Source of the DNA: Thalassospira xiamenensis M-5 = DSM 17429
GTDB lineage: Bacteria; Pseudomonadota; Alphaproteobacteria; Rhodospirillales; Thalassospiraceae
Assembly (NCBI RefSeq): GCF_000300235.2
Contig: NZ_CP004388.1
Location: 3,232,001-3,296,000, forward strand
Direction: 5' to 3'
DNA: 64,000 nucleotides
A program made the translations under genes and the position numbers. Positions 1-64,000 of this stretch are shown in pieces (the first letter of the stretch is position 1; each line of letters starts with the position of its first letter). The notes under the pieces were generated by a model. That model did not search any database. It saw only the letters and a program-made list of their open reading frames with translations, and was not told where the DNA came from.

Positions 1-836
1 CCCTGACGTGCACAGGACGGGCAGGAAATGATCTGCACACCGCGGGTCCGAAGGCCCAGAGATTTCAGAATGTCATAACCAACGTGGATTTCCTCGACCG
101 GGTCTGCCGAAAGCGACACACGCAACGTATCGCCGATACCGGCCCACAGAAGGTTGCCCATGCCAATCGCCGATTTAACAGTACCACCGCGAAGGCCACC
201 AGCCTCGGTAATCCCCAGATGCAAAGGATAATCGCATGCCTCGGCCAAGCCGTAATAGGCGGCAACCGCAAGGAATACATCCGATGCCTTGACCGAAATC
301 TTGAACTCGTAGAAATCCTGATCTTCAAGGATTTTGGCGTGGTTTAACGCACTTTCGACCATCGCCTCCGGGCAGGGCTCGCCATAACGTTCCAGCAATT
401 CCTTTTCAAGCGATCCGGCATTGACCCCGATACGCATCGAACAGCCATGATCCTTTGCTGCCTTCACGACTTCGCGTACACGGTCGGTCGAACCGATATT
501 GCCTGGATTGATCCGCAGGCACGCTGCACCGGCTTCGGCGGCTTCGATGGCACGTTTGTAATGGAAATGGATATCGGCGACGATCGGGACATGCACCTGC
601 TTGATGATGTCCTTAAGCGCCGCGGTCGACTCCCGATCCGGGCAGGAAACACGAACAATATCGGCACCTGCTTCTTCAAGGCGCAGGATCTGATCCACGG
701 TCGCAGCAACATCGGTGGTCAGGGTATTGGTCATCGACTGCACCGAAATCGGCGCGTCTCCACCAACTTCCACATTACCAACGCGGATCTTGCGGCTTTT
801 GCGGCGTTCAATATCTCGATAAGGGCGGACGCTCAT
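1..836 (-). CDS. ispG: 4-hydroxy-3-methylbut-2-enyl diphosphate synthase, 3' end cut by window
   Basis: This is the penultimate enzyme of the MEP isoprenoid pathway. It reductively converts the cyclic diphosphate MEcPP to HMBPP in the cytosol, using a [4Fe-4S] cluster. The translation starts [17 protein letters not shown] at an ATG ending at 836, preceded by a short GGAA. It runs through typical family stretches ([27 protein letters not shown]) into the cluster motif CPSC at residues 272-275, right at the window edge. About 278 residues are visible. The third cluster cysteine and the C-terminus lie outside the window. A terminator for the upstream rodZ-like gene lies between the two genes, so ispG probably has its own promoter in 837-944. 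Identification is secure. Confidence 0.95.
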
Positions 837-944
837 TTCCGGTTCCAAGCAAATCTGTGTCTCTAGGCCGACTATATAGCTTATCAAGTGCCAATTAGAA
901 ACCGTTGCCTTACGGTTTTTCCGTCAGATTTTGCAAAGCTGTCA

Positions 945-973
945 TAAAAAAAGCGGCCTGATATGGCCGCTTT
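945..973 (-). terminator. Rho-independent terminator after the rodZ-like gene
   Basis: A perfect 9-bp stem (AAAGCGGCC at 950-958 pairing with 965-973) is followed on the minus strand by a run of T. It lies 45 bp past the rodZ-like stop and separates that gene from ispG. Confidence 0.8.
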
Positions 974-1017
974 CTTCAAAATCTTTGGTGCCCTCATGAT
1001 AACGAGAGGGCCCGGCA

Positions 1018-2247
1018 CTACTGTGCAGGTGCCACACCGGCCCCTTCAAGGGCCTCAACATCAAGAGAGAAGTCCGAAATCACCGCACCATATTCACCGA
1101 CCGGCAAGGCTTCCTTGCCATCAATGCTGTAGGTAAGTGCCCCGGCATTACCGACTTCAAGCATCAGCCCGTTTTTATTGGGCACGCGATAGGTATCCCC
1201 CGCACTCAGCATCCGGGTCAGCAGGATGTTGCCATCACCTTCGCGAATGCGAACCCAACTGGTTTCGACCGCCTCAATGGTAACACGGCTGTCAAGATTG
1301 ACCGCACCAAACACACGCCCGCCACCAACTTCGTCAACAGCCGGTGCTGCCGGAACAGAAGCCGTTTCCGCCGCTGGTGCAACTGGTGCCGATGACGGCG
1401 ACTGTGCGGTTGATTGTTCCGGTGCTTGCGCTGTCGGGGCAGGTGCTTCGGCAACTTCGTTCTGTGCCGCAGGTGTTTCTACCGGTACCGTATCAGCCAC
1501 TTGCGGGGCTTCTGCGGTTTCCTCCACCGGTTCCTGTTCTGTCACGACAGATGCAGGTGCATTTGAATCATCCGCTGGCGCTTCCGCCGTTTCGGCAGGT
1601 TGCTCTGCGGATGCGGATGGCTCGACTTCTGCCGCACGGGCATCCGCCGCATTTTCAAGATTGCGTTCCGGAACGGCCTGCTCACCACCCGACGTATAAC
1701 TTGCAAGACGTTCAGGCAGCGGATCAACGAGATCAGCAATCGTTTTTCCCTGGCTCGACAAGTAATACCAGCCACCATAGGCACCGATACCAAGCAATGC
1801 CGCAATCAGAAGAACCGCTCCACCGGGAACGCGGCTTTCCTGAACAGGTTTTGGGAAACTAAGCTCGCTTCGGGCTGCGGGCGCATTGCTTTCCACGCGG
1901 AAACGCCGCACGATTTCTGCCCCGTCAAGTCCGAGATGTTCGGCATAGGCTTTAACAAAGCCCAAACCATACGGGCCACCGGGCAACACCGAATAATCGC
2001 TGTTCTCGATCGCCTCGATATAAATCTTGCGGATACGCAATAACTGACAAACGTCTTCCACGCTCTGACCAAGGCTGTTCCTGGTATGGCGCAAAAGGCG
2101 TCCTACCTCGGTCTGGTCAGCGGAATTACCGGTATCTGCTTCCATCTTAATGTCATTTGACGGCCCATTTCCAGGCAAAGGCCTGAAACGCAAGCGCCCC
2201 CCGGATTGCTCGTCCAAATGATCTTCCTTTCGCTTTCCGATCGCCAA
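1018..2247 (-). CDS. RodZ-like helix-turn-helix membrane protein (DUF4115 C-terminus)
   Basis: A RodZ/YfgA-type bitopic protein, a family that links the MreB cytoskeleton to the cell-wall elongation machinery. Numbered from the TTG ending at 2247, residues 48-108 form the cytoplasmic HTH_25-type domain (VGRLLRHTRNSLGQ and RIRKIYIEAIE). Residues 141-163 form one transmembrane helix. Residues 185-305 are a low-complexity Ala/Pro/Glu linker, and residues 310-395 are the periplasmic DUF4115-like beta domain. In many alphaproteobacteria this gene sits just upstream of ispG, as here. The start is uncertain. The TTG at 2247 has GGAG directly against it, a TTG at 2217 has a better-spaced AAGGAAG, and an ATG ends at 2145. 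All three keep the HTH domain. Confidence 0.85.
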   Translation of the reverse strand: MAIGKRKEDHLDEQSGGRLRFRPLPGNGPSNDIKMEADTGNSADQTEVGRLLRHTRNSLGQSVEDVCQLLRIRKIYIEAIENSDYSVLPGGPYGLGFVKAYAEHLGLDGAEIVRRFRVESNAPAARSELSFPKPVQESRVPGGAVLLIAALLGIGAYGGWYYLSSQGKTIADLVDPLPERLASYTSGGEQAVPERNLENAADARAAEVEPSASAEQPAETAEAPADDSNAPASVVTEQEPVEETAEAPQVADTVPVETPAAQNEVAEAPAPTAQAPEQSTAQSPSSAPVAPAAETASVPAAPAVDEVGGGRVFGAVNLDSRVTIEAVETSWVRIREGDGNILLTRMLSAGDTYRVPNKNGLMLEVGNAGALTYSIDGKEALPVGEYGAVISDFSLDVEALEGAGVAPAQ

Positions 2248-2312
2248 CTCCGCACCCCCACGTTACGATCTAGCAATAAAAATAGCAGAATCCCCACCAA
2301 AAGCGATTGTTT

Positions 2313-4595
2313 TTAAAGTTTTACACCGTGATCTATTGCGAAAGCCTTAAGACGCGATCGCAATGACTTGGTCGAACTTCCCATCACCGACAGGACATAT
2401 CCTTCAACGCTTCTCACATTCAGACTCCGGACCATTTCCTTTACAGGACCGATAGAAGCCGGTGCCATGGACAAGCGGCGAATGCCCAATCCGATCAGGG
2501 CCATCGCTTCAAGTGGTCGCCCGGCCATCTCGCCGCAGATGGTCAGACGCACATTCCGTTCGTCACACAATGTGACAAGCTGCCGCATAAATGCAAACAC
2601 ACTTGGCGAAAGTGTATCATATCGCCCTTCCAACCGCGGGTTTCCACGATCAGCAGCGAACATGAACTGCAGCAGGTCGTTGGTTCCAACCGACAAAAAG
2701 TCGACACGCTCCAGAAGCGCCGGTGCCTGCCATATCAGCGCCGGAACCTCCAGCATCGCGCCAACCTCGACCCGGTTCGGTACATAGCCGCGTTCTGCTT
2801 CGCGTTTCAACTGCTGATCCAGAAGCGCCCTTGCCTGGTCGAACTCTGCGACTTCGGCAATCATCGGGAACATGACATACAGGTCCCGCTCATGGGCGGC
2901 CCGGATCAACGCGCGCAACTGATGAACAAGCACTGCAGGCCGATCCAGCGTAATGCGGATCGAGCGCCAGCCCATCGCCGGGTTCTCTTCTGTCATATCC
3001 TCCCAATAGGGCAACAATTTGTCACCCCCGACATCAAGCGTCCGAAACACGACCGGACGACCTTCCGCCTGTTCAAAGATCCGGGTGTAAAGCCGGGTCT
3101 GATCGCCAATATCTGGCATGGCCGATCTGACCATAAATGGAATTTCCGTCCGATAAAGCCCGATCCCGTCCGCGCCGCTTTCAATCACATGGGGTACATC
3201 GATCAAAAGCCCCGCATTGACGTTCAGCGAAATATCAATCTCGTCACATGTCCGGGACGGCATATCGCGCATCTGCGCATAAAGCGCCTTGCGCTCGGCC
3301 CGCGCACGAAGCGCACCGTCAATAACCGAACGGACATCTTCACTCGGCCGGACGAACAATTGTGCATTGTCGGCATCGACAATCAGCGGATCACCGGTTT
3401 CGACCTTGTCGAGAACCCCTTTAACCCCGCCCAGCACCGGAATATCCAGCGCACGCGCAACAATTGCCACATGTGACGTATGCGACCCTTCTTCAAGAGC
3501 AAGGCCGCGCAGGCGGGTATGATCATAATCCAGAAGTTCCGCCGGACCGATATTTCTCGCCACCAGAATGATATCGTCGGGCAACTCGCCAAAGGCCGGG
3601 GACTGATACTGCCCCGAAAGATGCTGCAGCAGACGGTTCGCCAGATCTTCAAGATCATGCAAACGTTCGCGCAGATACGGATCACTGACCTGGGCCATGC
3701 GCGCACGGGTATCATCATGAACCTTCTGAACCGCGGCTTCCGCCGTAAGGCCGGTATGGACCGCCTCGGTAATGCGGTTAAGCCACCCGGTATCCTGCGC
3801 AATCATTTTATAGGCTTCAAGGATATCGCCCGGATCATCATCGCCGCCACTGCTATCCATTCCCGCAACAGCTTCAAGCATTTTGTCGAGATGGTCCTGA
3901 AGCCCGCGCATGGCGTCGCGAAGCCGGGTCAGTTCCTCGTCCGGATCATCGGATACCATCCGGTCGATGACAATACGCGGCTCATGAAGAACCGCAACGC
4001 CCTTGCCAATCCCCGGTGCCAGACGCGCCCCACCAAGCCGCAAGGGCAAAAGCGCAATCCCGTCGGTCGGAATCAGTTCATCGCGGCTGACCAGTTCGCC
4101 ACCGGCGACCATTTCGGCCAGCACCATGGCAACGTTTTCAAGCGCTTCCTGCTCGTCCTCTGAATAAAGACGTTCGGTCCGGTTCTGCACGGCAAGGACG
4201 CCAATGATACGGCCCCCACGCAGGATCGGCACACCGATCATGGAATGATAGATTTCCTCGCCGGTTTCCGGACGGTAAGCAAAGTTCGGATGGCCTTGCG
4301 CATCTTTAAGGTTAAGGGGCCGCGCATGGGCCGCCACATAACCGACAATCCCCTCGCCCACCCGAAGGCGGGTCATATGAACTGCCGCCGGTGCCAGACC
4401 GCAGGTCGCGAAAAGTTCCAGCACCTCGCCCGCGCGCATCACATAGACCGAACATACCTCCGCCACCATATCGGCGGCGATGATGGTCACGATCTGCCCA
4501 AGGCGCTCTTCTGCCGTCCCCGGACCAGCCATGACGTCGCGAACGCGCTTTAACAGGCGTCGCGGACCAGTGACTGCGGCGGACGGCATGCTCAT
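2313..4595 (-). CDS. ptsP: Phosphoenolpyruvate-protein phosphotransferase, nitrogen PTS (EI-Ntr)
   Basis: Enzyme I of the nitrogen phosphotransfer system takes phosphate from PEP and passes it to NPr, a regulatory relay rather than a sugar transporter. The 760-residue protein has an N-terminal GAF domain (about 25-165) as in EI-Ntr. A phosphohistidine swivel domain follows, with GSHTSHVAIVAR (phospho-accepting His375). The C-terminal PEP-binding barrel carries SVGTNDLLQF and the LTICGEMAG cysteine motif. Length is normal for PtsP. It lies 5 bp behind the nitronate monooxygenase-like gene and is probably co-transcribed with it, with lysC further upstream. The ATG at 4595 is the first in-frame ATG. 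Confidence 0.95.
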   Translation of the reverse strand: MSMPSAAVTGPRRLLKRVRDVMAGPGTAEERLGQIVTIIAADMVAEVCSVYVMRAGEVLELFATCGLAPAAVHMTRLRVGEGIVGYVAAHARPLNLKDAQGHPNFAYRPETGEEIYHSMIGVPILRGGRIIGVLAVQNRTERLYSEDEQEALENVAMVLAEMVAGGELVSRDELIPTDGIALLPLRLGGARLAPGIGKGVAVLHEPRIVIDRMVSDDPDEELTRLRDAMRGLQDHLDKMLEAVAGMDSSGGDDDPGDILEAYKMIAQDTGWLNRITEAVHTGLTAEAAVQKVHDDTRARMAQVSDPYLRERLHDLEDLANRLLQHLSGQYQSPAFGELPDDIILVARNIGPAELLDYDHTRLRGLALEEGSHTSHVAIVARALDIPVLGGVKGVLDKVETGDPLIVDADNAQLFVRPSEDVRSVIDGALRARAERKALYAQMRDMPSRTCDEIDISLNVNAGLLIDVPHVIESGADGIGLYRTEIPFMVRSAMPDIGDQTRLYTRIFEQAEGRPVVFRTLDVGGDKLLPYWEDMTEENPAMGWRSIRITLDRPAVLVHQLRALIRAAHERDLYVMFPMIAEVAEFDQARALLDQQLKREAERGYVPNRVEVGAMLEVPALIWQAPALLERVDFLSVGTNDLLQFMFAADRGNPRLEGRYDTLSPSVFAFMRQLVTLCDERNVRLTICGEMAGRPLEAMALIGLGIRRLSMAPASIGPVKEMVRSLNVRSVEGYVLSVMGSSTKSLRSRLKAFAIDHGVKL

Positions 4596-4600
4596 CGGGT

Positions 4601-5629
4601 TTAACTGTCTCTTCTAACGAGGGACTGAACGGCCTGTTCGACCAGTTCTTCCAGAATTTCGGATACCGGTTGTTCTTTCTTTACCATACCAACCGACTGC
4701 CCTGCCATAACCGATCCGCCATCGACATCACCATCGATAACAGCCCGGCGAAGCGCACCGGCCCAGAAATGTTCGATCTCAAGCTGGGCTTCACCCTGAT
4801 CAACCTCACCGGCGCGGAATTTGGCAATTACCTTGCGCTGGGTTTCAAGGAATTCATCGGTTCCCTTATTGGCAAGGGCGCGTACCGGAATAACCGGGAA
4901 ACGTTCATCAAGCTGAACCGTGGTGACCGCATCGCGTGCGCTGGCACGAATGAAGGCCTTTTTGAAATCGGGATGCGCAATACATTCGGTTGCGCATACC
5001 AGTCGCGTACCGATCTGAACACCGGCCGCCCCCTGTTCAAGCAATCCGGTAATGGCTTCGCCGCGCGCGATACCACCGGCACAGAATACCGGAACATCGC
5101 GCATTTCCGGCAGGATTTCCTGCGCCAGAACCGTCAGGGAAACCGGGCCGATATGACCACCAGCTTCGCTGCCTTCGATCACCAGCGCATCCGCACCCGA
5201 GCGCACCAGTTTTTTGGCCAAAACCAGTGCCGGTGCAAAACAGATGACCTTGGCAAATTCCTTGGCTTTCTTGATCGCTGCCGATGACGGCAGACCACCG
5301 GCCAGAACGACATGACCGACTTCATGCTCACGGCAAACCTCGATCAGGTCATCAAGCATCGGGTGCATGGTAATCAGATTGACGCCAAACGGCTTTTTGG
5401 TCAGGGCCTTGGTCCCGGCGATTTCTGCCGACAGCAATTCCGGGGTCATCGACCCGCACGCAATCACACCAAAGCCACCGCCATTTGAAACCGCCGCCAC
5501 AAGGTGACGTTCGGAAACCCAGGACATTGCACCCGCCATGATGGCGTAATCCGTTCCCAGAAATTCCTTGCCCGCCGCCCACAATTTTTCAAGGCGGGCG
5601 CGTGCGACATCGAATTTCGGATCTCTCAT
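4601..5629 (-). CDS. Nitronate monooxygenase / 2-nitropropane dioxygenase family flavoprotein
   Basis: An FMN-dependent TIM-barrel enzyme of the NPD family, which includes nitronate monooxygenases and FabK-like enoyl reductases. Recognisable parts are IMAGAMSWVSERHLVAAVSNGGGFG near the N-terminus, the glycine-rich EGSEAGGHIG loop and PVFCAGGIARGEAI / GAAGVQIGTR phosphate-binding stretches. The ATG at 5629 (MRDPKFDVARARLEKLW) is chosen because family similarity begins soon after it. A longer form starting at 5689 (MMKWQG) would add 20 residues of doubtful quality. The physiological substrate cannot be read from the sequence. The gene is followed 5 bp later by ptsP, so the two probably form an operon. 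Confidence 0.8.
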   Translation of the reverse strand: MRDPKFDVARARLEKLWAAGKEFLGTDYAIMAGAMSWVSERHLVAAVSNGGGFGVIACGSMTPELLSAEIAGTKALTKKPFGVNLITMHPMLDDLIEVCREHEVGHVVLAGGLPSSAAIKKAKEFAKVICFAPALVLAKKLVRSGADALVIEGSEAGGHIGPVSLTVLAQEILPEMRDVPVFCAGGIARGEAITGLLEQGAAGVQIGTRLVCATECIAHPDFKKAFIRASARDAVTTVQLDERFPVIPVRALANKGTDEFLETQRKVIAKFRAGEVDQGEAQLEIEHFWAGALRRAVIDGDVDGGSVMAGQSVGMVKKEQPVSEILEELVEQAVQSLVRRDS

Positions 5630-5783
5630 ATCATTCTGTACCCCAAAGCAGAAATGCAGGAAACCAAGGGTTCCCTGCCATTTCATCATAAAGGCCGAAA
5701 CCGATAGTTCCAGCTAGTATGTAATAATTGACGCAATTTAACAGTGACTTAATCACAGGCCATGCAAGTCACATTATATTAAA

Positions 5784-7004
5784 TTACTCGGCATCAAGGC
5801 CATAAGCGGTATGAAGCGCGCGAACTGCCAGTTCGGTATATTCTTCGGCAATCAGAACGCTTACCTTGATTTCCGAGGTCGAAATGACCTGGATATTGAT
5901 GCCTTTTTCCGCAAGCGTTTCGAACATCTTGCGCGCAACGCCAACGTGCGAACGCATGCCCACACCAATGATCGACACCTTGGTCACATCTGATGTGCTC
6001 AGCAATTCCTTATAGCCGATCTTGGCCGAATTGCCCTCAATCACCGACAGCGCACGTTTAAATTCGCCGCGCGGCACGGTAAAGGTCATGTCGGTGCTTT
6101 TACCGTCTTCTGAAACGTTCTGCACGATCATGTCGACATTGATATTGGCCTCGGCCAGCGGGCCGAAGATAGAAGCAGCGATTCCCGGTTTGTCGGCGAC
6201 TTTCACCAAGGTGATCTTGGCTTCGTCACGGCTATAGGCAATCCCGCTGACGACTTCCTGTTCCACGATTTCGTCCTCGTCTACAACAAGTGTTCCTTCC
6301 GCATCACTAAAGGAGGAGCGGACCTGTACCCGGACGCGATGGTTCATGGCCATCTCGACAGAACGGGTCTGAAGGACCTTCGCACCAAGCGATGCCAGTT
6401 CCAGCATTTCTTCGTAGGTAATCTTTTCGATCTTGCGCGCCTTGGGCACGATGCGCGGATCGGTCGTGTAAACCCCGTCAACATCGGTATAGATATCGCA
6501 ACGATCAGCCTTCAGAGCCGCGGCAAGCGCCACCGCAGAAGTATCCGAACCGCCACGGCCCAGCGTGGTAATGCGGTTGTCAGGTGCGATCCCCTGGAAA
6601 CCGGCAACACAGACAACCTCGCCGCTATTCATGCGCTTGTCGAGTTCGGTTGTATCGATTTCCTTGATACGTGCCTTGGCATGCGCGCCATCGGTCTTTA
6701 TCGGAATCTGCCAGCCAAGCCATGAACGTGCTGGTACGTCAATGCTTTGCAGCGCCATGGCGATCAGGCCAACTGTCACCTGCTCGCCCGATGATACGAT
6801 CACGTCATATTCACGCGCGTCATACATCGGTGAAATTTCATCAGCCCAGCCAACCAGTTCGTTGGTCTTGCCCGACATTGCCGAAACAACAACCGCTACC
6901 TGGTTCCCGGCATCGACCTCGGATTTGACCCGACGGGCGACGTTCTTGATCTTTTCGACATCGGCGACCGATGTGCCGCCGAATTTCATGACAATACGGG
7001 CCAT
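5784..7004 (-). CDS. lysC: Aspartate kinase
   Basis: This enzyme phosphorylates aspartate at the start of the lysine, threonine, methionine and diaminopimelate pathways. The 406-residue protein opens with MARIVMKFGGTSVAD (kinase motif KFGGTS at 7-12) and has the GRGGSDTSAVALA nucleotide-binding loop. Two C-terminal ACT domains (about 265-400) include DKPGIAASIFGPLAEANINVD and the repeat GMRSHVGVARKMFETLAEKGIN, the usual sites of feedback control by lysine or threonine. Length matches single-function aspartokinases. It is divergent from ubiG across a 430-bp gap, a neighbour relation I know from other alphaproteobacteria. No lysine riboswitch was recognised upstream. Confidence 0.96.
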   Translation of the reverse strand: MARIVMKFGGTSVADVEKIKNVARRVKSEVDAGNQVAVVVSAMSGKTNELVGWADEISPMYDAREYDVIVSSGEQVTVGLIAMALQSIDVPARSWLGWQIPIKTDGAHAKARIKEIDTTELDKRMNSGEVVCVAGFQGIAPDNRITTLGRGGSDTSAVALAAALKADRCDIYTDVDGVYTTDPRIVPKARKIEKITYEEMLELASLGAKVLQTRSVEMAMNHRVRVQVRSSFSDAEGTLVVDEDEIVEQEVVSGIAYSRDEAKITLVKVADKPGIAASIFGPLAEANINVDMIVQNVSEDGKSTDMTFTVPRGEFKRALSVIEGNSAKIGYKELLSTSDVTKVSIIGVGMRSHVGVARKMFETLAEKGINIQVISTSEIKVSVLIAEEYTELAVRALHTAYGLDAE

Positions 7005-7434
7005 GAAGTATCCCCGCTAAGCTTGCCATCCATCGGTGCTCCGAAGAAGACGGCATGTGATCCGGCCCTCGATCGATTGGCGCAGGCCATCAATGCGGCG
7101 CGCCGCCTGATCCGGGCGGCGTTATCAATACTGCCATACTCTTTTGGAAACAAGCATCAACGCAGGGGAAAATTGCATCGATTCATTTTTTATTCGGGTT
7201 TGATGCGCCAGATGCCTCCCCAAGGGCGCAAACTGCGAAATATCCTGCGAATTCTTACCTGAAAACCCTGACAACACATGCGATTGGCGCAAGGCACGTT
7301 TCGATTTCCCTCATGCTGGCAAAGCCCTCATTCGCCCGGCGTCAGGACCTTGATGCCCGGCAAACTATTGCCTTGCCGGGCGCGCCCGCGTAAACAGGGC
7401 AAAGAAAATCAACGTCACGCCATCGGAGCCGTCC
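7005..7434. promoter_or_regulatory. 430-bp divergent lysC / ubiG intergenic region
   Basis: No convincing gene was found here. The region must hold the promoters of lysC (minus) and ubiG (plus). The clearest element is a perfect 9-bp hairpin, GCCCGGCAA at 7355-7363 pairing with TTGCCGGGC at 7373-7381. It lies about 55 bp before the ubiG start and has no T-run, so it is more likely a leader structure than a terminator. The function of the hairpin is not known. Confidence 0.5.
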
Positions 7435-8199
7435 ATGTCGCACGCATCCGCCAATAACAGCCGCACCGCCAATGCCGAGGAAATCGCACGCTTTTCCGCA
7501 ATGGCCGAAAAATGGTGGGACCCGAACGGCGCGATGAAGCCCCTGCACAAGTTCAATCCGATCCGCTTGCAGCTTCTGCGCGACAATATCGCTGCCCATC
7601 TCGGACGCGATGCCAACCAGCTTGACGTCCTGAAAGATGTCGAAATCATCGATATCGGTTGCGGTGCCGGTCTTCTGTCCGAACCGCTGGCACGCATGGG
7701 CGCAAAAATGACGTCAATCGACGCAGCCGAAAACAATATCGAAGTCGCAAAAGTCCACGCTGTGCAATCGGGCCTTGCCATTGATTATCGCAATTGCACC
7801 CCGGAAATGCTGGTCGACGAGGGCAAGCAGTTCGATATCGTTCTGAATATGGAAGTCATCGAACATGTCGATGACCCGCAATTCTTCATGCAGGCCTGTG
7901 CGGCGTTACTCAAACCCGGCGGGTTGATGTTTGTTGCCACCCTGAACCGGACGATCAAATCGCTGGCACTGGCAAAATTCGGCGCTGAATACATCCTGCG
8001 CTGGTTGCCTGCTGGCACCCATGACTGGCGCAAATTCGTCAAACCATCAGAAATGTCGGGCTTGCTGCGAGGTGCCGGTCTTGATCTCGTGGATATCACC
8101 GGTGTGACCTACAACCCGATCACGGATAAATGGTCGATTGCCCCTCGCGATCTTGACATCAATTATATGGTGATCGCGCAAAAACCCGCCAAAGCCTGA
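7435..8199 (+). CDS. ubiG: Bifunctional 2-polyprenyl-6-hydroxyphenol / 3-demethylubiquinol O-methyltransferase
   Basis: This SAM-dependent enzyme performs both O-methylations of ubiquinone biosynthesis. The 254-residue protein starts MSHASANNSRTANAEEIARFSAMAEKWWDPNG, and FSAMAEKWWDPNG is a family hallmark. Class I methyltransferase motif I is DIGCGAGLL (residues 73-81). LNMEVIEHVDDP and the C-terminal GVTYNPITDKWSI are also diagnostic of UbiG. Length matches the family. It converges on the DUF1178 gene at 8268. This pairing and the divergent lysC match conserved alphaproteobacterial order. The ATG at 7435 follows GGAGCCGTCC, a usable ribosome site. Confidence 0.96.
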   Translation: MSHASANNSRTANAEEIARFSAMAEKWWDPNGAMKPLHKFNPIRLQLLRDNIAAHLGRDANQLDVLKDVEIIDIGCGAGLLSEPLARMGAKMTSIDAAENNIEVAKVHAVQSGLAIDYRNCTPEMLVDEGKQFDIVLNMEVIEHVDDPQFFMQACAALLKPGGLMFVATLNRTIKSLALAKFGAEYILRWLPAGTHDWRKFVKPSEMSGLLRGAGLDLVDITGVTYNPITDKWSIAPRDLDINYMVIAQKPAKA

Positions 8200-8267
8200 T
8201 CCTATAGCTGACAACGTATTTTAGGACGGCACATCAGGCATGAAGGGAGCAAAGCGGGATCGAGCCC

Positions 8268-8702
8268 CTAATTCTTCTTGCTCTCATCAAGCCATGGCAA
8301 CGCCTGAACATCAATGCCTTCATCGATCAGTTCGGCGGTTTCTTTAAGTGATGCCTCGCCATAAATGCCGCGCTTTTCGGTTTCGCCGTAATGGATTTTG
8401 CGGGCTTCCTCGGCAAATTTGTTACCGACATGCTCGCAATTCTGTTCGACCTGCTTGCGGATTTCGGCGATTGCCGCACGGGTTGCCTCGGCAAAGGCGA
8501 CCTGGCGGGTCTTTTCGGCGGCTTCCTCTTTTTGGCGCGACGTCCGAAGACGCGGTGCCATCAACGCCTTTCCGACATTGGCCGTTCCACAAAACGGGCA
8601 TGACAATTCACCGCTGGCAGCCTGGGTGTCATAAGTGGCACCGTCTTTGAACCAGCCTTCAAATTCGTGATCATGTTCGCATTTAAGCTGAAAGAGGATC
8701 AT
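8268..8702 (-). CDS. DUF1178 family zinc-ribbon-like protein
   Basis: A small protein of the DUF1178 family, common in alpha- and betaproteobacteria but without an assigned function. The N-terminal half shows a likely metal-binding pair: LKCEHDHEFEGWF close to the start and LSCPFCGTANVGKALMAPRL about 35 residues later. The C-terminal half is helical and charged, ending QALPWLDESKKN. The ATG at 8702 (MILFQLKCEHDHEF) fits the family; a TTG at 8723 would add seven residues. The gene converges with ubiG. In related genomes it usually neighbours the nitrilase-family gene that is now at 16962, which suggests the intervening 8 kb was inserted. Confidence 0.85.
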   Translation of the reverse strand: MILFQLKCEHDHEFEGWFKDGATYDTQAASGELSCPFCGTANVGKALMAPRLRTSRQKEEAAEKTRQVAFAEATRAAIAEIRKQVEQNCEHVGNKFAEEARKIHYGETEKRGIYGEASLKETAELIDEGIDVQALPWLDESKKN

Positions 8703-8817
8703 GGTGTTGTTTTGTTCAAGCAAACCGTAACAATTGCAAGGTGTTTTGATATCAATGATATAGCGACACCCTGCCCGAAACGCCAGTTTCAGGCGGCTCC
8801 TTCAATAACCAAGATTT

Positions 8818-9345
8818 ATGAAAATGTCATCATTAATGCCATCGGACTGGGTTACCCGTCATTCCCCACCCTGCCCCGCGACCGGTGGAACGGCCCTTGA
8901 TCTTGCCTGTGGCAAGGGTCGTCACAGTTTCTGGCTGGCGGATCAGGGATGGCAGGTCACAGCCCTTGATCGCGATCTGTCGGATACGGGAACCGGTGAA
9001 AACACAGGAATTGAGTGGATCGAAGCAAATCTTGAATCTGGTCCCTGGCCGCTTGGGGACCGGCAGTTTGATCTGGTGGTGGTCGTCAATTACCTGCACC
9101 GACCGCTATTTGAAAATCTTCGCGATGCGATCAAATCCGGTGGCACTTTGCTTTATGAAACCTTCATGATCGGTAACGAAGCATTCGGCCGCCCGCGATC
9201 ACCAGAATTCCTTCTGCACCCTGGCGAACTGCAAAACGCCTTTTCCGGCTGGAAAATCAACGCATTCGAGCAGGGCCCTCAATACAAACCAGCCACAGCC
9301 GTTCCCTTCGCTGTGAAACAATTCCTGTCGGCCTGCAAACCATAG
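8818..9345 (+). CDS. Class I SAM-dependent methyltransferase
   Basis: A 175-residue Rossmann-fold methyltransferase. Motif I is ALDLACGKGRHSFWLADQG at about residues 36-54, followed by an acidic strand end (VTALDRD) and the post-motif FDLVVVVNYLHRPLFENL. The late GGTLLYETFMIGNE is typical of motif III. It resembles the small TehB-like or tellurite-resistance-like methyltransferases, but the substrate cannot be determined. Several ATGs occur near the start (8818, 8824, 8836), so the exact start is open. It stands alone between the DUF1178 gene and phoX, both at a distance. Confidence 0.75.
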   Translation: MKMSSLMPSDWVTRHSPPCPATGGTALDLACGKGRHSFWLADQGWQVTALDRDLSDTGTGENTGIEWIEANLESGPWPLGDRQFDLVVVVNYLHRPLFENLRDAIKSGGTLLYETFMIGNEAFGRPRSPEFLLHPGELQNAFSGWKINAFEQGPQYKPATAVPFAVKQFLSACKP

Positions 9346-9478
9346 GCAAAGCAGACCGCAACAATTCCGTAACACACTGGAATAAAAATAAAAATAAACA
9401 CAAGTGTCATAATTAAAACAGCTGGTTTCTGGCATCTTCCTCGGCGCTAGTTTTAGCATTTGGCAGAGAGAGAAAACC
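9346..9478 (+). promoter_or_regulatory. phoX upstream region
   Basis: This AT-rich gap contains GTGTCATAATTAAAACAG at about 9403-9420, with one recognisable Pho-box half (TGTCAT) but no clean second half 11 bp away. PhoB control of phoX is likely from the family but only weakly supported by this sequence. Confidence 0.3.
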
Positions 9479-11392
9479 ATGACAGAACACTTTGAAATCG
9501 TCGAGGATCGCGATGACATTCCGTCGAACCCGACAAACAATCCGCGTGTAGCCGACCTGATCAATGCCCGCCTTTCCCGCCGTGGCTTTTTCAAGGGGCT
9601 GATGGCAACCTCGGCCGTCGCTGGCGCCGGTATCGCGACCTCCGGCATGGCCCGTGCGCAGGACGCATCGACCCTGACCTTCAAATCGATCCCGCAGAAA
9701 ATCACCGAAACTCATGCGGTAGCTGACGGTTACGATGCCGACGTCCTGATTCGCTGGGGCGACAAGGTTGCTGCCGATGCACCGGCCTTCGTTCCGGGTG
9801 CTGTTGACGCAACCGCCCAGAATAAACAGTTCGGCTATAACTGTGACTATGTTGGCTATATGCCGCTGCCGGTCGGCTCGGACAATTCCGAACACGGCCT
9901 TCTGTGCGTCAGCCATGAATACACCAATGCGGAAATGATGTGGCCGGGACTCAAGGATGCCATGGGCGCATCACAAGAACAGGCCCTTCACGAAATTGCC
10001 GCCCACGGCCATTCCATCGTCGAAATCAAAAAGACCAATGGCAAATGGCAGGTCATCGACGGGTCAAATTATGCACGCCGCATTTCGGCCCTTGATACCG
10101 AAATGGCCATCTCCGGCCCGGCCGCCGGCCATGACCGCCTGAAAACCAGTTCTGACCCGACCGGCACGCGCGTCATCGGCACGCTGAACAACTGTGCAGG
10201 CGGCAAAACCCCGTGGGGCACCATCCTGATCGCCGAAGAAAACTTCAACGGCTATTTCGGGGGCGACATCGCCAAAACCAGCGAAGAACGCAACTACAAG
10301 CGCCTCGGCATCGAGCCGGACAGCTGGTATTCATGGGTCAAATATTTCGACCGTTTCAATGTCGAAAAAGAACCGAACGAACCGAACAAGTTCGGCTGGA
10401 TGGTCGAAATCGATCCCTACGATCCGACATCAATGCCCAAAAAACGCACCGCCCTTGGCCGCTTCAAACACGAAGGCGCAACTGTTATCGTCAACAAGGA
10501 TAACTCGGTTGTTGCCTATTCCGGCGACGATCAGCGTTTCGACTATCTCTATAAATTTGTTGCGGCGAACAAATACAATCCAAATGATCGCGCCGCAAAC
10601 ATGGACCTGCTTGACGAAGGCACGCTGTATGTTGCCCGGTTCAACGATGACGGTACCCTCGACTGGATGCCGATTATCTTTGGCGAAGGCCCGCTGACCG
10701 CCGAAAACGATTTCAACAGCCAGGCCGATGTCCTGATCGAAACCCGCCGTGCGGCTGACCTTCTGGGTGCTACCCAGATGGACCGCCCCGAAGATGTCGA
10801 ACCGAACCCGGTCAACGGCAAAGTCTACGTTATGCTGACCAATAACAGCAAACGCAAGGAACCCAATGCCGCCAACCCGCGTGCAGCCAACCCGCATGGT
10901 CATGTTCTTGAACTGACTCCTCCGGGGGGTATGGGCAAGGATGCGGATCACACCGCAAATCGCTTCACTTGGGACATCATGATTGCTGCGGGCAATCCTG
11001 CCAATCCGGATGACAAAGCGGTTTACCACCCTGCTGCCGAAGCCTGGGTATCATGCCCTGACAATATGGCAATCGACCATCGTGGTCGTTTGTGGATTTC
11101 GTCTGACGGAGCACAGGGTTCCGACATTCCTGATGGCATGTGGGCAACCGATGTTGATGGGCCGGGTCGTGCATTGACCAAATTCTTCTTTGCCTGCCCG
11201 GTTGGCGCTGAAATGTGCGGCCCGGAATTCACCCCGGACGGAACGACCCTGTTTGTCGCGGTTCAGCACCCAGCAGATGGTTCGACATATGACGCACCCA
11301 GCACCCGCTGGCCGGACTTCAAGGACGGCGTTCCGGCGCGTCCGTCGGTGGTTGCGATCACCAAGCAGGGCGGCGGCGAAATCGCAAGCTAA
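9479..11392 (+). CDS. phoX: PhoX-family alkaline phosphatase, Tat-exported
   Basis: PhoX phosphatases (DUF839) are periplasmic Ca/Fe enzymes that release phosphate from organic phosphoesters and are frequent in marine bacteria. The 637-residue protein carries a twin-arginine signal: S-R-R-G-F-F-K at residues 33-39, a hydrophobic stretch, and likely cleavage after ARA near residue 60. The mature part has family segments such as LCVSHEYTNAEMMW, NNCAGGKTPWGTILIAEENF, DRPEDVEPNP and WISSDGAQ. It starts with ATG after GGCAGAGAGAG. Together with the PhoA-type enzyme 330 bp downstream it gives this locus two unrelated phosphatases exported by different routes. Confidence 0.9.
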   Translation: MTEHFEIVEDRDDIPSNPTNNPRVADLINARLSRRGFFKGLMATSAVAGAGIATSGMARAQDASTLTFKSIPQKITETHAVADGYDADVLIRWGDKVAADAPAFVPGAVDATAQNKQFGYNCDYVGYMPLPVGSDNSEHGLLCVSHEYTNAEMMWPGLKDAMGASQEQALHEIAAHGHSIVEIKKTNGKWQVIDGSNYARRISALDTEMAISGPAAGHDRLKTSSDPTGTRVIGTLNNCAGGKTPWGTILIAEENFNGYFGGDIAKTSEERNYKRLGIEPDSWYSWVKYFDRFNVEKEPNEPNKFGWMVEIDPYDPTSMPKKRTALGRFKHEGATVIVNKDNSVVAYSGDDQRFDYLYKFVAANKYNPNDRAANMDLLDEGTLYVARFNDDGTLDWMPIIFGEGPLTAENDFNSQADVLIETRRAADLLGATQMDRPEDVEPNPVNGKVYVMLTNNSKRKEPNAANPRAANPHGHVLELTPPGGMGKDADHTANRFTWDIMIAAGNPANPDDKAVYHPAAEAWVSCPDNMAIDHRGRLWISSDGAQGSDIPDGMWATDVDGPGRALTKFFFACPVGAEMCGPEFTPDGTTLFVAVQHPADGSTYDAPSTRWPDFKDGVPARPSVVAITKQGGGEIAS

Positions 11393-11717
11393 GGCCACGA
11401 AACACACCTGATGGATCACACGCTGGTCCTGAAGAAAATGGCGGCGGGCAAGGATGTATTTCCGGTCCGCCGTCCTTGTTTTACCTGCTATGTCGGTTCA
11501 TTCGCACATCGGAATATTGGTCAAATTGTTCAAGGCTTTAGTTTGGAATAAATCCAATTCATGAAGCTTCGAGCCCCAAAATACATTCACCCGAACATTG
11601 TAACCTATCAATCACATTAGCTTCACCAAACCGCCCCTTATCGATCTTAAAATGAGAACCATTCGCTGCATGGCAGAGTGCAGCCGAATATTCCGTTCGA
11701 TAAGGGAGAACATCGAA
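11393..11717 (+). promoter_or_regulatory. 325-bp gap: possible phoX terminator and phoA promoter
   Basis: No gene was seen. A weak hairpin (GGCGG at 11442-11446 with CCGCC at 11467-11471, then GTCCTTGTTTT) could end phoX transcription. At 11598-11615 TTGTAAC-CTAT-CAATCAC resembles a PHO box (two 7-mers 11 bp apart, consensus CTGTCAT/CTGTCAC), matching 4 of 7 and 5 of 7 positions. This is suggestive only. Confidence 0.35.
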
Positions 11718-13208
11718 ATGAAACGCCTTCTTGTCGCTTCCGCACTGGCTGGTGCCATGTGTGCGAACGTTGCTGTTGCCGCTGACATGCTGCCGCAGGC
11801 CAATGATCCGTATTTCGTCGCCGCCCAGCAGACCCTGCAGCAGAAACTGCAACAGCAGGCCAACACCAACCGCGCCAAGAACATCATCCTGTTCGTTGGC
11901 GACGGCATGAGCATCCCGACCGTTACCGCAGCCCGCATCTATGAAGGCCAGAAGCGCGGTGTGGACGGCGAAAGCAACAGCCTCGCCTTCGGCCAGTTCC
12001 CGAACGTTGCCCTTGCCAAAACCTATACCCACGACGGGCAGATCGCAGACTCGGCTCCGACCGCATCGGCGATGATGGCTGGCGTCAAAATGAATAACGG
12101 CACCATCGGCGTCAGCTCGGACGTTGTCCGTGGCGATTGCAAGGCACAGCTTGCCCATCCGGTCAAAAGCCTTGCGGCCCAGGCCGAAGAACAGGGCATG
12201 TCGACCGGCGTGATTTCCACCGCTCGTCTGACCCATGCGACCCCGGCAGCAACCTATGTTCACACCTCCGATCGTAACTGGGAAAGCGACAGCGACCTCT
12301 CTGATGCTGCCAAAGCGGATGGCTGCAAAGACATCGCAGCCCAGTTGATTGAATGGTCGGCGGGCGACGGGCTGGAAGTTGCCTTTGGTGGCGGTCGCCG
12401 CATGTTCATGGACAAAACCATGGAAGACCCGGAAGACAAGGGCAAGATGGGCCAGCGTTCCGACGGTCGCGATCTGACCAAGGAATGGGTTGATGCCAAG
12501 GGTAAAGGCGCGTCCTACATCTGGAACAAAGAACAGTTTGATGCGATCGACGTTGCATCGGCAAAGCATGTTCTGGGTCTGTTTGACCGCTCGCACATGG
12601 AATATGAAGCCGACCGCGCCAAAGATGCGGCTGGCGAACCGAGCCTGGCCGAAATGACCGGCAAGGCAATTGATATTCTGTCGAAAAATGACAAGGGTTA
12701 CTTCCTGATGGTTGAAGCTGGTCGTATCGACCATGCCCATCACGAAGGCAATGCGGCACGCGCACTCGAAGACACCGTCGCACTGAACGACGCGGTCAAG
12801 GAAGCCATGGGCAAGGTCAATCTTGACGATACCCTGATCATCGTCACGGCCGATCACTCGCACACCATGACCATTTCCGGCTATTCCAGCCGCGGCAATC
12901 CGATCCTTGGCGTTTCCGAGGAAAAGGGCGACGACGGCAAACCTTACACTACCCTTGGCTACATGAACGGCCCGGGTGCGCTTAAGGACGAAGTCCGTGC
13001 CGACCTGACCAATGTCGACACCACCGACATTGACTTCCTTCAGCAGGCACTGGTCCCGATGAGCAGCGAAACCCATGCTGGCGATGATGTTGCCATCTTT
13101 GCCAACGGCCCGTGGTCGCACCTGTTCAGCGGTGTCGTTGAACAGAACTTCATCTATCACGTCATGTCCTATGCCTCGAAAATCGAAGACCGCATGGCTT
13201 CGAAATAA
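11718..13208 (+). CDS. phoA: Alkaline phosphatase, PhoA superfamily, Sec-exported
   Basis: A periplasmic metal-dependent phosphomonoesterase of 496 residues. The start at 11718 (MKRLLVASALAGAMCANVAVA) is chosen because it follows AAGGGAGAAC and begins a classic Sec signal cleaved near residue 22. A longer ATG at 11652 lacks these. Active-site features are FVGDGMS (metal-binding Asp62), ADSAPTASAMM (nucleophile Ser112), VEAGRIDHAHHEGNA and TADHSHT, which supply the zinc-binding His/Asp residues. The Ser-Ala-Pro-Thr-Ala form resembles eukaryotic and marine-type enzymes more than E. coli PhoA. A strong terminator follows directly. Confidence 0.93.
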   Translation: MKRLLVASALAGAMCANVAVAADMLPQANDPYFVAAQQTLQQKLQQQANTNRAKNIILFVGDGMSIPTVTAARIYEGQKRGVDGESNSLAFGQFPNVALAKTYTHDGQIADSAPTASAMMAGVKMNNGTIGVSSDVVRGDCKAQLAHPVKSLAAQAEEQGMSTGVISTARLTHATPAATYVHTSDRNWESDSDLSDAAKADGCKDIAAQLIEWSAGDGLEVAFGGGRRMFMDKTMEDPEDKGKMGQRSDGRDLTKEWVDAKGKGASYIWNKEQFDAIDVASAKHVLGLFDRSHMEYEADRAKDAAGEPSLAEMTGKAIDILSKNDKGYFLMVEAGRIDHAHHEGNAARALEDTVALNDAVKEAMGKVNLDDTLIIVTADHSHTMTISGYSSRGNPILGVSEEKGDDGKPYTTLGYMNGPGALKDEVRADLTNVDTTDIDFLQQALVPMSSETHAGDDVAIFANGPWSHLFSGVVEQNFIYHVMSYASKIEDRMASK

Positions 13209-13225
13209 GGCTTGCGTCTGATACC

Positions 13226-13260
13226 GCCGACCGCAGCAAACTGCGGTCGGCATTTTCTTT
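13226..13260 (+). terminator. Rho-independent terminator of phoA
   Basis: A perfect 11-bp stem GCCGACCGCAG (13226-13236) pairs with 13241-13251 across a CAAA loop and is followed by ATTTTCTTT. Confidence 0.9.
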
Positions 13261-13273
13261 GATGGAGATTTCC

Positions 13274-13714
13274 ATGATCGTCGGACGCCGCACATTCATT
13301 GCAGGTGCAGCCGCCACCGCCGGGATGCTGATCGCCCCGCCGGCCTTTGCACGCGACCGGATCAAAATTCCCGATATTTACGAAACCCAGAACGAATTTT
13401 CCGTTCAGGCCAAGACATTCGCCAAAGATAAAAGTCGCATCGAAATTACCGGCTTCATGGCTCCGCCACTTAAGGCGGAGGCATCCTTTTTCGTACTGAC
13501 CCGTCGCCCGATGTCAGTTTGCCCGTTCTGCGAAACATCCGCCGACTGGCCGGTCGATATTGTCTTTGTCAGAACCCGCGAAAGGGTCGACGCCGTCGCC
13601 TTTAACCGCATGATCGTCACGAGCGGCATTCTCGAGCTCGGCGAAGCCAAAGATGAGGAAACCGGATTTGTCAGCCTTGTCCGACTTGTCGATGCAGAGT
13701 TCGAAGTCCTCTAA
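13274..13714 (+). CDS. Exported DUF3299-like protein of the ABC operon
   Basis: A 146-residue exported protein with a twin-arginine-like signal (GRRTFIAGAAATAGMLIAPPAFA). The mature part has the pattern of DUF3299-type proteins: EITGFMAPPLKAEASFFVLTR, then a PMSVCPFCET cysteine pair, then VDIVFVRT and a short strand-rich end. That match is by eye and moderate. The start at 13274 has GGAG six bases upstream; an ATG at 13262 lacks a ribosome site. It overlaps the ATPase gene downstream, so the three genes form one translationally coupled unit. In gammaproteobacterial zinc-uptake loci such as zrg, a DUF3299 protein accompanies a similar ABC pair, which suggests a metal-related role. Confidence 0.65.
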   Translation: MIVGRRTFIAGAAATAGMLIAPPAFARDRIKIPDIYETQNEFSVQAKTFAKDKSRIEITGFMAPPLKAEASFFVLTRRPMSVCPFCETSADWPVDIVFVRTRERVDAVAFNRMIVTSGILELGEAKDEETGFVSLVRLVDAEFEVL

Positions 13715-14429
13715 GCCCGGCGCAGATCAAAGCGCGTCGGACCTGTTGCGGATTTCGGATCTTCAACTGCGCTATCATCGCAATACGGCCCCGGTCATCA
13801 GCCTGCCATCCCTTGCCATCCATCAGGGCGAGGTCGTTGGCATTTCCGGCCCGTCGGGGTCGGGGAAGTCCAGCCTGCTTTATCTGATCAGCGGCCTTTT
13901 GCGTCCGACAGGCGGCAATATCATCTGGAACGGAACCGATATCACCAGCCTGTCCGAAGGCGCATCTGATCGCTGGCGCCGCCAATCGATCAGTTTTGTC
14001 TTTCAGGATTTCCATCTGATTGATGAAGTCAGCCCGCTTGAAAATGTTCTGATCCCGGCAAGCTTTGCCGGATGGCGCATTTCACCAGAAACCCGTAAAC
14101 GCGCCTATGATCTTCTTGATCAGGTCGGCGTCCCGATGGCGCGCAAAAGCACATCGGACCTATCGCGCGGCGAACAGCAACGCGTGGCGATTGCACGTGC
14201 CCTTCTGTTCGATCCGCCGATCATCCTTGCTGATGAACCAACCGCAAGCTTGGATGACACAGCAAGCCAGATCGCGACTGACATTCTGTTTTCACTTGCC
14301 GGATCAAACCGCACCCTGATCACCGTCAGCCACGACCGCGACGTGATTGATCGCTGCGCGCGCATCCTGAAATTCGACAAGGGCCATCTTGTGGATGATG
14401 CGACCACCAACCGGGCGGAGGGCACATGA
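13653..14429 (+). CDS. ABC transporter ATP-binding protein (LolD/MacB type)
   Basis: The nucleotide-binding subunit partnering the FtsX-type permease downstream. Walker A is GPSGSGKSS, the Q-loop is in SFVFQDFHLIDEVSPLENV, the signature is LSRGEQQRV, and Walker B with the D-loop is IILADEPTASLDD, ending in the ISHD-like switch VSHDRD. Size (about 245-258 residues) and motifs place it with LolD/MacB/YtrE-type ATPases. The ATG at 13653 lies inside the preceding gene; a second ATG at 13692 still overlaps its stop codon. The end overlaps the permease start by ATGA, so expression is coupled on both sides. Confidence 0.88.
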   Translation: MRKPDLSALSDLSMQSSKSSKPGADQSASDLLRISDLQLRYHRNTAPVISLPSLAIHQGEVVGISGPSGSGKSSLLYLISGLLRPTGGNIIWNGTDITSLSEGASDRWRRQSISFVFQDFHLIDEVSPLENVLIPASFAGWRISPETRKRAYDLLDQVGVPMARKSTSDLSRGEQQRVAIARALLFDPPIILADEPTASLDDTASQIATDILFSLAGSNRTLITVSHDRDVIDRCARILKFDKGHLVDDATTNRAEGT

Positions 14430-15757
14430 ACCCGTTTCCCATCGTCATTGCAAGCCTGCGCCGCCACTGGATCATGAATATTCTGTTCGTGCTGCTGATC
14501 GCGGTTGCGGTTGCCATTGGTGTCGGCATTACCGCACAGGAACGTGCACTGCGCCAAGGCAGCGCCAAGGCCGCCGACAAATTCGACATCCTTATCGCCG
14601 CCCCCGGCAGCCAGACCGAAATCGTCATGAACACGATTTTCCTGCGCCATAGCGCGATCAATCTACTCGATGGTCAACACTGGGCCAGCCTGATGACCGA
14701 CCCGCGGGTTGAAATCGCCGCCCCGCTTGCCTTTGGCGATAGCTGGCAGGATTACAGCATTGTCGGATCGACGCCGCAATTCGTAGCCTATCTGTCGGAT
14801 GGACTGGCAAACGGCCATATATTTGAAAACATCGAACAGGCCGTTATCGGTGCTGCCGTCCCGCTTGAAATAGGCGATGAATTCGAGCCCAGCCACGGTC
14901 ATGGTGCCGAAGCCGAGCTTGAACATCATCACGGCGTTCATCTACAAGTCGTCGGCAAGATGAAGCCCACCGGAACCCCGTGGGATAGTGCGATCATCGT
15001 TGCCGTCGAGCAGGTCTGGGATATCCATGCCCTGCCAACCGGCCATGATGAAGACGAAGATCACGACCATAACGGTGCCGCAGAAGAACATCATGACGAA
15101 CATGAAGATCATGATCATGACGAAGCAGCGGAACATCACGACGAGGATCACGAGCACGAGCACGAGCACGAACATCAGGTGATGGACCATATCGGCCCGC
15201 CCTTTGATGCCGATGCCCTGCCCGGTGTTCCGGCACTGGTTGTCCGCCCCAAAAGCGTCGCAGCCGCCTATACGCTGCGTGCCGATTACCGGACAGACCA
15301 CAGCACCGCCTTCTTCCCGGCCGAGGTTCTGGTGGAAATGTATCGCCTGCTGGGCAATGCCGGTTCGGTGATGCGTGCCATGGCACTGGGATCACAGGGA
15401 CTGGTCGTTGCCGCCATTCTGGCCGCGATCCTGGCATTGATGCAGCTTTATCGCAAACAATTCGCTGTCCTGCGCGCTCTTGGCGCACCGCGAAGCTATG
15501 TGTTTGGCGCGATCTGGTCCTATGTCTCGATCCTTGTCGTGATCGGTGCCATTGCCGGTCTTGGACTTGGCTGGTTTGTTGCCCAATCGGTTTCTACCGT
15601 CTTTACGGCCGAAACCGGTATGGCGTTACAGGCAACAATTTCAGGCTCAGAACTATCGCTTGCCGGTGGCTTTGTCCTGATTGGCCTGATCCTGGCCACG
15701 GTTCCGGCCTTCCTGCTTTATCGGCGGCCAGTCGTCGAGGCCTTGCGCAACTCATAA
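14426..15757 (+). CDS. FtsX/MacB-type ABC permease with His-rich periplasmic loop
   Basis: A 443-residue permease with one N-terminal transmembrane helix (about 15-38), a large periplasmic domain, and three C-terminal helices (about 322-350, 362-388, 405-435), the FtsX topology. The periplasmic domain contains a small histidine cluster (157-171) and a striking His/Asp/Glu-only stretch (206-250). The latter is encoded partly by GAGCAC repeats near 15149-15175 and is typical of a Zn(II) or other transition-metal buffer. With the DUF3299-like protein and ATPase it resembles zrg-type zinc systems. It could instead move a lipid or lipoprotein in a metal-responsive way, as FtsX proteins usually do. 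The start overlaps the ATPase stop. Confidence 0.85.
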   Translation: MNPFPIVIASLRRHWIMNILFVLLIAVAVAIGVGITAQERALRQGSAKAADKFDILIAAPGSQTEIVMNTIFLRHSAINLLDGQHWASLMTDPRVEIAAPLAFGDSWQDYSIVGSTPQFVAYLSDGLANGHIFENIEQAVIGAAVPLEIGDEFEPSHGHGAEAELEHHHGVHLQVVGKMKPTGTPWDSAIIVAVEQVWDIHALPTGHDEDEDHDHNGAAEEHHDEHEDHDHDEAAEHHDEDHEHEHEHEHQVMDHIGPPFDADALPGVPALVVRPKSVAAAYTLRADYRTDHSTAFFPAEVLVEMYRLLGNAGSVMRAMALGSQGLVVAAILAAILALMQLYRKQFAVLRALGAPRSYVFGAIWSYVSILVVIGAIAGLGLGWFVAQSVSTVFTAETGMALQATISGSELSLAGGFVLIGLILATVPAFLLYRRPVVEALRNS

Positions 15758-15761
15758 AAAC

Positions 15762-15789
15762 GCCCCCAGCAGACCAATCTGCCGGGGGC
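15762..15789. terminator. Bidirectional terminator between permease and YHS gene
   Basis: A 12-bp stem with one mismatch (15762-15773 with 15778-15789, loop CCAA) sits between convergent genes. It is flanked by an A-run on one side and ATTTCAT on the other. Confidence 0.7.
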
Positions 15790-15808
15790 ATTTCATCCTG
15801 AGGTCACC

Positions 15809-16354
15809 TTACTTCACCGGGGCTGTCCCGTCATAGGTGCCGTCATTATCGCGGATCGCCTTCCAGCTTTTATCCGACGCATCCTTGGCTTCAAGCGACG
15901 TCCAATTACCTTCGGACTTGTTGATATTCCCACTGATATCGCTGGACCAGAAACCAACCACCGTCGGCGTGATGTTCAGATAAAGCGCCCCATCGACAAT
16001 CCGCCAAAGGTTCGGATTTGCCGGAACCTTGCCCCCCTGTGCAATGCCATAGGCACAATGCCCGTCATATTTCGGCGCATATTTTGCAGGATTGGCAACA
16101 AACATGTCGCGATGCTCCTCGGATGCAAACGCCCATGTCGCACCGTTGTAATTGGCGGTAATATCGGCACGACCCGGCACCGCAAGTGGCTGTGCCCCGC
16201 CCGGCTCCGCCTGTTTCAGATCGAAATAGGCCACCGGATCATACCCGCTGATCGCAAATCCGGTTTCATCAACATATTGCTCCCCGGCAAAAGCCGCCCC
16301 TGACGCCGCTACCATCACGCACGAGGCCAGTAAAATACGCTTAAGCATGACCAT
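15809..16354 (-). CDS. Exported YHS domain-containing protein
   Basis: A protein of about 181 residues beginning MVMLKRILLASCVMVAASGAAFAG, a Sec signal. The mature part starts with the YHS-type pattern GFAISGYDPVAYFDLKQAEPG, then TWAFASEEHRDMFVANPAKYAPKYDGHCAYGIAQG, which is a canonical YHS domain of the exported kind. The C-terminal WKAIRDND is unassigned. YHS domains are found in metal-handling proteins, but no metal ligands can be proven here. The ATG at 16354 has GGAG four bases upstream; an ATG at 16348 is also possible. It converges on the metal-type ABC operon and diverges from the VOC gene. Confidence 0.82.
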   Translation of the reverse strand: MVMLKRILLASCVMVAASGAAFAGEQYVDETGFAISGYDPVAYFDLKQAEPGGAQPLAVPGRADITANYNGATWAFASEEHRDMFVANPAKYAPKYDGHCAYGIAQGGKVPANPNLWRIVDGALYLNITPTVVGFWSSDISGNINKSEGNWTSLEAKDASDKSWKAIRDNDGTYDGTAPVK

Positions 16355-16487
16355 AAAACTCCGTTTGCTGTCTTGATGATCACAGACTGCAAAAAGCGCC
16401 CCCAAAGGTAAAATGACGTTGCGACACTGTTTCGTGAAGCCGCGTGACCAATGGCGTCCAAAATCGAGCTGATCACGAATTTTCCTA

Positions 16488-16518
16488 TTGACCTCAACTT
16501 AAGTTAAGGAATTACACA
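16488..16518 (+). promoter_or_regulatory. MerR/SoxR-type promoter of the VOC gene
   Basis: A -35 box TTGACC (16488-16493) and a -10-like TACACA (16513-16518) are 19 bp apart. The spacer holds CCTCAACTTAAGTTAAGG (16492-16509), a palindrome with one mismatched pair. Over-long spacers filled by such a palindrome are the hallmark of promoters bent by MerR-family activators, and the CCTCAA half resembles SoxR boxes. No MerR gene is present in the window. Confidence 0.65.
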
Positions 16519-16554
16519 GAAAACAGTTGAGAGAAAAACATAAAGGAGATCACC

Positions 16555-16938
16555 ATGAGTGATGCATTTTTGGAACATGTGAATTTCACCGTCGCTGATC
16601 CAGCCAAAACGGCTGCACAATTATGCGACTGGTTTGGCTGGCATGTGCGCTGGAACGGTCCGGCAAAGGATAACGGCATCAGCTATCATGTCGGCAGTGA
16701 TACAAGCTATGTCGCCGTCTATTCCGGCGGAACACCGGTAAGTTCGGACGAAAATTCCTATCGCACGCTGGGTGGGATGAACCATGTCGCCATTGTGGTT
16801 GACGACCTTGATGCCACCGAAAAGAAAATCCTCGCCAGCGGCCTTAAAACCCACAATCACGCAGATTACGAGCCCGGCCGCCGGTTCTATTTCCACGATG
16901 AAAACGGCATCGAGTTCGAGGTAGTCAGCTATAGCTGA
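16555..16938 (+). CDS. VOC/glyoxalase-fold protein
   Basis: A 127-residue single-module vicinal-oxygen-chelate protein. It starts MSDAFLEHVNFTVADPAKTAAQLCDWFGW and has the repeated beta-alpha-beta pattern with HVAIVVDDLDATEKKI and the closing FYFHDENGIEFEVVSYS. His9 and the terminal Glu are in positions used for metal binding in the family. It might be a glyoxalase, a dioxygenase or a drug- or electrophile-binding protein; the sequence does not decide. A strong AAAGGAGATCACC precedes the ATG. Its promoter is of MerR/SoxR type, which suggests induction by redox-cycling or electrophilic compounds. Confidence 0.85.
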   Translation: MSDAFLEHVNFTVADPAKTAAQLCDWFGWHVRWNGPAKDNGISYHVGSDTSYVAVYSGGTPVSSDENSYRTLGGMNHVAIVVDDLDATEKKILASGLKTHNHADYEPGRRFYFHDENGIEFEVVSYS

Positions 16939-16961
16939 CCATCTGCCAGACGGCGCTTAAA

Positions 16962-17786
16962 TCAGCAAGGTTTATACGCCCGGTCATTATGAAGCGACGG
17001 CACCATCCGCCGAATGTCTTCGACCCGGTCCAGATCGATCTCGGCGGTAACAAAGCCGGGATCGGTCCCCGCATCGGCAAGAACCTCACCCCATGGATCG
17101 ATAATAAGCGAATGGCCGAATGTCTGCCGGTTGCCCGGATGATCACCACACTGTGCGGCTGCAACCACATAACAACCATTTTCAATCGCGCGTGACCGCA
17201 ACAGATTGTGCCAGTGCGCCTGCCCGGTCGTGCGCGTAAACGCCGCCGGGATCGACAGAATCTTTGCCCCCGCCTTGGCATAATCACGGAAAAGCTGCGG
17301 GAACCGGACGTCATAGCAAATCGCGATGCCGATATCGCCGATATTGGTTTTGGCAAGCCGTGCCTGATCGCCGGGGCGGAATGTTTTACTTTCGCGGTAA
17401 CTTTCCCCATTCGCCAGATCGACATCAAACATATGGATCTTGTCATAGGATGTGATCACCGCCCCGTCCGGGCCGATCACAAAGCAGCGATTGGCAACCC
17501 GGTCTTCGCCCGGCACCTTCACATGCAATGACCCGACAATCAGGGTCGATTTCAGTTCTTCGGCCAGATCGCAGAAAAATGTCAGGGCCGGATGATCGGC
17601 CTCGTCAAAGGCGGCTGTCCGCACCTTTTCCCCGCCAAACGACATCATCGAAACATTTTCCGGAAACGCAATAAGCGTCGCCCCCGCCGCATGGGCATCG
17701 CGCGCATAGGTCGCGGCACGTGCAAGGTTGTCGCTCATATTGTCACGCGCATTCACCTGGACACAGGCAGCAATGAAACGGGCCAT
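16962..17786 (-). CDS. Carbon-nitrogen hydrolase, nitrilase superfamily (Nit1/omega-amidase-like)
   Basis: A 274-residue amidase with the full catalytic set: Glu43 (FPENVS), Lys116 (YDKIHMFDVD) and Cys157 (AICYDVRFPQLFR). The DKIHLFDV- and RFP-type motifs place it near Nit1, the deaminated-glutathione amidase, and omega-amidase. Repair of deaminated glutathione is a reasonable guess, in keeping with grxC nearby, but is not proven. In other alphaproteobacteria I recall this gene between grxC and the DUF1178 gene. Here the neighbours are separated by about 3 kb and 8 kb of unrelated genes. The ATG at 17786 follows AAGGAGACGATGTC. Confidence 0.88.
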   Translation of the reverse strand: MARFIAACVQVNARDNMSDNLARAATYARDAHAAGATLIAFPENVSMMSFGGEKVRTAAFDEADHPALTFFCDLAEELKSTLIVGSLHVKVPGEDRVANRCFVIGPDGAVITSYDKIHMFDVDLANGESYRESKTFRPGDQARLAKTNIGDIGIAICYDVRFPQLFRDYAKAGAKILSIPAAFTRTTGQAHWHNLLRSRAIENGCYVVAAAQCGDHPGNRQTFGHSLIIDPWGEVLADAGTDPGFVTAEIDLDRVEDIRRMVPSLHNDRAYKPC

Positions 17787-17945
17787 GACATCGTCTCCTT
17801 ATCGTTGTTCTGCGATAATCATGGAACGCGATCGGACCACGGACAATACACAATTGGGCTATCGCGCCACCAAAACAGTGTTTTAATCTGAGAACACAAC
17901 CACAGAGTCATTTTTTGTCGATTTGATCTTCCAATGGTTAAGTTT

Positions 17946-17959
17946 AGTGTATACAGTAT
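17946..17959 (+). promoter_or_regulatory. Candidate GntR operator
   Basis: TAGTGTATACAGTA is a 14-bp near-palindrome (12 of 14 positions symmetric, with a perfect TGTATACA core). It lies 26 bp upstream of the GntR gene start. GntR/FadR-type proteins often bind such GT-N-AC sites in their own promoters. Confidence 0.5.
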
Positions 17960-17984
17960 TCCACATGCGAAAAAAGGATTGAAG

Positions 17985-18656
17985 ATGGAACCGCTTTCCG
18001 GTCGTAAAAGTCTGACTGACGAAGTGCATGATCGCTTGGTCGATGCCTTGTGTTCCGGTGCTCTCCCTCCCGGAACGCCTTTGCGTCAGGAAGCCTTGGC
18101 CGAGGAGCTCAATGTCTCGCGGCAGCCAGTGTTGCAAGCTCTGGGGTTGCTGCGTCGTGATGGACTGGTGGTACCGATGGGACGGCGCGGATACCGCGTT
18201 GCGCCGGTCGACGCCAAACTGGTCGAGCACGTTTATGACTTGCGCGAAGCGTTTGACGGGCTTGCCGCCCGTCTGGCGTCAAAATCCCCGGAAGACGAAC
18301 GGAAATCGGCCCTGCGGGCTGCCATCCAACAGGGACACCACGCCCTGGACAGCAATACCACCGCAGACCTTGTTGCAGCCGACGTCGCGTTTCATCAAAC
18401 GATCTATCGCCTGTCGGGCAACCCCCTGTTGCCCGAGGCATCAGCCGCAATCTGGCTGCAGGTTCGGCGTGTCATGCATGCTGATCTGCAAACCGGGACC
18501 GGTCCCGACCCCGTCTGGACCGAACATCAAGCCATCGCCGACGCGATCTGCGCCGGCGATGGCGCGGCGGCCCAACAATTGGCAATTGCACATACACGCA
18601 ATGCCGCAAACCGCCTGATCACGCACATGAAAGAAACTGCAAAGAAAAACAATTGA
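17985..18656 (+). CDS. GntR-family transcriptional regulator (FCD subfamily)
   Basis: A 223-residue regulator with an N-terminal winged helix-turn-helix (LTDEVHDRLVDALCSGALPPG, then LAEELNVSRQPVLQALGLL, about residues 8-70). An all-helical FCD ligand domain follows, with ADVAFHQTIYRLSGNPLL and the late EHQAIADAICAGD, whose Asp/His residues usually bind a metal and a carboxylic-acid effector. The ATG at 17985 has AAAGGA upstream and puts the probable operator at 17946-17959 in the promoter. The next two genes follow closely on the same strand, so it probably controls their expression. The effector is unknown. Confidence 0.9.
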   Translation: MEPLSGRKSLTDEVHDRLVDALCSGALPPGTPLRQEALAEELNVSRQPVLQALGLLRRDGLVVPMGRRGYRVAPVDAKLVEHVYDLREAFDGLAARLASKSPEDERKSALRAAIQQGHHALDSNTTADLVAADVAFHQTIYRLSGNPLLPEASAAIWLQVRRVMHADLQTGTGPDPVWTEHQAIADAICAGDGAAAQQLAIAHTRNAANRLITHMKETAKKNN

Positions 18657-18736
18657 ATCGCCTGGCGCATAAACCGCCCGAACCGGGCACAAGGTCGCAC
18701 AACAAAAACCAAAATCTTGCGACACGGAGGAACGTC

Positions 18737-19546
18737 ATGAAACTCAATGAAGCGGCACTTGCCGAATTTCGCGAACAGGGCTTTGTCTTTCTACCGGAAC
18801 TTTTCTCTCGCGAAGAAGCCGCCCTTCTTCTGTCCGAAGCCCGCCAGATTTATGCATCCGACCGCGAAGAAGTCTGGCGCGAAACATCGGGCGTCGCCCG
18901 CACGGCTTTTGCCGCCCACACCTATAACGAAGCCCACCGCCGCCTTGGTGCCCATCCCCGCCTGATCGAACCTGTGGAACAGTTCCTTGATGAACAGGTT
19001 TACATGCATCAATACAAAATCAACGCCAAGGCCGCTTTTGATGGCGCCGTCTGGCAATGGCATCAGGATTACGGCACCTGGCAGCGCGACGATGAAATGC
19101 CCGAACCGCGCGCGTTCAACATCGCCCTGTTCCTCGAAGACGTCACTCCGGCAAACGGCCCGTTGCTATTCATCCCCAAAAGCCACAAGGCAGGCGTACT
19201 CAAAGCCGGTCACGATCTTGAAACCACCTCCTATCCGCTTTGGACCCTGGATCGAGAAACCGTGACCAAGCTTGCTGCCGAAGGCGGCTGTGAAGCCCCG
19301 ATTGGGCCTGCCGGATCGGTTGTGATGTTCCACGGCAACCTTGTCCATGCCAGCCCCCCCAATATCAGCCCGTTTGACCGCACCATTGTTTATCTTAGCC
19401 TGTGCGCGGTTTCGAACCATATCCGGGCGTTTAATCGCAAACCGTGGATCGCCCATCGCGACTTCGCCCCGATCACACCGCTTGCCGATGACTGTCTTGA
19501 CGAACTGGTCGCCAAACAATCGTCCGCCAAAAGTTCTGCGGCCTGA
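18737..19546 (+). CDS. Phytanoyl-CoA dioxygenase-family Fe(II)/2OG hydroxylase, EctD-like
   Basis: A 269-residue non-haem iron, 2-oxoglutarate-dependent oxygenase. Metal ligands are His109 and Asp111 (WQWHQDYGTWQRDDEMPEP) and His204 (FHGNLVHASPPN), with Arg215 placed to bind 2-oxoglutarate. The WHQDYGTWxxDDxMPxPR block resembles the WHSDFETWHxEDG block of ectoine hydroxylase, but no ectoine synthesis genes are nearby, so a different small-molecule substrate is likely. The ATG at 18737 follows CACGGAGGAACGTC, an excellent ribosome site. It lies between the GntR gene and the SAF-domain oxidoreductase, suggesting hydroxylation followed by oxidation. Confidence 0.85.
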   Translation: MKLNEAALAEFREQGFVFLPELFSREEAALLLSEARQIYASDREEVWRETSGVARTAFAAHTYNEAHRRLGAHPRLIEPVEQFLDEQVYMHQYKINAKAAFDGAVWQWHQDYGTWQRDDEMPEPRAFNIALFLEDVTPANGPLLFIPKSHKAGVLKAGHDLETTSYPLWTLDRETVTKLAAEGGCEAPIGPAGSVVMFHGNLVHASPPNISPFDRTIVYLSLCAVSNHIRAFNRKPWIAHRDFAPITPLADDCLDELVAKQSSAKSSAA

Positions 19547-19570
19547 TCGCCCGGCGACGGAGTATTTCAA

Positions 19571-20908
19571 ATGAACCTTGATGCAAAGCTGCGCAAACGT
19601 GCCGCAGACGGCAATCCCGTTCGCGTCGGCATTATCGGTGCAGGTAAATTCGGCTCGATGTTTTTAAGTCAGGCCGGACACCATCCGGGCTATCACGTTC
19701 TCGGGGTCGCAGACCTGAGCGCGACCCGCGCCAAAGAGGCCCTCGACCGTGTCGGCTGGCCAAAGGAACGCTATCAGGCAACCGATCCGGACAATGCGCT
19801 TGAAAACGGCACCACCTGGATCACCGAGGATGCCGATGCCCTGATCGAAGCCAACGGCCTCGAAGTCATCATCGATGCCACCGGCAGCCCCGCAGCCGGT
19901 ATCCGCTATGGCCTGAAGGCCATCGAATATGGCCGCCACCTTGTCATGGTCAATGTCGAGGCCGACGTTCTTGCTGGCCCCCTTCTGGCCCACAAAGCCG
20001 AACAGGCAGGCCTTGTCTATTCCATGGCCTATGGCGATCAGCCCGCCCTGATTTCGGAAATGGTTGATTGGGCGCGTGCCGTCGGCCTTGATGTCATCTG
20101 TGCGGGAAAAGGCACCAAATATCTGCCCGCCTATCACCATGTCACGCCTGATGATGTCTGGACCCATTATGGCCTGACACCGCAACAGGCAAAGGCGGGT
20201 GGGATGAACCCGCAGATTTTCAACAGCTTCCTTGACGGCACCAAATCCGCCATCGAAATGGCCGCTGTTGCCAATGCCTGTGATCTGGTGCCACAGGATA
20301 TCGGCCTTCGCTTCCCGGCCTGCGGGGTCGATGACCTGCCACGTCTGCTCTCACCACGCGAAACCGGCGGATTGCTTGATCGCAAGGGCACGGTTGAAGT
20401 GGTTTCAAGCTTGGAACGTGATACCCGCCCGGTGTTTCGCGATCTGCGCTGGGGCGTTTATGTCACGTTTGAAGCCCCCAGTGACTATGTCAAACGCTGC
20501 TTCTCGGAATATGGTCTTCTGACCGATCCGACCGGGCAATATTCCGCGATGTATAAACCCTATCACCTGATCGGGCTGGAACTGGGCATTTCGGTCGCCT
20601 CTGCCGCCCTGCGCCACGAGGCCACCGGCTCACCGCGCGCATGGTCGGGCGATGCGGTTGCCTTTGCCAAACGCGACCTTCGCGTCGGTGAAAAGCTCGA
20701 CGGGGAAGGCGGTTACACGGTCTATGGCAAACTGATGCCCGCCCGCATGTCAAAGGCCCAAAATGCCCTGCCCATCGGCCTTGCGCACCACCTGACACTC
20801 AACCGCAATGTCGCAATTGATCAGGTCGTGACATGGGACGATGTCGATTTCGACCCTACCGATCCCGCCATCCGCTTCCGCAAGGAAATGGAAGATACCT
20901 TTGGCTAA
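19571..20908 (+). CDS. NAD(P)-dependent oxidoreductase with C-terminal SAF-like domain
   Basis: A 445-residue protein with an N-terminal Rossmann fold (VRVGIIGAGKFGSMF, residues 18-31) of the homoserine-dehydrogenase-like type. The middle catalytic region has YSMAYGDQPALISEMVDWARAVG and YHLIGLELGISVASAALR. The C-terminus (DAVAFAKRDLRVGEKLDGEGGYTVYGKL) looks like a SAF/FlgA-type domain. Such proteins often sit in sugar-acid or polyol breakdown clusters. No transporter accompanies this one. It starts 24 bp after the dioxygenase gene with GACGGAG upstream and ends at a strong bidirectional terminator, so it closes the operon. Confidence 0.82.
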   Translation: MNLDAKLRKRAADGNPVRVGIIGAGKFGSMFLSQAGHHPGYHVLGVADLSATRAKEALDRVGWPKERYQATDPDNALENGTTWITEDADALIEANGLEVIIDATGSPAAGIRYGLKAIEYGRHLVMVNVEADVLAGPLLAHKAEQAGLVYSMAYGDQPALISEMVDWARAVGLDVICAGKGTKYLPAYHHVTPDDVWTHYGLTPQQAKAGGMNPQIFNSFLDGTKSAIEMAAVANACDLVPQDIGLRFPACGVDDLPRLLSPRETGGLLDRKGTVEVVSSLERDTRPVFRDLRWGVYVTFEAPSDYVKRCFSEYGLLTDPTGQYSAMYKPYHLIGLELGISVASAALRHEATGSPRAWSGDAVAFAKRDLRVGEKLDGEGGYTVYGKLMPARMSKAQNALPIGLAHHLTLNRNVAIDQVVTWDDVDFDPTDPAIRFRKEMEDTFG

Positions 20909-20937
20909 CGAACTCTCTCTGTCGCATCACCAAAACG

Positions 20938-20966
20938 AAAACCCCGGCCACATGGACCGGGGTTTT
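20938..20966. terminator. Bidirectional terminator between oxidoreductase and grxC
   Basis: AAAACCCCGG (20938-20947) pairs perfectly with CCGGGGTTTT (20957-20966). The A/T flanks serve both strands of this convergent pair. Confidence 0.85.
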
Positions 20967-20990
20967 CAATGTGCAGGGTGATGGCCCCAT

Positions 20991-21248
20991 TCAGGCCGAC
21001 AGCTTGCTGTCTAGGCCGCCCTTGGCGTTCAGCGCCATCAACTCGTCGCAACCGCCAATATGTTCGTCATTGATGAAAATCTGCGGCACGGTGTGCTTGC
21101 CATTCGCACGATCCATCATTTCCTTTTTGCGACGCGGTTCCATCATCACATCGATCAATTCGTACTTCGCACCCTTTTCTTCCAGAAGCTTGCGGGCACG
21201 CTTGCAATAGGGGCACCATTCGGTGGCATAAACTTCGACTTTTGCCAT
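20991..21248 (-). CDS. grxC: Glutaredoxin 3
   Basis: An 85-residue glutathione-dependent disulfide reductase. The start MAKVEVYATEWCPYCKRARKLLEEKG carries the dithiol active site CPYC at residues 12-15. HTVPQIFINDEHIGGCDELMAL supplies the cis-proline and glutathione-binding segments. Upstream ATGs at 21269 and 21314 would add a charged tail not usual for the family. It follows comF on the same strand at about 126 bp and converges with the SAF oxidoreductase. Confidence 0.95.
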   Translation of the reverse strand: MAKVEVYATEWCPYCKRARKLLEEKGAKYELIDVMMEPRRKKEMMDRANGKHTVPQIFINDEHIGGCDELMALNAKGGLDSKLSA

Positions 21249-21374
21249 CTGGTCATGTTCCTTTTTCATTGGGTCGTTATCGGTGCTATGGCGCATATTT
21301 TCACGGCCTTGCACCAGAATACGACCGGCAATCCGTCCTTTATGGGCGTTCTATAACAGATATTTTGCGACGCG

Positions 21375-22163
21375 TCATCGGACCACCCGTGCAACTGTGA
21401 TCACATCGACGTGCATGGCTCCGGCGCGCTTTAAAATCCGCGCGCATGCATTGGCCGTCGCACCGGTGGTCAGCACATCATCAATCAAAACCACGCGCGC
21501 CCCCGAAAGCCCGATCCGCTGTGCGATCCTGTCATCTACGCCGAACGCACCGCCAACCTCGCGCTTGCGCGACGACGGCCCCAAACCGCCCAGACTGCGC
21601 GTTTTTCGCAACCGCCGCAGCACCGTACCATGCCATCCAATGCCGGTCTGGCGCGACAGACTGGCGGCCAACAACCCAGACTGATTATATCGTCGCATCA
21701 AAAGCCGGGTACGATGCAACGGCACCGGAAGAATGATATCCGCATCGGCCCAGAAATCCCGCCCGGCCTGCACCAGCCAGCGACTTAAAAGCGGCGTCAG
21801 ATCGGTGCGATCCCCGTGCTTGAACCGTAAAAGGTAATCACGACTGGCGTCGTCATAAACCAGTGCCGCACGGGCCCGATCAAACGCAGGCTTTTTACGC
21901 AAACATTCGCCGCACAGGATGCCATCGCCCGCATTGTCTTCAGCGGCAAGCTCGAACGGATAGCCGCAACACGCGCACAGTGGATCGGAAATAAACCGAA
22001 GCCCGATCCAGCAATCAGCACAGACCGCATGCACTGTATCGGTAACCGCACCGCATCCACCACAACGCGGCGGCAAAACGGTGCGCAAACCGATCTGCAT
22101 GACATTGCCGACAATACGGCCAATCTCTGCCGGTAAAATCCCCACTCGATCTTCCCTGCCCAT
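21375..22163 (-). CDS. comF: ComF-family phosphoribosyltransferase-like protein
   Basis: A 262-residue protein of the ComF/GntX family, linked to DNA uptake or use of DNA as carbon source. The N-terminal zinc-binding part has four CxxC-type pairs (PPRCGGCGAV, AVCADC, LCACCGYPF, LCGECLRKKP). The C-terminal phosphoribosyltransferase-type part has VPLHRTRLLMRRYNQS and the PRPP loop VVLIDDVLTTGATANACARIL. Length fits. Order comF-grxC is conserved in alphaproteobacteria. The ATG at 22163 is the first in frame, giving MGREDRVGIL. Confidence 0.93.
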   Translation of the reverse strand: MGREDRVGILPAEIGRIVGNVMQIGLRTVLPPRCGGCGAVTDTVHAVCADCWIGLRFISDPLCACCGYPFELAAEDNAGDGILCGECLRKKPAFDRARAALVYDDASRDYLLRFKHGDRTDLTPLLSRWLVQAGRDFWADADIILPVPLHRTRLLMRRYNQSGLLAASLSRQTGIGWHGTVLRRLRKTRSLGGLGPSSRKREVGGAFGVDDRIAQRIGLSGARVVLIDDVLTTGATANACARILKRAGAMHVDVITVARVVR

Positions 22164-22222
22164 GCATCGTCATCGATCACAAAACACCCGATCCTATCAC
22201 GCAAGATGATTGAAACGATGCG

Positions 22223-23119
22223 CTAATTGATACGCTTATCCGCACGCAGACGATCCACCGCCAGGTCAATAAAGGCGCGCACCTTAGCCGGTGCATGGCG
22301 GCCTTCGGGATGGACGATATGAATGGGGATCGGTTCGGGCTCATAATCGCGTAAAACGACTTCAAGCGATCCTGCCTCAATCGACGGTATCGCCTGATAA
22401 GACAACAGGCGCACCAGCCCCCATCCGTCAATCGCCGCCTTGCGCGCGGCTTCAATCGAATTGGTTTGCAATCGTGCACTGACCGAAAGACTGGTTTTCT
22501 GATCGCCGCCAAACTGCCAGTCCAGTGGTGCCGATGATCCGGTTGATGCAACAACCCTGTGCATCCCGATATCTGCGGGTACCTGTGGCCTGCCGTGGCG
22601 ATCAAAATAATCGGGGGACCCGCAAATGATACGCCTAACCGTCCCGACCTTGATCGCGCTCATTGATGTATCGGCCATATGCCCGATCCGAAGAGCAAGA
22701 TCGATGCCTTCCTCGACAATATTGACGATGCGATCAAACAACAGTACCCGACCGCGCATTTCGGGATACTGATCGAGGAATTCGGTCATTACCGGAAATA
22801 CATACATCTGACCGAACAGAACCGGGGCCGTGATGATCAAGGTCCCGCTGGGTCTGGCATAGGCACCGCCTGCCGCGGCTTCGGCTTCTTCCAGGTCGCC
22901 AAGCAATCGTTTGCAATCGTCATAATAATGTGCGCCCGGTTCGGTCAGGGAGACAGACCGTGTTGTCCGGGTCAAAAGCCGTGCGCCGGTGATATCCTCA
23001 AGGAAGGCCACCGCACGTGTAACCGCTGGCGGGCTTGATCCCAATTCCCGTGCCGCAGCGGCAAAGCTTTGTGCTTCGACAACGCGCACAAAAATCCTCA
23101 TCGCCTGAAATCGGTCCAT
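22223..23119 (-). CDS. LysR-family regulator, divergent from the GST gene
   Basis: A 298-residue LysR regulator. The start at 23119 ([41 protein letters not shown]) gives the standard N-terminal helix-turn-helix and follows CAGGAAAAGC; a longer start would add nine residues. The effector domain is of the CrgA/DmlR-like kind ([30 protein letters not shown], then [18 protein letters not shown]). It reads away from the GST and flavin-iron-sulfur fusion genes across 141 bp. The inverted repeat GGAAT-N5-ATTCC at 23160-23174 in that gap is a possible binding site. Control of the divergent operon is the likely role. Confidence 0.9.
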
Positions 23120-23159
23120 GGTGCTTTTCCTGCTCCGCCAACACACAACTCCACTTTAT

Positions 23160-23174
23160 GGAATAATGAATTCC
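23160..23174. promoter_or_regulatory. Inverted repeat in the LysR/GST gap
   Basis: GGAAT (23160-23164) and ATTCC (23170-23174) flank a 5-bp centre, and another ATTCC occurs at about 23186-23190. The size and position suit a LysR operator, but this is inference. Confidence 0.35.
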
Positions 23175-23260
23175 CCGAAAACCATATTCCGCAAATCAGA
23201 GGAAACAATCACAGTAGGCAGCATCGCATCAACCTCATATTCGAAGAAGGATTTGGAACA

Positions 23261-23878
23261 ATGAAGCTGCATTATTTTCCCCTCTCGGGCCATGCCCACC
23301 GCGCCCACCTGTTTCTAAGCCTTCTGGGCGTTGAGCATGATGTCATAACGGTCGATCTGCCCAATGGCGCGCATAAATCGCCGGAATTCCTCAAACTGAA
23401 CCCGTTGGGTCAGGTGCCCGTGCTTGAAGATGGCGACGTCGTGATTGCCGATTCCATCGCCATCATGACCTATGTCGCCAAGAAACGCGGCGCGACCGAC
23501 TGGCTGCCCGAAGATGCCGAAAGTGCCGCCAAGGTTCAGAAATGGCTTTCGGTCGCGGCGGGGCAAATTGCCTATGGCGTCTGTGCTGCCCGTCTGCTCA
23601 CGGTGTTTAATGTACCGTTCAATGCCGACGAAGTCATTGCACGCGCCCATGCCATTCTGGCCCAGATTGATGACGCGCTTTCGGGCAAGGACTGGATCGA
23701 GCTGGGCCGTCCAACCATCGCCGATGTCGCCCTTTACAGCTATATCGCCAATGCGCCCGAAGGCAATGTTGACCTCGCCCCCTATGGCAATGTGCGTGCC
23801 TGGCTGAAACGGGTCGAAGCCCTGCCCGGTTTCGTGCCGTTCGAACAGACTGTCGCTGGCCTGCGCAAGTCGGCCTGA
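23261..23878 (+). CDS. Glutathione S-transferase
   Basis: A 205-residue cytosolic GST. The thioredoxin-like N-terminus is [23 protein letters not shown] with the family motif [30 protein letters not shown] (cis-Pro, and Glu/Ser glutathione contacts). The all-helical C-terminal domain has [19 protein letters not shown], the conserved hydrophobic-staple region. Ser9 is a candidate catalytic residue. The ATG at 23261 follows GAAGAAGGATTTGG. It is the first gene after the divergent LysR and 110 bp before a flavin/iron-sulfur fusion gene, so a shared role in detoxifying an electrophile is plausible. The substrate is not known. Confidence 0.92.
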
Positions 23879-23988
23879 CAGGTCGGGCCGGTCTTTCGCC
23901 TTGTCCAGGCTCCCCCTGCACGGACACAGCGATCACCCCGCCCGACCGGCCCTTCCCCGACTTCCCTTGTGTCGCAAAGGAAATTGCC

Positions 23989-26115
23989 ATGAACACGCCC
24001 GTTACGTCATCTGCCCCCGTAAAATTCACCCCGTCTGGCACCGACACCAACGGTCCGTGGCACGAAGGTGAAATTCACATGCAGAAGCTGGTCGGGGTCG
24101 ATGAACGTATGGCCGAAGTTGGCAAACGTGTTCTGCGCGACCATCTGATCGACCAGCATCGCCAGTTTTACCCGCAACTGCCCTTTGCAGTATTTGGTGC
24201 GGTTGATGACAATGGCGATGTCTGGGCGACCCTTCGCGCCAACCACCCCGGTTTTCTGCATTCCCCCGATCCCTATCAGCTTGCCGTCGATATCCCCCGC
24301 GATCCAGCCGACCCGGCCGATGCCGGGATGGATGACGGCAAGGCTATCGGAATGATCGGGATCGAACTGCACACAAGACGCCGCAACCGCCTGAATGGCA
24401 CCATCGCACGTTCTTCTGATGATGGTTTCTCGATCCGGGTCGGGCACAGCTATGGCAACTGCCCGCAATATATCCAGTTACGTGATTTCGAGTTCACCCG
24501 CGATCCACTGACCCCGGTTTCGCCAGAAATCAAATTGTATGAGAATTTGGAAAACGCATTGAATGATCGGGTCCGCGCAATGATTACCGCGGCCGACACC
24601 TTCTTTGTCGCGACCTATGTTGATCGCCCCGATGAGAACCGCGAGGTCGATGTTTCACACCGTGGCGGCAAACCCGGATTTGTCCGTATTGATGACGATG
24701 GCAGCCTGACCATCCCCGATTTTGCCGGAAACCTGTTTTTCAATACGCTGGGTAATATCCTCGCCAATCCCAAGGCGGGCCTTGTTTTTACCGATTTTGC
24801 CACGGGCGATGTCCTGCAAATCACGGGCGATGCCGACGTCATCGTCGACGGGCCGGAAATTGCTGCCTTTCAGGGGGCGGAACGTTTGTGGCGGGTTTTC
24901 CCGCGCAAGGTCACCTTGCGCAAGGCCGCCCTTCCGATCCGCTGGCGTGATCAAACCGACGGTGCATCCCCCAACAGCCTTCTGACCGGCAACTGGGAAA
25001 CGGCGGAGCGCAAGATCGCGGCGATGAAAAACGCGATTATTTGGAAAAATTTCAAAATCGCGCGGATTGTGAAGGAAAACAGAATAATCAAATCCTTCCA
25101 TCTCGAACCGCTCGACGGGACTGGAACCCTGCCTTACAAGGCCGGACAGCATCTGCCGATCCGGGTCACGGTACCCGGCCATGACAAACCACTGATCCGC
25201 ACCTACACACTTTCAAGCGGCCCGTCGGACAATCGCTATCGCATCAGTGTGAAGCGCGAAGGCTTGGTTTCAAGCCACTTGCACGATAACCTTGCCGAGG
25301 GCGATGTGATCGAGGCCCGTGCGCCTGCAGGCGATTTTTCAATCGACGCCCATGTCAAACGCCCGGCAGTTCTGATTGCGGGTGGGATCGGTATCACACC
25401 GATGATCTCGATGTTGCGCCATATCGTTTATGAGGGGCTCCGCACCCGCGGCTTCCGGCCGACATGGCTGTTTTATGCGGCGCGAACCCTTGAAGACCGG
25501 GCGTTTGATGACGAGCTGGTCGAACTGGTCAAAGCAGCCCAAGGCAGCATTCGCCTTGTCCGCGTGCTTGCTGATCCGACCGACGCCGAACCGCGCAAGG
25601 ATTACGAAGCATCCGGGCGTATCGATATGGATTTGCTGCGCTCCCTGCTGCCGTTTGACGATTTCGATTTTTATCTGTGCGGTCCGCCACCTTTTATGCA
25701 GGCAATATATGACGGTTTGCGCGGCCTTAACATTACCGATACCCGCATCCATGCCGAGGCCTTCGGCCCTGCATCCCTGCAACGCAGCCACGACAGCCAG
25801 CCCGATCTGCCTGAACTGGCACCGGCAAGCAGCACGGATACAAAAGTTGATTTTTCAGGTTCGGACAAAAGTGCGATCTGGAAGCCAGATGATGGCAAAA
25901 CCTTGCTGGAACTGGCCGAAGATGCCGGATTGGCACCAGAGGCAAGCTGCCGCGGCGGGAATTGCGGCACCTGCCGGACTAAAATCCTGCAAGGGAACGT
26001 CACCTATAAAACCCGGCCCTCGGCTAAAACCGCCCAGGACGAGGCATTGATCTGCTGTGCGGTACCTGCGGCTGCGGAAGATAGTAGCGATGAATCGCTT
26101 GTTCTGGCGCTTTGA
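23989..26115 (+). CDS. PNPOx-like / ferredoxin reductase / [2Fe-2S] ferredoxin fusion protein
   Basis: A 708-residue three-part redox protein. Residues 1-330 resemble the pyridoxamine-phosphate-oxidase-like FMN split barrel (FAVFGAVDDNGDVWATLRANHPGF; TFFVATYVDR; GFVRIDDDGSLTIPDFAGN). Residues 345-590 are a ferredoxin-NADP reductase-type module with the FAD motif RTYTLSS at 404-410, the NAD motif GGIGITP at about 465 and LCGPPPFMQ. The C-terminus is a plant-type [2Fe-2S] ferredoxin with cysteines 654, 659, 662 and 689/690. Electrons would pass from NAD(P)H through FAD and the iron-sulfur cluster to the split barrel or a partner. The start follows AAAGGAAATTGCC. The substrate is unknown. Confidence 0.87.
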   Translation: MNTPVTSSAPVKFTPSGTDTNGPWHEGEIHMQKLVGVDERMAEVGKRVLRDHLIDQHRQFYPQLPFAVFGAVDDNGDVWATLRANHPGFLHSPDPYQLAVDIPRDPADPADAGMDDGKAIGMIGIELHTRRRNRLNGTIARSSDDGFSIRVGHSYGNCPQYIQLRDFEFTRDPLTPVSPEIKLYENLENALNDRVRAMITAADTFFVATYVDRPDENREVDVSHRGGKPGFVRIDDDGSLTIPDFAGNLFFNTLGNILANPKAGLVFTDFATGDVLQITGDADVIVDGPEIAAFQGAERLWRVFPRKVTLRKAALPIRWRDQTDGASPNSLLTGNWETAERKIAAMKNAIIWKNFKIARIVKENRIIKSFHLEPLDGTGTLPYKAGQHLPIRVTVPGHDKPLIRTYTLSSGPSDNRYRISVKREGLVSSHLHDNLAEGDVIEARAPAGDFSIDAHVKRPAVLIAGGIGITPMISMLRHIVYEGLRTRGFRPTWLFYAARTLEDRAFDDELVELVKAAQGSIRLVRVLADPTDAEPRKDYEASGRIDMDLLRSLLPFDDFDFYLCGPPPFMQAIYDGLRGLNITDTRIHAEAFGPASLQRSHDSQPDLPELAPASSTDTKVDFSGSDKSAIWKPDDGKTLLELAEDAGLAPEASCRGGNCGTCRTKILQGNVTYKTRPSAKTAQDEALICCAVPAAAEDSSDESLVLAL

Positions 26116-26199
26116 TCCGGTCTTGGATTGCAAGGGAGGGCGCGACGTTCTATCTAGGTCGTAACTTTTAAAACGACTTTTGACGGAGCTTCCCGCCTC

Positions 26200-27117
26200 A
26201 TGGCCGATCCGATCACCGTTTTTGATCGCCACATCCTGAAACTGCGCCGCGACCGCGCGGCAAAACGTGCCAGCGAGTTCAATTTCCTGTTTGCCGAAAC
26301 TGCCGAACGCCTTGCCGACCGGCTTGACGACACCACGCGCAAATTCCCGCTAGCGGTTGATCTTGGCTGTCACAATGGCGAGCTTGGCCAGATCATCGGT
26401 GCACGTGGCGGGATAGAAACCCTGCATCAATGCGACATTTCATATGGTTATGCGCAGTCAGCCAAAATGCGCAATGAGCGCACGACATTCGTTGCCGATG
26501 AAGAATTCCTGCCGTTTGGCGATGGATCGCTCGATCTGATCCTTTCGAACCTGTCGCTGCACTGGGTCAATGACCTGCCCGGTATGCTGCTTCAGGCGCG
26601 GCGCGCGCTTAAACCCGATGGCCTGTTTCTGGCATGCATTCTGGGAGGCGATACGCTGCGCGACCTGCGCGAGGCATTGATGACCGCCGAGGCCGAAGAA
26701 GAAGGCGGCGTATCCCCTCGCGTATCCCCCTTTGTCGATGTTCGCGATGCAGGGTCGCTGTTACAGCGCAGCGGCTTTGCCCTGCCGGTGGTTGATAGCG
26801 ACCATATCACCATCGATTATCCAGACGCCCTGAAACTGATGCGCGATCTTTCGGGGATGGGCGAAAGCAACCTTGTCGCCATCCGGTCCAAGAAATTCAC
26901 CAAACGCAGCACATTGGCCCGTGCGGCGGCAATTTATCACGAACGTCACGGTCGCCCGGATGGCCGCGTTCATGCCAAATTTCAGGTGATCTACCTTACC
27001 GCCTGGGCGCCCGATGAAAGCCAGCCCAAGCCGCTTAGACGTGGTACCGGTCAGGTCAGCCTTGTTGATTTTCTGGGTGACGCCCCGGACAAGCCCGATC
27101 CGGCGAAAAGCAATTAG
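26200..27117 (+). CDS. SAM-dependent methyltransferase-fold protein, NDUFAF5/BioC-like
   Basis: A 305-residue protein with a class I methyltransferase fold. It starts MADPITVFDRHILKLRRDRAAKR, a leader shared with the alphaproteobacterial relatives of mitochondrial NDUFAF5, which hydroxylates an arginine of complex I. The cofactor loop is AVDLGCHNGELGQIIGARGG, followed by LDLILSNLSLHWVNDLPGML (BioC/NDUFAF5 motif). The C-terminus has TYLTAW-like VIYLTAWAPDESQPKPLRRGT, also seen in the NDUFAF5 group. Complex I assembly is therefore more likely than biotin synthesis, but this rests on resemblance only. The ATG follows GACGGAGCTTCCCGCCTC. Confidence 0.82.
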   Translation: MADPITVFDRHILKLRRDRAAKRASEFNFLFAETAERLADRLDDTTRKFPLAVDLGCHNGELGQIIGARGGIETLHQCDISYGYAQSAKMRNERTTFVADEEFLPFGDGSLDLILSNLSLHWVNDLPGMLLQARRALKPDGLFLACILGGDTLRDLREALMTAEAEEEGGVSPRVSPFVDVRDAGSLLQRSGFALPVVDSDHITIDYPDALKLMRDLSGMGESNLVAIRSKKFTKRSTLARAAAIYHERHGRPDGRVHAKFQVIYLTAWAPDESQPKPLRRGTGQVSLVDFLGDAPDKPDPAKSN

Positions 27118-27168
27118 TCATACTTTTTGATTTAACCGATCAAAAGCAAACAGTTACCGGAATTTGAC

Positions 27169-27897
27169 ATGCTCCTTCCCTCTCCCCTGATCCGGGGCAA
27201 GCTGATCAAACGTTACAAACGTTTTCTGGCCGATATCGAGCTGGAAAACGGCGATATGATCACCGCCCATTGCGCCAATCCGGGCGGGATGATCGGGTTG
27301 AAGGAGGCCGGGATCGATGTCTGGCTGTCGCAATCGGACAATCCGAAACGCAAACTGAAATACAGTTGGGAACTGTGCCGGGTTGGCGGTGCGATGGTTG
27401 GCATCAATACTGCCCATCCCAACGCAATCGTCGAAGAAGCCATCTTGTCGGGCAAGGTGCCGGAGCTGGCCGGATATGAAACGCTGAAGCGTGAAGTCAA
27501 ATATGGCAAGAATTCACGGATCGATATCCTGCTTTCTGATCCGGAACGTGGGCTTTGCTATGTCGAAGTCAAGAATGTGCATCTTAAACGCGATGATGCT
27601 GTTCCGGGGCTGGCGGAGTTTCCCGATGCGGTTACCGCGCGCGGGGCAAAGCACCTTGACGAAATGGCCGACATGGTCGCAGAAGGTCACCGTGCCGTGA
27701 TGTTCTATCTGATCCAGCGCGATGATTGCGACCGTTTTGCCTTGGCATCCGATATAGATCCGCACTATGCCGCGCGCTTTTCAGCGGCGACCAGCGCCGG
27801 GGTCGAGGCATTGGCCTATGACTGCATCATTGATGTCAAGACACCATCGGTAACCGTAAACAAGGCCGTTCCGATCTGGGACATCAGCGCAAAGTGA
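27169..27897 (+). CDS. sfsA: SfsA family DNA/RNA nuclease
   Basis: A 242-residue SfsA protein, first named for sugar fermentation stimulation and later described as a nucleic-acid-binding or nuclease-fold protein. Hallmarks are the N-terminal LIRGKLIKRYKRFLADIELENGDMITAHCANPG, the core SRIDILLSDPERGLCYVEVKNVHL and FPDAVTARGAKHLDEMADMVAEGHRAVMFYLIQRDDCDRFA. The Asp and Glu-x-Lys residues match a PD-(D/E)XK-like site. Length is normal. It lies upstream of map, a common neighbour order in alphaproteobacteria. Confidence 0.94.
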   Translation: MLLPSPLIRGKLIKRYKRFLADIELENGDMITAHCANPGGMIGLKEAGIDVWLSQSDNPKRKLKYSWELCRVGGAMVGINTAHPNAIVEEAILSGKVPELAGYETLKREVKYGKNSRIDILLSDPERGLCYVEVKNVHLKRDDAVPGLAEFPDAVTARGAKHLDEMADMVAEGHRAVMFYLIQRDDCDRFALASDIDPHYAARFSAATSAGVEALAYDCIIDVKTPSVTVNKAVPIWDISAK

Positions 27898-27994
27898 CGG
27901 CATCCTTGCCAATTTCGCCCTGTCCGATTATGTCATTGAACTATGTTGCGACACAGCGACCATTGAATTTACTGCCGAACCAAGGAGATTTCGG

Positions 27995-28801
27995 GTGGCG
28001 AACGGAAAAGTAAAACTGCACGGACCCGAAGCGTTCGAAGGGATGCGCGCCGCCGGACGGCTGGCTGCGGAAGTCCTTGATTACATTACGCCCTTCGTTG
28101 TTCCGGGCGAAACGACCGGCAGGCTCGACCAATTGTGTGATGAATATATTCGCGATCATAATGCGGTTTCGGCCTGCCTTGGCTATCGCGGCTTTCCGAA
28201 ATCGATTTGCACCTCGATCAACCATGTTGTCTGCCACGGGATTCCCGGCGACAAGAAACTGATGAATGGCGACATCATGAATATCGATGTCACGGTCATT
28301 CTCGATGGCTGGTATGGCGATACGTCGCGCATGTATATCGCGGGCACGCCCAAGGTGATGGCGCAGCGCCTTGTCGATGTGACGTACGAAGCATTGTGGC
28401 GCGGGATTAATGCCGTCAAGCCGGGGGCGACACTTGGCGATATCGGTCATGCGATCCAAAGCTATGCCGAAAGCGAACGTTTTTCGGTTGTACGCGATTT
28501 CTGCGGTCACGGCCTTGGTCAGGTGTTCCATGATGCGCCCAATATCCTGCATTATGGCCGCCCGGGCGAAGGGCTGGTTCTGGAACCCGGCATGATTTTC
28601 ACCATCGAACCGATGATCAACCAGGGCACTTATACCTGCAAAATCCTGCCTGATGGCTGGACAGCGGTGACGCGGGACCGCAAACTGTCGGCACAGTTCG
28701 AACATTCACTTGGTGTCACCGATGACGGGTTTGAAATCTTTACCCGTTCACCGGCCGGGCTTGAAAAACCACCATACGACATTAGTGCAGCCGCCGAATA
28801 A
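27995..28801 (+). CDS. map: Type I methionine aminopeptidase (GTG start)
   Basis: Removes the initiator methionine from nascent proteins. The 268-residue protein has the pita-bread fold signatures CTSINHVVCHGIPGDKKLMNGDIMNIDVTVILDGWYGDTSRMY (metal-binding Asp pair), FCGHGLGQVFHDAPNILHYG (metal and substrate His residues) and MIFTIEPMINQG (metal Glu). The start is GTG at 27995, decided by the ideally placed AAGGAGATTTCGG. There is no closer ATG that keeps the N-terminal LHGPEAFEGMRAAGRLAAEVLD. radC follows 28 bp later and is probably co-transcribed. Confidence 0.95.
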   Translation: MANGKVKLHGPEAFEGMRAAGRLAAEVLDYITPFVVPGETTGRLDQLCDEYIRDHNAVSACLGYRGFPKSICTSINHVVCHGIPGDKKLMNGDIMNIDVTVILDGWYGDTSRMYIAGTPKVMAQRLVDVTYEALWRGINAVKPGATLGDIGHAIQSYAESERFSVVRDFCGHGLGQVFHDAPNILHYGRPGEGLVLEPGMIFTIEPMINQGTYTCKILPDGWTAVTRDRKLSAQFEHSLGVTDDGFEIFTRSPAGLEKPPYDISAAAE

Positions 28802-28829
28802 GGCCGCAAACAAAAAGGGGGAAGCGGAT

Positions 28830-29663
28830 TTGAGCGAAACAGAAGATCGCAAGGCTGCTTCCCGTCCTGACGCATCAATCGATGTACAGATTGATGACGG
28901 CACGCGCGTCTTTTTCGATCAGACGCGCGCTGCGGTTCCGGTCGGACAAAGTACCAGTTTCCAGCCATCGCCGAGCGACGCGAAACCGCCCAAACCCCAT
29001 TATCACGGCCACCGTCAACGCCTGCGCGAACGGTTCCTTAAAGGCGGGGCCAATGCGCTTGCCGATTATGAATTGCTTGAACTTCTGCTGTGTACGGCGA
29101 TGCCGCGTGGCGATGTCAAACCGCTGGCGAAATCGCTGATTACGCAGTTTGGCAGCTTTGCCAATGTTCTTGCCGCACGGCCCGAAGATTTGCAAAAGGC
29201 CAAGGGGCTTGGCGATGCCGGAATTGCCGCGATCAAGGTGGCCGAGGCAAGCGCGCAATATCTGGCCCGTGAACGCGCGATGGAATTGCCCGTGATCGCC
29301 AGTTGGGAACAGCTGATTGATTACTGCCGGGTGCGTCTGGGCCATCGCAAGACCGAAGAACTGCATCTGCTGTTTCTGGACCGCAAGAACCGGTTGATTG
29401 CCGATGAATGCCATCAGACCGGCACGGTCGATCACACCCCGGTTTACCCGCGCGAAGTGATCAAGCGCGCCCTTGAATTGCACGCCAGCGCGATCATTCT
29501 GGTCCATAACCATCCCAGCGGCGATGCCACCCCATCGCGCGGCGATATAGACATGACGCGCAAGATTGTCGAGGCCGCAAAGGCGATGGAAATCACCATC
29601 CACGACCACATCATCATCAGTCAGGCCGGGTATAATTCGTTTAAAACCCTTGGCCTGATTTAG
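28830..29663 (+). CDS. radC: RadC family JAMM-domain protein (TTG start)
   Basis: A 277-residue RadC. Residues up to about 65 are variable. Then GHRQRLRERFLKGGANALADYELLELLL and a helix-hairpin-helix (RPEDLQKAKGLGDAGIAAIKVAEA) precede the MPN/JAMM metal motif ILVHNHPSGDATPSRGD. The historical DNA-repair role is doubtful; the biochemical role is unsettled. I place the start at the TTG at 28830, 28 bp after the map stop with GGGGGAAG just upstream. An in-frame ATG at 28710 lies inside map and would give a poor-quality leader. The gene converges on the DUF1857 gene. Confidence 0.9.
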   Translation: MSETEDRKAASRPDASIDVQIDDGTRVFFDQTRAAVPVGQSTSFQPSPSDAKPPKPHYHGHRQRLRERFLKGGANALADYELLELLLCTAMPRGDVKPLAKSLITQFGSFANVLAARPEDLQKAKGLGDAGIAAIKVAEASAQYLARERAMELPVIASWEQLIDYCRVRLGHRKTEELHLLFLDRKNRLIADECHQTGTVDHTPVYPREVIKRALELHASAIILVHNHPSGDATPSRGDIDMTRKIVEAAKAMEITIHDHIIISQAGYNSFKTLGLI

Positions 29664-29844
29664 CCACATGATCCAGCGGGATAAGATCGTGCTTTTGGGA
29701 TAAAAGTGCAGCGCCGCCGTAAAACGAACGGAACCAGACAGAAACAGTTGGCTAAAACGGAAAATCTGGTCAGCCATTGAGAACAGCCGACCAGATATCT
29801 GTCTCTTAATTTTCAATTGTCTCAAACAATGAAGACGACCGAGG

Positions 29845-30318
29845 TCAAATCCTTCCTTCGGCAACCATTTCACGAGTACGCTTCAATGTAGACATCAGGG
29901 CTGCTTTGTAGCCGTTATTGCTATCGAACTGTGCTTGCTCTGCCTGTTCTTCCGAGCCGTTAGGTTCCTTGTCGCGCAGTCCTAGGTAGCAGTAGAATTT
30001 GAGCTGAAGGTCGCCCGTTTCGTCCTCGAACAGTTCGTTGATGATCGCCCCCTCTCGCGGGCCTGTTGCCTGAAAGAAGGTGACCTTTCGTTGCGCATCC
30101 AGCGTAATGATCTCGCGCAGGTCGACACCGCTGATCGTAGCATCGCGGACGAAATGTGTTGAGCTTTCCTCTGTGACATCGCAACGGGTACAGAGGCCAG
30201 CCGGAAGAAATTGTCGCGCATCACGAGCTTTCAGCTCAAGGCCCTTCCAGACCTGTTCGCGTGTCAGTCTGGGTTTACCTTGCGGGTTAACCGGGACGGT
30301 TGCAGTCGAATATATCAT
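29845..30318 (-). CDS. DUF1857/AtaL-like SRPBCC protein
   Basis: A 157-residue protein that begins MIYSTATVPVNPQGKPRLTREQVWKGLELKARD. This fits the AtaL-like/DUF1857 branch of the SRPBCC (START-like) ligand-binding fold, with later strands VRDATISGVDLREIITLDAQRKVTFFQATGPREGAIINELFED. Function is unknown for the family. The ATG at 30318 is preceded by AAAAAGGATCATCG; an upstream extension has no ribosome site. It lies 40 bp after the NmrA-like gene on the same strand and is probably co-transcribed with it. Confidence 0.8.
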   Translation of the reverse strand: MIYSTATVPVNPQGKPRLTREQVWKGLELKARDARQFLPAGLCTRCDVTEESSTHFVRDATISGVDLREIITLDAQRKVTFFQATGPREGAIINELFEDETGDLQLKFYCYLGLRDKEPNGSEEQAEQAQFDSNNGYKAALMSTLKRTREMVAEGRI

Positions 30319-30358
30319 GTCGATGATCCTTTTTTCGGTCGGGTTGGAATGAGGGCGA

Positions 30359-31222
30359 TCAGTCAACGATCTGCGCGACATAATCACGATAGGAGCGCAA
30401 CGGACGGCCAAGCATCGACGTCAACCGGTCGACGTCGCCAGCATCCGGAAGCATGCCATCGGTCAGGAAACGCTCCGCCATCAGTCGCATATCAAAGGCC
30501 ATCCAGCCTGGCATGAACTGACGCAGGTTCTGTTCAAACCCAGCAGTATCGTTGCCGGGAAAGGTGATTGGGCGGCCAAGGACATCGCCCCAAATCGTGG
30601 CCGCATCCTTGCCGGTCAGCGTATCCGGACCAACAAGGTTGATGCGATTGATCGGCAGCGGTATTGCCGATTGTTCACGGCGGATCAGTTCGAGCGCAGC
30701 AATTTCGCCGACGTCACGTGCATCAATCATTGCAAGTCCCTTTTCACCAATCGGCATCGGATAGATGCCAAAGTTGGTGACGACGTCCATGATCGTAATT
30801 TCGTTATCCATGTAATAAGCTGGGCGCAAAATGGTGGCACCAAGACCCATTTGTTCGATCATCCTCTCAACACCGAACTTGCCCGCGAAATGCGGCACGT
30901 TGACATAGATATCGCTGTGGATCACCGACAGATATACGATCCGCTCGATCCCGGCCTCACGGGCAAGGTTAAGCGTAATCAGCGCCTGCGTGTATTCGTC
31001 GGCAACAACCCCGTTCAGCAGAAACAGGGTCGAGACACCGGACAGGGCGCGCCGCAGTAAATCGACATCACGCATATCGCCCTGAACGACTTCCACGTCG
31101 TTCGGGAAACTGGCCTTGGACGGGTCACGGACCAATGCACGCACATCTGCACCGCGTTTCAGAAGTTGTTCGACAACATTGCTTCCGACATTGCCGGTCG
31201 CGCCGGTTACCAGAATGGTCAT
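30359..31222 (-). CDS. NmrA-like NAD(P)-binding protein
   Basis: A 287-residue atypical short-chain dehydrogenase of the NmrA/HSCARG type. The NAD(P)-binding glycine motif GATGNVG is at residues 7-13 of MTILVTGATGNVGSNVVEQLLKRGADVRALVRDPSK. FLLNGVVADEYTQALITLNLAREAGIERIVYLSVI and ATILRPAYYMDNE follow the family pattern. Members act as redox sensors or quinone/azo reductases; which applies here is not clear. The ATG at 31222 follows CAAGGAGAAAAACC. It is divergent from a LysR gene with a perfect palindrome in between, which suggests LysR control of this gene and the DUF1857 gene. Confidence 0.88.
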   Translation of the reverse strand: MTILVTGATGNVGSNVVEQLLKRGADVRALVRDPSKASFPNDVEVVQGDMRDVDLLRRALSGVSTLFLLNGVVADEYTQALITLNLAREAGIERIVYLSVIHSDIYVNVPHFAGKFGVERMIEQMGLGATILRPAYYMDNEITIMDVVTNFGIYPMPIGEKGLAMIDARDVGEIAALELIRREQSAIPLPINRINLVGPDTLTGKDAATIWGDVLGRPITFPGNDTAGFEQNLRQFMPGWMAFDMRLMAERFLTDGMLPDAGDVDRLTSMLGRPLRSYRDYVAQIVD

Positions 31223-31297
31223 GGTTTTTCTCCTTGGTTGAGCAATTTGACTGCCCCAATTTAATGATCCACATTCACGGCAATAGACGTTATATTT

Positions 31298-31310
31298 AGA
31301 CAGACTGTCT
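31298..31310. promoter_or_regulatory. Perfect palindrome in the NmrA/LysR divergent promoter
   Basis: AGACAG-A-CTGTCT is a perfect 13-bp palindrome, 15 bp before the LysR start and 76 bp from the NmrA-like start. It is a likely LysR binding site, inferred from position. Confidence 0.5.
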
Positions 31311-31324
31311 CGCTGGTGGAACAC

Positions 31325-32218
31325 ATGGACCTTCTTGCCCTTGCCGACTTCAATCTGGTCGCCCGACACGGTGGGTTTGGGAAAGCGTCGCGCGCCACAG
31401 GCCGCCCGAAAGCGACACTGTCACGCCGCGTGGCAGAGCTGGAGGCAAGCCTTGAGCTGCGTTTGTTCGAACGCAGTGCTCGACTTCTCAAACTGACCGA
31501 AGAAGGAAGGACGCTGTTCGAGCGGACGAGCCAGTTGTTCACTGAACTCGACGAGACGACTGCGGCAATTGCCTCTGGCGGACGCGAACCGAGGGGGAAA
31601 CTTCGGATCAGTGCACCTTTGCTGTTTTCGCAGACTGCGATGGGGAAACTGGCTGCGGACTTCGCCCTCAAATACCCGAAGGTCCGACTTGAGGTCACGA
31701 CCGAAGATCGCCCGGTCGATATGATTGAGGAAGCCTATGATCTGGTAATAAGGGTTAACCCGGAACCTGATGAAAGCCTTGTCGGTCGTGTGTTCCTGCG
31801 TGATCGACTGGTGATCGTTGCTAATCCGGGCCTGACGCCACCGATGGATGGCTCCTCTGTCCCGGCTGTTGTACGGGGGCAAGTCCGCCAAGACGAAAGC
31901 TGGAATGTGAAAACATCAACCAGCCAGTCAAAGATCGCGGTCAATCCGGTCCTGAGCCTCTCATCGCTCGTCATGGTTCGGGACGCCGTACGCAAAGGAG
32001 TTGGCGCGGGACGACTTCCGGTGTCGCTTGTGTGTCATGATCTTGCCGATGGTACGCTGGTGCATTGGGGCGATGTGGACGGGCCTGAAATTACCTTATG
32101 GGCGCTCTATCCGTCACGCCGCTTGCTAAGCGCACGCGTCTCGGCGTTCCTAGACTTTCTAAGGGATGCTTTTCCCAAAGGAACTCCGGACGAGTTGGCG
32201 GCCTATGTGGGAAGATGA
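31325..32218 (+). CDS. LysR-family regulator, divergent from the NmrA-like gene
   Basis: A 297-residue LysR regulator. MDLLALADFNLVARHGGFGKASRATGRPKATLSRRVAELEASLELRLFERS is the winged helix-turn-helix. The effector part has GKLRISAPLLFSQTAMGKLAADFALKYPKVRLEVTTEDRPVDMIEEAYDLVIRVNP of the CrgA-like group. The ATG at 31325 has GGTGGA upstream; the GTG at 31316 would add three residues. It probably controls the divergent NmrA-like/DUF1857 pair, through the palindrome at 31298-31310. Confidence 0.9.
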   Translation: MDLLALADFNLVARHGGFGKASRATGRPKATLSRRVAELEASLELRLFERSARLLKLTEEGRTLFERTSQLFTELDETTAAIASGGREPRGKLRISAPLLFSQTAMGKLAADFALKYPKVRLEVTTEDRPVDMIEEAYDLVIRVNPEPDESLVGRVFLRDRLVIVANPGLTPPMDGSSVPAVVRGQVRQDESWNVKTSTSQSKIAVNPVLSLSSLVMVRDAVRKGVGAGRLPVSLVCHDLADGTLVHWGDVDGPEITLWALYPSRRLLSARVSAFLDFLRDAFPKGTPDELAAYVGR

Positions 32219-32361
32219 AAGCCATATAGCTTGGCTTCCATGCCTGCTGTCCGATTGAAAAGAGCACAGAAAAGGCGAGTCGGCCCACTGGACGTGACCG
32301 ACCCGCCAGAAACCGGCCGCCTGAATTTGGGGGGCAGGAGACCGGTGCCTGAACCCAAAGG

Positions 32362-33216
32362 TCAGAAGTTGTAAACCAGACCCAGACCGATGCTGTAAAC
32401 ATAGTCATCATCAATCAACGGGCTGTCAGTATAGCTGTCAGGCAGCAATTCCACCCCACCGGTTCCAAGCAGAACGATACTTTCGGTAATCGGATAGGTC
32501 ACAGAAACGTCAAGATGCGGGATAAAGGCAGCATCCGCGTCATAGACGGCCCGGTCACTTCTGACTTCGGTGCCGCTGACACCGACATGGTAGTTTGCCA
32601 GCTTATCGCTTTGCCAGCGTACCCCGCCACCCCAGTCGAATGTTACATTCTGCAGATCCATCGGGATGGTATAGGTGAGGTCAAGTTCATGACCGTCATG
32701 GGCGTCATTCAGATCAGTCAGGTAATAGGCCCCGACTTCCCCGCGCCACAGGCGGCTGGTGAAACCGATCCCGGCCTCATAGGCCATATCGCGCTCTTTC
32801 ATGCCACGCAGATATTCACTATCGCCATTTTCAAACGGCTTCATGCGAAGCGCACCAAGTACGTCAAGACTGGCGAATTCATTTTGCCATGCGGTGACAG
32901 ATATCCCGTCGGTCCCGATATGCAGCCGATCCGCATCATAGGCCAAAAGCGGCAAAGGATCTAAATCGACGCTGTCCGCACCACGATAAGGATTGCTTTC
33001 AACCTGGCCATATGCCCCGAACTGCCATACCCCACCAAGCCAGGGATCAGCAGCTTCATCTTGTTTGGGGTTAACCTCTTCGCGCAGGACGTCCCTTGTA
33101 CCTTGCTGCGCATTGGCCGACGTACTGATGACGAGCATAAGCGCACTTGCACACAATCCGGCCCCCAACAGGATCAAACCGTTCCCGACCAGATTTGAAA
33201 CTTTATAAAAATTCAT
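32362..33216 (-). CDS. MipA/OmpV-family outer membrane protein
   Basis: A 284-residue beta-barrel protein of the MipA/OmpV family, whose members are scaffold or osmoporin-like outer-membrane proteins. The signal sequence is unusually long (residues 1-36, with hydrophobic run GNGLILLGAGLCASALMLVIST). The mature part has WQFGAYGQVESNPYRGADSVDLDPLPLLAYDADRLHIG, repeated amphipathic strands and the terminal aromatic residue of VYSIGLGLVYNF that is needed for barrel insertion. It lies just downstream of the three AraC-type regulator genes on the same strand, separated by 129 bp. Those regulators could control it, but that is only inference. Confidence 0.87.
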   Translation of the reverse strand: MNFYKVSNLVGNGLILLGAGLCASALMLVISTSANAQQGTRDVLREEVNPKQDEAADPWLGGVWQFGAYGQVESNPYRGADSVDLDPLPLLAYDADRLHIGTDGISVTAWQNEFASLDVLGALRMKPFENGDSEYLRGMKERDMAYEAGIGFTSRLWRGEVGAYYLTDLNDAHDGHELDLTYTIPMDLQNVTFDWGGGVRWQSDKLANYHVGVSGTEVRSDRAVYDADAAFIPHLDVSVTYPITESIVLLGTGGVELLPDSYTDSPLIDDDYVYSIGLGLVYNF

Positions 33217-33345
33217 TTTGTCCGATCACCCTTGTATCAGTTTTGGTGACCCGACAATGCAGTGTCGTTCTGTGTCTGGCGTCCGGCTCTGTATCTTCGA
33301 ACCTGATCTATGCGATCAAAAGGTACGAATGCGCATTCGGACGCG

Positions 33346-34539
33346 TTAAGTATTTGTATTTAATGAATTCTCATCTCGGTACGCACTGGGCGTTTTGCCG
33401 ATGATTTTCTTGAAGGCCAGATTGAAAGTCGATTTGGAATTAAACCCGACACTGATGGCGATATCGAGGATCGTGCGATCCGGCTCCTTGATCAGAAGGC
33501 GGGATGCCTCGTATGTACGGACCTCGTTGACGAAATCAAAGAAGCTTTTGCCAAGATGCTGGTTCAGCACATAGGAAAGCTGATTGGGTGTCACCCCAAC
33601 AGCATTCGCGAGCTTTGGCATGGTCAGAAGCGGATCAAACATCAGCTCGCGTGCCGCCACGATGCGGTCCAGTTTTGCCCCTATTCGGCTGACATCTTCG
33701 GGATCAACCACATTGCGCGCCAGACCGGGTCTGGGCCTTTTTCCATCACTCTCGCCGGTGTTTTCAACCTCGTCGCGTTCAGGCTGTACGAACAATGCCG
33801 GATTGGCGGCAATAACGTGACACATCCGAAAGAACACCAGAACAAAGGTCGCCTTCACACACAGAACCAGCCATTCACTGCGTGAAACGATGGTATCGAA
33901 AAGACTGATCAGCGTGAAAAGGGTGAAAATCACACTCAACCCGACGAGCAGTTCGAGAATCCAGCGCCTTAGCCCTTTCTGATCGACTTCAAGCTGCCGA
34001 TGGGCATCTTTCAAATACCGGACCGCAACATGCCAGATCCGGAACATATAGATCGCAAATTGCAGACAGAAGATCGCGATCAACATCATCAGCAGCAGAT
34101 TAAAGACGTTGCCCTGACTGAAATCGAGATTGATGCGGACGTCGGAAACAGCCGTGTCCGACCGCGAAAGACTGGCATGCAGCAGAAAAACGACCCAGAC
34201 CATGACCGCCGACACCGGAAGCATGATTGCAAAATGCCATGCCGGTTTTGCGGATGGATTGCCTGATATCTCCCGGAAATAAAGATAGATTGCCGGAATG
34301 AAGGCGAAAAAGAAGGGTGTAACAAGTGGTGTCAGATACAGGTTCACAAGTGGGGGGACGATGGTATCGACAATATCATCGATAAAGCCCATGCCGACAG
34401 CCACCGCAAACATCATCAGCCATCGATTTGCTCGAAATGCGCGTTTACCCTCGCCCTGCAAAAGAATAATCAGAAAAACGGCCTGAACCGCGCCAAGTGC
34501 CGCAATCAGCAGCAGCAGCAAATCGATTGTTTCAAACAT
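33346..34539 (-). CDS. Membrane-anchored AraC-family regulator, copy 1 of tandem trio
   Basis: A 397-residue protein with about seven N-terminal membrane helices (starting MFETIDLLLLLIAALGAVQAVFLIILL) and a C-terminal AraC helix-turn-helix pair. The DNA-binding end is KLANAVGVTPNQLSYVLNQHLGKSFFDFVNE, then ILDIAISVGFNSKSTFNLAFKKIIGKTPSAYR. The architecture suggests a one-component membrane sensor that binds DNA directly. It is the third gene in transcription order, 41 bp after copy 2. The DNA-binding end is nearly the same as copy 2, the membrane part less so, which points to recent duplication and shared or overlapping targets. The signal sensed is not known. Confidence 0.85.
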   Translation of the reverse strand: MFETIDLLLLLIAALGAVQAVFLIILLQGEGKRAFRANRWLMMFAVAVGMGFIDDIVDTIVPPLVNLYLTPLVTPFFFAFIPAIYLYFREISGNPSAKPAWHFAIMLPVSAVMVWVVFLLHASLSRSDTAVSDVRINLDFSQGNVFNLLLMMLIAIFCLQFAIYMFRIWHVAVRYLKDAHRQLEVDQKGLRRWILELLVGLSVIFTLFTLISLFDTIVSRSEWLVLCVKATFVLVFFRMCHVIAANPALFVQPERDEVENTGESDGKRPRPGLARNVVDPEDVSRIGAKLDRIVAARELMFDPLLTMPKLANAVGVTPNQLSYVLNQHLGKSFFDFVNEVRTYEASRLLIKEPDRTILDIAISVGFNSKSTFNLAFKKIIGKTPSAYRDENSLNTNT

Positions 34540-34580
34540 TCATATGCCCGTCATTTGCGACGATAAAGATTACAGCAGCG

Positions 34581-35804
34581 CTAAAGTACGGGGTTACGCC
34601 GCGACAGGGTCTCCGATCGGTAAACACTTGGCGTTTTGCCGGTGATTTTCTTAAAAGCCAGATTGAAGGTTGATTTGGAATTAAAACCAACACTGGTTGC
34701 GATATCAAGGATGGTGCGATCCGGCTCGTTTACCAAAAGGCGGGATGCCTCGCCGGTTCGAACTTCGTTGATGAAGTCAAAGAAGCTTTTGCCAAGATGC
34801 TGGTTCAGCACATAGGAAAGCTGGTTAGAGGTTGCACCGACTGCATTTGCAAGCTTTGGCAGGCTGACAAGAGGATCGAAAAGCAGGTCGCTTCTGGTCC
34901 TGATGGCGTCAAGCCGTTTACAAATTCTGCTGATTTCATCGGCATCCACCAAGTTGCGAGGTGCAAACCTGGTTTGCCTCGACCCGGTTGCCGTGAAATC
35001 ACGGGCATCTTCATCCATTGCCATCTCTTGCGCCCCGTCCCATTCCGCCTGAACGAACAAAGCCGGGTTGTGCGCAATCACGTGGCACATACGAAAGAAT
35101 ACGAGCGCGAACGCCCCCTGTACAAGGGTCGTCAGCCATTGGCTATCGGTAATGAAAATATCGACAATCGTCGTTGCGGTAAAAATCAGAAAAATCAGGC
35201 TGATGCCAGTCAGCAGTTCCGTCACCCAGCGGCGCAGAACGCGCTGATCCGCACCGAGTTGTTCACCCGCCTGCCGCAGATAGCCAATCGCAACCCGCCA
35301 GATTTTGACCATATAGCCAAACAACTGGACATAAAGCGCAATAATGATTGTCAGCAGGATCGCAGCCACAGGCAAATGACTTTCAATATCGGTATCCAGT
35401 TCGAAATCGATTTCTCCGCCAATGTCGCCCGGAAGTATACGGGTGCGCATTATGTGTACCGCGACCGCCGTCAGGATGGCGACCGGCACCAGAATGACGA
35501 AATGCCCCCCCGGATAGCGCACGGGACGGTCAGCAATTTCGCGAAAATACAAGTAGATAGATGGCAAAAAAACAAATGTGACCGGTACAAAAATAATTGC
35601 CAGATACAGAATATAAAGCGGCGAGAGGAAGACATCGCTGATGTCTTCGACAAAGCTTGCGCAGGCGGTCAACGAGAACACCAGCAACCAGCGATTCGCA
35701 CGAAATGCGCGTTTGCCCTCGTGCCGCAACAGCAGCATCAGGAATGCGGCCTGTGCAAGGCCGACTGCAGCAATAAGCAAAAGAACGATTTCGGACGTAT
35801 CCAT
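34581..35804 (-). CDS. Membrane-anchored AraC-family regulator, copy 2 of tandem trio
   Basis: A 407-residue paralogue of its neighbours, with the same layout: N-terminal helices beginning MDTSEIVLLLIAAVGLAQAAFLMLLLRHEGKRAFRANRWLL and a C-terminal AraC domain (PKLANAVGATSNQLSYVLNQHLGKSFFDFINE; LDIATSVGFNSKSTFNLAFKKITGKTPSVYR). The phrase EGKRAFRANRWL after the second helix is shared with copy 1. The start is 3 bp after the stop of copy 3, which shows close coupling. The cytoplasmic linker (about 260-300) is the least conserved part among the three. Confidence 0.85.
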   Translation of the reverse strand: MDTSEIVLLLIAAVGLAQAAFLMLLLRHEGKRAFRANRWLLVFSLTACASFVEDISDVFLSPLYILYLAIIFVPVTFVFLPSIYLYFREIADRPVRYPGGHFVILVPVAILTAVAVHIMRTRILPGDIGGEIDFELDTDIESHLPVAAILLTIIIALYVQLFGYMVKIWRVAIGYLRQAGEQLGADQRVLRRWVTELLTGISLIFLIFTATTIVDIFITDSQWLTTLVQGAFALVFFRMCHVIAHNPALFVQAEWDGAQEMAMDEDARDFTATGSRQTRFAPRNLVDADEISRICKRLDAIRTRSDLLFDPLVSLPKLANAVGATSNQLSYVLNQHLGKSFFDFINEVRTGEASRLLVNEPDRTILDIATSVGFNSKSTFNLAFKKITGKTPSVYRSETLSRRNPVL

Positions 35805-35807
35805 TCT

Positions 35808-37058
35808 TTATCCTGATGGTCGCTGTCTGTTGTTAACCGGGGCCGACGACAGCATCCCCAACAATTCCGGGGCGGTCGTGTGCGTATCTGCAGCAACTCG
35901 GTATTTGCTTGGTGTTGTACCGGTTACACGCCTAAACGCAAGATTGAAGGTGGATTTTGAATTGAACCCGACGGCCATGGCAATATCAAGAACCGGTCGA
36001 TTTGGCTCGGCAAGAAGCAAGCGAACAGCTTCTTCGATCCGGACGGTATTGACGAATTCAAAGAAGCTTTGGCTTAGATGCCGGTTCAGGACAAAGGATA
36101 ACTGATTAGGCGTTGCCCCAACCGCGCTTGCCAGTTTGGGCATCGTCAGAAGCGGATCAAACATCAAATTACGTTCGGTGCGCAGAACATCAAGGCGTTT
36201 TCGGATGCGTTCACTTTCGTCGGTATCGACCAGCGAACGTAGTGGTTCATGATCTTTGTCAGCGAGATCGGTCAGCGGGTCGACCGACAGGTGCACAACC
36301 TTTGCTGGAATGGTATTGAACGGCTGGCTTGCGACCAGAAAACTCAGCCGCATCACTATGCACAGGAACACGAAATTCATCACCGACCCCGCCCAGTAAA
36401 GGCTTTCGGTCCACCACTGAATTATCTGAATACCGGCAAAAACGACGAAGGCCAGATGCAGGCTTCTTACGACATTGCCGATCCATTGCCGCTTGGCCAG
36501 GCTTTGCTCAGTTCCCTGTTTTGTCAATTCCGTCGCAAAGGACCGGGCGGCACGCCACATCATGAGATGATAAGTGCCGACATAAACAAAAAACGCCGTC
36601 ATGATGGCAACCACAAACCAGGACAGCGCCGGATCGGTTTCAAATGTCAGATGGATAGGCGCACCGGAAGAAATTTCATCGCCATATCTGGCAAAGACCG
36701 AGGCGGTCAGAATACTCGAAAAGACCATACCGACCAGAAGCGATACAAAATGCCACCAGCCGTTGGATACCCAACGCCCGGCAACAGTGCGAACATAAAG
36801 AAAGATTGCCGGACCAAGTGCAAGATAGGCGCTGAAAAGTAGCGGTTCGGTCATCAGCGCGATTTCAGTTCCGAACAGCAGAAATACCGCATCTCGAAGG
36901 AAAATCAGCGCAAAGCACAGTATGAAGATATAGAGCCAGCGATTAGCATAGAGGGCAGATGGCCCTTCTTGGCGCAAGAGCAGAATAAAGAAACCGGCCT
37001 GAGAAATACCAAGTATGGCAACCATCAGGGCCGCCAGATCAAACGGGCTTAAAGGCAT
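35808..37058 (-). CDS. Membrane-anchored AraC-family regulator, copy 3 of tandem trio
   Basis: A 416-residue member and the first gene of the array in transcription order. It begins MPLSPFDLAALMVAILGISQAGFFILLLRQEGPSALYANRWLYIF and has about seven helices. The C-terminal AraC domain (MPKLASAVGATPNQLSFVLNRHLSQSFFEFVNT; LDIAMAVGFNSKSTFNLAFRRVTGTTPSKYR) differs from copies 1 and 2 more than they differ from each other, so it is the oldest branch. The ATG at 37058 is preferred over a TTG at 37094 that lacks a ribosome site. The promoter of the whole array lies in the large gap upstream. Confidence 0.85.
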   Translation of the reverse strand: MPLSPFDLAALMVAILGISQAGFFILLLRQEGPSALYANRWLYIFILCFALIFLRDAVFLLFGTEIALMTEPLLFSAYLALGPAIFLYVRTVAGRWVSNGWWHFVSLLVGMVFSSILTASVFARYGDEISSGAPIHLTFETDPALSWFVVAIMTAFFVYVGTYHLMMWRAARSFATELTKQGTEQSLAKRQWIGNVVRSLHLAFVVFAGIQIIQWWTESLYWAGSVMNFVFLCIVMRLSFLVASQPFNTIPAKVVHLSVDPLTDLADKDHEPLRSLVDTDESERIRKRLDVLRTERNLMFDPLLTMPKLASAVGATPNQLSFVLNRHLSQSFFEFVNTVRIEEAVRLLLAEPNRPVLDIAMAVGFNSKSTFNLAFRRVTGTTPSKYRVAADTHTTAPELLGMLSSAPVNNRQRPSG

Positions 37059-37652
37059 CTTTCGGTCGCATTTGTTGATAAAGGAAATCTGCAAAACAGC
37101 GTACGCAAAAACCCGTAGCCTGAATGACGATGTTTCTCAACGGCAATTTTTTGAATTCACGCTTGTTTCATCAAGCTGCCATGACGCGATACCGGGCCTG
37201 TATTCCGAAATCTTTTAACGCGCGAAAATGTAACCAGAGCACGCCCATTTTCGCGCCAAGATATTGAAATCGCCTGAATTGCCGAAAAATAATGCAGAAA
37301 ATCACAAAGCCCGATTCGTGATCACCGAATTTGGCGGCCAACCCTTTGAATGTGAACTGTTTCACTTTTTGCGCATATAGCCGCAAGGCGCGACGCGACA
37401 ATCACCATTACATGCAAAACGTTTTACAGGCGAAAGTTGCAGGCTTCCTCAGCCGTAGAACAATCTGCTATTTCCGAATAATACGCAAGATAACACCACA
37501 AAACGACTACAATCACGCAAAAAAACACCATTTATTTCAAATTTGTGGAATCGTGACTTGCAGATCACGCATGTCAGTCTCAGTATTTTTGCGTACGTAC
37601 TTTCAGGGAGTACGTCGGCAACAAAGCAAAATAGATGAGGGAGACATTACAG
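37059..37652. promoter_or_regulatory. 594-bp AT-rich divergent region between AraC trio and opp operon
   Basis: No convincing gene was seen. The region is richer in A and T than its surroundings and must carry the promoters of copy 3 (minus) and oppA (plus). A perfect 7-bp hairpin, ACGTACT (37595-37601) with AGTACGT (37609-37615), lies 37 bp before oppA in its leader. Its size leaves room for several regulator sites. AraC-type control of opp is possible but unproven. Confidence 0.5.
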
Positions 37653-39287
37653 ATGTCACAAAACGCGAAGACCGCAAATGGTCTCGTGAAGGGATTGCTT
37701 AATTCCTCGCGGGCCTTTGTGCTGGGTACGGCATTGCTTGCCGGTTCCATGACCATGCTGTCCACCACACATGCACAGGCTGAAAAAATCCTGCGCGTCG
37801 GCAATGACGGCGAACCGCAATCAATGGACCCGCATTTCATTTCGACGGTTCAGACCAGCCGCCTGTCGGATGATATGTTTCTGGGTCTTCTGACATATGG
37901 CCCGGATGGTGAACCGGTGCCAGGTGCCGCTGAAAGCTGGACCGTTTCTGACGACGGCATGACCTATAGCTTTAAAATTCGCGATCACAACTGGTCGGAC
38001 GGCGTGCCGGTAACTGCCGGTGATTTTGTCGCGGGCTGGAACCGCCTGCTTGACCCGGCGACCGGTGCGGAATACGCATCCCTGCTTTATATCATCGAGG
38101 GTGCCGAGGCTGTTAACAGTGGCAAGGAAGGCGCGAAACTCGCGGCCACCGCCCTGGATGATAAAACCTTGCAGGTCAAACTGACTGCGCCAGCCCCTTA
38201 TTTCCTGGCACAACTTACCCACCAGACCGCCTTCCCGATCCCGCAGCATGCGATTGCCAAATTTGGCAAAGACTGGGTGAAACCGGAAAATATCGTGGTG
38301 AACGGTCCGTACAAACTGACCGAATGGCTGCCGAACGTTCATTCCAAGCTTGAAAAGAATCCGGAATTCTATGACGCAGCCAATGTGCCGATCGACGAGG
38401 TGATCTATTACACCTATGAAGATCGCACCGCGATGCAGAACCGTTTCCGTGCAGGCGAACTTGATGTCGCACGCGACATCGCGTCCGAACAGATTTCCTG
38501 GCTTCGCGATAACCTTGCCGATAGCCTGCGCATCGCACCGTATGCCGGTATCTATTACTATGCGATCCGTACCGACAAGGACATGTTCAAGGATGTCCGT
38601 GTCCGCAAAGCCCTGTCGATGGCGATCAACCGCGAAGCCATTACGGACTCGGTTCTGAAAACCGGTGAACTTCCGGCCTATTCCTTTGTTCCGCCCGGAA
38701 CCGGTAATTACGGCGAGCCAGCCTACATTTCGTGGAAAGGCCTTTCCTATAATGAAAAGCTCGAAGAAGCCAAAAAGCTTCTGGCCGAGGCCGGTTACGG
38801 TCCTGACAATCCACTTAAATTCACCCTGCGCTACAACACGTCTGAAAACCACAAGCGCATCGCGATTGCGGCCCAGAACATGTGGAAGCAGATCGGCGTT
38901 CAGGCCGAGCTGTTCAACACCGAAGGCAAAATCCACTATGCCGATCTGAAGGTCGGTAACTTTGAAGTGGCACGTGCGGGCTGGATTGCCGATTACAACG
39001 ACGCGCAGAACTTCCTGTTCCTCGGCGAAGACCGGACCGGGCCGCTGAACTATGCGGCTTTTGATAACCCGCGGTACAACGAACTGATGCTGGAAGCCGA
39101 AAAGGAAGGCGACCTGAAAAAGCGTGCCGGCCTTATGAAGCAGGCCGAAGCCATCATGATGGAAGCACAGCCTTACATCCCGATTTACTACTATGTCTCG
39201 AAACAGCTCGTCTCACCGAAGATCGAAGGCTGGATCGATAACGCCCCGGATCGCCACCTAACCCGCTGGCTCGACATCAAAGAGTAA
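37653..39287 (+). CDS. oppA: Oligopeptide ABC transporter substrate-binding protein
   Basis: A 544-residue periplasmic peptide-binding protein (SBP_bac_5 family). The signal is residues 1-43, cleaved after AQA in STTHAQAEKILRV. The mature protein shows EPQSMDPHFISTVQTSRLSDDMFLGLLTYGPDGEPVPGAAESW and AYDVTDG-type core segments such as VVNGPYKLTEWLPNVHSKLEKNPEFYDAANVPID, and ends DNAPDRHLTRWLDIKE. The ATG at 37653 has GAGGGAG upstream. Peptide length preference cannot be read. A strong hairpin after the stop probably raises its transcript level over oppB-F, as is usual for binding proteins. Confidence 0.94.
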   Translation: MSQNAKTANGLVKGLLNSSRAFVLGTALLAGSMTMLSTTHAQAEKILRVGNDGEPQSMDPHFISTVQTSRLSDDMFLGLLTYGPDGEPVPGAAESWTVSDDGMTYSFKIRDHNWSDGVPVTAGDFVAGWNRLLDPATGAEYASLLYIIEGAEAVNSGKEGAKLAATALDDKTLQVKLTAPAPYFLAQLTHQTAFPIPQHAIAKFGKDWVKPENIVVNGPYKLTEWLPNVHSKLEKNPEFYDAANVPIDEVIYYTYEDRTAMQNRFRAGELDVARDIASEQISWLRDNLADSLRIAPYAGIYYYAIRTDKDMFKDVRVRKALSMAINREAITDSVLKTGELPAYSFVPPGTGNYGEPAYISWKGLSYNEKLEEAKKLLAEAGYGPDNPLKFTLRYNTSENHKRIAIAAQNMWKQIGVQAELFNTEGKIHYADLKVGNFEVARAGWIADYNDAQNFLFLGEDRTGPLNYAAFDNPRYNELMLEAEKEGDLKKRAGLMKQAEAIMMEAQPYIPIYYYVSKQLVSPKIEGWIDNAPDRHLTRWLDIKE

Positions 39288-39300
39288 ACGCCGGAGACTT

Positions 39301-39331
39301 TGCCGCAGGTCCGGATCACGGACCTGCGGCA
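39301..39331 (+). promoter_or_regulatory. Intercistronic hairpin between oppA and oppB
   Basis: TGCCGCAGGTCCG (39301-39313) pairs perfectly with 39319-39331 across GATCA. There is no T-run after it, so it is more likely an mRNA-stabilising or partial-attenuation structure than a full terminator. Confidence 0.7.
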
Positions 39332-39365
39332 ACTCATCGGCCCCCAATGGGGATGAGAGAGAATT

Positions 39366-40292
39366 ATGTTATCTTACGCCATCCGGCGCCTGATGATCGC
39401 GATCCCAACGCTGTTCGTCGTGATCACGGTTGCCTTTTTCATGATGCGCATTGCACCAGGCGGACCGTTCGATCAGGAACGTGCCCTGCCCCCGGAAATC
39501 GAAAAAAACATCAAGGCCGCCTATGACCTTGATAAGCCGCTGCTTGAACAATACACGATCTATATCGGCAAAATCCTGCGTGGTGACTTTGGCCCGTCGA
39601 TCAAAATTCGCGATTTTTCCGTCGCGGAACTGATCATGGCTGGTGCCCCGGCATCGATGCAGCTTGGTCTGTCGGCGATCTTTCTGGCGCTGATATTCGG
39701 GGTTGGCTTTGGCACCTATGCCGCCCTTCGACAGAATAGTGTGGTTGATTTTGCGGTAATGGGCGTTGCCATGGTCGGCATTGCCATCCCGAACTTTGTC
39801 ATGGCGCCGCTTCTGTCGCTGGTGTTTGGCCTGTATCTTTCGATCCTGCCAACGGCAGGTTGGGGAGACGGCGAAATTCAATACAAGATATTGCCGATCA
39901 TCGCCCTTGCCCTGCCACAAGTCGCTTATATCGCGCGCCTGACGCGCGGGTCGATGGTCGAAGTCCTCCATTCCAATTACATCCGCACTGCACGCGCCAA
40001 AGGTTTGCGTGAAAAGCTTGTCGTCAACCGGCATGCGATCCGCGGCGCGCTTTTGCCTGTCGTATCCTATCTGGGACCGGCAACCGCGGCGGTGATGACC
40101 GGCTCTGTGGTCATCGAAACCATCTTTGGCGTGCCCGGTATCGGGACCTATTTCGTCAAGGCAGCGCTTAACCGCGACTACCCGCTGGTGATGGGTGTGG
40201 TCATTGTCTATGCGGTGATGATCATCCTTCTGAATTTCCTGGTCGACATGGTCTATGGCCTGCTCGATCCCAAGCTGAAGTCACGCTCATGA
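39366..40292 (+). CDS. oppB: Oligopeptide ABC transporter permease OppB
   Basis: A 308-residue inner-membrane permease with six helices. It starts MLSYAIRRLMIAIPTLFVVITVAFFMMRIAPGGPFDQERALPPE, a signature of OppB/DppB. The EAA coupling loop is ARLTRGSMVEVLHSNYIRTARAKGL. The end overlaps oppC by ATGA. The first periplasmic loop and short length fit peptide, not nickel, permeases. The start follows ATGAGAGAGAATT. Confidence 0.95.
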   Translation: MLSYAIRRLMIAIPTLFVVITVAFFMMRIAPGGPFDQERALPPEIEKNIKAAYDLDKPLLEQYTIYIGKILRGDFGPSIKIRDFSVAELIMAGAPASMQLGLSAIFLALIFGVGFGTYAALRQNSVVDFAVMGVAMVGIAIPNFVMAPLLSLVFGLYLSILPTAGWGDGEIQYKILPIIALALPQVAYIARLTRGSMVEVLHSNYIRTARAKGLREKLVVNRHAIRGALLPVVSYLGPATAAVMTGSVVIETIFGVPGIGTYFVKAALNRDYPLVMGVVIVYAVMIILLNFLVDMVYGLLDPKLKSRS

Positions 40293-41197
40293 TGAACAAG
40301 GATCAAAAAACAGCTATGCTTCAGGCGGCAGGCACCGCCGGAGAGATCGAGGGTCGCAGCCTGTGGCGCGATGCCCGTATTCGCCTGTTTCGCAACAAGG
40401 CAGCCGTCGGGTCGATGATCATTCTGGCCATCATTACTCTTATGGCGATTTTCGCCCCGCTGCTCAGCCCGTTTGAATACGACCAGATCGACTGGGGCTA
40501 TATTCAGGAAGGTCCGAACTGGGAAAACGGCCATATCCTTGGCACGGATGGCAATGGCCGCGATATTTTCATTCGTATTCTTTACGGTGCGCGTGTGTCG
40601 CTTGCAGTCGGCCTGCTGGCAACAGCGGTGTCGCTCGTGATCGGGGTGACCTATGGCGCGGTTGCAGGTTATTTCGGCGGCCGGATCGACAATATCATGA
40701 TGCGGTTTGTCGATGTGCTTTATTCCCTGCCCTTCATGTTCTTTGTGATCATGCTGATGGTGGTGTTTGGCCGGAACATTTTCCTGATTTTCGTCGCCCT
40801 TGGTGCGGTTGAATGGCTGACCATGGCGCGGATTGTCCGCGGTCAGACGCTTTCGATCCGACGGCGCGAATTCATCGAAGCCGCGCATGCCACCGGTGTT
40901 TCGAACTTCAAGATCATTTTCCGCCATGTGATCCCCAACGTTCTGGGGCCGGTCATTGTTTACATGACGCTGACCATTCCGCAGGTGATCCTGACCGAAA
41001 GCTTCCTGTCGTTCCTGGGCCTTGGCGTGCAGGAGCCGCTCACAAGCTGGGGCGTTCTGATTTCCGAAGGGGCGAAAGTGATCGAAGCAGCGACCTGGAT
41101 GCTGATTTATCCGGCGATCTTCCTGGCACTGACGCTGTTCTGTTTCAACTTCATCGGCGACGGATTGCGCGACGCCCTTGATCCGAAGGACAGATAG
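40289..41197 (+). CDS. oppC: Oligopeptide ABC transporter permease OppC
   Basis: A 302-residue permease, the partner of OppB. It begins with a cytosolic leader then SLWRDARIRLFRNKAAVGSMIILAIITLMAIFAPLLSPF, and includes LGTDGNGRDIFIRILYGARVSLAVG (family hallmark) and the EAA loop FIEAAHATGVSNFKIIFRHVIPN. The start codon overlaps the oppB stop by ATGA, showing translational coupling. It ends 4 bp before oppD. Confidence 0.95.
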   Translation: MMNKDQKTAMLQAAGTAGEIEGRSLWRDARIRLFRNKAAVGSMIILAIITLMAIFAPLLSPFEYDQIDWGYIQEGPNWENGHILGTDGNGRDIFIRILYGARVSLAVGLLATAVSLVIGVTYGAVAGYFGGRIDNIMMRFVDVLYSLPFMFFVIMLMVVFGRNIFLIFVALGAVEWLTMARIVRGQTLSIRRREFIEAAHATGVSNFKIIFRHVIPNVLGPVIVYMTLTIPQVILTESFLSFLGLGVQEPLTSWGVLISEGAKVIEAATWMLIYPAIFLALTLFCFNFIGDGLRDALDPKDR

Positions 41198-41201
41198 GCA
41201 C

Positions 41202-42169
<968 letters not shown>

Positions 42170-42173
<4 letters not shown>

Positions 42174-43174
42174 ATGCGATCCGTAAAAAGAAAAACGTCC
42201 CGATCCTGTCGGTTCGTGACCTTAAGGTTCACTTTTCCCTGCCGGGCAAGGGATTTTTTGGGGCAGAACGCCAGCTTAAGGCCGTCGACGGGATCGATTT
42301 CGATCTGTATCCCGGCGAAACGCTTGGCATTGTGGGCGAATCCGGTTGTGGAAAATCGACCCTTGGCCGTGCGATCCTGCAACTGATCCCGCCGACCGAC
42401 GGGCAGGTCGTGTGGCTGGGGCGGGATATTGTCGGCGCCCCCCATCGCGAAATGCAGCCGCTACGCCGGGACCTGCAGATCATTTTTCAAGACCCGCTGG
42501 CTAGCCTTAACCCGCGCATGACGATTGGCGAGATCATCGCCGAGCCGCTTGTGACCCACAAATCCGAACTGGGTAAGGACGAAATCAAGGCGCGCGTTAA
42601 ACGCATGATGGCGCGCGTCGGGCTTTTGCCACAGATGATCAACCGCTATCCGCATGAATTTTCGGGCGGCCAGTGCCAGCGTATCGGCATTGCACGCGCG
42701 ATGATCCTCGAACCGAAACTGATCATTTGTGACGAGCCGGTGTCAGCACTTGATGTATCGATACAGGCACAGATCGTAAACCTGTTGCAGGAATTGCAGC
42801 GCGAATTTGATCTGTCGATGATTTTCATCAGCCACGATCTTTCAATTGTGCGCCATATCTGCCACCGCATATTGGTGCTGTATCTCGGCAATCTTATGGA
42901 GCTGGCCGACCGCGACAGCATCTATGCCAACCCAAAACATCCCTACACCAAGGCGCTGATTTCCGCAGTTCCGATCCCGGACCCCGAGATTGAACGCACC
43001 AAGGAACGCATCGTGCTGACCGGTGATTTGCCCAGCCCGATCAACCCGCCATCGGGTTGCGTGTTCCGCACCAGATGTCCGTTTGCCAAGGATGTCTGCG
43101 CGACCGATGTCCCGACCGTTGACACAGTCAACGATCACCATCGGGTGGCCTGCCATTTCCACGAACGGATGTAG
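42170..43174 (+). CDS. oppF: Oligopeptide ABC transporter ATP-binding protein OppF
   Basis: A 334-residue ATPase partner of OppD. Walker A is GESGCGKST, Walker B is LIICDEPVSALDVS, and the C-terminal peptide-family tail includes CVFRTRCPFAKDVC. The ABC signature reads SGGQCQRIG; the position taken by Cys is usually Arg in this family, a small oddity that need not affect function. The gene closes the operon and is followed 35 bp later by a strong terminator. Its start overlaps the oppD stop. Confidence 0.94.
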
Positions 43175-43209
43175 GAGGGCAACCTCCCTTTGCACCACCC
43201 AAACTTAGT

Positions 43210-43237
43210 CGGGCCGTCTTGCGACGGCCCGTTTTTT
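43210..43237 (+). terminator. Rho-independent terminator of the opp operon
   Basis: A perfect 9-bp GC-rich stem (43210-43218 with 43223-43231, loop TTGC) is followed by six T residues. Confidence 0.92.
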
Positions 43238-43248
43238 GTTTGGATCGC

Positions 43249-44802
43249 TCAGTAGTCTTCAAGATCAACCATGCTCAGCGTATCGATGATCTTTGTGCGA
43301 TCCTGACCATCACGTTTGAAATAGACAAGCGCATAGGGTGCGTTGCTTTCAAGCGCCTGCCCCATCACGGCTTCGAACTCCTCGGGTGTGGAAATCTCGG
43401 TATCATTGATCCGGGTAATGAAATCACCCTTTGTAAATCCAGCCTGATCGCCTTGCCCCATCTTTTCCATCCGATCAACGACAAGCCCCTTCGTGCCAAC
43501 GGGTAAATCCAGTTTTTCCCATGCCTTTTCATTAGCCGGAACCAGTTCGAGGCCCATGACTTTCTTCCGACCATCATCCTTCGGCGTTTTACCAAGAATC
43601 TTGTCGCGTTCGGCCTGGCGGCGGCGGCTTTTGGCTTCGTCCATATCGCCGGGGATCATCGTAAAGCTTTTAAATCCACCATCGCGCCAGACGGTAACGG
43701 TCGTTTCACCTTTTGCCTCCGCCGCCTGCATGCGGAAATGCAGGCGCGATGTGACCGTTTCGCCATTCACCGCAACAATCACATCTCCTGCACGAATACC
43801 TGCTTGATAGGCCGGTTCGTCATCGGGGGCCCGGTGGATCAACATTCCCTCGTCATGGTCCATCCCCAGAAGCTTGCCGATGCCCGGCTTGACTTCAGAA
43901 TAGGCAATCCCGAACCATCCGCGTTTGATTTCACCATCTTTGACAAGCAGATCAATGATCCCCTGCGCATGTTCAGCCGGGATGGAGAAGGCCAGCCCCT
44001 CGTTCCCGCCAGAGCGGGTATAAAGCGCGGAGTTAACGCCAACGACCTTGCCATCCATCGACAGAAGCGGCCCGCCGGAATTGCCCTTGTTTACCGCGGT
44101 ATCGGTTTGCAAATAAGGGTTATATTCCCCTTTGGATAGCTGGCGCTGCTTGCCCGAAATCACCCCGGTGGTCAGACTTTGATCAAAGCCATAGGGATAA
44201 CCAAGCGCAAAAACCGGATCTCCGATACGGATCGCATGCGAGTTGCCCCATGAAAGCGGCTTAACATTTTCAGGCATTTCAACACGAAGGACGGCGAGGT
44301 CGGTCAGAAAATCCTTCCCCACCAGATCAGCGCGAACACGACGACCATCTTTCAAAACAACTACAAAACGCGCACCATCGCGGACCACATGCTCGTTGGT
44401 AACAATCAGGCCGTCATCGGTAATGAAAAAACCAGTCCCGGTCGACGCATTGCGCTTTTTTTTCTGCCAGTCGTATTTGGGTTCATCGCCCTTTTCGCTT
44501 TCCTTGTTCTTTTCATCGCGATCATTGCGATCTTCATCTTCGTCCTGATCGCCACGTTCGTTCGGCGGCAGATAGAAATCCTCGCCGTTTTCCTTTTTCT
44601 CCCGTTCTTCGGCGACGATCTCGGCATAGCTTTTCTTGATGACATTGATGCGAACAACGCCAAGTGAAACAGCGTCGTAAACTTCGGCAAGGTCTTTGTC
44701 GGACAATGCCATGCTTGCCTGTTCTGCCATTGCATGAACGGGGACAAGGCTTGATGTGGCAAGCATCGCGGCAAACAGGGTCGCGGTCAGGGTTCTTTTC
44801 AT
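43249..44802 (-). CDS. HtrA/DegP-type periplasmic serine protease
   Basis: A 517-residue exported trypsin-like protease with a Sec signal (MKRTLTATLFAAMLATSSLVPVHAMAE). The catalytic triad is His138 (TNEHVVRDG), Asp168 (LTDLAVLRVE) and Ser242 (KGNSGGPLL). Two PDZ domains follow (about 275-365 and 425-510). Before the protease core, residues 64-118 form a very charged Glu/Asp/Lys/Arg/Asn stretch that is longer than usual, perhaps the LA loop or an inserted disordered arm. The gene is 64 bp downstream of the TonB receptor gene on the same strand, so it may belong to the FecI-controlled unit. That link would be new to me. Confidence 0.9.
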   Translation of the reverse strand: MKRTLTATLFAAMLATSSLVPVHAMAEQASMALSDKDLAEVYDAVSLGVVRINVIKKSYAEIVAEEREKKENGEDFYLPPNERGDQDEDEDRNDRDEKNKESEKGDEPKYDWQKKKRNASTGTGFFITDDGLIVTNEHVVRDGARFVVVLKDGRRVRADLVGKDFLTDLAVLRVEMPENVKPLSWGNSHAIRIGDPVFALGYPYGFDQSLTTGVISGKQRQLSKGEYNPYLQTDTAVNKGNSGGPLLSMDGKVVGVNSALYTRSGGNEGLAFSIPAEHAQGIIDLLVKDGEIKRGWFGIAYSEVKPGIGKLLGMDHDEGMLIHRAPDDEPAYQAGIRAGDVIVAVNGETVTSRLHFRMQAAEAKGETTVTVWRDGGFKSFTMIPGDMDEAKSRRRQAERDKILGKTPKDDGRKKVMGLELVPANEKAWEKLDLPVGTKGLVVDRMEKMGQGDQAGFTKGDFITRINDTEISTPEEFEAVMGQALESNAPYALVYFKRDGQDRTKIIDTLSMVDLEDY

Positions 44803-44866
44803 ATTATCGATCTCACAAGCAGGTTTGGCCGGGGCCCAAAGCCCCGACAGGATTAACGCGGAATTT

Positions 44867-47764
44867 TCAGTAGGTGTAAGTCAGTCCGAGCCAAACTGTC
44901 CGGCCCTTGCGGTAGGGGGTAGATGACGCAAGCGTATGGGCGCCGCCGCGGTTCAGAACATTCTCGATGGAAGCATTAAGGCTCAGAACACCCTTTTCCC
45001 GGCTGATAATGTCGTAATCAAGCGTCATATCCAGATCGAAACGCGCCTTGGCGTCGCCGTCCTCATAGACATCATAGGTCGCGCCATTGATGGTGGTATT
45101 CGATCCGCTGTCATCTATCGTGGAATAGGACAAGGTGTATCGCCCGGTTAGTCCGGTACGCAGGCGATTGTCATCAAAACTCGAAAACAGGCTGGCGTTA
45201 AAGAAGACCGGCTCGTCCAGATTACCGGTCAGGATCGACAGATCCGTGGTCGATATGATCTTGCCGTTATAGACCACACTTTCGCTGTCATCACTGGTCA
45301 GGAAGTAACTGTTGTTGGAAGTTCTGCGTTCGGAATATTGGCCATTGATATTGAACACATGACGCCCGCCGAACGGCCCGGAACCAATTCCCCTGCTCCA
45401 TTCTGCGGAATAGGAGGTGTAGAGGCTGGAGCCCTCATTCGACAGATTATATTCGGTTGTTCCGGTGTCATCGGTGGCACGCGAAAACTGGTCACGGCCT
45501 TTTCTTTCCAGCCATTTCAATCGTGTCACCCCGCCAAGAAACGGCAGAGGGAATGAAACGGACGCTGTCTGTTCGTCGGAAAAGGGGGTGCTCAAACCTG
45601 AACCGGAAAATGACCGCTTTATCCCGGATGACGAGGCTGTCCAGTCATCATAGAAAATAGATGAACCCGGAGTGGTGGTGGTATCAGCAGTCCGCGTTTC
45701 ACTGATGGTCGCCGGGGTTGCATCCTGAAAGGCGTAACTCAGCATGTTTGCTGCGTAATAGCGGTTCCACCCCGCATTGAAGCTGATATCCCAGTCCGTG
45801 TAGTAGGTCGCGTTGAAGCGCGGAGCCAGATTGGTATTGCCAAGATATGTGTCGTGTTCAAGCCGTGCACCCGGCCTGAATTCCAGCTCGCCGAAAGGAA
45901 CATGGTCAAAAAGCAGCGTATATTCATTATAAAGGGCTGTACTTACGAAACTGACGCTTCCTTCGAACGCCTGATATTTTGTCCGACGCCGGTTCGCCTG
46001 ATCACCATCATCACAGAATATGTCATCGGCACTCGCGCAAACCACGTTGGTGCCAGTAGTTCGGGTAGTTGCATAATACGCATCGGCAGAACGTTCTCGT
46101 GTTCCGCTCAGACGATGGATATCCGCACCGAGCAGAAAGTTCGTTCCAAAAATATCGCCGGTAAGGTCGGCGGTATAACCGACATCTTGCTGGGTCTGGG
46201 ACAGGTCTCCGTACCAGCCGGTCACACATGTACTGGCATCACACAGATCGGCATATTGTGACCCGGCCACAGTCGTACTGATCTGTCGGCGTACATTGCT
46301 TTCGGAATCACGTGCATTTTCTGATGAATTGAAGGACAGCTTCGTATCGAGAAACAGATTGGAAACCCCGTAGCCATCATATTCAAACGGCTTTTCGAGC
46401 CCGACATAGGTGGTTAGGCCAGTGCCAATGATATCCATCCTGCTGTCATAGTTTTCCGATGCTTCCCATTCCTGGGCATAGGGCGCGTAAACGATCTGGG
46501 TCGTAATCGCGGCCCCCGTATCACTTTCGTAACGCAGTTTGCCAAGCACGTTGTCGGCTTCAGTGCTGGTCGTGACCTGTCGACCATAATAGTCATCGCC
46601 AGCAGTCTTGGTCGTCTCGGCGGTACGCCGACCGGCAGAAACCAGCATGCCCCAATTATCATTGATCGGTGTGCTGGCAGACGCTGAATAGAACCATTTT
46701 TCATAAATCGGCTCTTTGGCAGCAGCATCAGGAGTCTCTTCGGATTTCAGATGATAATCGTTCCAGTTCGAGCCGCCGCGTTTGATACTTGCCCCGAATG
46801 TCGGTTCATTTGACGGATTCTTGACCTTGTAATTGACGACCCCGCCCTGGAACCCACCGTATTTCGCTGACACATTACTGTCGATGATTTCGGCCTGCTC
46901 AAGAATATTTGAGTCCACATAGACAGTCTGTGGATGCAAGCCATGGAGGGTGTCTGCGTTGATCGTATTGTCATCATCTTCTGGCATGTTTGAGTCGTTG
47001 TAATTCGACTCAGTTCCGCCAAAGGAATTGATCCCGACCCCATCAAGCATGAAGTTGTTCTGATCGACCCCAGCCCCGGATATGCTGATATTTTGTGGAC
47101 GCAAGTCCTGTTCGGCAGTTGCGGTTGCCCCTTCTTCACCGCGCTGCCCTGCGATCACATACTGGACATTCGGATTGGCGCGAAAAATCTTGTTCGGGTC
47201 ACTGTCACCTTGGACCACGGCACCAATCATATCCTCGCCATAGACCGTTGATCCACTGGCGGCACCGGTTCCTAGTTGAAAGGTCGGTGTACGGTTGGCA
47301 CTGACCGAAATCGGGGCCGTAACAATTTCTGCATCCTGCGACTGGTTGGACAATTTCGGGGAAATCACCAGAACGCCGTCGGCAACGGCAAAAGTAACTT
47401 CCGTACCTTCCAGCATCCGCAGCAAGGCATTTTCAATGCTGAAATCACCAATCACCGCCTGACCGTTCATCGCAAGGTTGGTACCATCCTGCACCGAAAA
47501 CGGAATACCGGCCTGCTGTGATAGTTGTTCCAGCGCACGCATTAGCGGCAAGGACGGAATATCAAAACGGTATGAGGGAGATGCTCGTGGTGGAACCGGT
47601 GTGTCATCAATAACCGGGTTCTCCTGCGCATGCAGCAAATTCGACGGCGCCACTGCCAGCAAGGCAGAAGACGCAACAGCACAGAACAACAAATCTTTCC
47701 ATGCCCGGCAATGCCCGGCTTCACTTGTACTGTGGGCGGTATTCTGTTGTCTGGTAGTCTTCAT
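44867..47764 (-). CDS. TonB-dependent outer-membrane receptor with STN signalling domain
   Basis: A 965-residue FecA-like transducer. The signal and spacer are residues 1-60. The STN signalling domain is about 63-135 (YRFDIPSLPLMRALEQLSQQAGIPFSV; GDFSIENALLRMLEGTEVTFAVADGVLVISP). A TonB-box-like EIVTAPISV lies near 149-157. The plug covers about 165-315 (MLDGVGINSF, AEIIDSNVSAKYGGFQGGVVNYKVK). The beta-barrel runs to the end, closing with an aromatic residue (LGLTYTY). With FecI and FecR genes just upstream it should signal across the envelope when its ligand binds. The ligand may be an iron chelate, but could be another large solute. The barrel gives no answer. Confidence 0.93.
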   Translation of the reverse strand: MKTTRQQNTAHSTSEAGHCRAWKDLLFCAVASSALLAVAPSNLLHAQENPVIDDTPVPPRASPSYRFDIPSLPLMRALEQLSQQAGIPFSVQDGTNLAMNGQAVIGDFSIENALLRMLEGTEVTFAVADGVLVISPKLSNQSQDAEIVTAPISVSANRTPTFQLGTGAASGSTVYGEDMIGAVVQGDSDPNKIFRANPNVQYVIAGQRGEEGATATAEQDLRPQNISISGAGVDQNNFMLDGVGINSFGGTESNYNDSNMPEDDDNTINADTLHGLHPQTVYVDSNILEQAEIIDSNVSAKYGGFQGGVVNYKVKNPSNEPTFGASIKRGGSNWNDYHLKSEETPDAAAKEPIYEKWFYSASASTPINDNWGMLVSAGRRTAETTKTAGDDYYGRQVTTSTEADNVLGKLRYESDTGAAITTQIVYAPYAQEWEASENYDSRMDIIGTGLTTYVGLEKPFEYDGYGVSNLFLDTKLSFNSSENARDSESNVRRQISTTVAGSQYADLCDASTCVTGWYGDLSQTQQDVGYTADLTGDIFGTNFLLGADIHRLSGTRERSADAYYATTRTTGTNVVCASADDIFCDDGDQANRRRTKYQAFEGSVSFVSTALYNEYTLLFDHVPFGELEFRPGARLEHDTYLGNTNLAPRFNATYYTDWDISFNAGWNRYYAANMLSYAFQDATPATISETRTADTTTTPGSSIFYDDWTASSSGIKRSFSGSGLSTPFSDEQTASVSFPLPFLGGVTRLKWLERKGRDQFSRATDDTGTTEYNLSNEGSSLYTSYSAEWSRGIGSGPFGGRHVFNINGQYSERRTSNNSYFLTSDDSESVVYNGKIISTTDLSILTGNLDEPVFFNASLFSSFDDNRLRTGLTGRYTLSYSTIDDSGSNTTINGATYDVYEDGDAKARFDLDMTLDYDIISREKGVLSLNASIENVLNRGGAHTLASSTPYRKGRTVWLGLTYTY

Positions 47765-47930
47765 TCGGCACGACCTAATGCAAGTTATTGCGTATCACTC
47801 GCATTTAAGGACGTTGCTATAAACAGAAACCGGACATTTTTTTAATGTTTTTATTCAAAGGGGATTTTAACGGGGAATTCGCCTGAAAATGTCGACCAAT
47901 TGCTGTACGCGCCAGATGTGAAATGCGGCA
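47765..47930 (-). promoter_or_regulatory. Receptor promoter region, probable ECF sigma target
   Basis: This 166-bp gap lies between fecR-like and receptor genes. It is AT-rich in its receptor-proximal half (TTTTTTTAATG near 47838). By analogy with fecIRA it should hold the ECF-dependent promoter of the receptor gene, but no consensus could be fixed. Confidence 0.35.
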
Positions 47931-49004
47931 TCAGCGCGCCAGCAGATAATGATCAAACGGCAATTCAATAATTCTTGTGCCGGTGGTTCGGGAAATCAGG
48001 TCCAGCGATGCCTTGGCATCGGCAACATTGAACCGACCGCGTATTTCCAGATCGGCAAGACCGGGATCAAGCCAGATTTCCGTTCCGCTCTGGCGGCTTA
48101 TGGCATGGGCGACATCGGACAGTTTCGCCGATGAAAATACCCGCCATCCGTCCAGAATTTGCATAATATTTTCACCGTCAAAGTCACGCCGTCTTACATC
48201 TCCATTCCCCGAAACGGTGACGCCATCACCCGCATGCAGGGTAACTTCGCGGGCTGGTGGGGATTGTTTTTGCACCACCCGGACCGTTCCTTCGGCAACA
48301 CCAACCTCGCTGGTTTCAGCATCGCCAATCACAACAAAGCGGGTCCCGACAACCACCACACGGCTTTGGGGCGTTGTCAACACAAGCTCCCGGTCCTTGT
48401 TCGGTGCGGCAGAAATCACGACCGCCCCCTGATCAAGGACAATATTTCGTTCCTGTTTGGAAAACTCCCAGTATAGCCGGGTGCCACGCGCGAGCTGCAA
48501 TTCGCTGCCATCGGGCAAAATCTGGCTGACGGGGGTGGTGTTTGCCGCGATATAACCGGGATGATCAGAATGGTCCGCCGGGCGCAGTGTCAGCACGGCA
48601 ACAAGGATTGCAGCACATAGGGCAACCCCGCCCCAAAATGCCCTTCGAGCAAGTGGCATCCCGGCCGTCACTGGGCGCAGTGACCTGCGCGTGGGGGGGG
48701 ATATTTTCAACACGCCTGATGCCGTATATGTCCGGGTAGTCGATTCTGGACCAGCGTCAAATTTCCGCAAAATATCGTCGAAATCACGGTCATCAAGAAA
48801 AGCCCGGACTGAGCGGGCCGCCTGCTCATGAGCTGTGCTTTGACCGCACCATTTCTGAAACGCTTCATGCGTTTCCGTCCCGGCGATGTCCACACCGTCA
48901 CGGGCAAGCCACTCCATTGCCTGATCGACAAGACGATCCTGCAAATCGTCCTTTGCGGCTGTCTCCGGATTCTGGCCGGTATAATGGGTGCCGGTCATGG
49001 GCAT
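47931..49004 (-). CDS. FecR-family anti-sigma/sigma regulator
   Basis: A 357-residue inner-membrane regulator of cell-surface signalling. The N-terminal DUF4880-like anti-sigma domain is about 24-75 (DQAMEWLARDGVDIAGTETHEAFQKWC). The transmembrane helix is about 131-152 (FWGGVALCAAILVAVLTL). The periplasmic FecR domain follows (VSQILPDGSELQLARGTRLYWEF; VVISAAPN; VVVGTRFVVIGDAETSEVGVAEGTVRV). The end, from about 280, has the fold pattern of an STN domain (SSAKLSDVAHAISRQSGTEIWLDPG), the part that would meet the receptor STN domain. It starts 3 bp after the sigma factor stop, so the two are one unit. Confidence 0.92.
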   Translation of the reverse strand: MPMTGTHYTGQNPETAAKDDLQDRLVDQAMEWLARDGVDIAGTETHEAFQKWCGQSTAHEQAARSVRAFLDDRDFDDILRKFDAGPESTTRTYTASGVLKISPPTRRSLRPVTAGMPLARRAFWGGVALCAAILVAVLTLRPADHSDHPGYIAANTTPVSQILPDGSELQLARGTRLYWEFSKQERNIVLDQGAVVISAAPNKDRELVLTTPQSRVVVVGTRFVVIGDAETSEVGVAEGTVRVVQKQSPPAREVTLHAGDGVTVSGNGDVRRRDFDGENIMQILDGWRVFSSAKLSDVAHAISRQSGTEIWLDPGLADLEIRGRFNVADAKASLDLISRTTGTRIIELPFDHYLLAR

Positions 49005-49007
49005 GGC

Positions 49008-49541
49008 CTAGTCATAGTGTTTCATCAGATCACGACATGTCGTCATCGCACGATAAAGATGTTTCTCGATCGCGGCCTTCGATAATCCGGTCGCAGCAGA
49101 AATCTCGTCATGGGTCTTACCATGCAACTTACGCAAGATGAAGACTTCTCTGGATCGCGTTGGCAGGGATGCAATGGCCTGCTCAAACGCTTGCAGACGC
49201 TGCCGGTGATAAATCACACTGTCGGCGGGCGGGCGGTCTTCTGCCGCCCATTCCAGCGGATCATGACCTGATTTCAGCTCAACAATATGGCCGGCATTGC
49301 GTCGCCTCTGATGATCGCGGATCAAATTGAGAACCACAGTCCGCAGGAATGCCGGCGGATCGTTGATCGGTTCTTCCCGGTCCTTGATCCCGGCAATCCT
49401 TACGAAGGCATCCTGCACGATATCCTTCGCCTCGTCCGGATTTCCCAGCTTGCGCATAGCCAGGCGCAGCAAAGACGCGCGTTCCTTTTCAAAGGCGCGA
49501 ACAAGATTTACCGATATCTGCCGGGATGCGAAAAAGGTCAT
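49008..49541 (-). CDS. FecI-type ECF sigma factor
   Basis: A protein of about 177 residues. Region 2 is FEKERASLLRLAMRKLGNPDEAKDIVQDAFVRIAG and region 4 is LPTRSREVFILRKLHGKTHDEISAATGLSKAAIEKHLYRAM, the normal ECF layout. The ATG at 49541 gives a standard N-terminus; a GTG at 49583 would add 14 mostly hydrophobic residues and cannot be excluded, as neither has a clear ribosome site. It should direct RNA polymerase to the receptor gene when released by the FecR protein. Upstream is a perfect palindrome, GTTATTAATAAC (49606-49617), that might bind an iron regulator. Confidence 0.9.
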   Translation of the reverse strand: MTFFASRQISVNLVRAFEKERASLLRLAMRKLGNPDEAKDIVQDAFVRIAGIKDREEPINDPPAFLRTVVLNLIRDHQRRRNAGHIVELKSGHDPLEWAAEDRPPADSVIYHRQRLQAFEQAIASLPTRSREVFILRKLHGKTHDEISAATGLSKAAIEKHLYRAMTTCRDLMKHYD

Positions 49542-49605
49542 AAAAACAAACAGGAAGGTGAATTCGTTCCTGCTGACATACACCAGCCGCGCTTAATTGC
49601 AAATA

Positions 49606-49617
49606 GTTATTAATAAC
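49606..49617. promoter_or_regulatory. AT-rich palindrome upstream of the sigma gene
   Basis: GTTATTAATAAC is a perfect 12-bp palindrome 23 bp or more upstream of the possible sigma gene starts. Its place suits a Fur- or Irr-type operator, but it does not match a consensus I can name exactly. Confidence 0.35.
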
Positions 49618-49678
49618 CTTTAATAAGCACCACAGCAGCCAGAATGATACCGGCCCAGATCAGTCAGACCCGGATCAG

Positions 49679-50392
49679 CTATTTGGCATCATGAAAAATG
49701 ATGCCAAGCGTATGCCGTGACCCGGCGCGCAGGCGGGAAACACCGTGGCGCATATTCACCCGGTACGTTCCGCGCCTGCCCGCCACAGGGCGATGGTGGA
49801 CGGGGAAAATCACGGCATCGCCTTGCATCAGCGGCACGACCTCGGCGCGGGATTGCATACGCGGACGCTGTTCGGTCAGAACAAATTCGCCGCCTTCAAA
49901 ATCCGTTTCCGGGTTGCTTAGAAGGATCGCGACCTGCAAAGGAAACACGCAATCGCCGTAAACATCCTGATGCAGGCAATTATAATCCCCTGCCCGATAA
50001 CGCAGCAAAAGCGGCGTCGGGCGGGTCTGCCCCGCGTCATGGCATTGGGCAACAAACCGGGCGTGATCGCCGGGAAAGTGCCGATCCAGGCCCATCGCCC
50101 GGTTCCAGCGGTTGGCAATTTCGGCCAGTGGCGGATAAAGCGATTGCCGCAAACCCGCGATCATATCGGGCAGGGGATAGGCGAAATATTTGTATTCGCC
50201 GCGCCCGAACCCGTGCCGAGCCATATGGATATGGCGGCGAAAAGTTTCCGGCTCGTCATAACGCGCGATCAATGCCCGGCATGTGTCCTGATCAATCAGG
50301 TGTTCAAGGATCGCACAGCCATGGGTATCAAGTTCGCGGGCATGCTTTTCCCAATCAAGCGATGCGATCCCGTCACGGGTCATCTTGTTCAT
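49679..50392 (-). CDS. 2OG-Fe(II) oxygenase, Oxygenase-NA (DUF2086) type
   Basis: A 237-residue non-haem iron oxygenase. Likely ligands are His141 and Asp143 in YRAGDYNCLHQDVYGD and a distal His in NMRHGVSRLRAGSRHTLGIIFHDA, with nearby Arg residues for 2-oxoglutarate. The pattern FEGGEFVLTEQRPRMQSR fits the DUF2086 family (Pfam name Oxygenase-NA), proposed to act on damaged DNA. The start overlaps the ada stop by ATGA, so it is translationally coupled to an alkylation-repair protein, which supports that proposal. It is not AlkB by sequence. The activity remains unproven. Confidence 0.83.
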   Translation of the reverse strand: MNKMTRDGIASLDWEKHARELDTHGCAILEHLIDQDTCRALIARYDEPETFRRHIHMARHGFGRGEYKYFAYPLPDMIAGLRQSLYPPLAEIANRWNRAMGLDRHFPGDHARFVAQCHDAGQTRPTPLLLRYRAGDYNCLHQDVYGDCVFPLQVAILLSNPETDFEGGEFVLTEQRPRMQSRAEVVPLMQGDAVIFPVHHRPVAGRRGTYRVNMRHGVSRLRAGSRHTLGIIFHDAK

Positions 50393-51477
50393 TCCCCGGC
50401 CTCCCCGCTTTCAATATCCAGCAGGGTTTTCTTGCGCTCCACCCCCCAACGATATCCCGAAAGATCGCCATCCTTACGCACCACCCGGTGGCAGGGAATG
50501 GCAACCGCGATGCTGTTGGCGCCACAGGCCTGCGCAACGGCGCGGGTAGCAAGCGGAGATCCGATCTTTTCGGCGATTTCGGCGTAGCTTGCCTTTGTCC
50601 CGGCCGGAATTTCCGAAAGCGCCTGCCAGACGCGTTGCTGAAAGGCTGTACCGCGAATATCAAGCGGCAGGTAATGACCAAGCTGCGGGGCTTCGACCAG
50701 ACCGATGATCTGTGCCATCCAGTCCTCGAACGCCGGATCACCACCAATCAGTTCCGCCTTGGGAAAGGCGTCCTCTAACTGACGCACCAGCGCATCGGGG
50801 TCATCGCCCAGAAGGATCGTGCAAATCCCCTTGGCGCTTGCCGCGCCAAGGATTGCGCCAAGCGCACATTGCCCTACCGCAAACCGGATTTTTTCGCCCT
50901 TGCCCCCCGCGCGATAGCTGCTTGGCGTCATGCCCAGCATCTTGTGTGCGCGTTCATAAAACCGGCTGTTGGAATTGTAACCCGCGTCATAGATCGCCTC
51001 GGTCACGGTATTACTGCTGCGTAGTTCCTCGCGTACACGACCGGCCCGGTGGGCGCCAGCATAGGCCTTTGGCGTTACACCGGTAACCGCTTTAAACACC
51101 CGGTGAAAGTGAAACCGGCTCATCCCGGCTTGTGTGGCCAGATCATCAAGGCTTGGCATTTCTTCGGCATTACGGATGATTTCGCATGCCGTTTCCACGA
51201 CATCCGCATTGCGTTCGGCAATCGATGCGGTGTTCGGACGGCACCGTTTGCACGGGCGGAAACCCGCCTGTTCGGCATCATCGCAACTGGCATGAAACGC
51301 GACATTTTCCCGGCGCGCCAACCGTGCGCCGCAAGACGGGCGACAATAAACCCCGGTGGTTGCCACCGAATAATAAAACTGCCCATCGGCTTTGCCATCG
51401 CGTTTTGCCACGGCCTGCCATTTATCTTCGTCACTGATCCAGCGGATCGTTTTGTTCAATCTCGTCTCCGTCAGCAT
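50389..51477 (-). CDS. ada: Bifunctional Ada: methylphosphotriester and O6-methylguanine DNA methyltransferase / regulator
   Basis: A 362-residue adaptive-response protein. The N-terminal zinc domain has Cys45, Cys49, Cys76 and Cys79 (TTGVYCRPSCGAR; FRPCKRCRPN), one of which takes methyl groups from phosphotriesters. The AraC-type DNA-binding part is about 92-190 (LATQAGMSRFHFHRVFKAVTG; NSRFYERAHKMLGMTPSSYR). The C-terminal suicide methyltransferase has PCHRVV with Cys329. All active residues are present, so both repair and gene activation should work. It is first in an operon with the oxygenase gene. Nested inverted repeats lie 27-62 bp upstream of its start. Confidence 0.95.
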   Translation of the reverse strand: MLTETRLNKTIRWISDEDKWQAVAKRDGKADGQFYYSVATTGVYCRPSCGARLARRENVAFHASCDDAEQAGFRPCKRCRPNTASIAERNADVVETACEIIRNAEEMPSLDDLATQAGMSRFHFHRVFKAVTGVTPKAYAGAHRAGRVREELRSSNTVTEAIYDAGYNSNSRFYERAHKMLGMTPSSYRAGGKGEKIRFAVGQCALGAILGAASAKGICTILLGDDPDALVRQLEDAFPKAELIGGDPAFEDWMAQIIGLVEAPQLGHYLPLDIRGTAFQQRVWQALSEIPAGTKASYAEIAEKIGSPLATRAVAQACGANSIAVAIPCHRVVRKDGDLSGYRWGVERKKTLLDIESGEAGE

Positions 51478-51491
51478 GGGATGACTCCTTT

Positions 51492-51539
51492 ATCAGAATA
51501 CAGGGATGCCAAATGCATCCGTTTGACCGGCATTCTGAT
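51492..51539. promoter_or_regulatory. Nested inverted repeats upstream of ada
   Basis: The outer arms ATCAGAAT (51492-51499) and ATTCTGAT (51532-51539) enclose an inner perfect palindrome GGATGC-N5-GCATCC (51504-51520). This is a candidate Ada operator or leader structure. It does not resemble the E. coli ada box. Confidence 0.4.
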
Positions 51540-51712
51540 CGTCCATCCCGTTGGCCGCACTCCGTTCCTTGCTTTCGAATTCGCACCCCACGAAAACCCG
51601 TCACATTTACGAATTCAATGCCAATAACCGGAGTGATCCGTTTCCGTTCGCAATCTAGCGTCCCGACATTCGGCCTTGCTGGCCATCCTATCATGACACA
51701 GGGGACGGAAAT

Positions 51713-52483
51713 ATGTTCACACTGGACGGTAAAACCGCAATCATCACCGGGGCCAGTTCCGGCATCGGTCACGCCGTGGCCGAACTTTTTGCAAAGCAGG
51801 GCGCACAACTTGTCCTTAATGCGCGGCGCGCTGATCTGCTTGACGATATGGTCGCCGATATTCGCGATGCCGGTGGCATGGCGGTTTCGGTTCCCGGCAA
51901 CCTCACGGACGAGGCAATTTCAAAACAGCTGGTCGAGGCCACCCTTGATCATTTCGGCAAGCTTGATATCGCGGTCAATAATGCCGGGATGGTCGGGGAA
52001 TCGGTTTCGATCCCTGATATGGCAACCGATGACTGGCATGAAATGATCGAAACCAACCTGACATCGGCGTTTTTCGGGGCGAAATATCAATTGCCAGCGA
52101 TGCTTGCCAATGGCTCGGGATCAATGATCCTGACATCAAGCTTTGTCGGTTATTCTGTCGGCATGCCCGGCATGGGGGCCTATGCCGCCAGCAAGGCAGG
52201 CATGATCGGATTGATGAAGTCGCTGGCAGCCGAATACGGACCACAGGGCATTCGGGTCAATGCACTGCTGCCCGGCGGGACCGATACCCCGGCCAGCATC
52301 ACCAACAAACCCGGTGCCGGGCCGGAGGTCGAACAGTTCGTCAACAGCCTGCATGCGCTAAAACGTATGGCAAAACCGTCCGAAATGGCGCAGGCCGCCC
52401 TGTTTCTGGCATCCGACGCGGCAAGCTTTGTGACCGGGGTGCCATTCCTTGCCGATGGCGGGGTTTCGATCAACCGAACCTGA
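51713..52483 (+). CDS. Short-chain dehydrogenase/reductase (SDR)
   Basis: A 256-residue classical SDR. The cofactor motif is TGASSGIG (residues 12-19 in MFTLDGKTAIITGASSGIGHAVAELF), with NNAG in LDIAVNNAGMVGE. The catalytic Ser, Tyr and Lys are in MILTSSFVGYSVGMPGMGAYAASKAG. The end has the usual FVTGVPFLADGGVSINRT. Alanine at the position after the second strand (LNARRADLL) suggests NADP use. The substrate is unknown. It is divergent from ada and followed by a strong terminator. The start has GGGGACGG upstream. Confidence 0.92.
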   Translation: MFTLDGKTAIITGASSGIGHAVAELFAKQGAQLVLNARRADLLDDMVADIRDAGGMAVSVPGNLTDEAISKQLVEATLDHFGKLDIAVNNAGMVGESVSIPDMATDDWHEMIETNLTSAFFGAKYQLPAMLANGSGSMILTSSFVGYSVGMPGMGAYAASKAGMIGLMKSLAAEYGPQGIRVNALLPGGTDTPASITNKPGAGPEVEQFVNSLHALKRMAKPSEMAQAALFLASDAASFVTGVPFLADGGVSINRT

Positions 52484-52489
52484 TCAAAG

Positions 52490-52522
52490 ACGGGCCGGGT
52501 GCAATGCGTCCGGCCCGTTTTT
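52490..52522 (+). terminator. Terminator of the SDR gene
   Basis: A perfect 9-bp stem ACGGGCCGG (52490-52498) with CCGGCCCGT (52510-52518) is followed by a T-run that reaches the stop codon of the convergent gene. Confidence 0.88.
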
Positions 52523-54272
52523 ACCTGCGCAAGAACTGCGTAATATCGACTGCGTCACATTGATCGGGTTGCAAATATTTGCGGCCATATTCGATATAAA
52601 CGCCAGATGACAACAGCAGATCGAACAGGTCGCCATCAATCTGTCCTTTGTCTCGCATGTCGGCCAGGATCGCGATGCATTCCGATAACATTTTGGGCCG
52701 TTTATAGGGACGATCAACCGCAGTAAGTGCCTCGAAGATGTCGGCAATCACCATCACCTTTTCGAGAATGCCCATATCTTCGCCAAGCAATCCGTTGGGA
52801 TAGCCCGAACCATCCATTTTTTCGTGATGGTTGCCGGCAATTGCCGGAATGCGTTGCAGTTCCCGAGGATAGGGCAATTGTGCGAGCATTTCCTGTGTCA
52901 CGACCACATGATCATTGATGATCTTGCGCTCTTCGGATGTCAGGGTGCCGCGCGGAACCGAAAGGTTATAGAGTTCGCCGCGGTTAATGCCCAGATAGGC
53001 CTGATCGCGGCGGTCATCCAGAAGCTTTTCAACGCCGGGCTGGCTGAATTTGGCACGGTCATCTTCGGTCAGGCGTTGATTTTCGGCCCATGAAAGCCCG
53101 ATGGTACGGTCAAAATGTCGCACCCATTCCTGCGCCCCGATTTCATGCAGGGCAAAGACCGCGTCGGTATCGAGTTCCTCGTCACCAATATTGCTGTGCG
53201 CAACCATTGAAAACTGGCTTTCAAGTTCGGCAATCCGGGCGTTGAAATCGGCATCGCAACGTTGGGCATCCTCGCCCGCGAGCTTGCGTTTGAGCATCTC
53301 GATTTCGGCATCGCGCCTGAGGACCTCGAACCGGGTGCGGATTTCGTGAATACGGTTATGGATGGTTTCAAGTTTGGTGGCCTTTTCCACCACATGATCG
53401 GGTGTGGTGATCTTGCCGCAATCATGGAGCCACGCCGCCAGATCAAGCTCGTACCACTCCATATCCGTCAGATAGAAATTGGAAAATGTTCCCCGTTTTT
53501 CATCGACGGCGGCCTTGGCCAACATGCGGGCAATGATGGGTACTTTTTCACAATGATGGGCTGTATGGGGGGATTTGGCATCAATTGCCTGCCCCAGAAC
53601 ACGCACGAAACTCTCCATCAGGTCGCGCTGCGCCATTAAAAGGCGGCTATTTTCAAGTGCCACCGCCGCCTGACTTGCCAGCGCATTGATGATCGGTTCG
53701 ATTGCCGGATCAAAGGCAATAATATCGCCCGCATCGTTACGTGCATTGATCAACTGCAACACACCGATCACAGTACCGCGCGTATTTTTAAGCGGTACCG
53801 TCAGGAATGATTTCGACCGATAACCGGTTTTGGCATCAAAGGCGCGCGTGCCGGAAAAATCGAACCCGTCGGCGAAATAGGCATCCTCGATATTGATCGA
53901 CTCACCCGTTAACGCGACATAGGTTGCGATGTTTTTGTGATTGGGGTTGCCCGCTGCATCATAAAGCGGCAGGGGAGGAAAAGGTTTCTCGTTTTCGCGG
54001 CCAGATACGAAGAACGTATCAAGCGTATCGTTCATCAGAATACGAAATTGAAGTTCCGTCTCGTCCTTGTTGACCAGATACAGCGACCCGCCATCGGCAT
54101 TGGTAAACTGCCGGGCTGCCATCAGGATTTTCTGATGAAGTTCCTCACGACCCTGCTCTGCCGACAGGGCAATACCAAGATCCACCAGCTGCGCAAGATA
54201 GCGCGCATCGGTGTCTTCGCTTCGGGCTATGCGGGTCGGAGGATTTTTCAAATCATCCCCGGTGCGGGTCAT
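52521..54272 (-). CDS. GAF and HD-GYP domain protein, probable cyclic-di-GMP phosphodiesterase
   Basis: A 583-residue cytosolic signalling protein with no membrane helix seen. A GAF domain is at about 25-208 (TNADGGSLYLVNKDETELQF; FLTVPLKNTRGTVIGVLQLINA). The HD-GYP domain starts with LGQAIDAKSPHTAHHCEKV. The catalytic HD is His283-Asp284 (WLHDCGKI). HHEKMDGSGYPNGL (GYP-type, 482-495) and ADIFEALTAVDRPYK complete it. About 200 residues separate HD from HHE, near three times the usual distance. The extra stretch (300-445) includes a charged, probably coiled-coil helix and unfamiliar sequence. It should cut cyclic di-GMP unless the insertion changes this. It stands alone with no operon partner. 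Confidence 0.9.
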   Translation of the reverse strand: MTRTGDDLKNPPTRIARSEDTDARYLAQLVDLGIALSAEQGREELHQKILMAARQFTNADGGSLYLVNKDETELQFRILMNDTLDTFFVSGRENEKPFPPLPLYDAAGNPNHKNIATYVALTGESINIEDAYFADGFDFSGTRAFDAKTGYRSKSFLTVPLKNTRGTVIGVLQLINARNDAGDIIAFDPAIEPIINALASQAAVALENSRLLMAQRDLMESFVRVLGQAIDAKSPHTAHHCEKVPIIARMLAKAAVDEKRGTFSNFYLTDMEWYELDLAAWLHDCGKITTPDHVVEKATKLETIHNRIHEIRTRFEVLRRDAEIEMLKRKLAGEDAQRCDADFNARIAELESQFSMVAHSNIGDEELDTDAVFALHEIGAQEWVRHFDRTIGLSWAENQRLTEDDRAKFSQPGVEKLLDDRRDQAYLGINRGELYNLSVPRGTLTSEERKIINDHVVVTQEMLAQLPYPRELQRIPAIAGNHHEKMDGSGYPNGLLGEDMGILEKVMVIADIFEALTAVDRPYKRPKMLSECIAILADMRDKGQIDGDLFDLLLSSGVYIEYGRKYLQPDQCDAVDITQFLRR

Positions 54273-54492
54273 AAATACGCGCCATTATCTGTGTCCACTC
54301 GCGATCAGAGCGGTTTGCCCGCCCTTGTTCTGGAATGCTCGTTTTACGAACTGTATCCATCAGGAGATTGAGATAATCTTAGCAGATGGCAAGTTACACA
54401 CAGGTAAAAAGCGATAATAAAGCTGTTATGCCCCAAAACAGGGTCCAAGCATAGTAATGCGTTTGGTGCGTGTCACTCCCTGATAAAAAAGA

Positions 54493-55506
54493 TCAAAACT
54501 GCCAATCGGCCGGGACCCAGGCATAGCCAACATCCGTCTTGAGCATCCGGCCAAGGCCCGGGAACGGATAGTGGAAGCCGAGAACAAGGAGTCGGTCTGT
54601 CGCTGCCATGTCAAAGATGCGACGGCGAGAGGCAAGAGCCGTTTCCTTGTCGCGATCCGGCCCCGGCAGCCATGACCGGTCGACATTGACGATCGGATGA
54701 TACGCAAGATCGGCCGTCAGCAGGAGCTGATCATTTCCGGATTGAACAAGGAAATTTGCCATGCCAGGTGTATGGCCCAATGCCGGAAGCGTGGTCAGCC
54801 CGGGGACGATCTCCTCACCGGCTTCGTACAATTCGATCCCGTTTGTGACCGGCTCGACACTCCGCCTGATGGCGGCGGCGAAATTGCGACGGAAATCCTC
54901 GGGCACCGGCATGTAGGAAAGGTCTGGATCGTTGGCGACAAAAAAGTCCCAATCGGCACGGGGCGCAAAGACAGTCGCCCTTGGAAATGCCTTGCCTCCA
55001 TCGACAGTTCGAAGATTGCCGACATGGTCCGGGTGCGTGTGCGAAACAACCACAATATCGATATCCTCGGGCCTTAAGCCTATGGCCGCCAGATTCTCGA
55101 AGATGCGACCGCCTTGCGGCCCCATCGTCTGCCCGGCTCCGGCCTCAAGAAGGATACGCCTGCCATTCGTTTCGATAAGAAGCGTGTTGAGGTTGAGCGT
55201 CAGGCGGTCGGTCGGCAGAAAGGCTTGCCTCAGAACTTCCTCCAGTTCCACCTCCGGCGCATTGCTGGCATAAATCCGCGGCGGGCCACCGATTAGCCCA
55301 TCGCTCAACACGGTTGCGGATATATCGTCTCCGACGCGAAAACGATAATAGCCGACATTTCCACCCGTATGTCCACTTTGGGCCGGAGACGGCGCGCCGG
55401 CAGCAGCCTGCGCAAATGCCATGCAGCCGGTTGGCAAGATCAGTCCCGCCGCTGCCGATGCGGCTGTCAGCATGATCTTTCTGCGATTCAATGTGATTCC
55501 GCTCAT
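54493..55506 (-). CDS. Exported metallo-beta-lactamase-fold hydrolase
   Basis: A protein of about 337 residues with a twin-arginine-like signal (NRRKIMLTAASAAAGLILPTGC...) that could also be a lipoprotein signal, given the Cys in PTGCMAFAQA. The metal-binding motif SHTHPDH (HxHxDH) is intact, and further ligands are in LPALGHTPGM and LLLTADLA. It resembles the MBL-fold subgroup with quorum-quenching lactonases and related hydrolases; the substrate is unknown. Several starts are close together (55515, 55512, 55506). I chose 55506, which has AGG at a suitable distance. It is divergent from a LysR gene, its probable regulator. Confidence 0.84.
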   Translation of the reverse strand: MSGITLNRRKIMLTAASAAAGLILPTGCMAFAQAAAGAPSPAQSGHTGGNVGYYRFRVGDDISATVLSDGLIGGPPRIYASNAPEVELEEVLRQAFLPTDRLTLNLNTLLIETNGRRILLEAGAGQTMGPQGGRIFENLAAIGLRPEDIDIVVVSHTHPDHVGNLRTVDGGKAFPRATVFAPRADWDFFVANDPDLSYMPVPEDFRRNFAAAIRRSVEPVTNGIELYEAGEEIVPGLTTLPALGHTPGMANFLVQSGNDQLLLTADLAYHPIVNVDRSWLPGPDRDKETALASRRRIFDMAATDRLLVLGFHYPFPGLGRMLKTDVGYAWVPADWQF

Positions 55507-55679
55507 ACTCATCATCCTGTCCAAATATCTGATTGCAGATGCCGTATTTGATTTCAGCTTGTTGCAGCATCGCGATTATCCGCAAGCGACGCCCCGCAGC
55601 ATGCTTTCTAGGGATGACACAGATCGAGCGCGCAGATAAGCTAACAAAAATGGATCAGCTTATTAAGCAAAGCTTTGCA

Positions 55680-56570
55680 ATGAAATCGTTACGCCTCGAC
55701 AGTCTGGAGATATTTGAGGATGTCGTGCGATGTGGTGGCTTCAGAGCCGCCGCGCTCGGCAGGGGCGTATCATCCTCTGCCATCAGCCAATCGATCAGTG
55801 TGCTTGAGGAAGCGCTGGGCATCCGGCTGCTGAACCGAACGACACGCAGCGTCGCGCCTACCGAAGCAGGCGAGCGGCTTCTTGAGCGACTTGGACCTGC
55901 CCTTCACAATATCAGAACAGCCATCGACGATCTCAATCAGCTTCGGGAACACCCGTCCGGCACCGTGCGGATCAATGCGCCGGGACCGGCCGCCGACCAT
56001 GTTCTTTGCCCTCTGGCCTTTGAATTCATGGAAATTTACCCCGACATCAATATCGAGATCGTCAGCGATGCCGCGATCATCGATATTGTGGCGCAGGGTT
56101 TCGACGCTGGCGTGCGCTTCGGACATCAACTCGCCCAGGACATGATCGCCATACCGCTGGGTCCCGCATTGCAATATGCAATCGTGGCCTCGCCCGATTA
56201 TCTTCGCAGACGTGATCGCCCCGGCTCACCGGGCGATCTTCTTACCAATGACTGTATTCGCCGCCGCTTTCCCGGCGGAACCATGGTGACGTGGAAATTC
56301 GAAAAGGACGGTAACGAGGTGGAAATCCCCCCAAAGGGCCGACTGACTTTGAGTTCAGCACATCAGGAACGTCAGGCCGCCCTTGCCGGATCTGGCATCG
56401 CGCATCTGTTTGAGGATTATATCCGCGACGATGTCGAACAGGGCAGACTTGTCGAATTGCTCGTCGACTGGAAGAAGAAGCTGCCGAGTTGGTATCTGTA
56501 TTATCCGAACCGGCGCCATACAAGCGCGGCCATGCGAGCCTTTCTCGAATACATCCGCAATCGGAAATGA
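55680..56570 (+). CDS. LysR-family regulator, divergent from the MBL-fold gene
   Basis: A 296-residue LysR regulator. MKSLRLDSLEIFEDVVRCGGFRAAALGRGVSSSAISQSISVLEEALGIRLLNRTTRS is the helix-turn-helix end. The effector part reads SGTVRINAPGPAADHVLCPLAFEFMEIYPDINIEIVSDAAIIDIVAQGFDAGVRFG, of the CrgA/DmlR group. An ATG at 55650 would add ten residues. The gap to the MBL-fold gene is about 170 bp, enough for a shared operator, and control of that hydrolase is the natural guess. Confidence 0.88.
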   Translation: MKSLRLDSLEIFEDVVRCGGFRAAALGRGVSSSAISQSISVLEEALGIRLLNRTTRSVAPTEAGERLLERLGPALHNIRTAIDDLNQLREHPSGTVRINAPGPAADHVLCPLAFEFMEIYPDINIEIVSDAAIIDIVAQGFDAGVRFGHQLAQDMIAIPLGPALQYAIVASPDYLRRRDRPGSPGDLLTNDCIRRRFPGGTMVTWKFEKDGNEVEIPPKGRLTLSSAHQERQAALAGSGIAHLFEDYIRDDVEQGRLVELLVDWKKKLPSWYLYYPNRRHTSAAMRAFLEYIRNRK

Positions 56571-56802
56571 TCCCCGATTGGAGACTAATGCCCGGCAGGC
56601 ATATCGAGAAACATGTAGCAGCAATCGAAAAACACCGGCAAAGATGCCCCCGGACGGGGACGCTGCACGATGCAGGGTTGCCAATCGCGACGATTTGGAC
56701 TATCCGACGCTTTGAAAGCGTGCCGGAACCAGCATCGCACTTCGCTGATCACGCAATCTGGTCATGACCCGGCACCCAACCATCCTGCCCGGAGGCGACT
56801 GC

Positions 56803-58113
56803 ATGATCCCCCGTTATTCCCGTCCGCAGATGACATCAATCTGGGAACCGGCGAACAAATTCCGTATCTGGTTTGAAATCGAGGCACACGCTGCCGACAA
56901 ACTGGCCGAGTTGGGCGTCATTCCGACTGCCTCTGCCAAACTGGTCTGGGAAAAAGGCAACAAGCCCTATACCCAGGACCGTATTGATCGCATTGATGCT
57001 GTCGAAGCCGAAGTCAAGCACGACGTGATCGCCTTCCTGACGGAACTGGCAGAACTGGTCGGCGAAGAAGCCCGCTTCGTTCATCAGGGCATGACCAGCT
57101 CCGACGTTCTCGATACCTGCTTTAACGTGCAGCTCGTTCAGGCAACCGACATCCTGCTTGAAGATATGGACAAGCTTCTGGCCGCCCTTAAAAAGCGCGC
57201 CTATGAAACCAAGGACATCGCCTGCATGGGCCGTTCGCACGGCATCCATGCGGAGCCTGTGACCTTTGGCCTGAAACTGGCAACCTTCTATGCCGAATTC
57301 AAACGTAACCGCGACCGTCTGGTCGTCGCGCGTGAAGAAATCGCGACCTGTGCGATTTCCGGTGCGGTCGGCACATTTGCCAATATCGACCCGCAGGTCG
57401 AAGAACATGTTGCAGCCAAGCTTGGCCTGAAACCCGAACCGGTTTCAACCCAGGTGATCCCGCGCGACCGTCATGCCGCTTATTTCGCCGCCCTTGGCGT
57501 TATCGCATCCTCGGTCGAGCATCTCGCCACCGAAATCCGCCACCTGCAGCGCACCGAAGTTCGTGAAGTTGAGGAATTCTTCTCAAAGGGGCAGAAGGGT
57601 TCGTCGGCAATGCCGCACAAACGCAACCCGGTTCTGACCGAAAACCTGACCGGCCTTGCACGTCTTGTCCGTTCGATGGCGATCCCGGCCATGGAAAACG
57701 TCGCCCTGTGGCATGAACGTGATATTTCGCATTCATCGGTCGAACGCAATATCGGCCCGGATGCGACCGTAACCCTCGACTTTGCTTTGATGCGCCTGAC
57801 CAATGTGGTTGAAAACCTTGTCGTCTATCCGGAACGGATGGACGAAATCCTCAATCAGATGGGTGGTCTGGTCTTCTCGCAGCGCGTGCTGCTGACCCTG
57901 ACGCAGCATGGCGTTTCGCGCGAAGATTCGTACCGCATCGTTCAGCGCAACGCGATGAAGGTCTGGAACCGCGAAGGCGATCTGTTGTCGCTTCTGAAGA
58001 CCGATGCAGACGTTACCGCGAAAATCCCGATGGAAACGCTCGAAAGCCTGTTTGACCTTGGTTACCACACCAAGCATGTCGACACGATTTTCGCCCGCGT
58101 GTTTGCCGACTGA
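56803..58113 (+). CDS. purB: Adenylosuccinate lyase
   Basis: Catalyses two fumarate-releasing steps in purine synthesis (SAICAR to AICAR, and adenylosuccinate to AMP). The 436-residue protein begins MIPRYSRPQMTSIWEPANKFRIWFEIE and has HQGMTSSDVLDTCFN, MGRSHGIHAEP (catalytic His) and the flexible signature loop GSSAMPHKRNP with the catalytic Ser. Length and motifs fit the shorter bacterial class. The ATG at 56803 has GGAGGCGACTGC upstream; an ATG at 56764 has none. Its terminator was split by the IS element immediately downstream. Confidence 0.96.
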   Translation: MIPRYSRPQMTSIWEPANKFRIWFEIEAHAADKLAELGVIPTASAKLVWEKGNKPYTQDRIDRIDAVEAEVKHDVIAFLTELAELVGEEARFVHQGMTSSDVLDTCFNVQLVQATDILLEDMDKLLAALKKRAYETKDIACMGRSHGIHAEPVTFGLKLATFYAEFKRNRDRLVVAREEIATCAISGAVGTFANIDPQVEEHVAAKLGLKPEPVSTQVIPRDRHAAYFAALGVIASSVEHLATEIRHLQRTEVREVEEFFSKGQKGSSAMPHKRNPVLTENLTGLARLVRSMAIPAMENVALWHERDISHSSVERNIGPDATVTLDFALMRLTNVVENLVVYPERMDEILNQMGGLVFSQRVLLTLTQHGVSREDSYRIVQRNAMKVWNREGDLLSLLKTDADVTAKIPMETLESLFDLGYHTKHVDTIFARVFAD

Positions 58114-58136
58114 CGGTAGCACCGCACACTAAAATC

Positions 58137-58164
58137 AAAGCCCCGGTCAATTTGCCGGGGCTTT
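58137..58164 (+). repeat. Left copy of 28-bp target duplication; truncated purB terminator
   Basis: AAAGCCCCGG-TCAATTTG-CCGGGGCTTT is a perfect 10-bp-stem palindrome. An identical copy in the same orientation is at 59670-59697. Here the T-run is cut to three by the IS end. Confidence 0.93.
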
Positions 58165-58176
58165 CAGACCGCTGAC

Positions 58177-58210
58177 AAACCCCGTCATATTTTGGCGGGG
58201 TTTTTCTTTT
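58177..58210 (+). terminator. Terminator inside the IS left end
   Basis: AAACCCCG (58177-58184) pairs with CGGGGTTT (58196-58203) and is followed by TTCTTTT on the plus strand. It can stop transcription arriving from purB, in place of the terminator the IS interrupted, and prevents antisense reading of the transposase gene. Confidence 0.7.
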
Positions 58211-58248
58211 AGAGGTGTTTGAAAGCTGGCTTGAGTGTGCCGAGGGGA

Positions 58249-59616
58249 TTATCCCTCAGCGATTGGCCCCTTGGGGCCCAAAGCCAGGGCTATTTTCTTG
58301 ATGTTTTGGGCGGCGGCGGCCAGCAGACATTGGCATTTGACATTGATCAGTCCCCGGAACCTTGCATATCGATGACCGTGAAGCTGTTTGGCATCTGCAA
58401 AAGAGCGTTCGACCGTCTCTTTTCGGCGCTTGTAAACCCGCTTACCCCACTCTGTCAGACGATAGGCGTCAGCCCGGTCTCTGGCGTCTTGCCAGACATG
58501 GCGCGTGACAGTTTTTCGGTGGTGGGCATTGGCGGTACAGGAAGCCAGCACAGGACAGGTGCGGCATTTTTCCGGGTCGCTGTGATAATGGCGGTATCCA
58601 TTTCGGTCGGTTGTCGCATAAGACAGAAGCTGACCTTCGGGGCAGCGATAAGCATCACGTTCAGGGTCATAAACGTATTTGCGTTTGGGGATGTAGCCTT
58701 CCGGAAGGTTCGGGCGGCGATAGCCCGTCACGCCAAGGATGTCACGATCTTCAAGGCCTTTGGCAATCGCGGCGGTCGCATAGCCCGCATCCAGTCCGAC
58801 GGCGATAACATCAAGGTCAAAACGCTGCCTTTGTCGGTCAAGACGGTCGAGATAGGGAATGCTGTCATGCAGATTGGCCGGGGTGGCGTAACTGTCGGTA
58901 ATGATCCCAAGCTTGCCATCGACCGTGCGGTGATCGAGATAGAAAAAGCCCTTGGGCTTGCCGTCGCGCACCATATATCCGCTGTCGGGATCGGTTCGGC
59001 TGATCTTGGTTTCTTTCTCAACCGGCTGGCGTTCCTTGGCTTTGAGCGGCTTTTTCGCATGAGCCGCCCGGTCTTCCTCAATCGCCAGATCCAGATCATC
59101 CCAATAGGCCGCGCGCGATTTGGCAACCACTTCGCGGTCCCATTTGTTCTTGTTGGCATCGGCCTTCAAATGCGTGCTGTCGGTATAGAGAACCTTACCA
59201 TCCACCAGCCCGTGCCTGATCGCCTGCTCGACGATCTCGTCAAAAATATCCTGCGCAACACTGGCATCATGATATCGACGCCGCCGGTTCTGCGACAGGG
59301 TCGAGGCATCAAAGACCTTGTCGGTCAGCTTGAGTTGCAAAAACCAGCGATAGGCGACATTGACCTCAATCTCGCGCACAAGCTGGCGCTCCGAGCGCAC
59401 GCCAAACAGATAGCCAATGAACAGCGCCTTAAACATCATCACCGGATCAAGGGCGGGACGGCCATTGTTCGCGCAGTACAAATCGGCCACGCGCGCATGG
59501 ATAAAACTGAAATCGATCACGGCATCGATCTTACGAAGCAAATGATCGCTGGGGACCAAACTGTCGAGTGTCACCATCTCAAGTTCGGTTTGATGTGGGC
59601 TGGGTTTCTTAAGCAT
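58249..59616 (-). CDS. IS1182-family DDE transposase
   Basis: A 455-residue complete transposase. The start region MLKKPSPHQTELEMVTLDSLVPSDHLLRKIDAVIDFSFI is the DUF772 N-terminal part. The DDE core includes VLYTDSTHLKADANKNKWD (first Asp), AVGLDAGYATAAIAKGLEDRDILGVTGYRRP (second Asp) and a late RRKETVERSFADAKQLHGHRYARFRG with the catalytic Glu. A cysteine-rich zinc-type stretch (AYRCPEGQLL, CRTCPVLASC) is typical of the family. The ATG at 59616 is chosen; a TTG at 59631 with GGCGGGG upstream would add five residues. No frameshift or internal stop was seen, so the element may be active. Confidence 0.93.
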   Translation of the reverse strand: MLKKPSPHQTELEMVTLDSLVPSDHLLRKIDAVIDFSFIHARVADLYCANNGRPALDPVMMFKALFIGYLFGVRSERQLVREIEVNVAYRWFLQLKLTDKVFDASTLSQNRRRRYHDASVAQDIFDEIVEQAIRHGLVDGKVLYTDSTHLKADANKNKWDREVVAKSRAAYWDDLDLAIEEDRAAHAKKPLKAKERQPVEKETKISRTDPDSGYMVRDGKPKGFFYLDHRTVDGKLGIITDSYATPANLHDSIPYLDRLDRQRQRFDLDVIAVGLDAGYATAAIAKGLEDRDILGVTGYRRPNLPEGYIPKRKYVYDPERDAYRCPEGQLLSYATTDRNGYRHYHSDPEKCRTCPVLASCTANAHHRKTVTRHVWQDARDRADAYRLTEWGKRVYKRRKETVERSFADAKQLHGHRYARFRGLINVKCQCLLAAAAQNIKKIALALGPKGPIAEG

Positions 59617-59669
59617 TCCCCATTGAATCAAAAATCCCCGCCAATGGCGAGGACTTTGTCAGCAGTCTG

Positions 59670-59697
59670 AAAGCCCCGGTCAATTTGCCGGGGCTTT
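59670..59697 (+). repeat. Right copy of 28-bp target duplication, with full T-run
   Basis: This copy is identical to 58137-58164 and continues into TTT CG, giving the complete six-T tail of the ancestral purB terminator. It can also serve the convergent LysR gene. Confidence 0.93.
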
Positions 59698-59703
59698 TTT
59701 CGT

Positions 59704-60612
59704 TTACGGGTTTTGCGACAATGTCAGTTCCCGTGCCTCGCCCAGCAGCCAGTCGCGAAACAGCTTCACCTGACCGCGCAGTTCCCGGTTTTTTGGATGC
59801 ACCAGATAGTATCCCGAAGGAACGGCCAGAACCTGTTCGGGGAACAGATGGACCAGCTTGCCTTCCATCACGTCTTCTTCGGCCAGCAATGGATTGGCCA
59901 TTACCACACCCTGTCCGTGAATCGCGGCCTCGATTGCCATGGATGTCTGATCGATTTCAATGCGCTTGATTGCGGCAATCTCGCTTGGGTTCATCCTGGC
60001 AAACTGGCCAAGCCATTCTTCCCACCAGTCATGCAGAATGTCGTTTAACAAAGTAGCACGCGCCAGATCGGCTGGATGCTCAAACCCCATGCGGTCGCGA
60101 TAGGCCGGCGAACAGAATGCCGCCGCCTGACCGCGATAGATCAGGACGGATTCAAGTTTGTCGTCATTGCCGTCAAAATACCGCACGGCAATATCGACCG
60201 GATCGCGATCAAAATCCGTAAATTGCACCGACGACCCGACATGAAGTGACGTTGACGGATAATCGATCAGGAACCGCGCCATCCGTTTGGAAAACCATTT
60301 CGCGGCAAAACTTGGCGGCATGACCACACGCACCGTATGTTCGCGCTGCCCGCGCAAATGCTGACTGGCATCGATGATCTGCAGCAAGGCGGGTGATATG
60401 CGCGCGGCATAATCAAGCCCGTCGGCTGTCGGTTTCACCTGCCGGACCGAGCGAACAAACAGTTCCACCCCTAGCCAGTCTTCAAGCTTTCTGAGCTGCT
60501 GCCCGACGGCACCCGGCGTCACATTCAGCTCTTCCGCTGCACGAGAAAAACTATTCAATCGAATAGATGCCTCGAACGCACGCAAGGAATTGAGCGGCGG
60601 ATATGAACTCAT
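59704..60612 (-). CDS. GcvA-like LysR-family regulator
   Basis: A 302-residue LysR regulator of the GcvA group. PPLNSLRAFEASIRLNSFSRAAEELNVTPGAVGQQLRKLEDWLGVELFVRS is the DNA-binding end with the group phrase LNVTPGAVGQQ. The effector part has VRVVMPPSFAAKWFSKRMARFLIDYPSTSLHVGSS and VDIAVRYFDGND. It is divergent from an EamA transporter gene with starts about 97 bp apart, so control of that exporter is likely. The ATG at 60612 is the first in frame. Confidence 0.9.
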   Translation of the reverse strand: MSSYPPLNSLRAFEASIRLNSFSRAAEELNVTPGAVGQQLRKLEDWLGVELFVRSVRQVKPTADGLDYAARISPALLQIIDASQHLRGQREHTVRVVMPPSFAAKWFSKRMARFLIDYPSTSLHVGSSVQFTDFDRDPVDIAVRYFDGNDDKLESVLIYRGQAAAFCSPAYRDRMGFEHPADLARATLLNDILHDWWEEWLGQFARMNPSEIAAIKRIEIDQTSMAIEAAIHGQGVVMANPLLAEEDVMEGKLVHLFPEQVLAVPSGYYLVHPKNRELRGQVKLFRDWLLGEARELTLSQNP

Positions 60613-60709
60613 GATGCAGATTTTCTATTCCATGATCCAGATAACATGATTTGTACGCCATTTGGACCGGACCTACAATCGCGACATGACCCCCACGAAA
60701 GTTCCGGCC

Positions 60710-61651
60710 ATGAAGAACAACGCATACCTCGTCTTTGGCTTTCTTGCCCTGTGCTGGGGCATGACCTTTTTGTTCAACAAAACGGCAAGCAGCCTGATAT
60801 CGCCAATGCAGGTCGTGACCGTGCGGGTCATCATGGGCTTTCTGCCGGTTCTGGCATTTGCGATGGCGCGCAAGGTGCTGCATTGGCAACATCTGCGCCA
60901 TACGCATCATTTCATCGTCATGTCACTTCTCGCGGCCACCGTCTATTACCTTGCCTTTGCCAAGGGCATCTCGCTTCTGCCATCCAGCGTTGCCGGGATG
61001 CTAAGCGGTGTGATCCCGATGTTTTCCTTTATCGCGGCGGCGATTTTCCTGCGCAGCGAACCGGTCAATATCCGATCCATCATCGGATTGCTGTTTGGCT
61101 TTACTGGTGTCCTGATCATTGCAAAACCATGGGAATCCGGTGCGTCTGGTATTGATCTGATGGGGGTTCTTTATGTCGCCATCGGGTCGGGCTGTGTCGG
61201 GCTTTCATTTGTTTATGTTCGCAAATTCCTAAGCCCGCTTGGCATTTCGCCAATTGCACTTTGCACTTATCAGCTTGGTATTTCGGCGGTAACGCTTCTG
61301 CTGATTTGCGATTTTTCCGGTATGGATGCGATCTTTACCAACTGGAAAATCGCCACCGGCCTTTTCATCGGCCTTGGCATGTTTGGAACCGGCATTGCCT
61401 ATATGTGTTATTACTTCCTGATCGGTAAACTGGGCGCTGTCAAAACCGCCGGGGTCACCTATATCCCGCCGGTCATCGGCCTTCTGACCGGCAGTCTGAT
61501 TTTGGATGAACCGGTTTCCGCAACCGATATCGTTGCGACCGCAATGATCCTGTCGGGTGTCTTCATAATCCAGTCGGGCAGAACGCCGCCGTCATCTACA
61601 AACACGACATCACCGAATGTCCGGGCAAACAACCTGCCCGAACGTGCCTGA
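60710..61651 (+). CDS. EamA/DMT-family transporter
   Basis: A 313-residue inner-membrane protein with ten predicted helices in two EamA repeats. The first repeat is AYLVFGFLALCWGMTFLFNKTASSLISPMQVVTVRV. The second is LMGVLYVAIGSGCVGLSFVYVRKFLSPLGISPIALCTYQLG, ending in AGVTYIPPVIGLLTGSLILDEPVSATDIVATAMILSGVFII. Members export amino acids or metabolites; the substrate is not predictable. The start could be 60710 (MKNNAYLVF) or the ATG at 60686. It is divergent from the GcvA-like regulator and followed by a strong terminator. Confidence 0.9.
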   Translation: MKNNAYLVFGFLALCWGMTFLFNKTASSLISPMQVVTVRVIMGFLPVLAFAMARKVLHWQHLRHTHHFIVMSLLAATVYYLAFAKGISLLPSSVAGMLSGVIPMFSFIAAAIFLRSEPVNIRSIIGLLFGFTGVLIIAKPWESGASGIDLMGVLYVAIGSGCVGLSFVYVRKFLSPLGISPIALCTYQLGISAVTLLLICDFSGMDAIFTNWKIATGLFIGLGMFGTGIAYMCYYFLIGKLGAVKTAGVTYIPPVIGLLTGSLILDEPVSATDIVATAMILSGVFIIQSGRTPPSSTNTTSPNVRANNLPERA

Positions 61652-61671
61652 GACTCTCCGTCTCATGGACA

Positions 61672-61705
61672 GCACCCCCGCGTTGATCACGGGGGTGCCC
61701 TTTTT
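61672..61705 (+). terminator. Terminator of the EamA gene
   Basis: GCACCCCCG (61672-61680) pairs perfectly with CGGGGGTGC (61690-61698) and is followed by CCTTTTT. Confidence 0.9.
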
Positions 61706-61711
61706 GATTGG

Positions 61712-62410
61712 CTATTTTTCCGATGCAGCTTTGACAAAGCCCGTGATCAGCGGATGATTTTCACCGCGCAGGGCGGATCGTTCCGGCTGAAATGCCGTGC
61801 CGATAAAGAAACGATGATTGTGCAACTCCACCGCACGTGGATCGCCATCTGCATCCCATGCCCCAATCTGCAACGCCTGCCCTGCCAGCAGCCCCGCATA
61901 ATCACGATTAAACCCATAACTGCACCGATAGGTTTCAATCAGATGATCCGATCCGCAATAATCACGCATCAGGCTCCCCGCGGCCAAATCAATCGCGCCA
62001 TCCTGATCAATCAATGCACAGGTTAGCGGCGCGATCAGCGGCAATTCCGCATCCGGATCAATTTCGGCATTCGCGGCATTGGAAAGCCCCAGAACATTAC
62101 GCGCATATTCCAGAACCGCATGCTGATAGCCACCGCACGTGCCCAGAAAGGCAATATCGTTTTCACGCGCAAAACGGATGGCGGCAAGGGCACCTTCAAG
62201 ACTTTCATACGGACTGGCCGGAACACACCACATCCCGTCATAGCCAGACAGTATCTGCCCCGCACCACCATCAAAACACGGCGTTGCGATCCATTCATAT
62301 TCAACGGGAATACCGATTTCGGCAGCCGCGATTCCAATAGCCTTGGGGATAGCCTGATGGGCAGTAACGGCGGGATTATAATCCCCGACAAGGGCGATAC
62401 GGATGGTCAT
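61712..62410 (-). CDS. CTP synthase C-terminal-like class I amidotransferase without catalytic His
   Basis: A 232-residue stand-alone relative of the glutaminase part of CTP synthase. It starts MTIRIALVGDYNPAVTAHQAIPKAIG, has DGMWCVPASPYESLEGALAAIRFARENDIAFLGTCGGYQHAVLE with the nucleophile-position Cys92, and ends TAFQPERSALRGENHPLITGFVKAA. In CTP synthase the matching end is QFHPE; here it is FQPE, so Gln208 replaces the catalytic His. It belongs to the family annotated as CTP synthase C-terminal region-related (seleno)protein. Without His, glutamine hydrolysis is doubtful. It may act on another substrate or only bind one. Confidence 0.82.
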   Translation of the reverse strand: MTIRIALVGDYNPAVTAHQAIPKAIGIAAAEIGIPVEYEWIATPCFDGGAGQILSGYDGMWCVPASPYESLEGALAAIRFARENDIAFLGTCGGYQHAVLEYARNVLGLSNAANAEIDPDAELPLIAPLTCALIDQDGAIDLAAGSLMRDYCGSDHLIETYRCSYGFNRDYAGLLAGQALQIGAWDADGDPRAVELHNHRFFIGTAFQPERSALRGENHPLITGFVKAASEK

Positions 62411-62530
62411 TTCAGTTCCTCGTTTCAGGTGACATTACGAGGGGAGTAGCCCAAACCGCCAAAGAAAAACGGCCCGTGAAATCACGAGCCGGGTTTCGAG
62501 CGTCAGATAGCGCTGCCTTTGACAAGCTTA

Positions 62531-63208
62531 CTACAAGTTTCCAGCGCGCGCCATATCTTCAAGTGCGATTTTTACCGCCTGTGCACGGTTGGACACATGC
62601 AGTTTGCGGTAAATGTTTTTCAGGTGATATTTCACCGTAATTTCGCGCAGATCAAGATGCCGCGCGATATCCTTGTTCGGCCGCCCTTCGGCCAAAAGCG
62701 CAAGAACTTCACGCTCCCGCGGTGTCAACCGGCTGAAATCGCCTTCGTTGCCAAATCCGCCAGCCATGCGCGGTTCGCCGTCACTACCGCCGCCAAATCC
62801 ATCCCCCATGTCATTAAGGATCGAGGATGGCAGATATTTTTCGCCCGCCAGAACCAACTGGATCGCATTGGCAAGTGCCTGCCCGCGCAGTGTTTTGGGG
62901 ATAAAGCCGTGTGCGCCATTTTCGATGGCATGACGTACATCTTCGCTGCGATAGGCACCGGAAAGCAAAACGACCGAGGTTGTTTTGGATGCCTTTTCAA
63001 GCGTGCGTTTAAGTCCCTCAAGCCCGTTCATGCCGGGCATGCGCAAATCCAGAAGCACCAGATCGAAATCATTCTGAGCTTCGATATGCTCCAGCGCCGG
63101 GTCAAGCGCCCCGGCTTCGACCACTTCACAACCTTCGAAATATTGCTGGAATAGCAGTGATAATGCTTCACGAACCAGATCGTGATCGTCTGCCAACAGG
63201 ATACGCAA
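62531..63208 (-). CDS. NarL/LuxR-type response regulator (TTG start)
   Basis: A 225-residue two-component regulator. The receiver domain has acidic residues Asp7 and Asp8, phospho-acceptor Asp54 (LVLLDLRMPGMNGLEG), Ser83 and Lys105 (FIPKT). A glycine-rich linker (130-155) leads to the LuxR helix-turn-helix LTPREREVLALLAEGRPNKDIARHLDLREITVKYHLKNIYRKLHVSNRAQAV. The start is TTG at 63208 with AAAGGC upstream, because the receiver begins at once (MRILLADDHDLV) and no ATG is near. No histidine kinase gene is adjacent, so the partner is unknown. Confidence 0.9.
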   Translation of the reverse strand: MRILLADDHDLVREALSLLFQQYFEGCEVVEAGALDPALEHIEAQNDFDLVLLDLRMPGMNGLEGLKRTLEKASKTTSVVLLSGAYRSEDVRHAIENGAHGFIPKTLRGQALANAIQLVLAGEKYLPSSILNDMGDGFGGGSDGEPRMAGGFGNEGDFSRLTPREREVLALLAEGRPNKDIARHLDLREITVKYHLKNIYRKLHVSNRAQAVKIALEDMARAGNL

Positions 63209-63366
63209 AGCCTTTACCCTTCTTTACCTGACCCACAACCATGCCCGAACATTAACAAGCAAAACAACGCGTGGCTGCAACCAGAAATCTTTCTTGATCC
63301 GGGAACAGAATACGAAACCGGCTAATGGTTTGCAAATCCGAACTTTTTCTTATTTCGGGGAAACAA

Positions 63367-63687
63367 CTATTCCTCGAGCACTTCGGCACGTGCGATTGGG
63401 CGTAACGCTTCGAGTTTACGGTTAAGTTCGCTAACCGTCATATCGATATTGTGCCGTCCGAAATCGGCCAGAATCACCGAAATCACCCCGTTCTCCTGAG
63501 GATTTGCAATAACATCGCCGATGACTTTTGCAGCATAGGCCTGACTTTCGGCCTCGGTCATACCCATTTTATCGCCGGCCCAAACGGCAAGCTTTTTATA
63601 AAGGTGGGCCTCGATGCGGAAATTCTGTTCAAGATCAAAGCTGTATTTTGCCTCGAAACCGCGTTCGCGTTCGGTCAAATTCGTCAT
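63367..63687 (-). CDS. DUF1476 protein (ATPase inhibitor zeta-subunit family)
   Basis: A 106-residue soluble helical protein of the DUF1476 family, limited mostly to alphaproteobacteria. It starts MTNLTERERGFEAKYSFDLEQNFRIEAHLYKKLAVWAGDKMGM, the conserved family opening. In Paracoccus the member is the zeta subunit that inhibits F1-ATPase, its N-terminal part being the inhibitor. Whether this one inhibits cannot be told. The ATG at 63687 follows GATGGAGGAGTGCGC, a strong ribosome site. It stands alone. Confidence 0.93.
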   Translation of the reverse strand: MTNLTERERGFEAKYSFDLEQNFRIEAHLYKKLAVWAGDKMGMTEAESQAYAAKVIGDVIANPQENGVISVILADFGRHNIDMTVSELNRKLEALRPIARAEVLEE

Positions 63688-63832
63688 GTGCGCACTCCTC
63701 CATCTGATTTGTTTTTTGGCGGGACGTTTCCCCGTTGTCCTTTATTTATGGACTGTACCACGTCATGTCACCGTGGTGCTGTGATACTTTTGAATTTGAC
63801 AAATGCCGGTCCATGTCGCTTTGATCTGGGTC

Positions 63833-64000
63833 ATGTGTACATTTATCATTCTGCGCCGCCCCGACCATGAATGGCCGGTGATTATCGGCGCCAATCGCGA
63901 CGAAATGAACAACCGCCCGTGGAAGACCCCTGCCCGCCATTGGGAGGATCGCCCGGATGTTATCGCCGGACTGGATGAAACCGGCGGCGGAACATGGCTT
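63833..64000 (+). CDS. TANGO2/NRDE family protein, 3' end cut by window
   Basis: The first 56 codons of an NRDE-motif protein: MCTFIILRRPDHEWPVIIGANRDEMNNRPWKTPARHW. Cys2 is the probable N-terminal nucleophile after Met removal, and ANRDE is the family motif. Relatives include mitochondrial/haem-trafficking TANGO2. The rest lies beyond the window end. It diverges from the DUF1476 gene. Confidence 0.88.
   Translation, partial: MCTFIILRRPDHEWPVIIGANRDEMNNRPWKTPARHWEDRPDVIAGLDETGGGTWL

Follow-up and report, generated by a model that had tools for sequence, protein, structure and literature searches.

The 1505-bp insertion sequence found downstream of purB in Thalassospira xiamenensis M-5 stands between two whole copies of the stem-loop into which it was inserted, and stem-loops adjoin both ends of all 22 full-length copies of the element in this genome. 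The DDE transposase of its clade probably picks the target by shape, recognising positions that pair with each other at the foot of a stem-loop or close to it, and the enclosed stem-loop would be duplicated by way of an extruded hairpin. With two active sites that cut linear DNA at a constant stagger, a DDE transposase would be expected to produce duplications of one fixed length. The present clade, whose distant relatives make fixed short duplications, leaves duplications of 14-47 nt at hairpin sites that are symmetric about the stem. The old question of whether short palindromes extrude in vivo and can be recognised by enzymes thereby becomes testable by means of sequenced insertions.

The insertion downstream of purB

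The window (the whole stretch of 64,000 nt that was analysed) contains the element between purB and a gene for a LysR-type regulator, and the features of the site are listed in Table 1. A preceding sequence-only reading had proposed an IS1182 element flanked by an exact 28-nt hairpin duplication, with inverted repeats abutting the hairpin copies. Both proposals were confirmed, the two 28-nt sequences being identical, with the element between them, and CAGAC being read inward from both tips (58165 and 59669). Its statement that only the right copy keeps the full T-run also holds, since the left copy has TTT as its last letters, directly next to the element, and the right copy continues into TTTTTT.

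Table 1. Features of the insertion site (positions in the window)
Feature	Position	Strand	Remarks
purB, adenylosuccinate lyase	56764..58113	+	ORF and NCBIfam TIGR00928 (3.2e-150); gene upstream of the target hairpin
Left copy of duplicated target hairpin	58137..58164		28 nt, 10-bp arms, 8-nt loop; single in relatives
IS1182-family insertion sequence, 1505 bp	58165..59669	-	22 full-length copies in the genome
12-nt terminal inverted repeat, distal (3') end, CAGACCGCTGAC	58165..58176	+
Subterminal hairpin, 3' end, AAA...TTT foot	58177..58203	+	T-rich run inward; inward-facing, terminator-like
Transposase gene, 455 aa, DDE type (DUF772 + DDE_Tnp_1_6)	58249..59616	-
Subterminal hairpin, 5' (transposase-start) end, AAA...TTT foot	59631..59657	-	T-run inward
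12-nt terminal inverted repeat, transposase-start (5') end, CAGACTGCTGAC read inward	59658..59669	-
Right copy of duplicated target hairpin	59670..59697		Keeps T-run; single in relatives
LysR-type regulator gene	59704..60612	-	Best NCBIfam model GcvA subfamily, below its cut-off; convergent with purB

In a terminator scan, each hairpin copy was called terminator-like on one strand, the right copy on + and the left on -, and the 2 kb scanned held six terminator-like sites versus 2.4 (sd 2.1) in shuffled sequences. There are 23 nt between the stop of purB (58113) and the left copy, and 6 nt between the right copy and the stop of the LysR-type gene on the other strand. The hairpin had been taken for the terminator of purB. 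Its terminator-like character stood; however, because it sits between the stops of two convergent genes, its sequence context suggests that it is probably a terminator common to purB and the LysR-type gene and not that of purB alone.

The element consists of a single transposase ORF and terminal inverted repeats with the tips CAGACCGCTGACAAAC and CAGACTGCTGACAAAG, which fits the IS1182 family. The transposase scored 486.4 bits against the NCBI IS1182 model NF033551 (cut-off 270). Its Pfam and NCBIfam matches, obtained with a slightly longer reading of the frame than 455 aa, are DDE transposase families, not the HUH or DEDD enzymes of IS200/IS605 and IS110. The AlphaFold model of the transposase has a mean pLDDT of 76.9, and its nearest structure is the Tn5 transposase, a weak match (TM-score 0.34); no solved structure matched the transposase by sequence up to E 0.1.

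Copies in the genome and empty sites in the genus

The 22 full-length copies are 99.1-100% identical and all lie on the 4.58-Mb contig, where a search of the genome with the 15-nt tip gave 44 exact matches, namely the elements' own ends. The stem sequences next to the copies differ between sites. Exact direct-repeat hairpins of 21-32 nt are present at 17 copies, and at the other five (L002, L005, L008, L016, and L019) the two hairpin copies differ by 1-3 nt at one junction. Apart from the window site, all 21 copies thus lie in hairpins with duplications of 18-32 nt (the shared part only in the five altered ones), in agreement with the earlier expectation of similar duplications elsewhere. At all 22 sites, at least four T occur in the 8 nt after the duplicated core or at least four A in the 8 nt before it (a raw count without control), a pattern that resembles that of intrinsic terminators. 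Eleven sites lie between convergent genes according to mechanical ORF calls, in which gene families were checked only for the two genes of the window.

Empty sites were sought by joining the flanks of each of the 22 sites, searching the joined sequence against the genus, and aligning chosen matches. In this search, which scored 10 candidates per genome and was not exhaustive, 18 of the 22 sites were found empty, with one hairpin and both flanks aligned, in at least one relative. Thirteen of the 18 are supplied by one genome (G019), which showed no match to the element. At L006, L008, and L009, only the hairpin region and one flank aligned well, and for L014 no empty site was found in the genus search. 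The site of the window is empty in G019 (L024; 96.3% identical over the site, with an identical hairpin) and in G008 (L040; 90.2%), as the sequence-only reading had anticipated for close relatives. These single-hairpin empty sites identify the second hairpin as a product of the insertion. In addition, a chance origin of the window arrangement is excluded, because all 22 full-length copies show it and relatives have one hairpin and no element. Neither IS-free relatives with two hairpins nor copies at non-palindromic sites without duplication, which would have spoken against the earlier reading, were seen for this genome.

Among the matches listed in the other 28 genomes of the genus (several of them drafts), at 12 candidates scored per genome in a search that was not exhaustive, there was no full-length, near-identical match to the element, the longest being 71% identical (G003). 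Exact matches of 23-26 nt to the right tip of the element were observed at contig ends of two drafts (C14, C19, and C26 of G002 and C133 of G021), which are possibly collapsed, hidden copies of a close relative.

Several further observations concern the population of copies. The transposase gene is intact in 13 of the 22. Four copies have an identical one-base insertion within the transposase gene (alignment column 664 of the element), which points either to movement of defective copies in trans or to an assembly error. No MITE with the tips of the element was found in the genome at up to one mismatch, while a control pattern matched twice, and six further one-mismatch tips form no inverted pair. 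Isolated one-mismatch tips (CGGACCGCTGACAAA) occur at C1:744293, 744451, and 660374; two of the three have an element copy at most about 350 nt away, and all are possible remnants of the element. A 34-bp match at C1:909496 was considered as a solo end and rejected, as it is an ordinary terminator-like hairpin of the host that is nearly identical to the left subterminal hairpin of the element. A copy-free gap of 1.42 Mb surrounds the replication origin (C1 3898031 through 0 to 742609, with dnaA at C1:165); for 22 random points, such an origin-spanning gap has a probability of about 0.003, the test having been chosen after the map was seen.

The map of the copies also bears on the idea that, in the manner of IS200/IS605, the element inserts into a hairpin folded from a single strand at the replication fork and not into a cruciform. 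Hairpins form easily on the lagging-strand template, and the position of the copies away from the origin, though not predicted by a fork model, hints at a link with replication or dosage. However, the orientation of the element relative to replication is unbiased (11 of 22, with the terminus assumed to lie halfway), which mildly disfavours the idea, the transposase is a DDE enzyme, and duplication of a whole hairpin on both strands would be hard to obtain from one folded strand. A fork hairpin is accordingly unlikely, and an extruded hairpin in double-stranded DNA is preferred.

Distribution of the habit in the IS1182 family

The search for related transposases led to 80 loci in proteobacteria, Lentisphaerota, Bacillota, and others, with best segments of 51-81% identity. 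Element ends were set by the tip motif; 127 of the 160 possible ends were found and 114 were used, 13 being left out because of a flank shorter than 25 nt or an N. A foot-anchored stem of at least 6 bp is present at the junction of 101 of the 114 usable ends, in comparison with 384 of 18178 control positions (2.1%), and seven ends lack even a foot-anchored stem of 5 bp. These 114 ends are not all independent, as both ends of one insertion and several copies per genome were counted. The sample was extended by 40 regions, hand-picked and non-random, from among the matches above the family cut-off when 299 genomes of the phylum were scanned, and by 13 regions from plasmids; L147 and L157 were dropped, as their longest central ORF is not a transposase.

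Relatives near the element of the window make hairpin duplications, as do the Enterococcus elements L183 and L184 at about 41% identity. At the same identity, a copy of ISEfa7 (one insertion, seen as L182 and L188) lacks a duplication and adjoins a hairpin on one side only. Members at about 23-30% identity whose ends could be set (L155, L158-L160, and others) have short duplications, nearly all of 4 bp, outside hairpins. In a tree of 60 transposases (what remained of 91 sequences after removal of near copies), 31 hairpin rows are separated from 13 short-duplication rows by one change. Labels from the tip motif took precedence there, some hairpin rows rest on one end, and the remaining 16 rows are unclear; if these are treated as a third state, the hairpin label needs five changes. 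The long rows L187 and L190 have an uncertain place. L190, a distant IS1182 member that stands in tandem with another on Lysinibacillus capsici plasmid pFN9B, is flanked by a duplicated 32-nt hairpin and is about 31% identical to an Enterococcus member, a hint that the hairpin habit extends past the main clade. Another plasmid copy, L198 from S. simulans, lies in AT-rich DNA without a clear hairpin.

As far as the compared sequences reach, hairpin duplication is shown to be the habit of one large clade within the NCBI-modelled IS1182, extending into other phyla. A palindromic target had earlier been ascribed to the family as such. This is true of the large clade, but distant members make their short duplications at non-hairpin sites, and IS1272 deletes hairpins.

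Symmetry of the duplications

The comparison of duplications, which skipped repeats already seen, comprised 64 duplications, 11 of them with a difference between the copies; the 53 unaltered ones come from this genome (17) and from other genomes (36). In 16 of the 17 exact copies of this genome, a script placed the two cut points at equal distances from the hairpin axis, and the 17th (L009), which has a bulged stem, is symmetric by eye. Relative to the longest possible stem, the cut was at the outermost pair in five of the 16 scored copies, 1-5 mostly A-T pairs inside in ten, and one pair outside in one. The idea that the duplication matches the complete terminator stem is therefore correct for the window site and four others, but it does not extend to the rest.

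Over the 53 unaltered duplications, at least five of the six outer positions pair in exact register in 50, versus 0-2 when one side is shifted by 1, 2, or 3 nt. The lengths range from 9 to 47 nt (21-32 nt in this genome and 9-47 nt in the others). Three duplications fail the symmetry count, among them the 9-nt one of L124, and convincing hairpin duplications thus start at 14 nt. The longest seen, 47 nt, is that of L191 on an Enterococcus faecium plasmid, where the duplicated hairpin has about 20 bp in its stem. Duplication length and longest possible stem have a correlation of -0.10, because stems run on into the flanking A/T runs and one bulged stem was mis-scored; the length is therefore not simply that of the maximal stem, and the informative quantity is the symmetry. 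A fixed stagger on linear DNA was rejected, since the lengths vary while the symmetry holds.

It is conceivable that the inverted repeat is recognised in its linear, double-stranded form by two transposase subunits, one on each arm, which cut outside the arms with flexible spacing. Dimeric readers of inverted repeats are common, and 46 of the 53 duplications start with A (44 end with T), possibly a weak sequence signal. Such a dimer would, however, have to be implausibly elastic, given lengths of 14-47 nt, varied loops, and no common stem sequence, and the bulged stem of L009 is still cut at paired positions (by eye). This explanation appears quite improbable next to recognition of the folded stem-loop.

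It could also be asked whether insertion is broad and only harmless insertions into terminators survive. Insertions between convergent genes cost little, and half of the sites in this genome look convergent. Selection cannot, however, set a cut to the base, as the exact register and the stem foot at the junction would require, and insertions into other intergenic DNA would survive too. Survivor bias is therefore very hard to credit as the cause, and target choice by the shape of the stem-loop remains the preferred reading.

One-sided differences and rearranged copies

Where the two hairpin copies differ, the change is on the transposase-start side at all 11 loci (L002, L005, L008, L016, and L019 in this genome, and L071, L087, L114, L134, L094, and L152) and on the other side at none. 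At nine of the 11, it lies within 3 nt of the junction, while in L094 and L152 it is 6-7 nt in. For L002, L005, and L019, the start-side copy is the changed one, because relatives agree with the other copy. A symmetric attack neither predicts nor explains these one-sided differences.

Eight loci have no shared repeat at the two ends. Different hairpins at the two ends of one element were observed in L197 and L201 (both on the S. simulans plasmid NZ_CP023496), L096, L105, L110, L122, L145, and L189. On NZ_CP023496, two copies of one hairpin, in reverse complement, are found at two different copies of the element, an arrangement that is a sign of inversion between element copies.

Loci of this kind could suggest that the second hairpin was already present or arose by recombination and not by target duplication: eight have different hairpins or no shared repeat at their two ends, and the plasmid arrangement is that expected after an inversion. 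Such an origin is contradicted by the empty sites, as relatives have one hairpin at the 18 sites with both flanks aligned and the genome that supplies most of them showed no match to the element. It has next to no likelihood as a general explanation, and duplication of the target during insertion is retained.

Hairpins at the tips of the element

Elements of the clade have 12 nt at each end (CAGACTGCTGAC and variants), after which a second hairpin usually comes, its foot being AAA...TTT. Stems of eight or more Watson-Crick pairs with the foot 12 nt in were found at 81 of 93 distinct ends versus 472 of 28440 control windows, the mis-assigned end L069_5p and near-identical ends having been left out of the count. 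Five of the 12 misses have a terminal repeat that itself folds into a hairpin. In 51 distinct subterminal stems, the paired columns are 89% Watson-Crick versus 62% after shuffling, a figure that is inflated because the stems were chosen for pairing. Members with short duplications have a subterminal stem at 2 of 21 ends, even with a wider offset range.

With one hairpin 12 nt inside and the host hairpin outside, the 12-nt tip is thus usually flanked by a similarly built hairpin on either side. Tip hairpins and hairpin targeting go together across a single evolutionary split, and their association therefore counts as one event and not as repeated evidence. In the window, each of the two subterminal hairpins (from 58177 onward and from 59657 downward) has a T-rich run on its inner side, and the hairpins together with these runs would be predicted to stop transcription entering the element from either side.

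Proposed mechanism

In DDE enzymes, the two 3' ends of the element attack the two target strands, and gap repair makes the duplication. This scheme is summarised in PMC5678879.

In the case of the present clade, the target would in practice be a hairpin resembling an intrinsic terminator, cut most often at an A-T pair. Once the hairpin is extruded, the 3' ends of the element would attack both 5' feet, which lie close together at a four-way junction whatever the length of the stem; with the feet adjacent, repair would copy the whole stem-loop. Partial extrusion may place the cuts a few pairs inside the longest stem. The same hairpin-reading module may use the hairpins 12 nt inside both tips. 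A terminator would be kept on each side of the insertion with two more facing inward, so that host genes would be spared and the transposase gene shielded from outside transcription. Landing in terminators and leaving one on each side suggests a route to 22 copies at little cost, and a transposase whose insertions fall immediately after genes and leave them intact could serve as a practical insertion tool.

Some facts speak against a model based on shape. Stems of 8-10 bp are poor cruciforms in relaxed DNA, which counts against extrusion. The ISEfa7 copy (L182/L188), L198, the seven stemless ends among 114, and the three asymmetric duplications among 53 also do not fit. Taken with these points, the choice of target by stem-loop shape and its duplication through an extruded hairpin is still regarded as fairly likely for this clade. 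A wider generalisation has somewhat less than even odds: a clade of DDE transposases may read shape, both as a stem-loop at their own tips and as a like stem-loop in the target, with the duplication length set by the target stem and the cut made at the four-way junction. Which foot is attacked, or whether a foot is read at all, would then alone decide between duplication of the stem-loop in this clade, its deletion by IS1272, and the indifference to it of the 4-bp members.

Comparison with known systems

Palindromes have been reported as targets of some IS1182 members (Siguier et al. 2015, cited in PMC4923244 and PMC5678879), and this trait is seen here at 22 of 22 copies. The closest parallels are IS1272 and TnSha1 of staphylococci, also of the IS1182 family, which according to the same two papers insert into hairpins of varied sequence, with shape rather than sequence being read. 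In Furi et al. (PMC4923244), several hairpin targets were confirmed as terminators by RNA-seq, and insertion was accompanied by deletion, without duplication. The likeness to the present element thus extends to family, varied hairpin targets, terminators, and reading of shape. In contrast, IS1272, compared here by its published description, removes all or part of the hairpin without duplication, whereas the element of the window duplicates it, the hairpin being present twice at the element and once in relatives. Wan et al. 2017 (PMC5678879) observed hairpin loss for IS1272 but drew a duplication of the whole hairpin as pathway b of their Fig. 13. The present data match the prediction of that pathway, a stem-loop duplicated at both ends of the element.

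In the open-licence full texts searched, neither a symmetry rule for the duplication of whole terminators nor subterminal hairpins nor one-sided differences were found described; curated IS notes may already record palindromic repeats. Relative to that literature, the symmetry rule on whole-terminator duplication, the hairpin 12 nt inside the tips, and the one-sided differences were not found in print and appear to be new.

Other IS1182 members are described with 4-bp duplications: ISPse1 (PMC3281130), ISCaa15 (PMC3196728), and MITEPye1 with ISPye18-like ends (PMC11578231). They share with the present element the family or the NCBI transposase model, a similar size, and in some cases similar first bases of the terminal repeat. 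They differ in the 4-bp duplication, as opposed to 21-32 nt in the 17 exact copies here, and the tested loci lack a target hairpin and rarely have a subterminal one. PMC12056078 states that IS1182-related transposases act with or without target duplication, on sequences or structures.

Two more distant groups resemble the element in single respects. The IS110/IS1111 group, including ISPpu9 at REP or palindromic sites, also inserts into palindromic extragenic DNA, but it uses a DEDD transposase, a guide RNA, and a conserved target sequence (cf. PMC11187229 and PMC8450116), whereas a DDE transposase and unrelated stems are found here. In IS200/IS605 (IS608 and ISDra2), secondary structures occur at both ends of the element as well (PMC6006769); however, these systems depend on an HUH enzyme and single-stranded intermediates and make no target duplication, while the present element combines a DDE transposase with duplication of its target.
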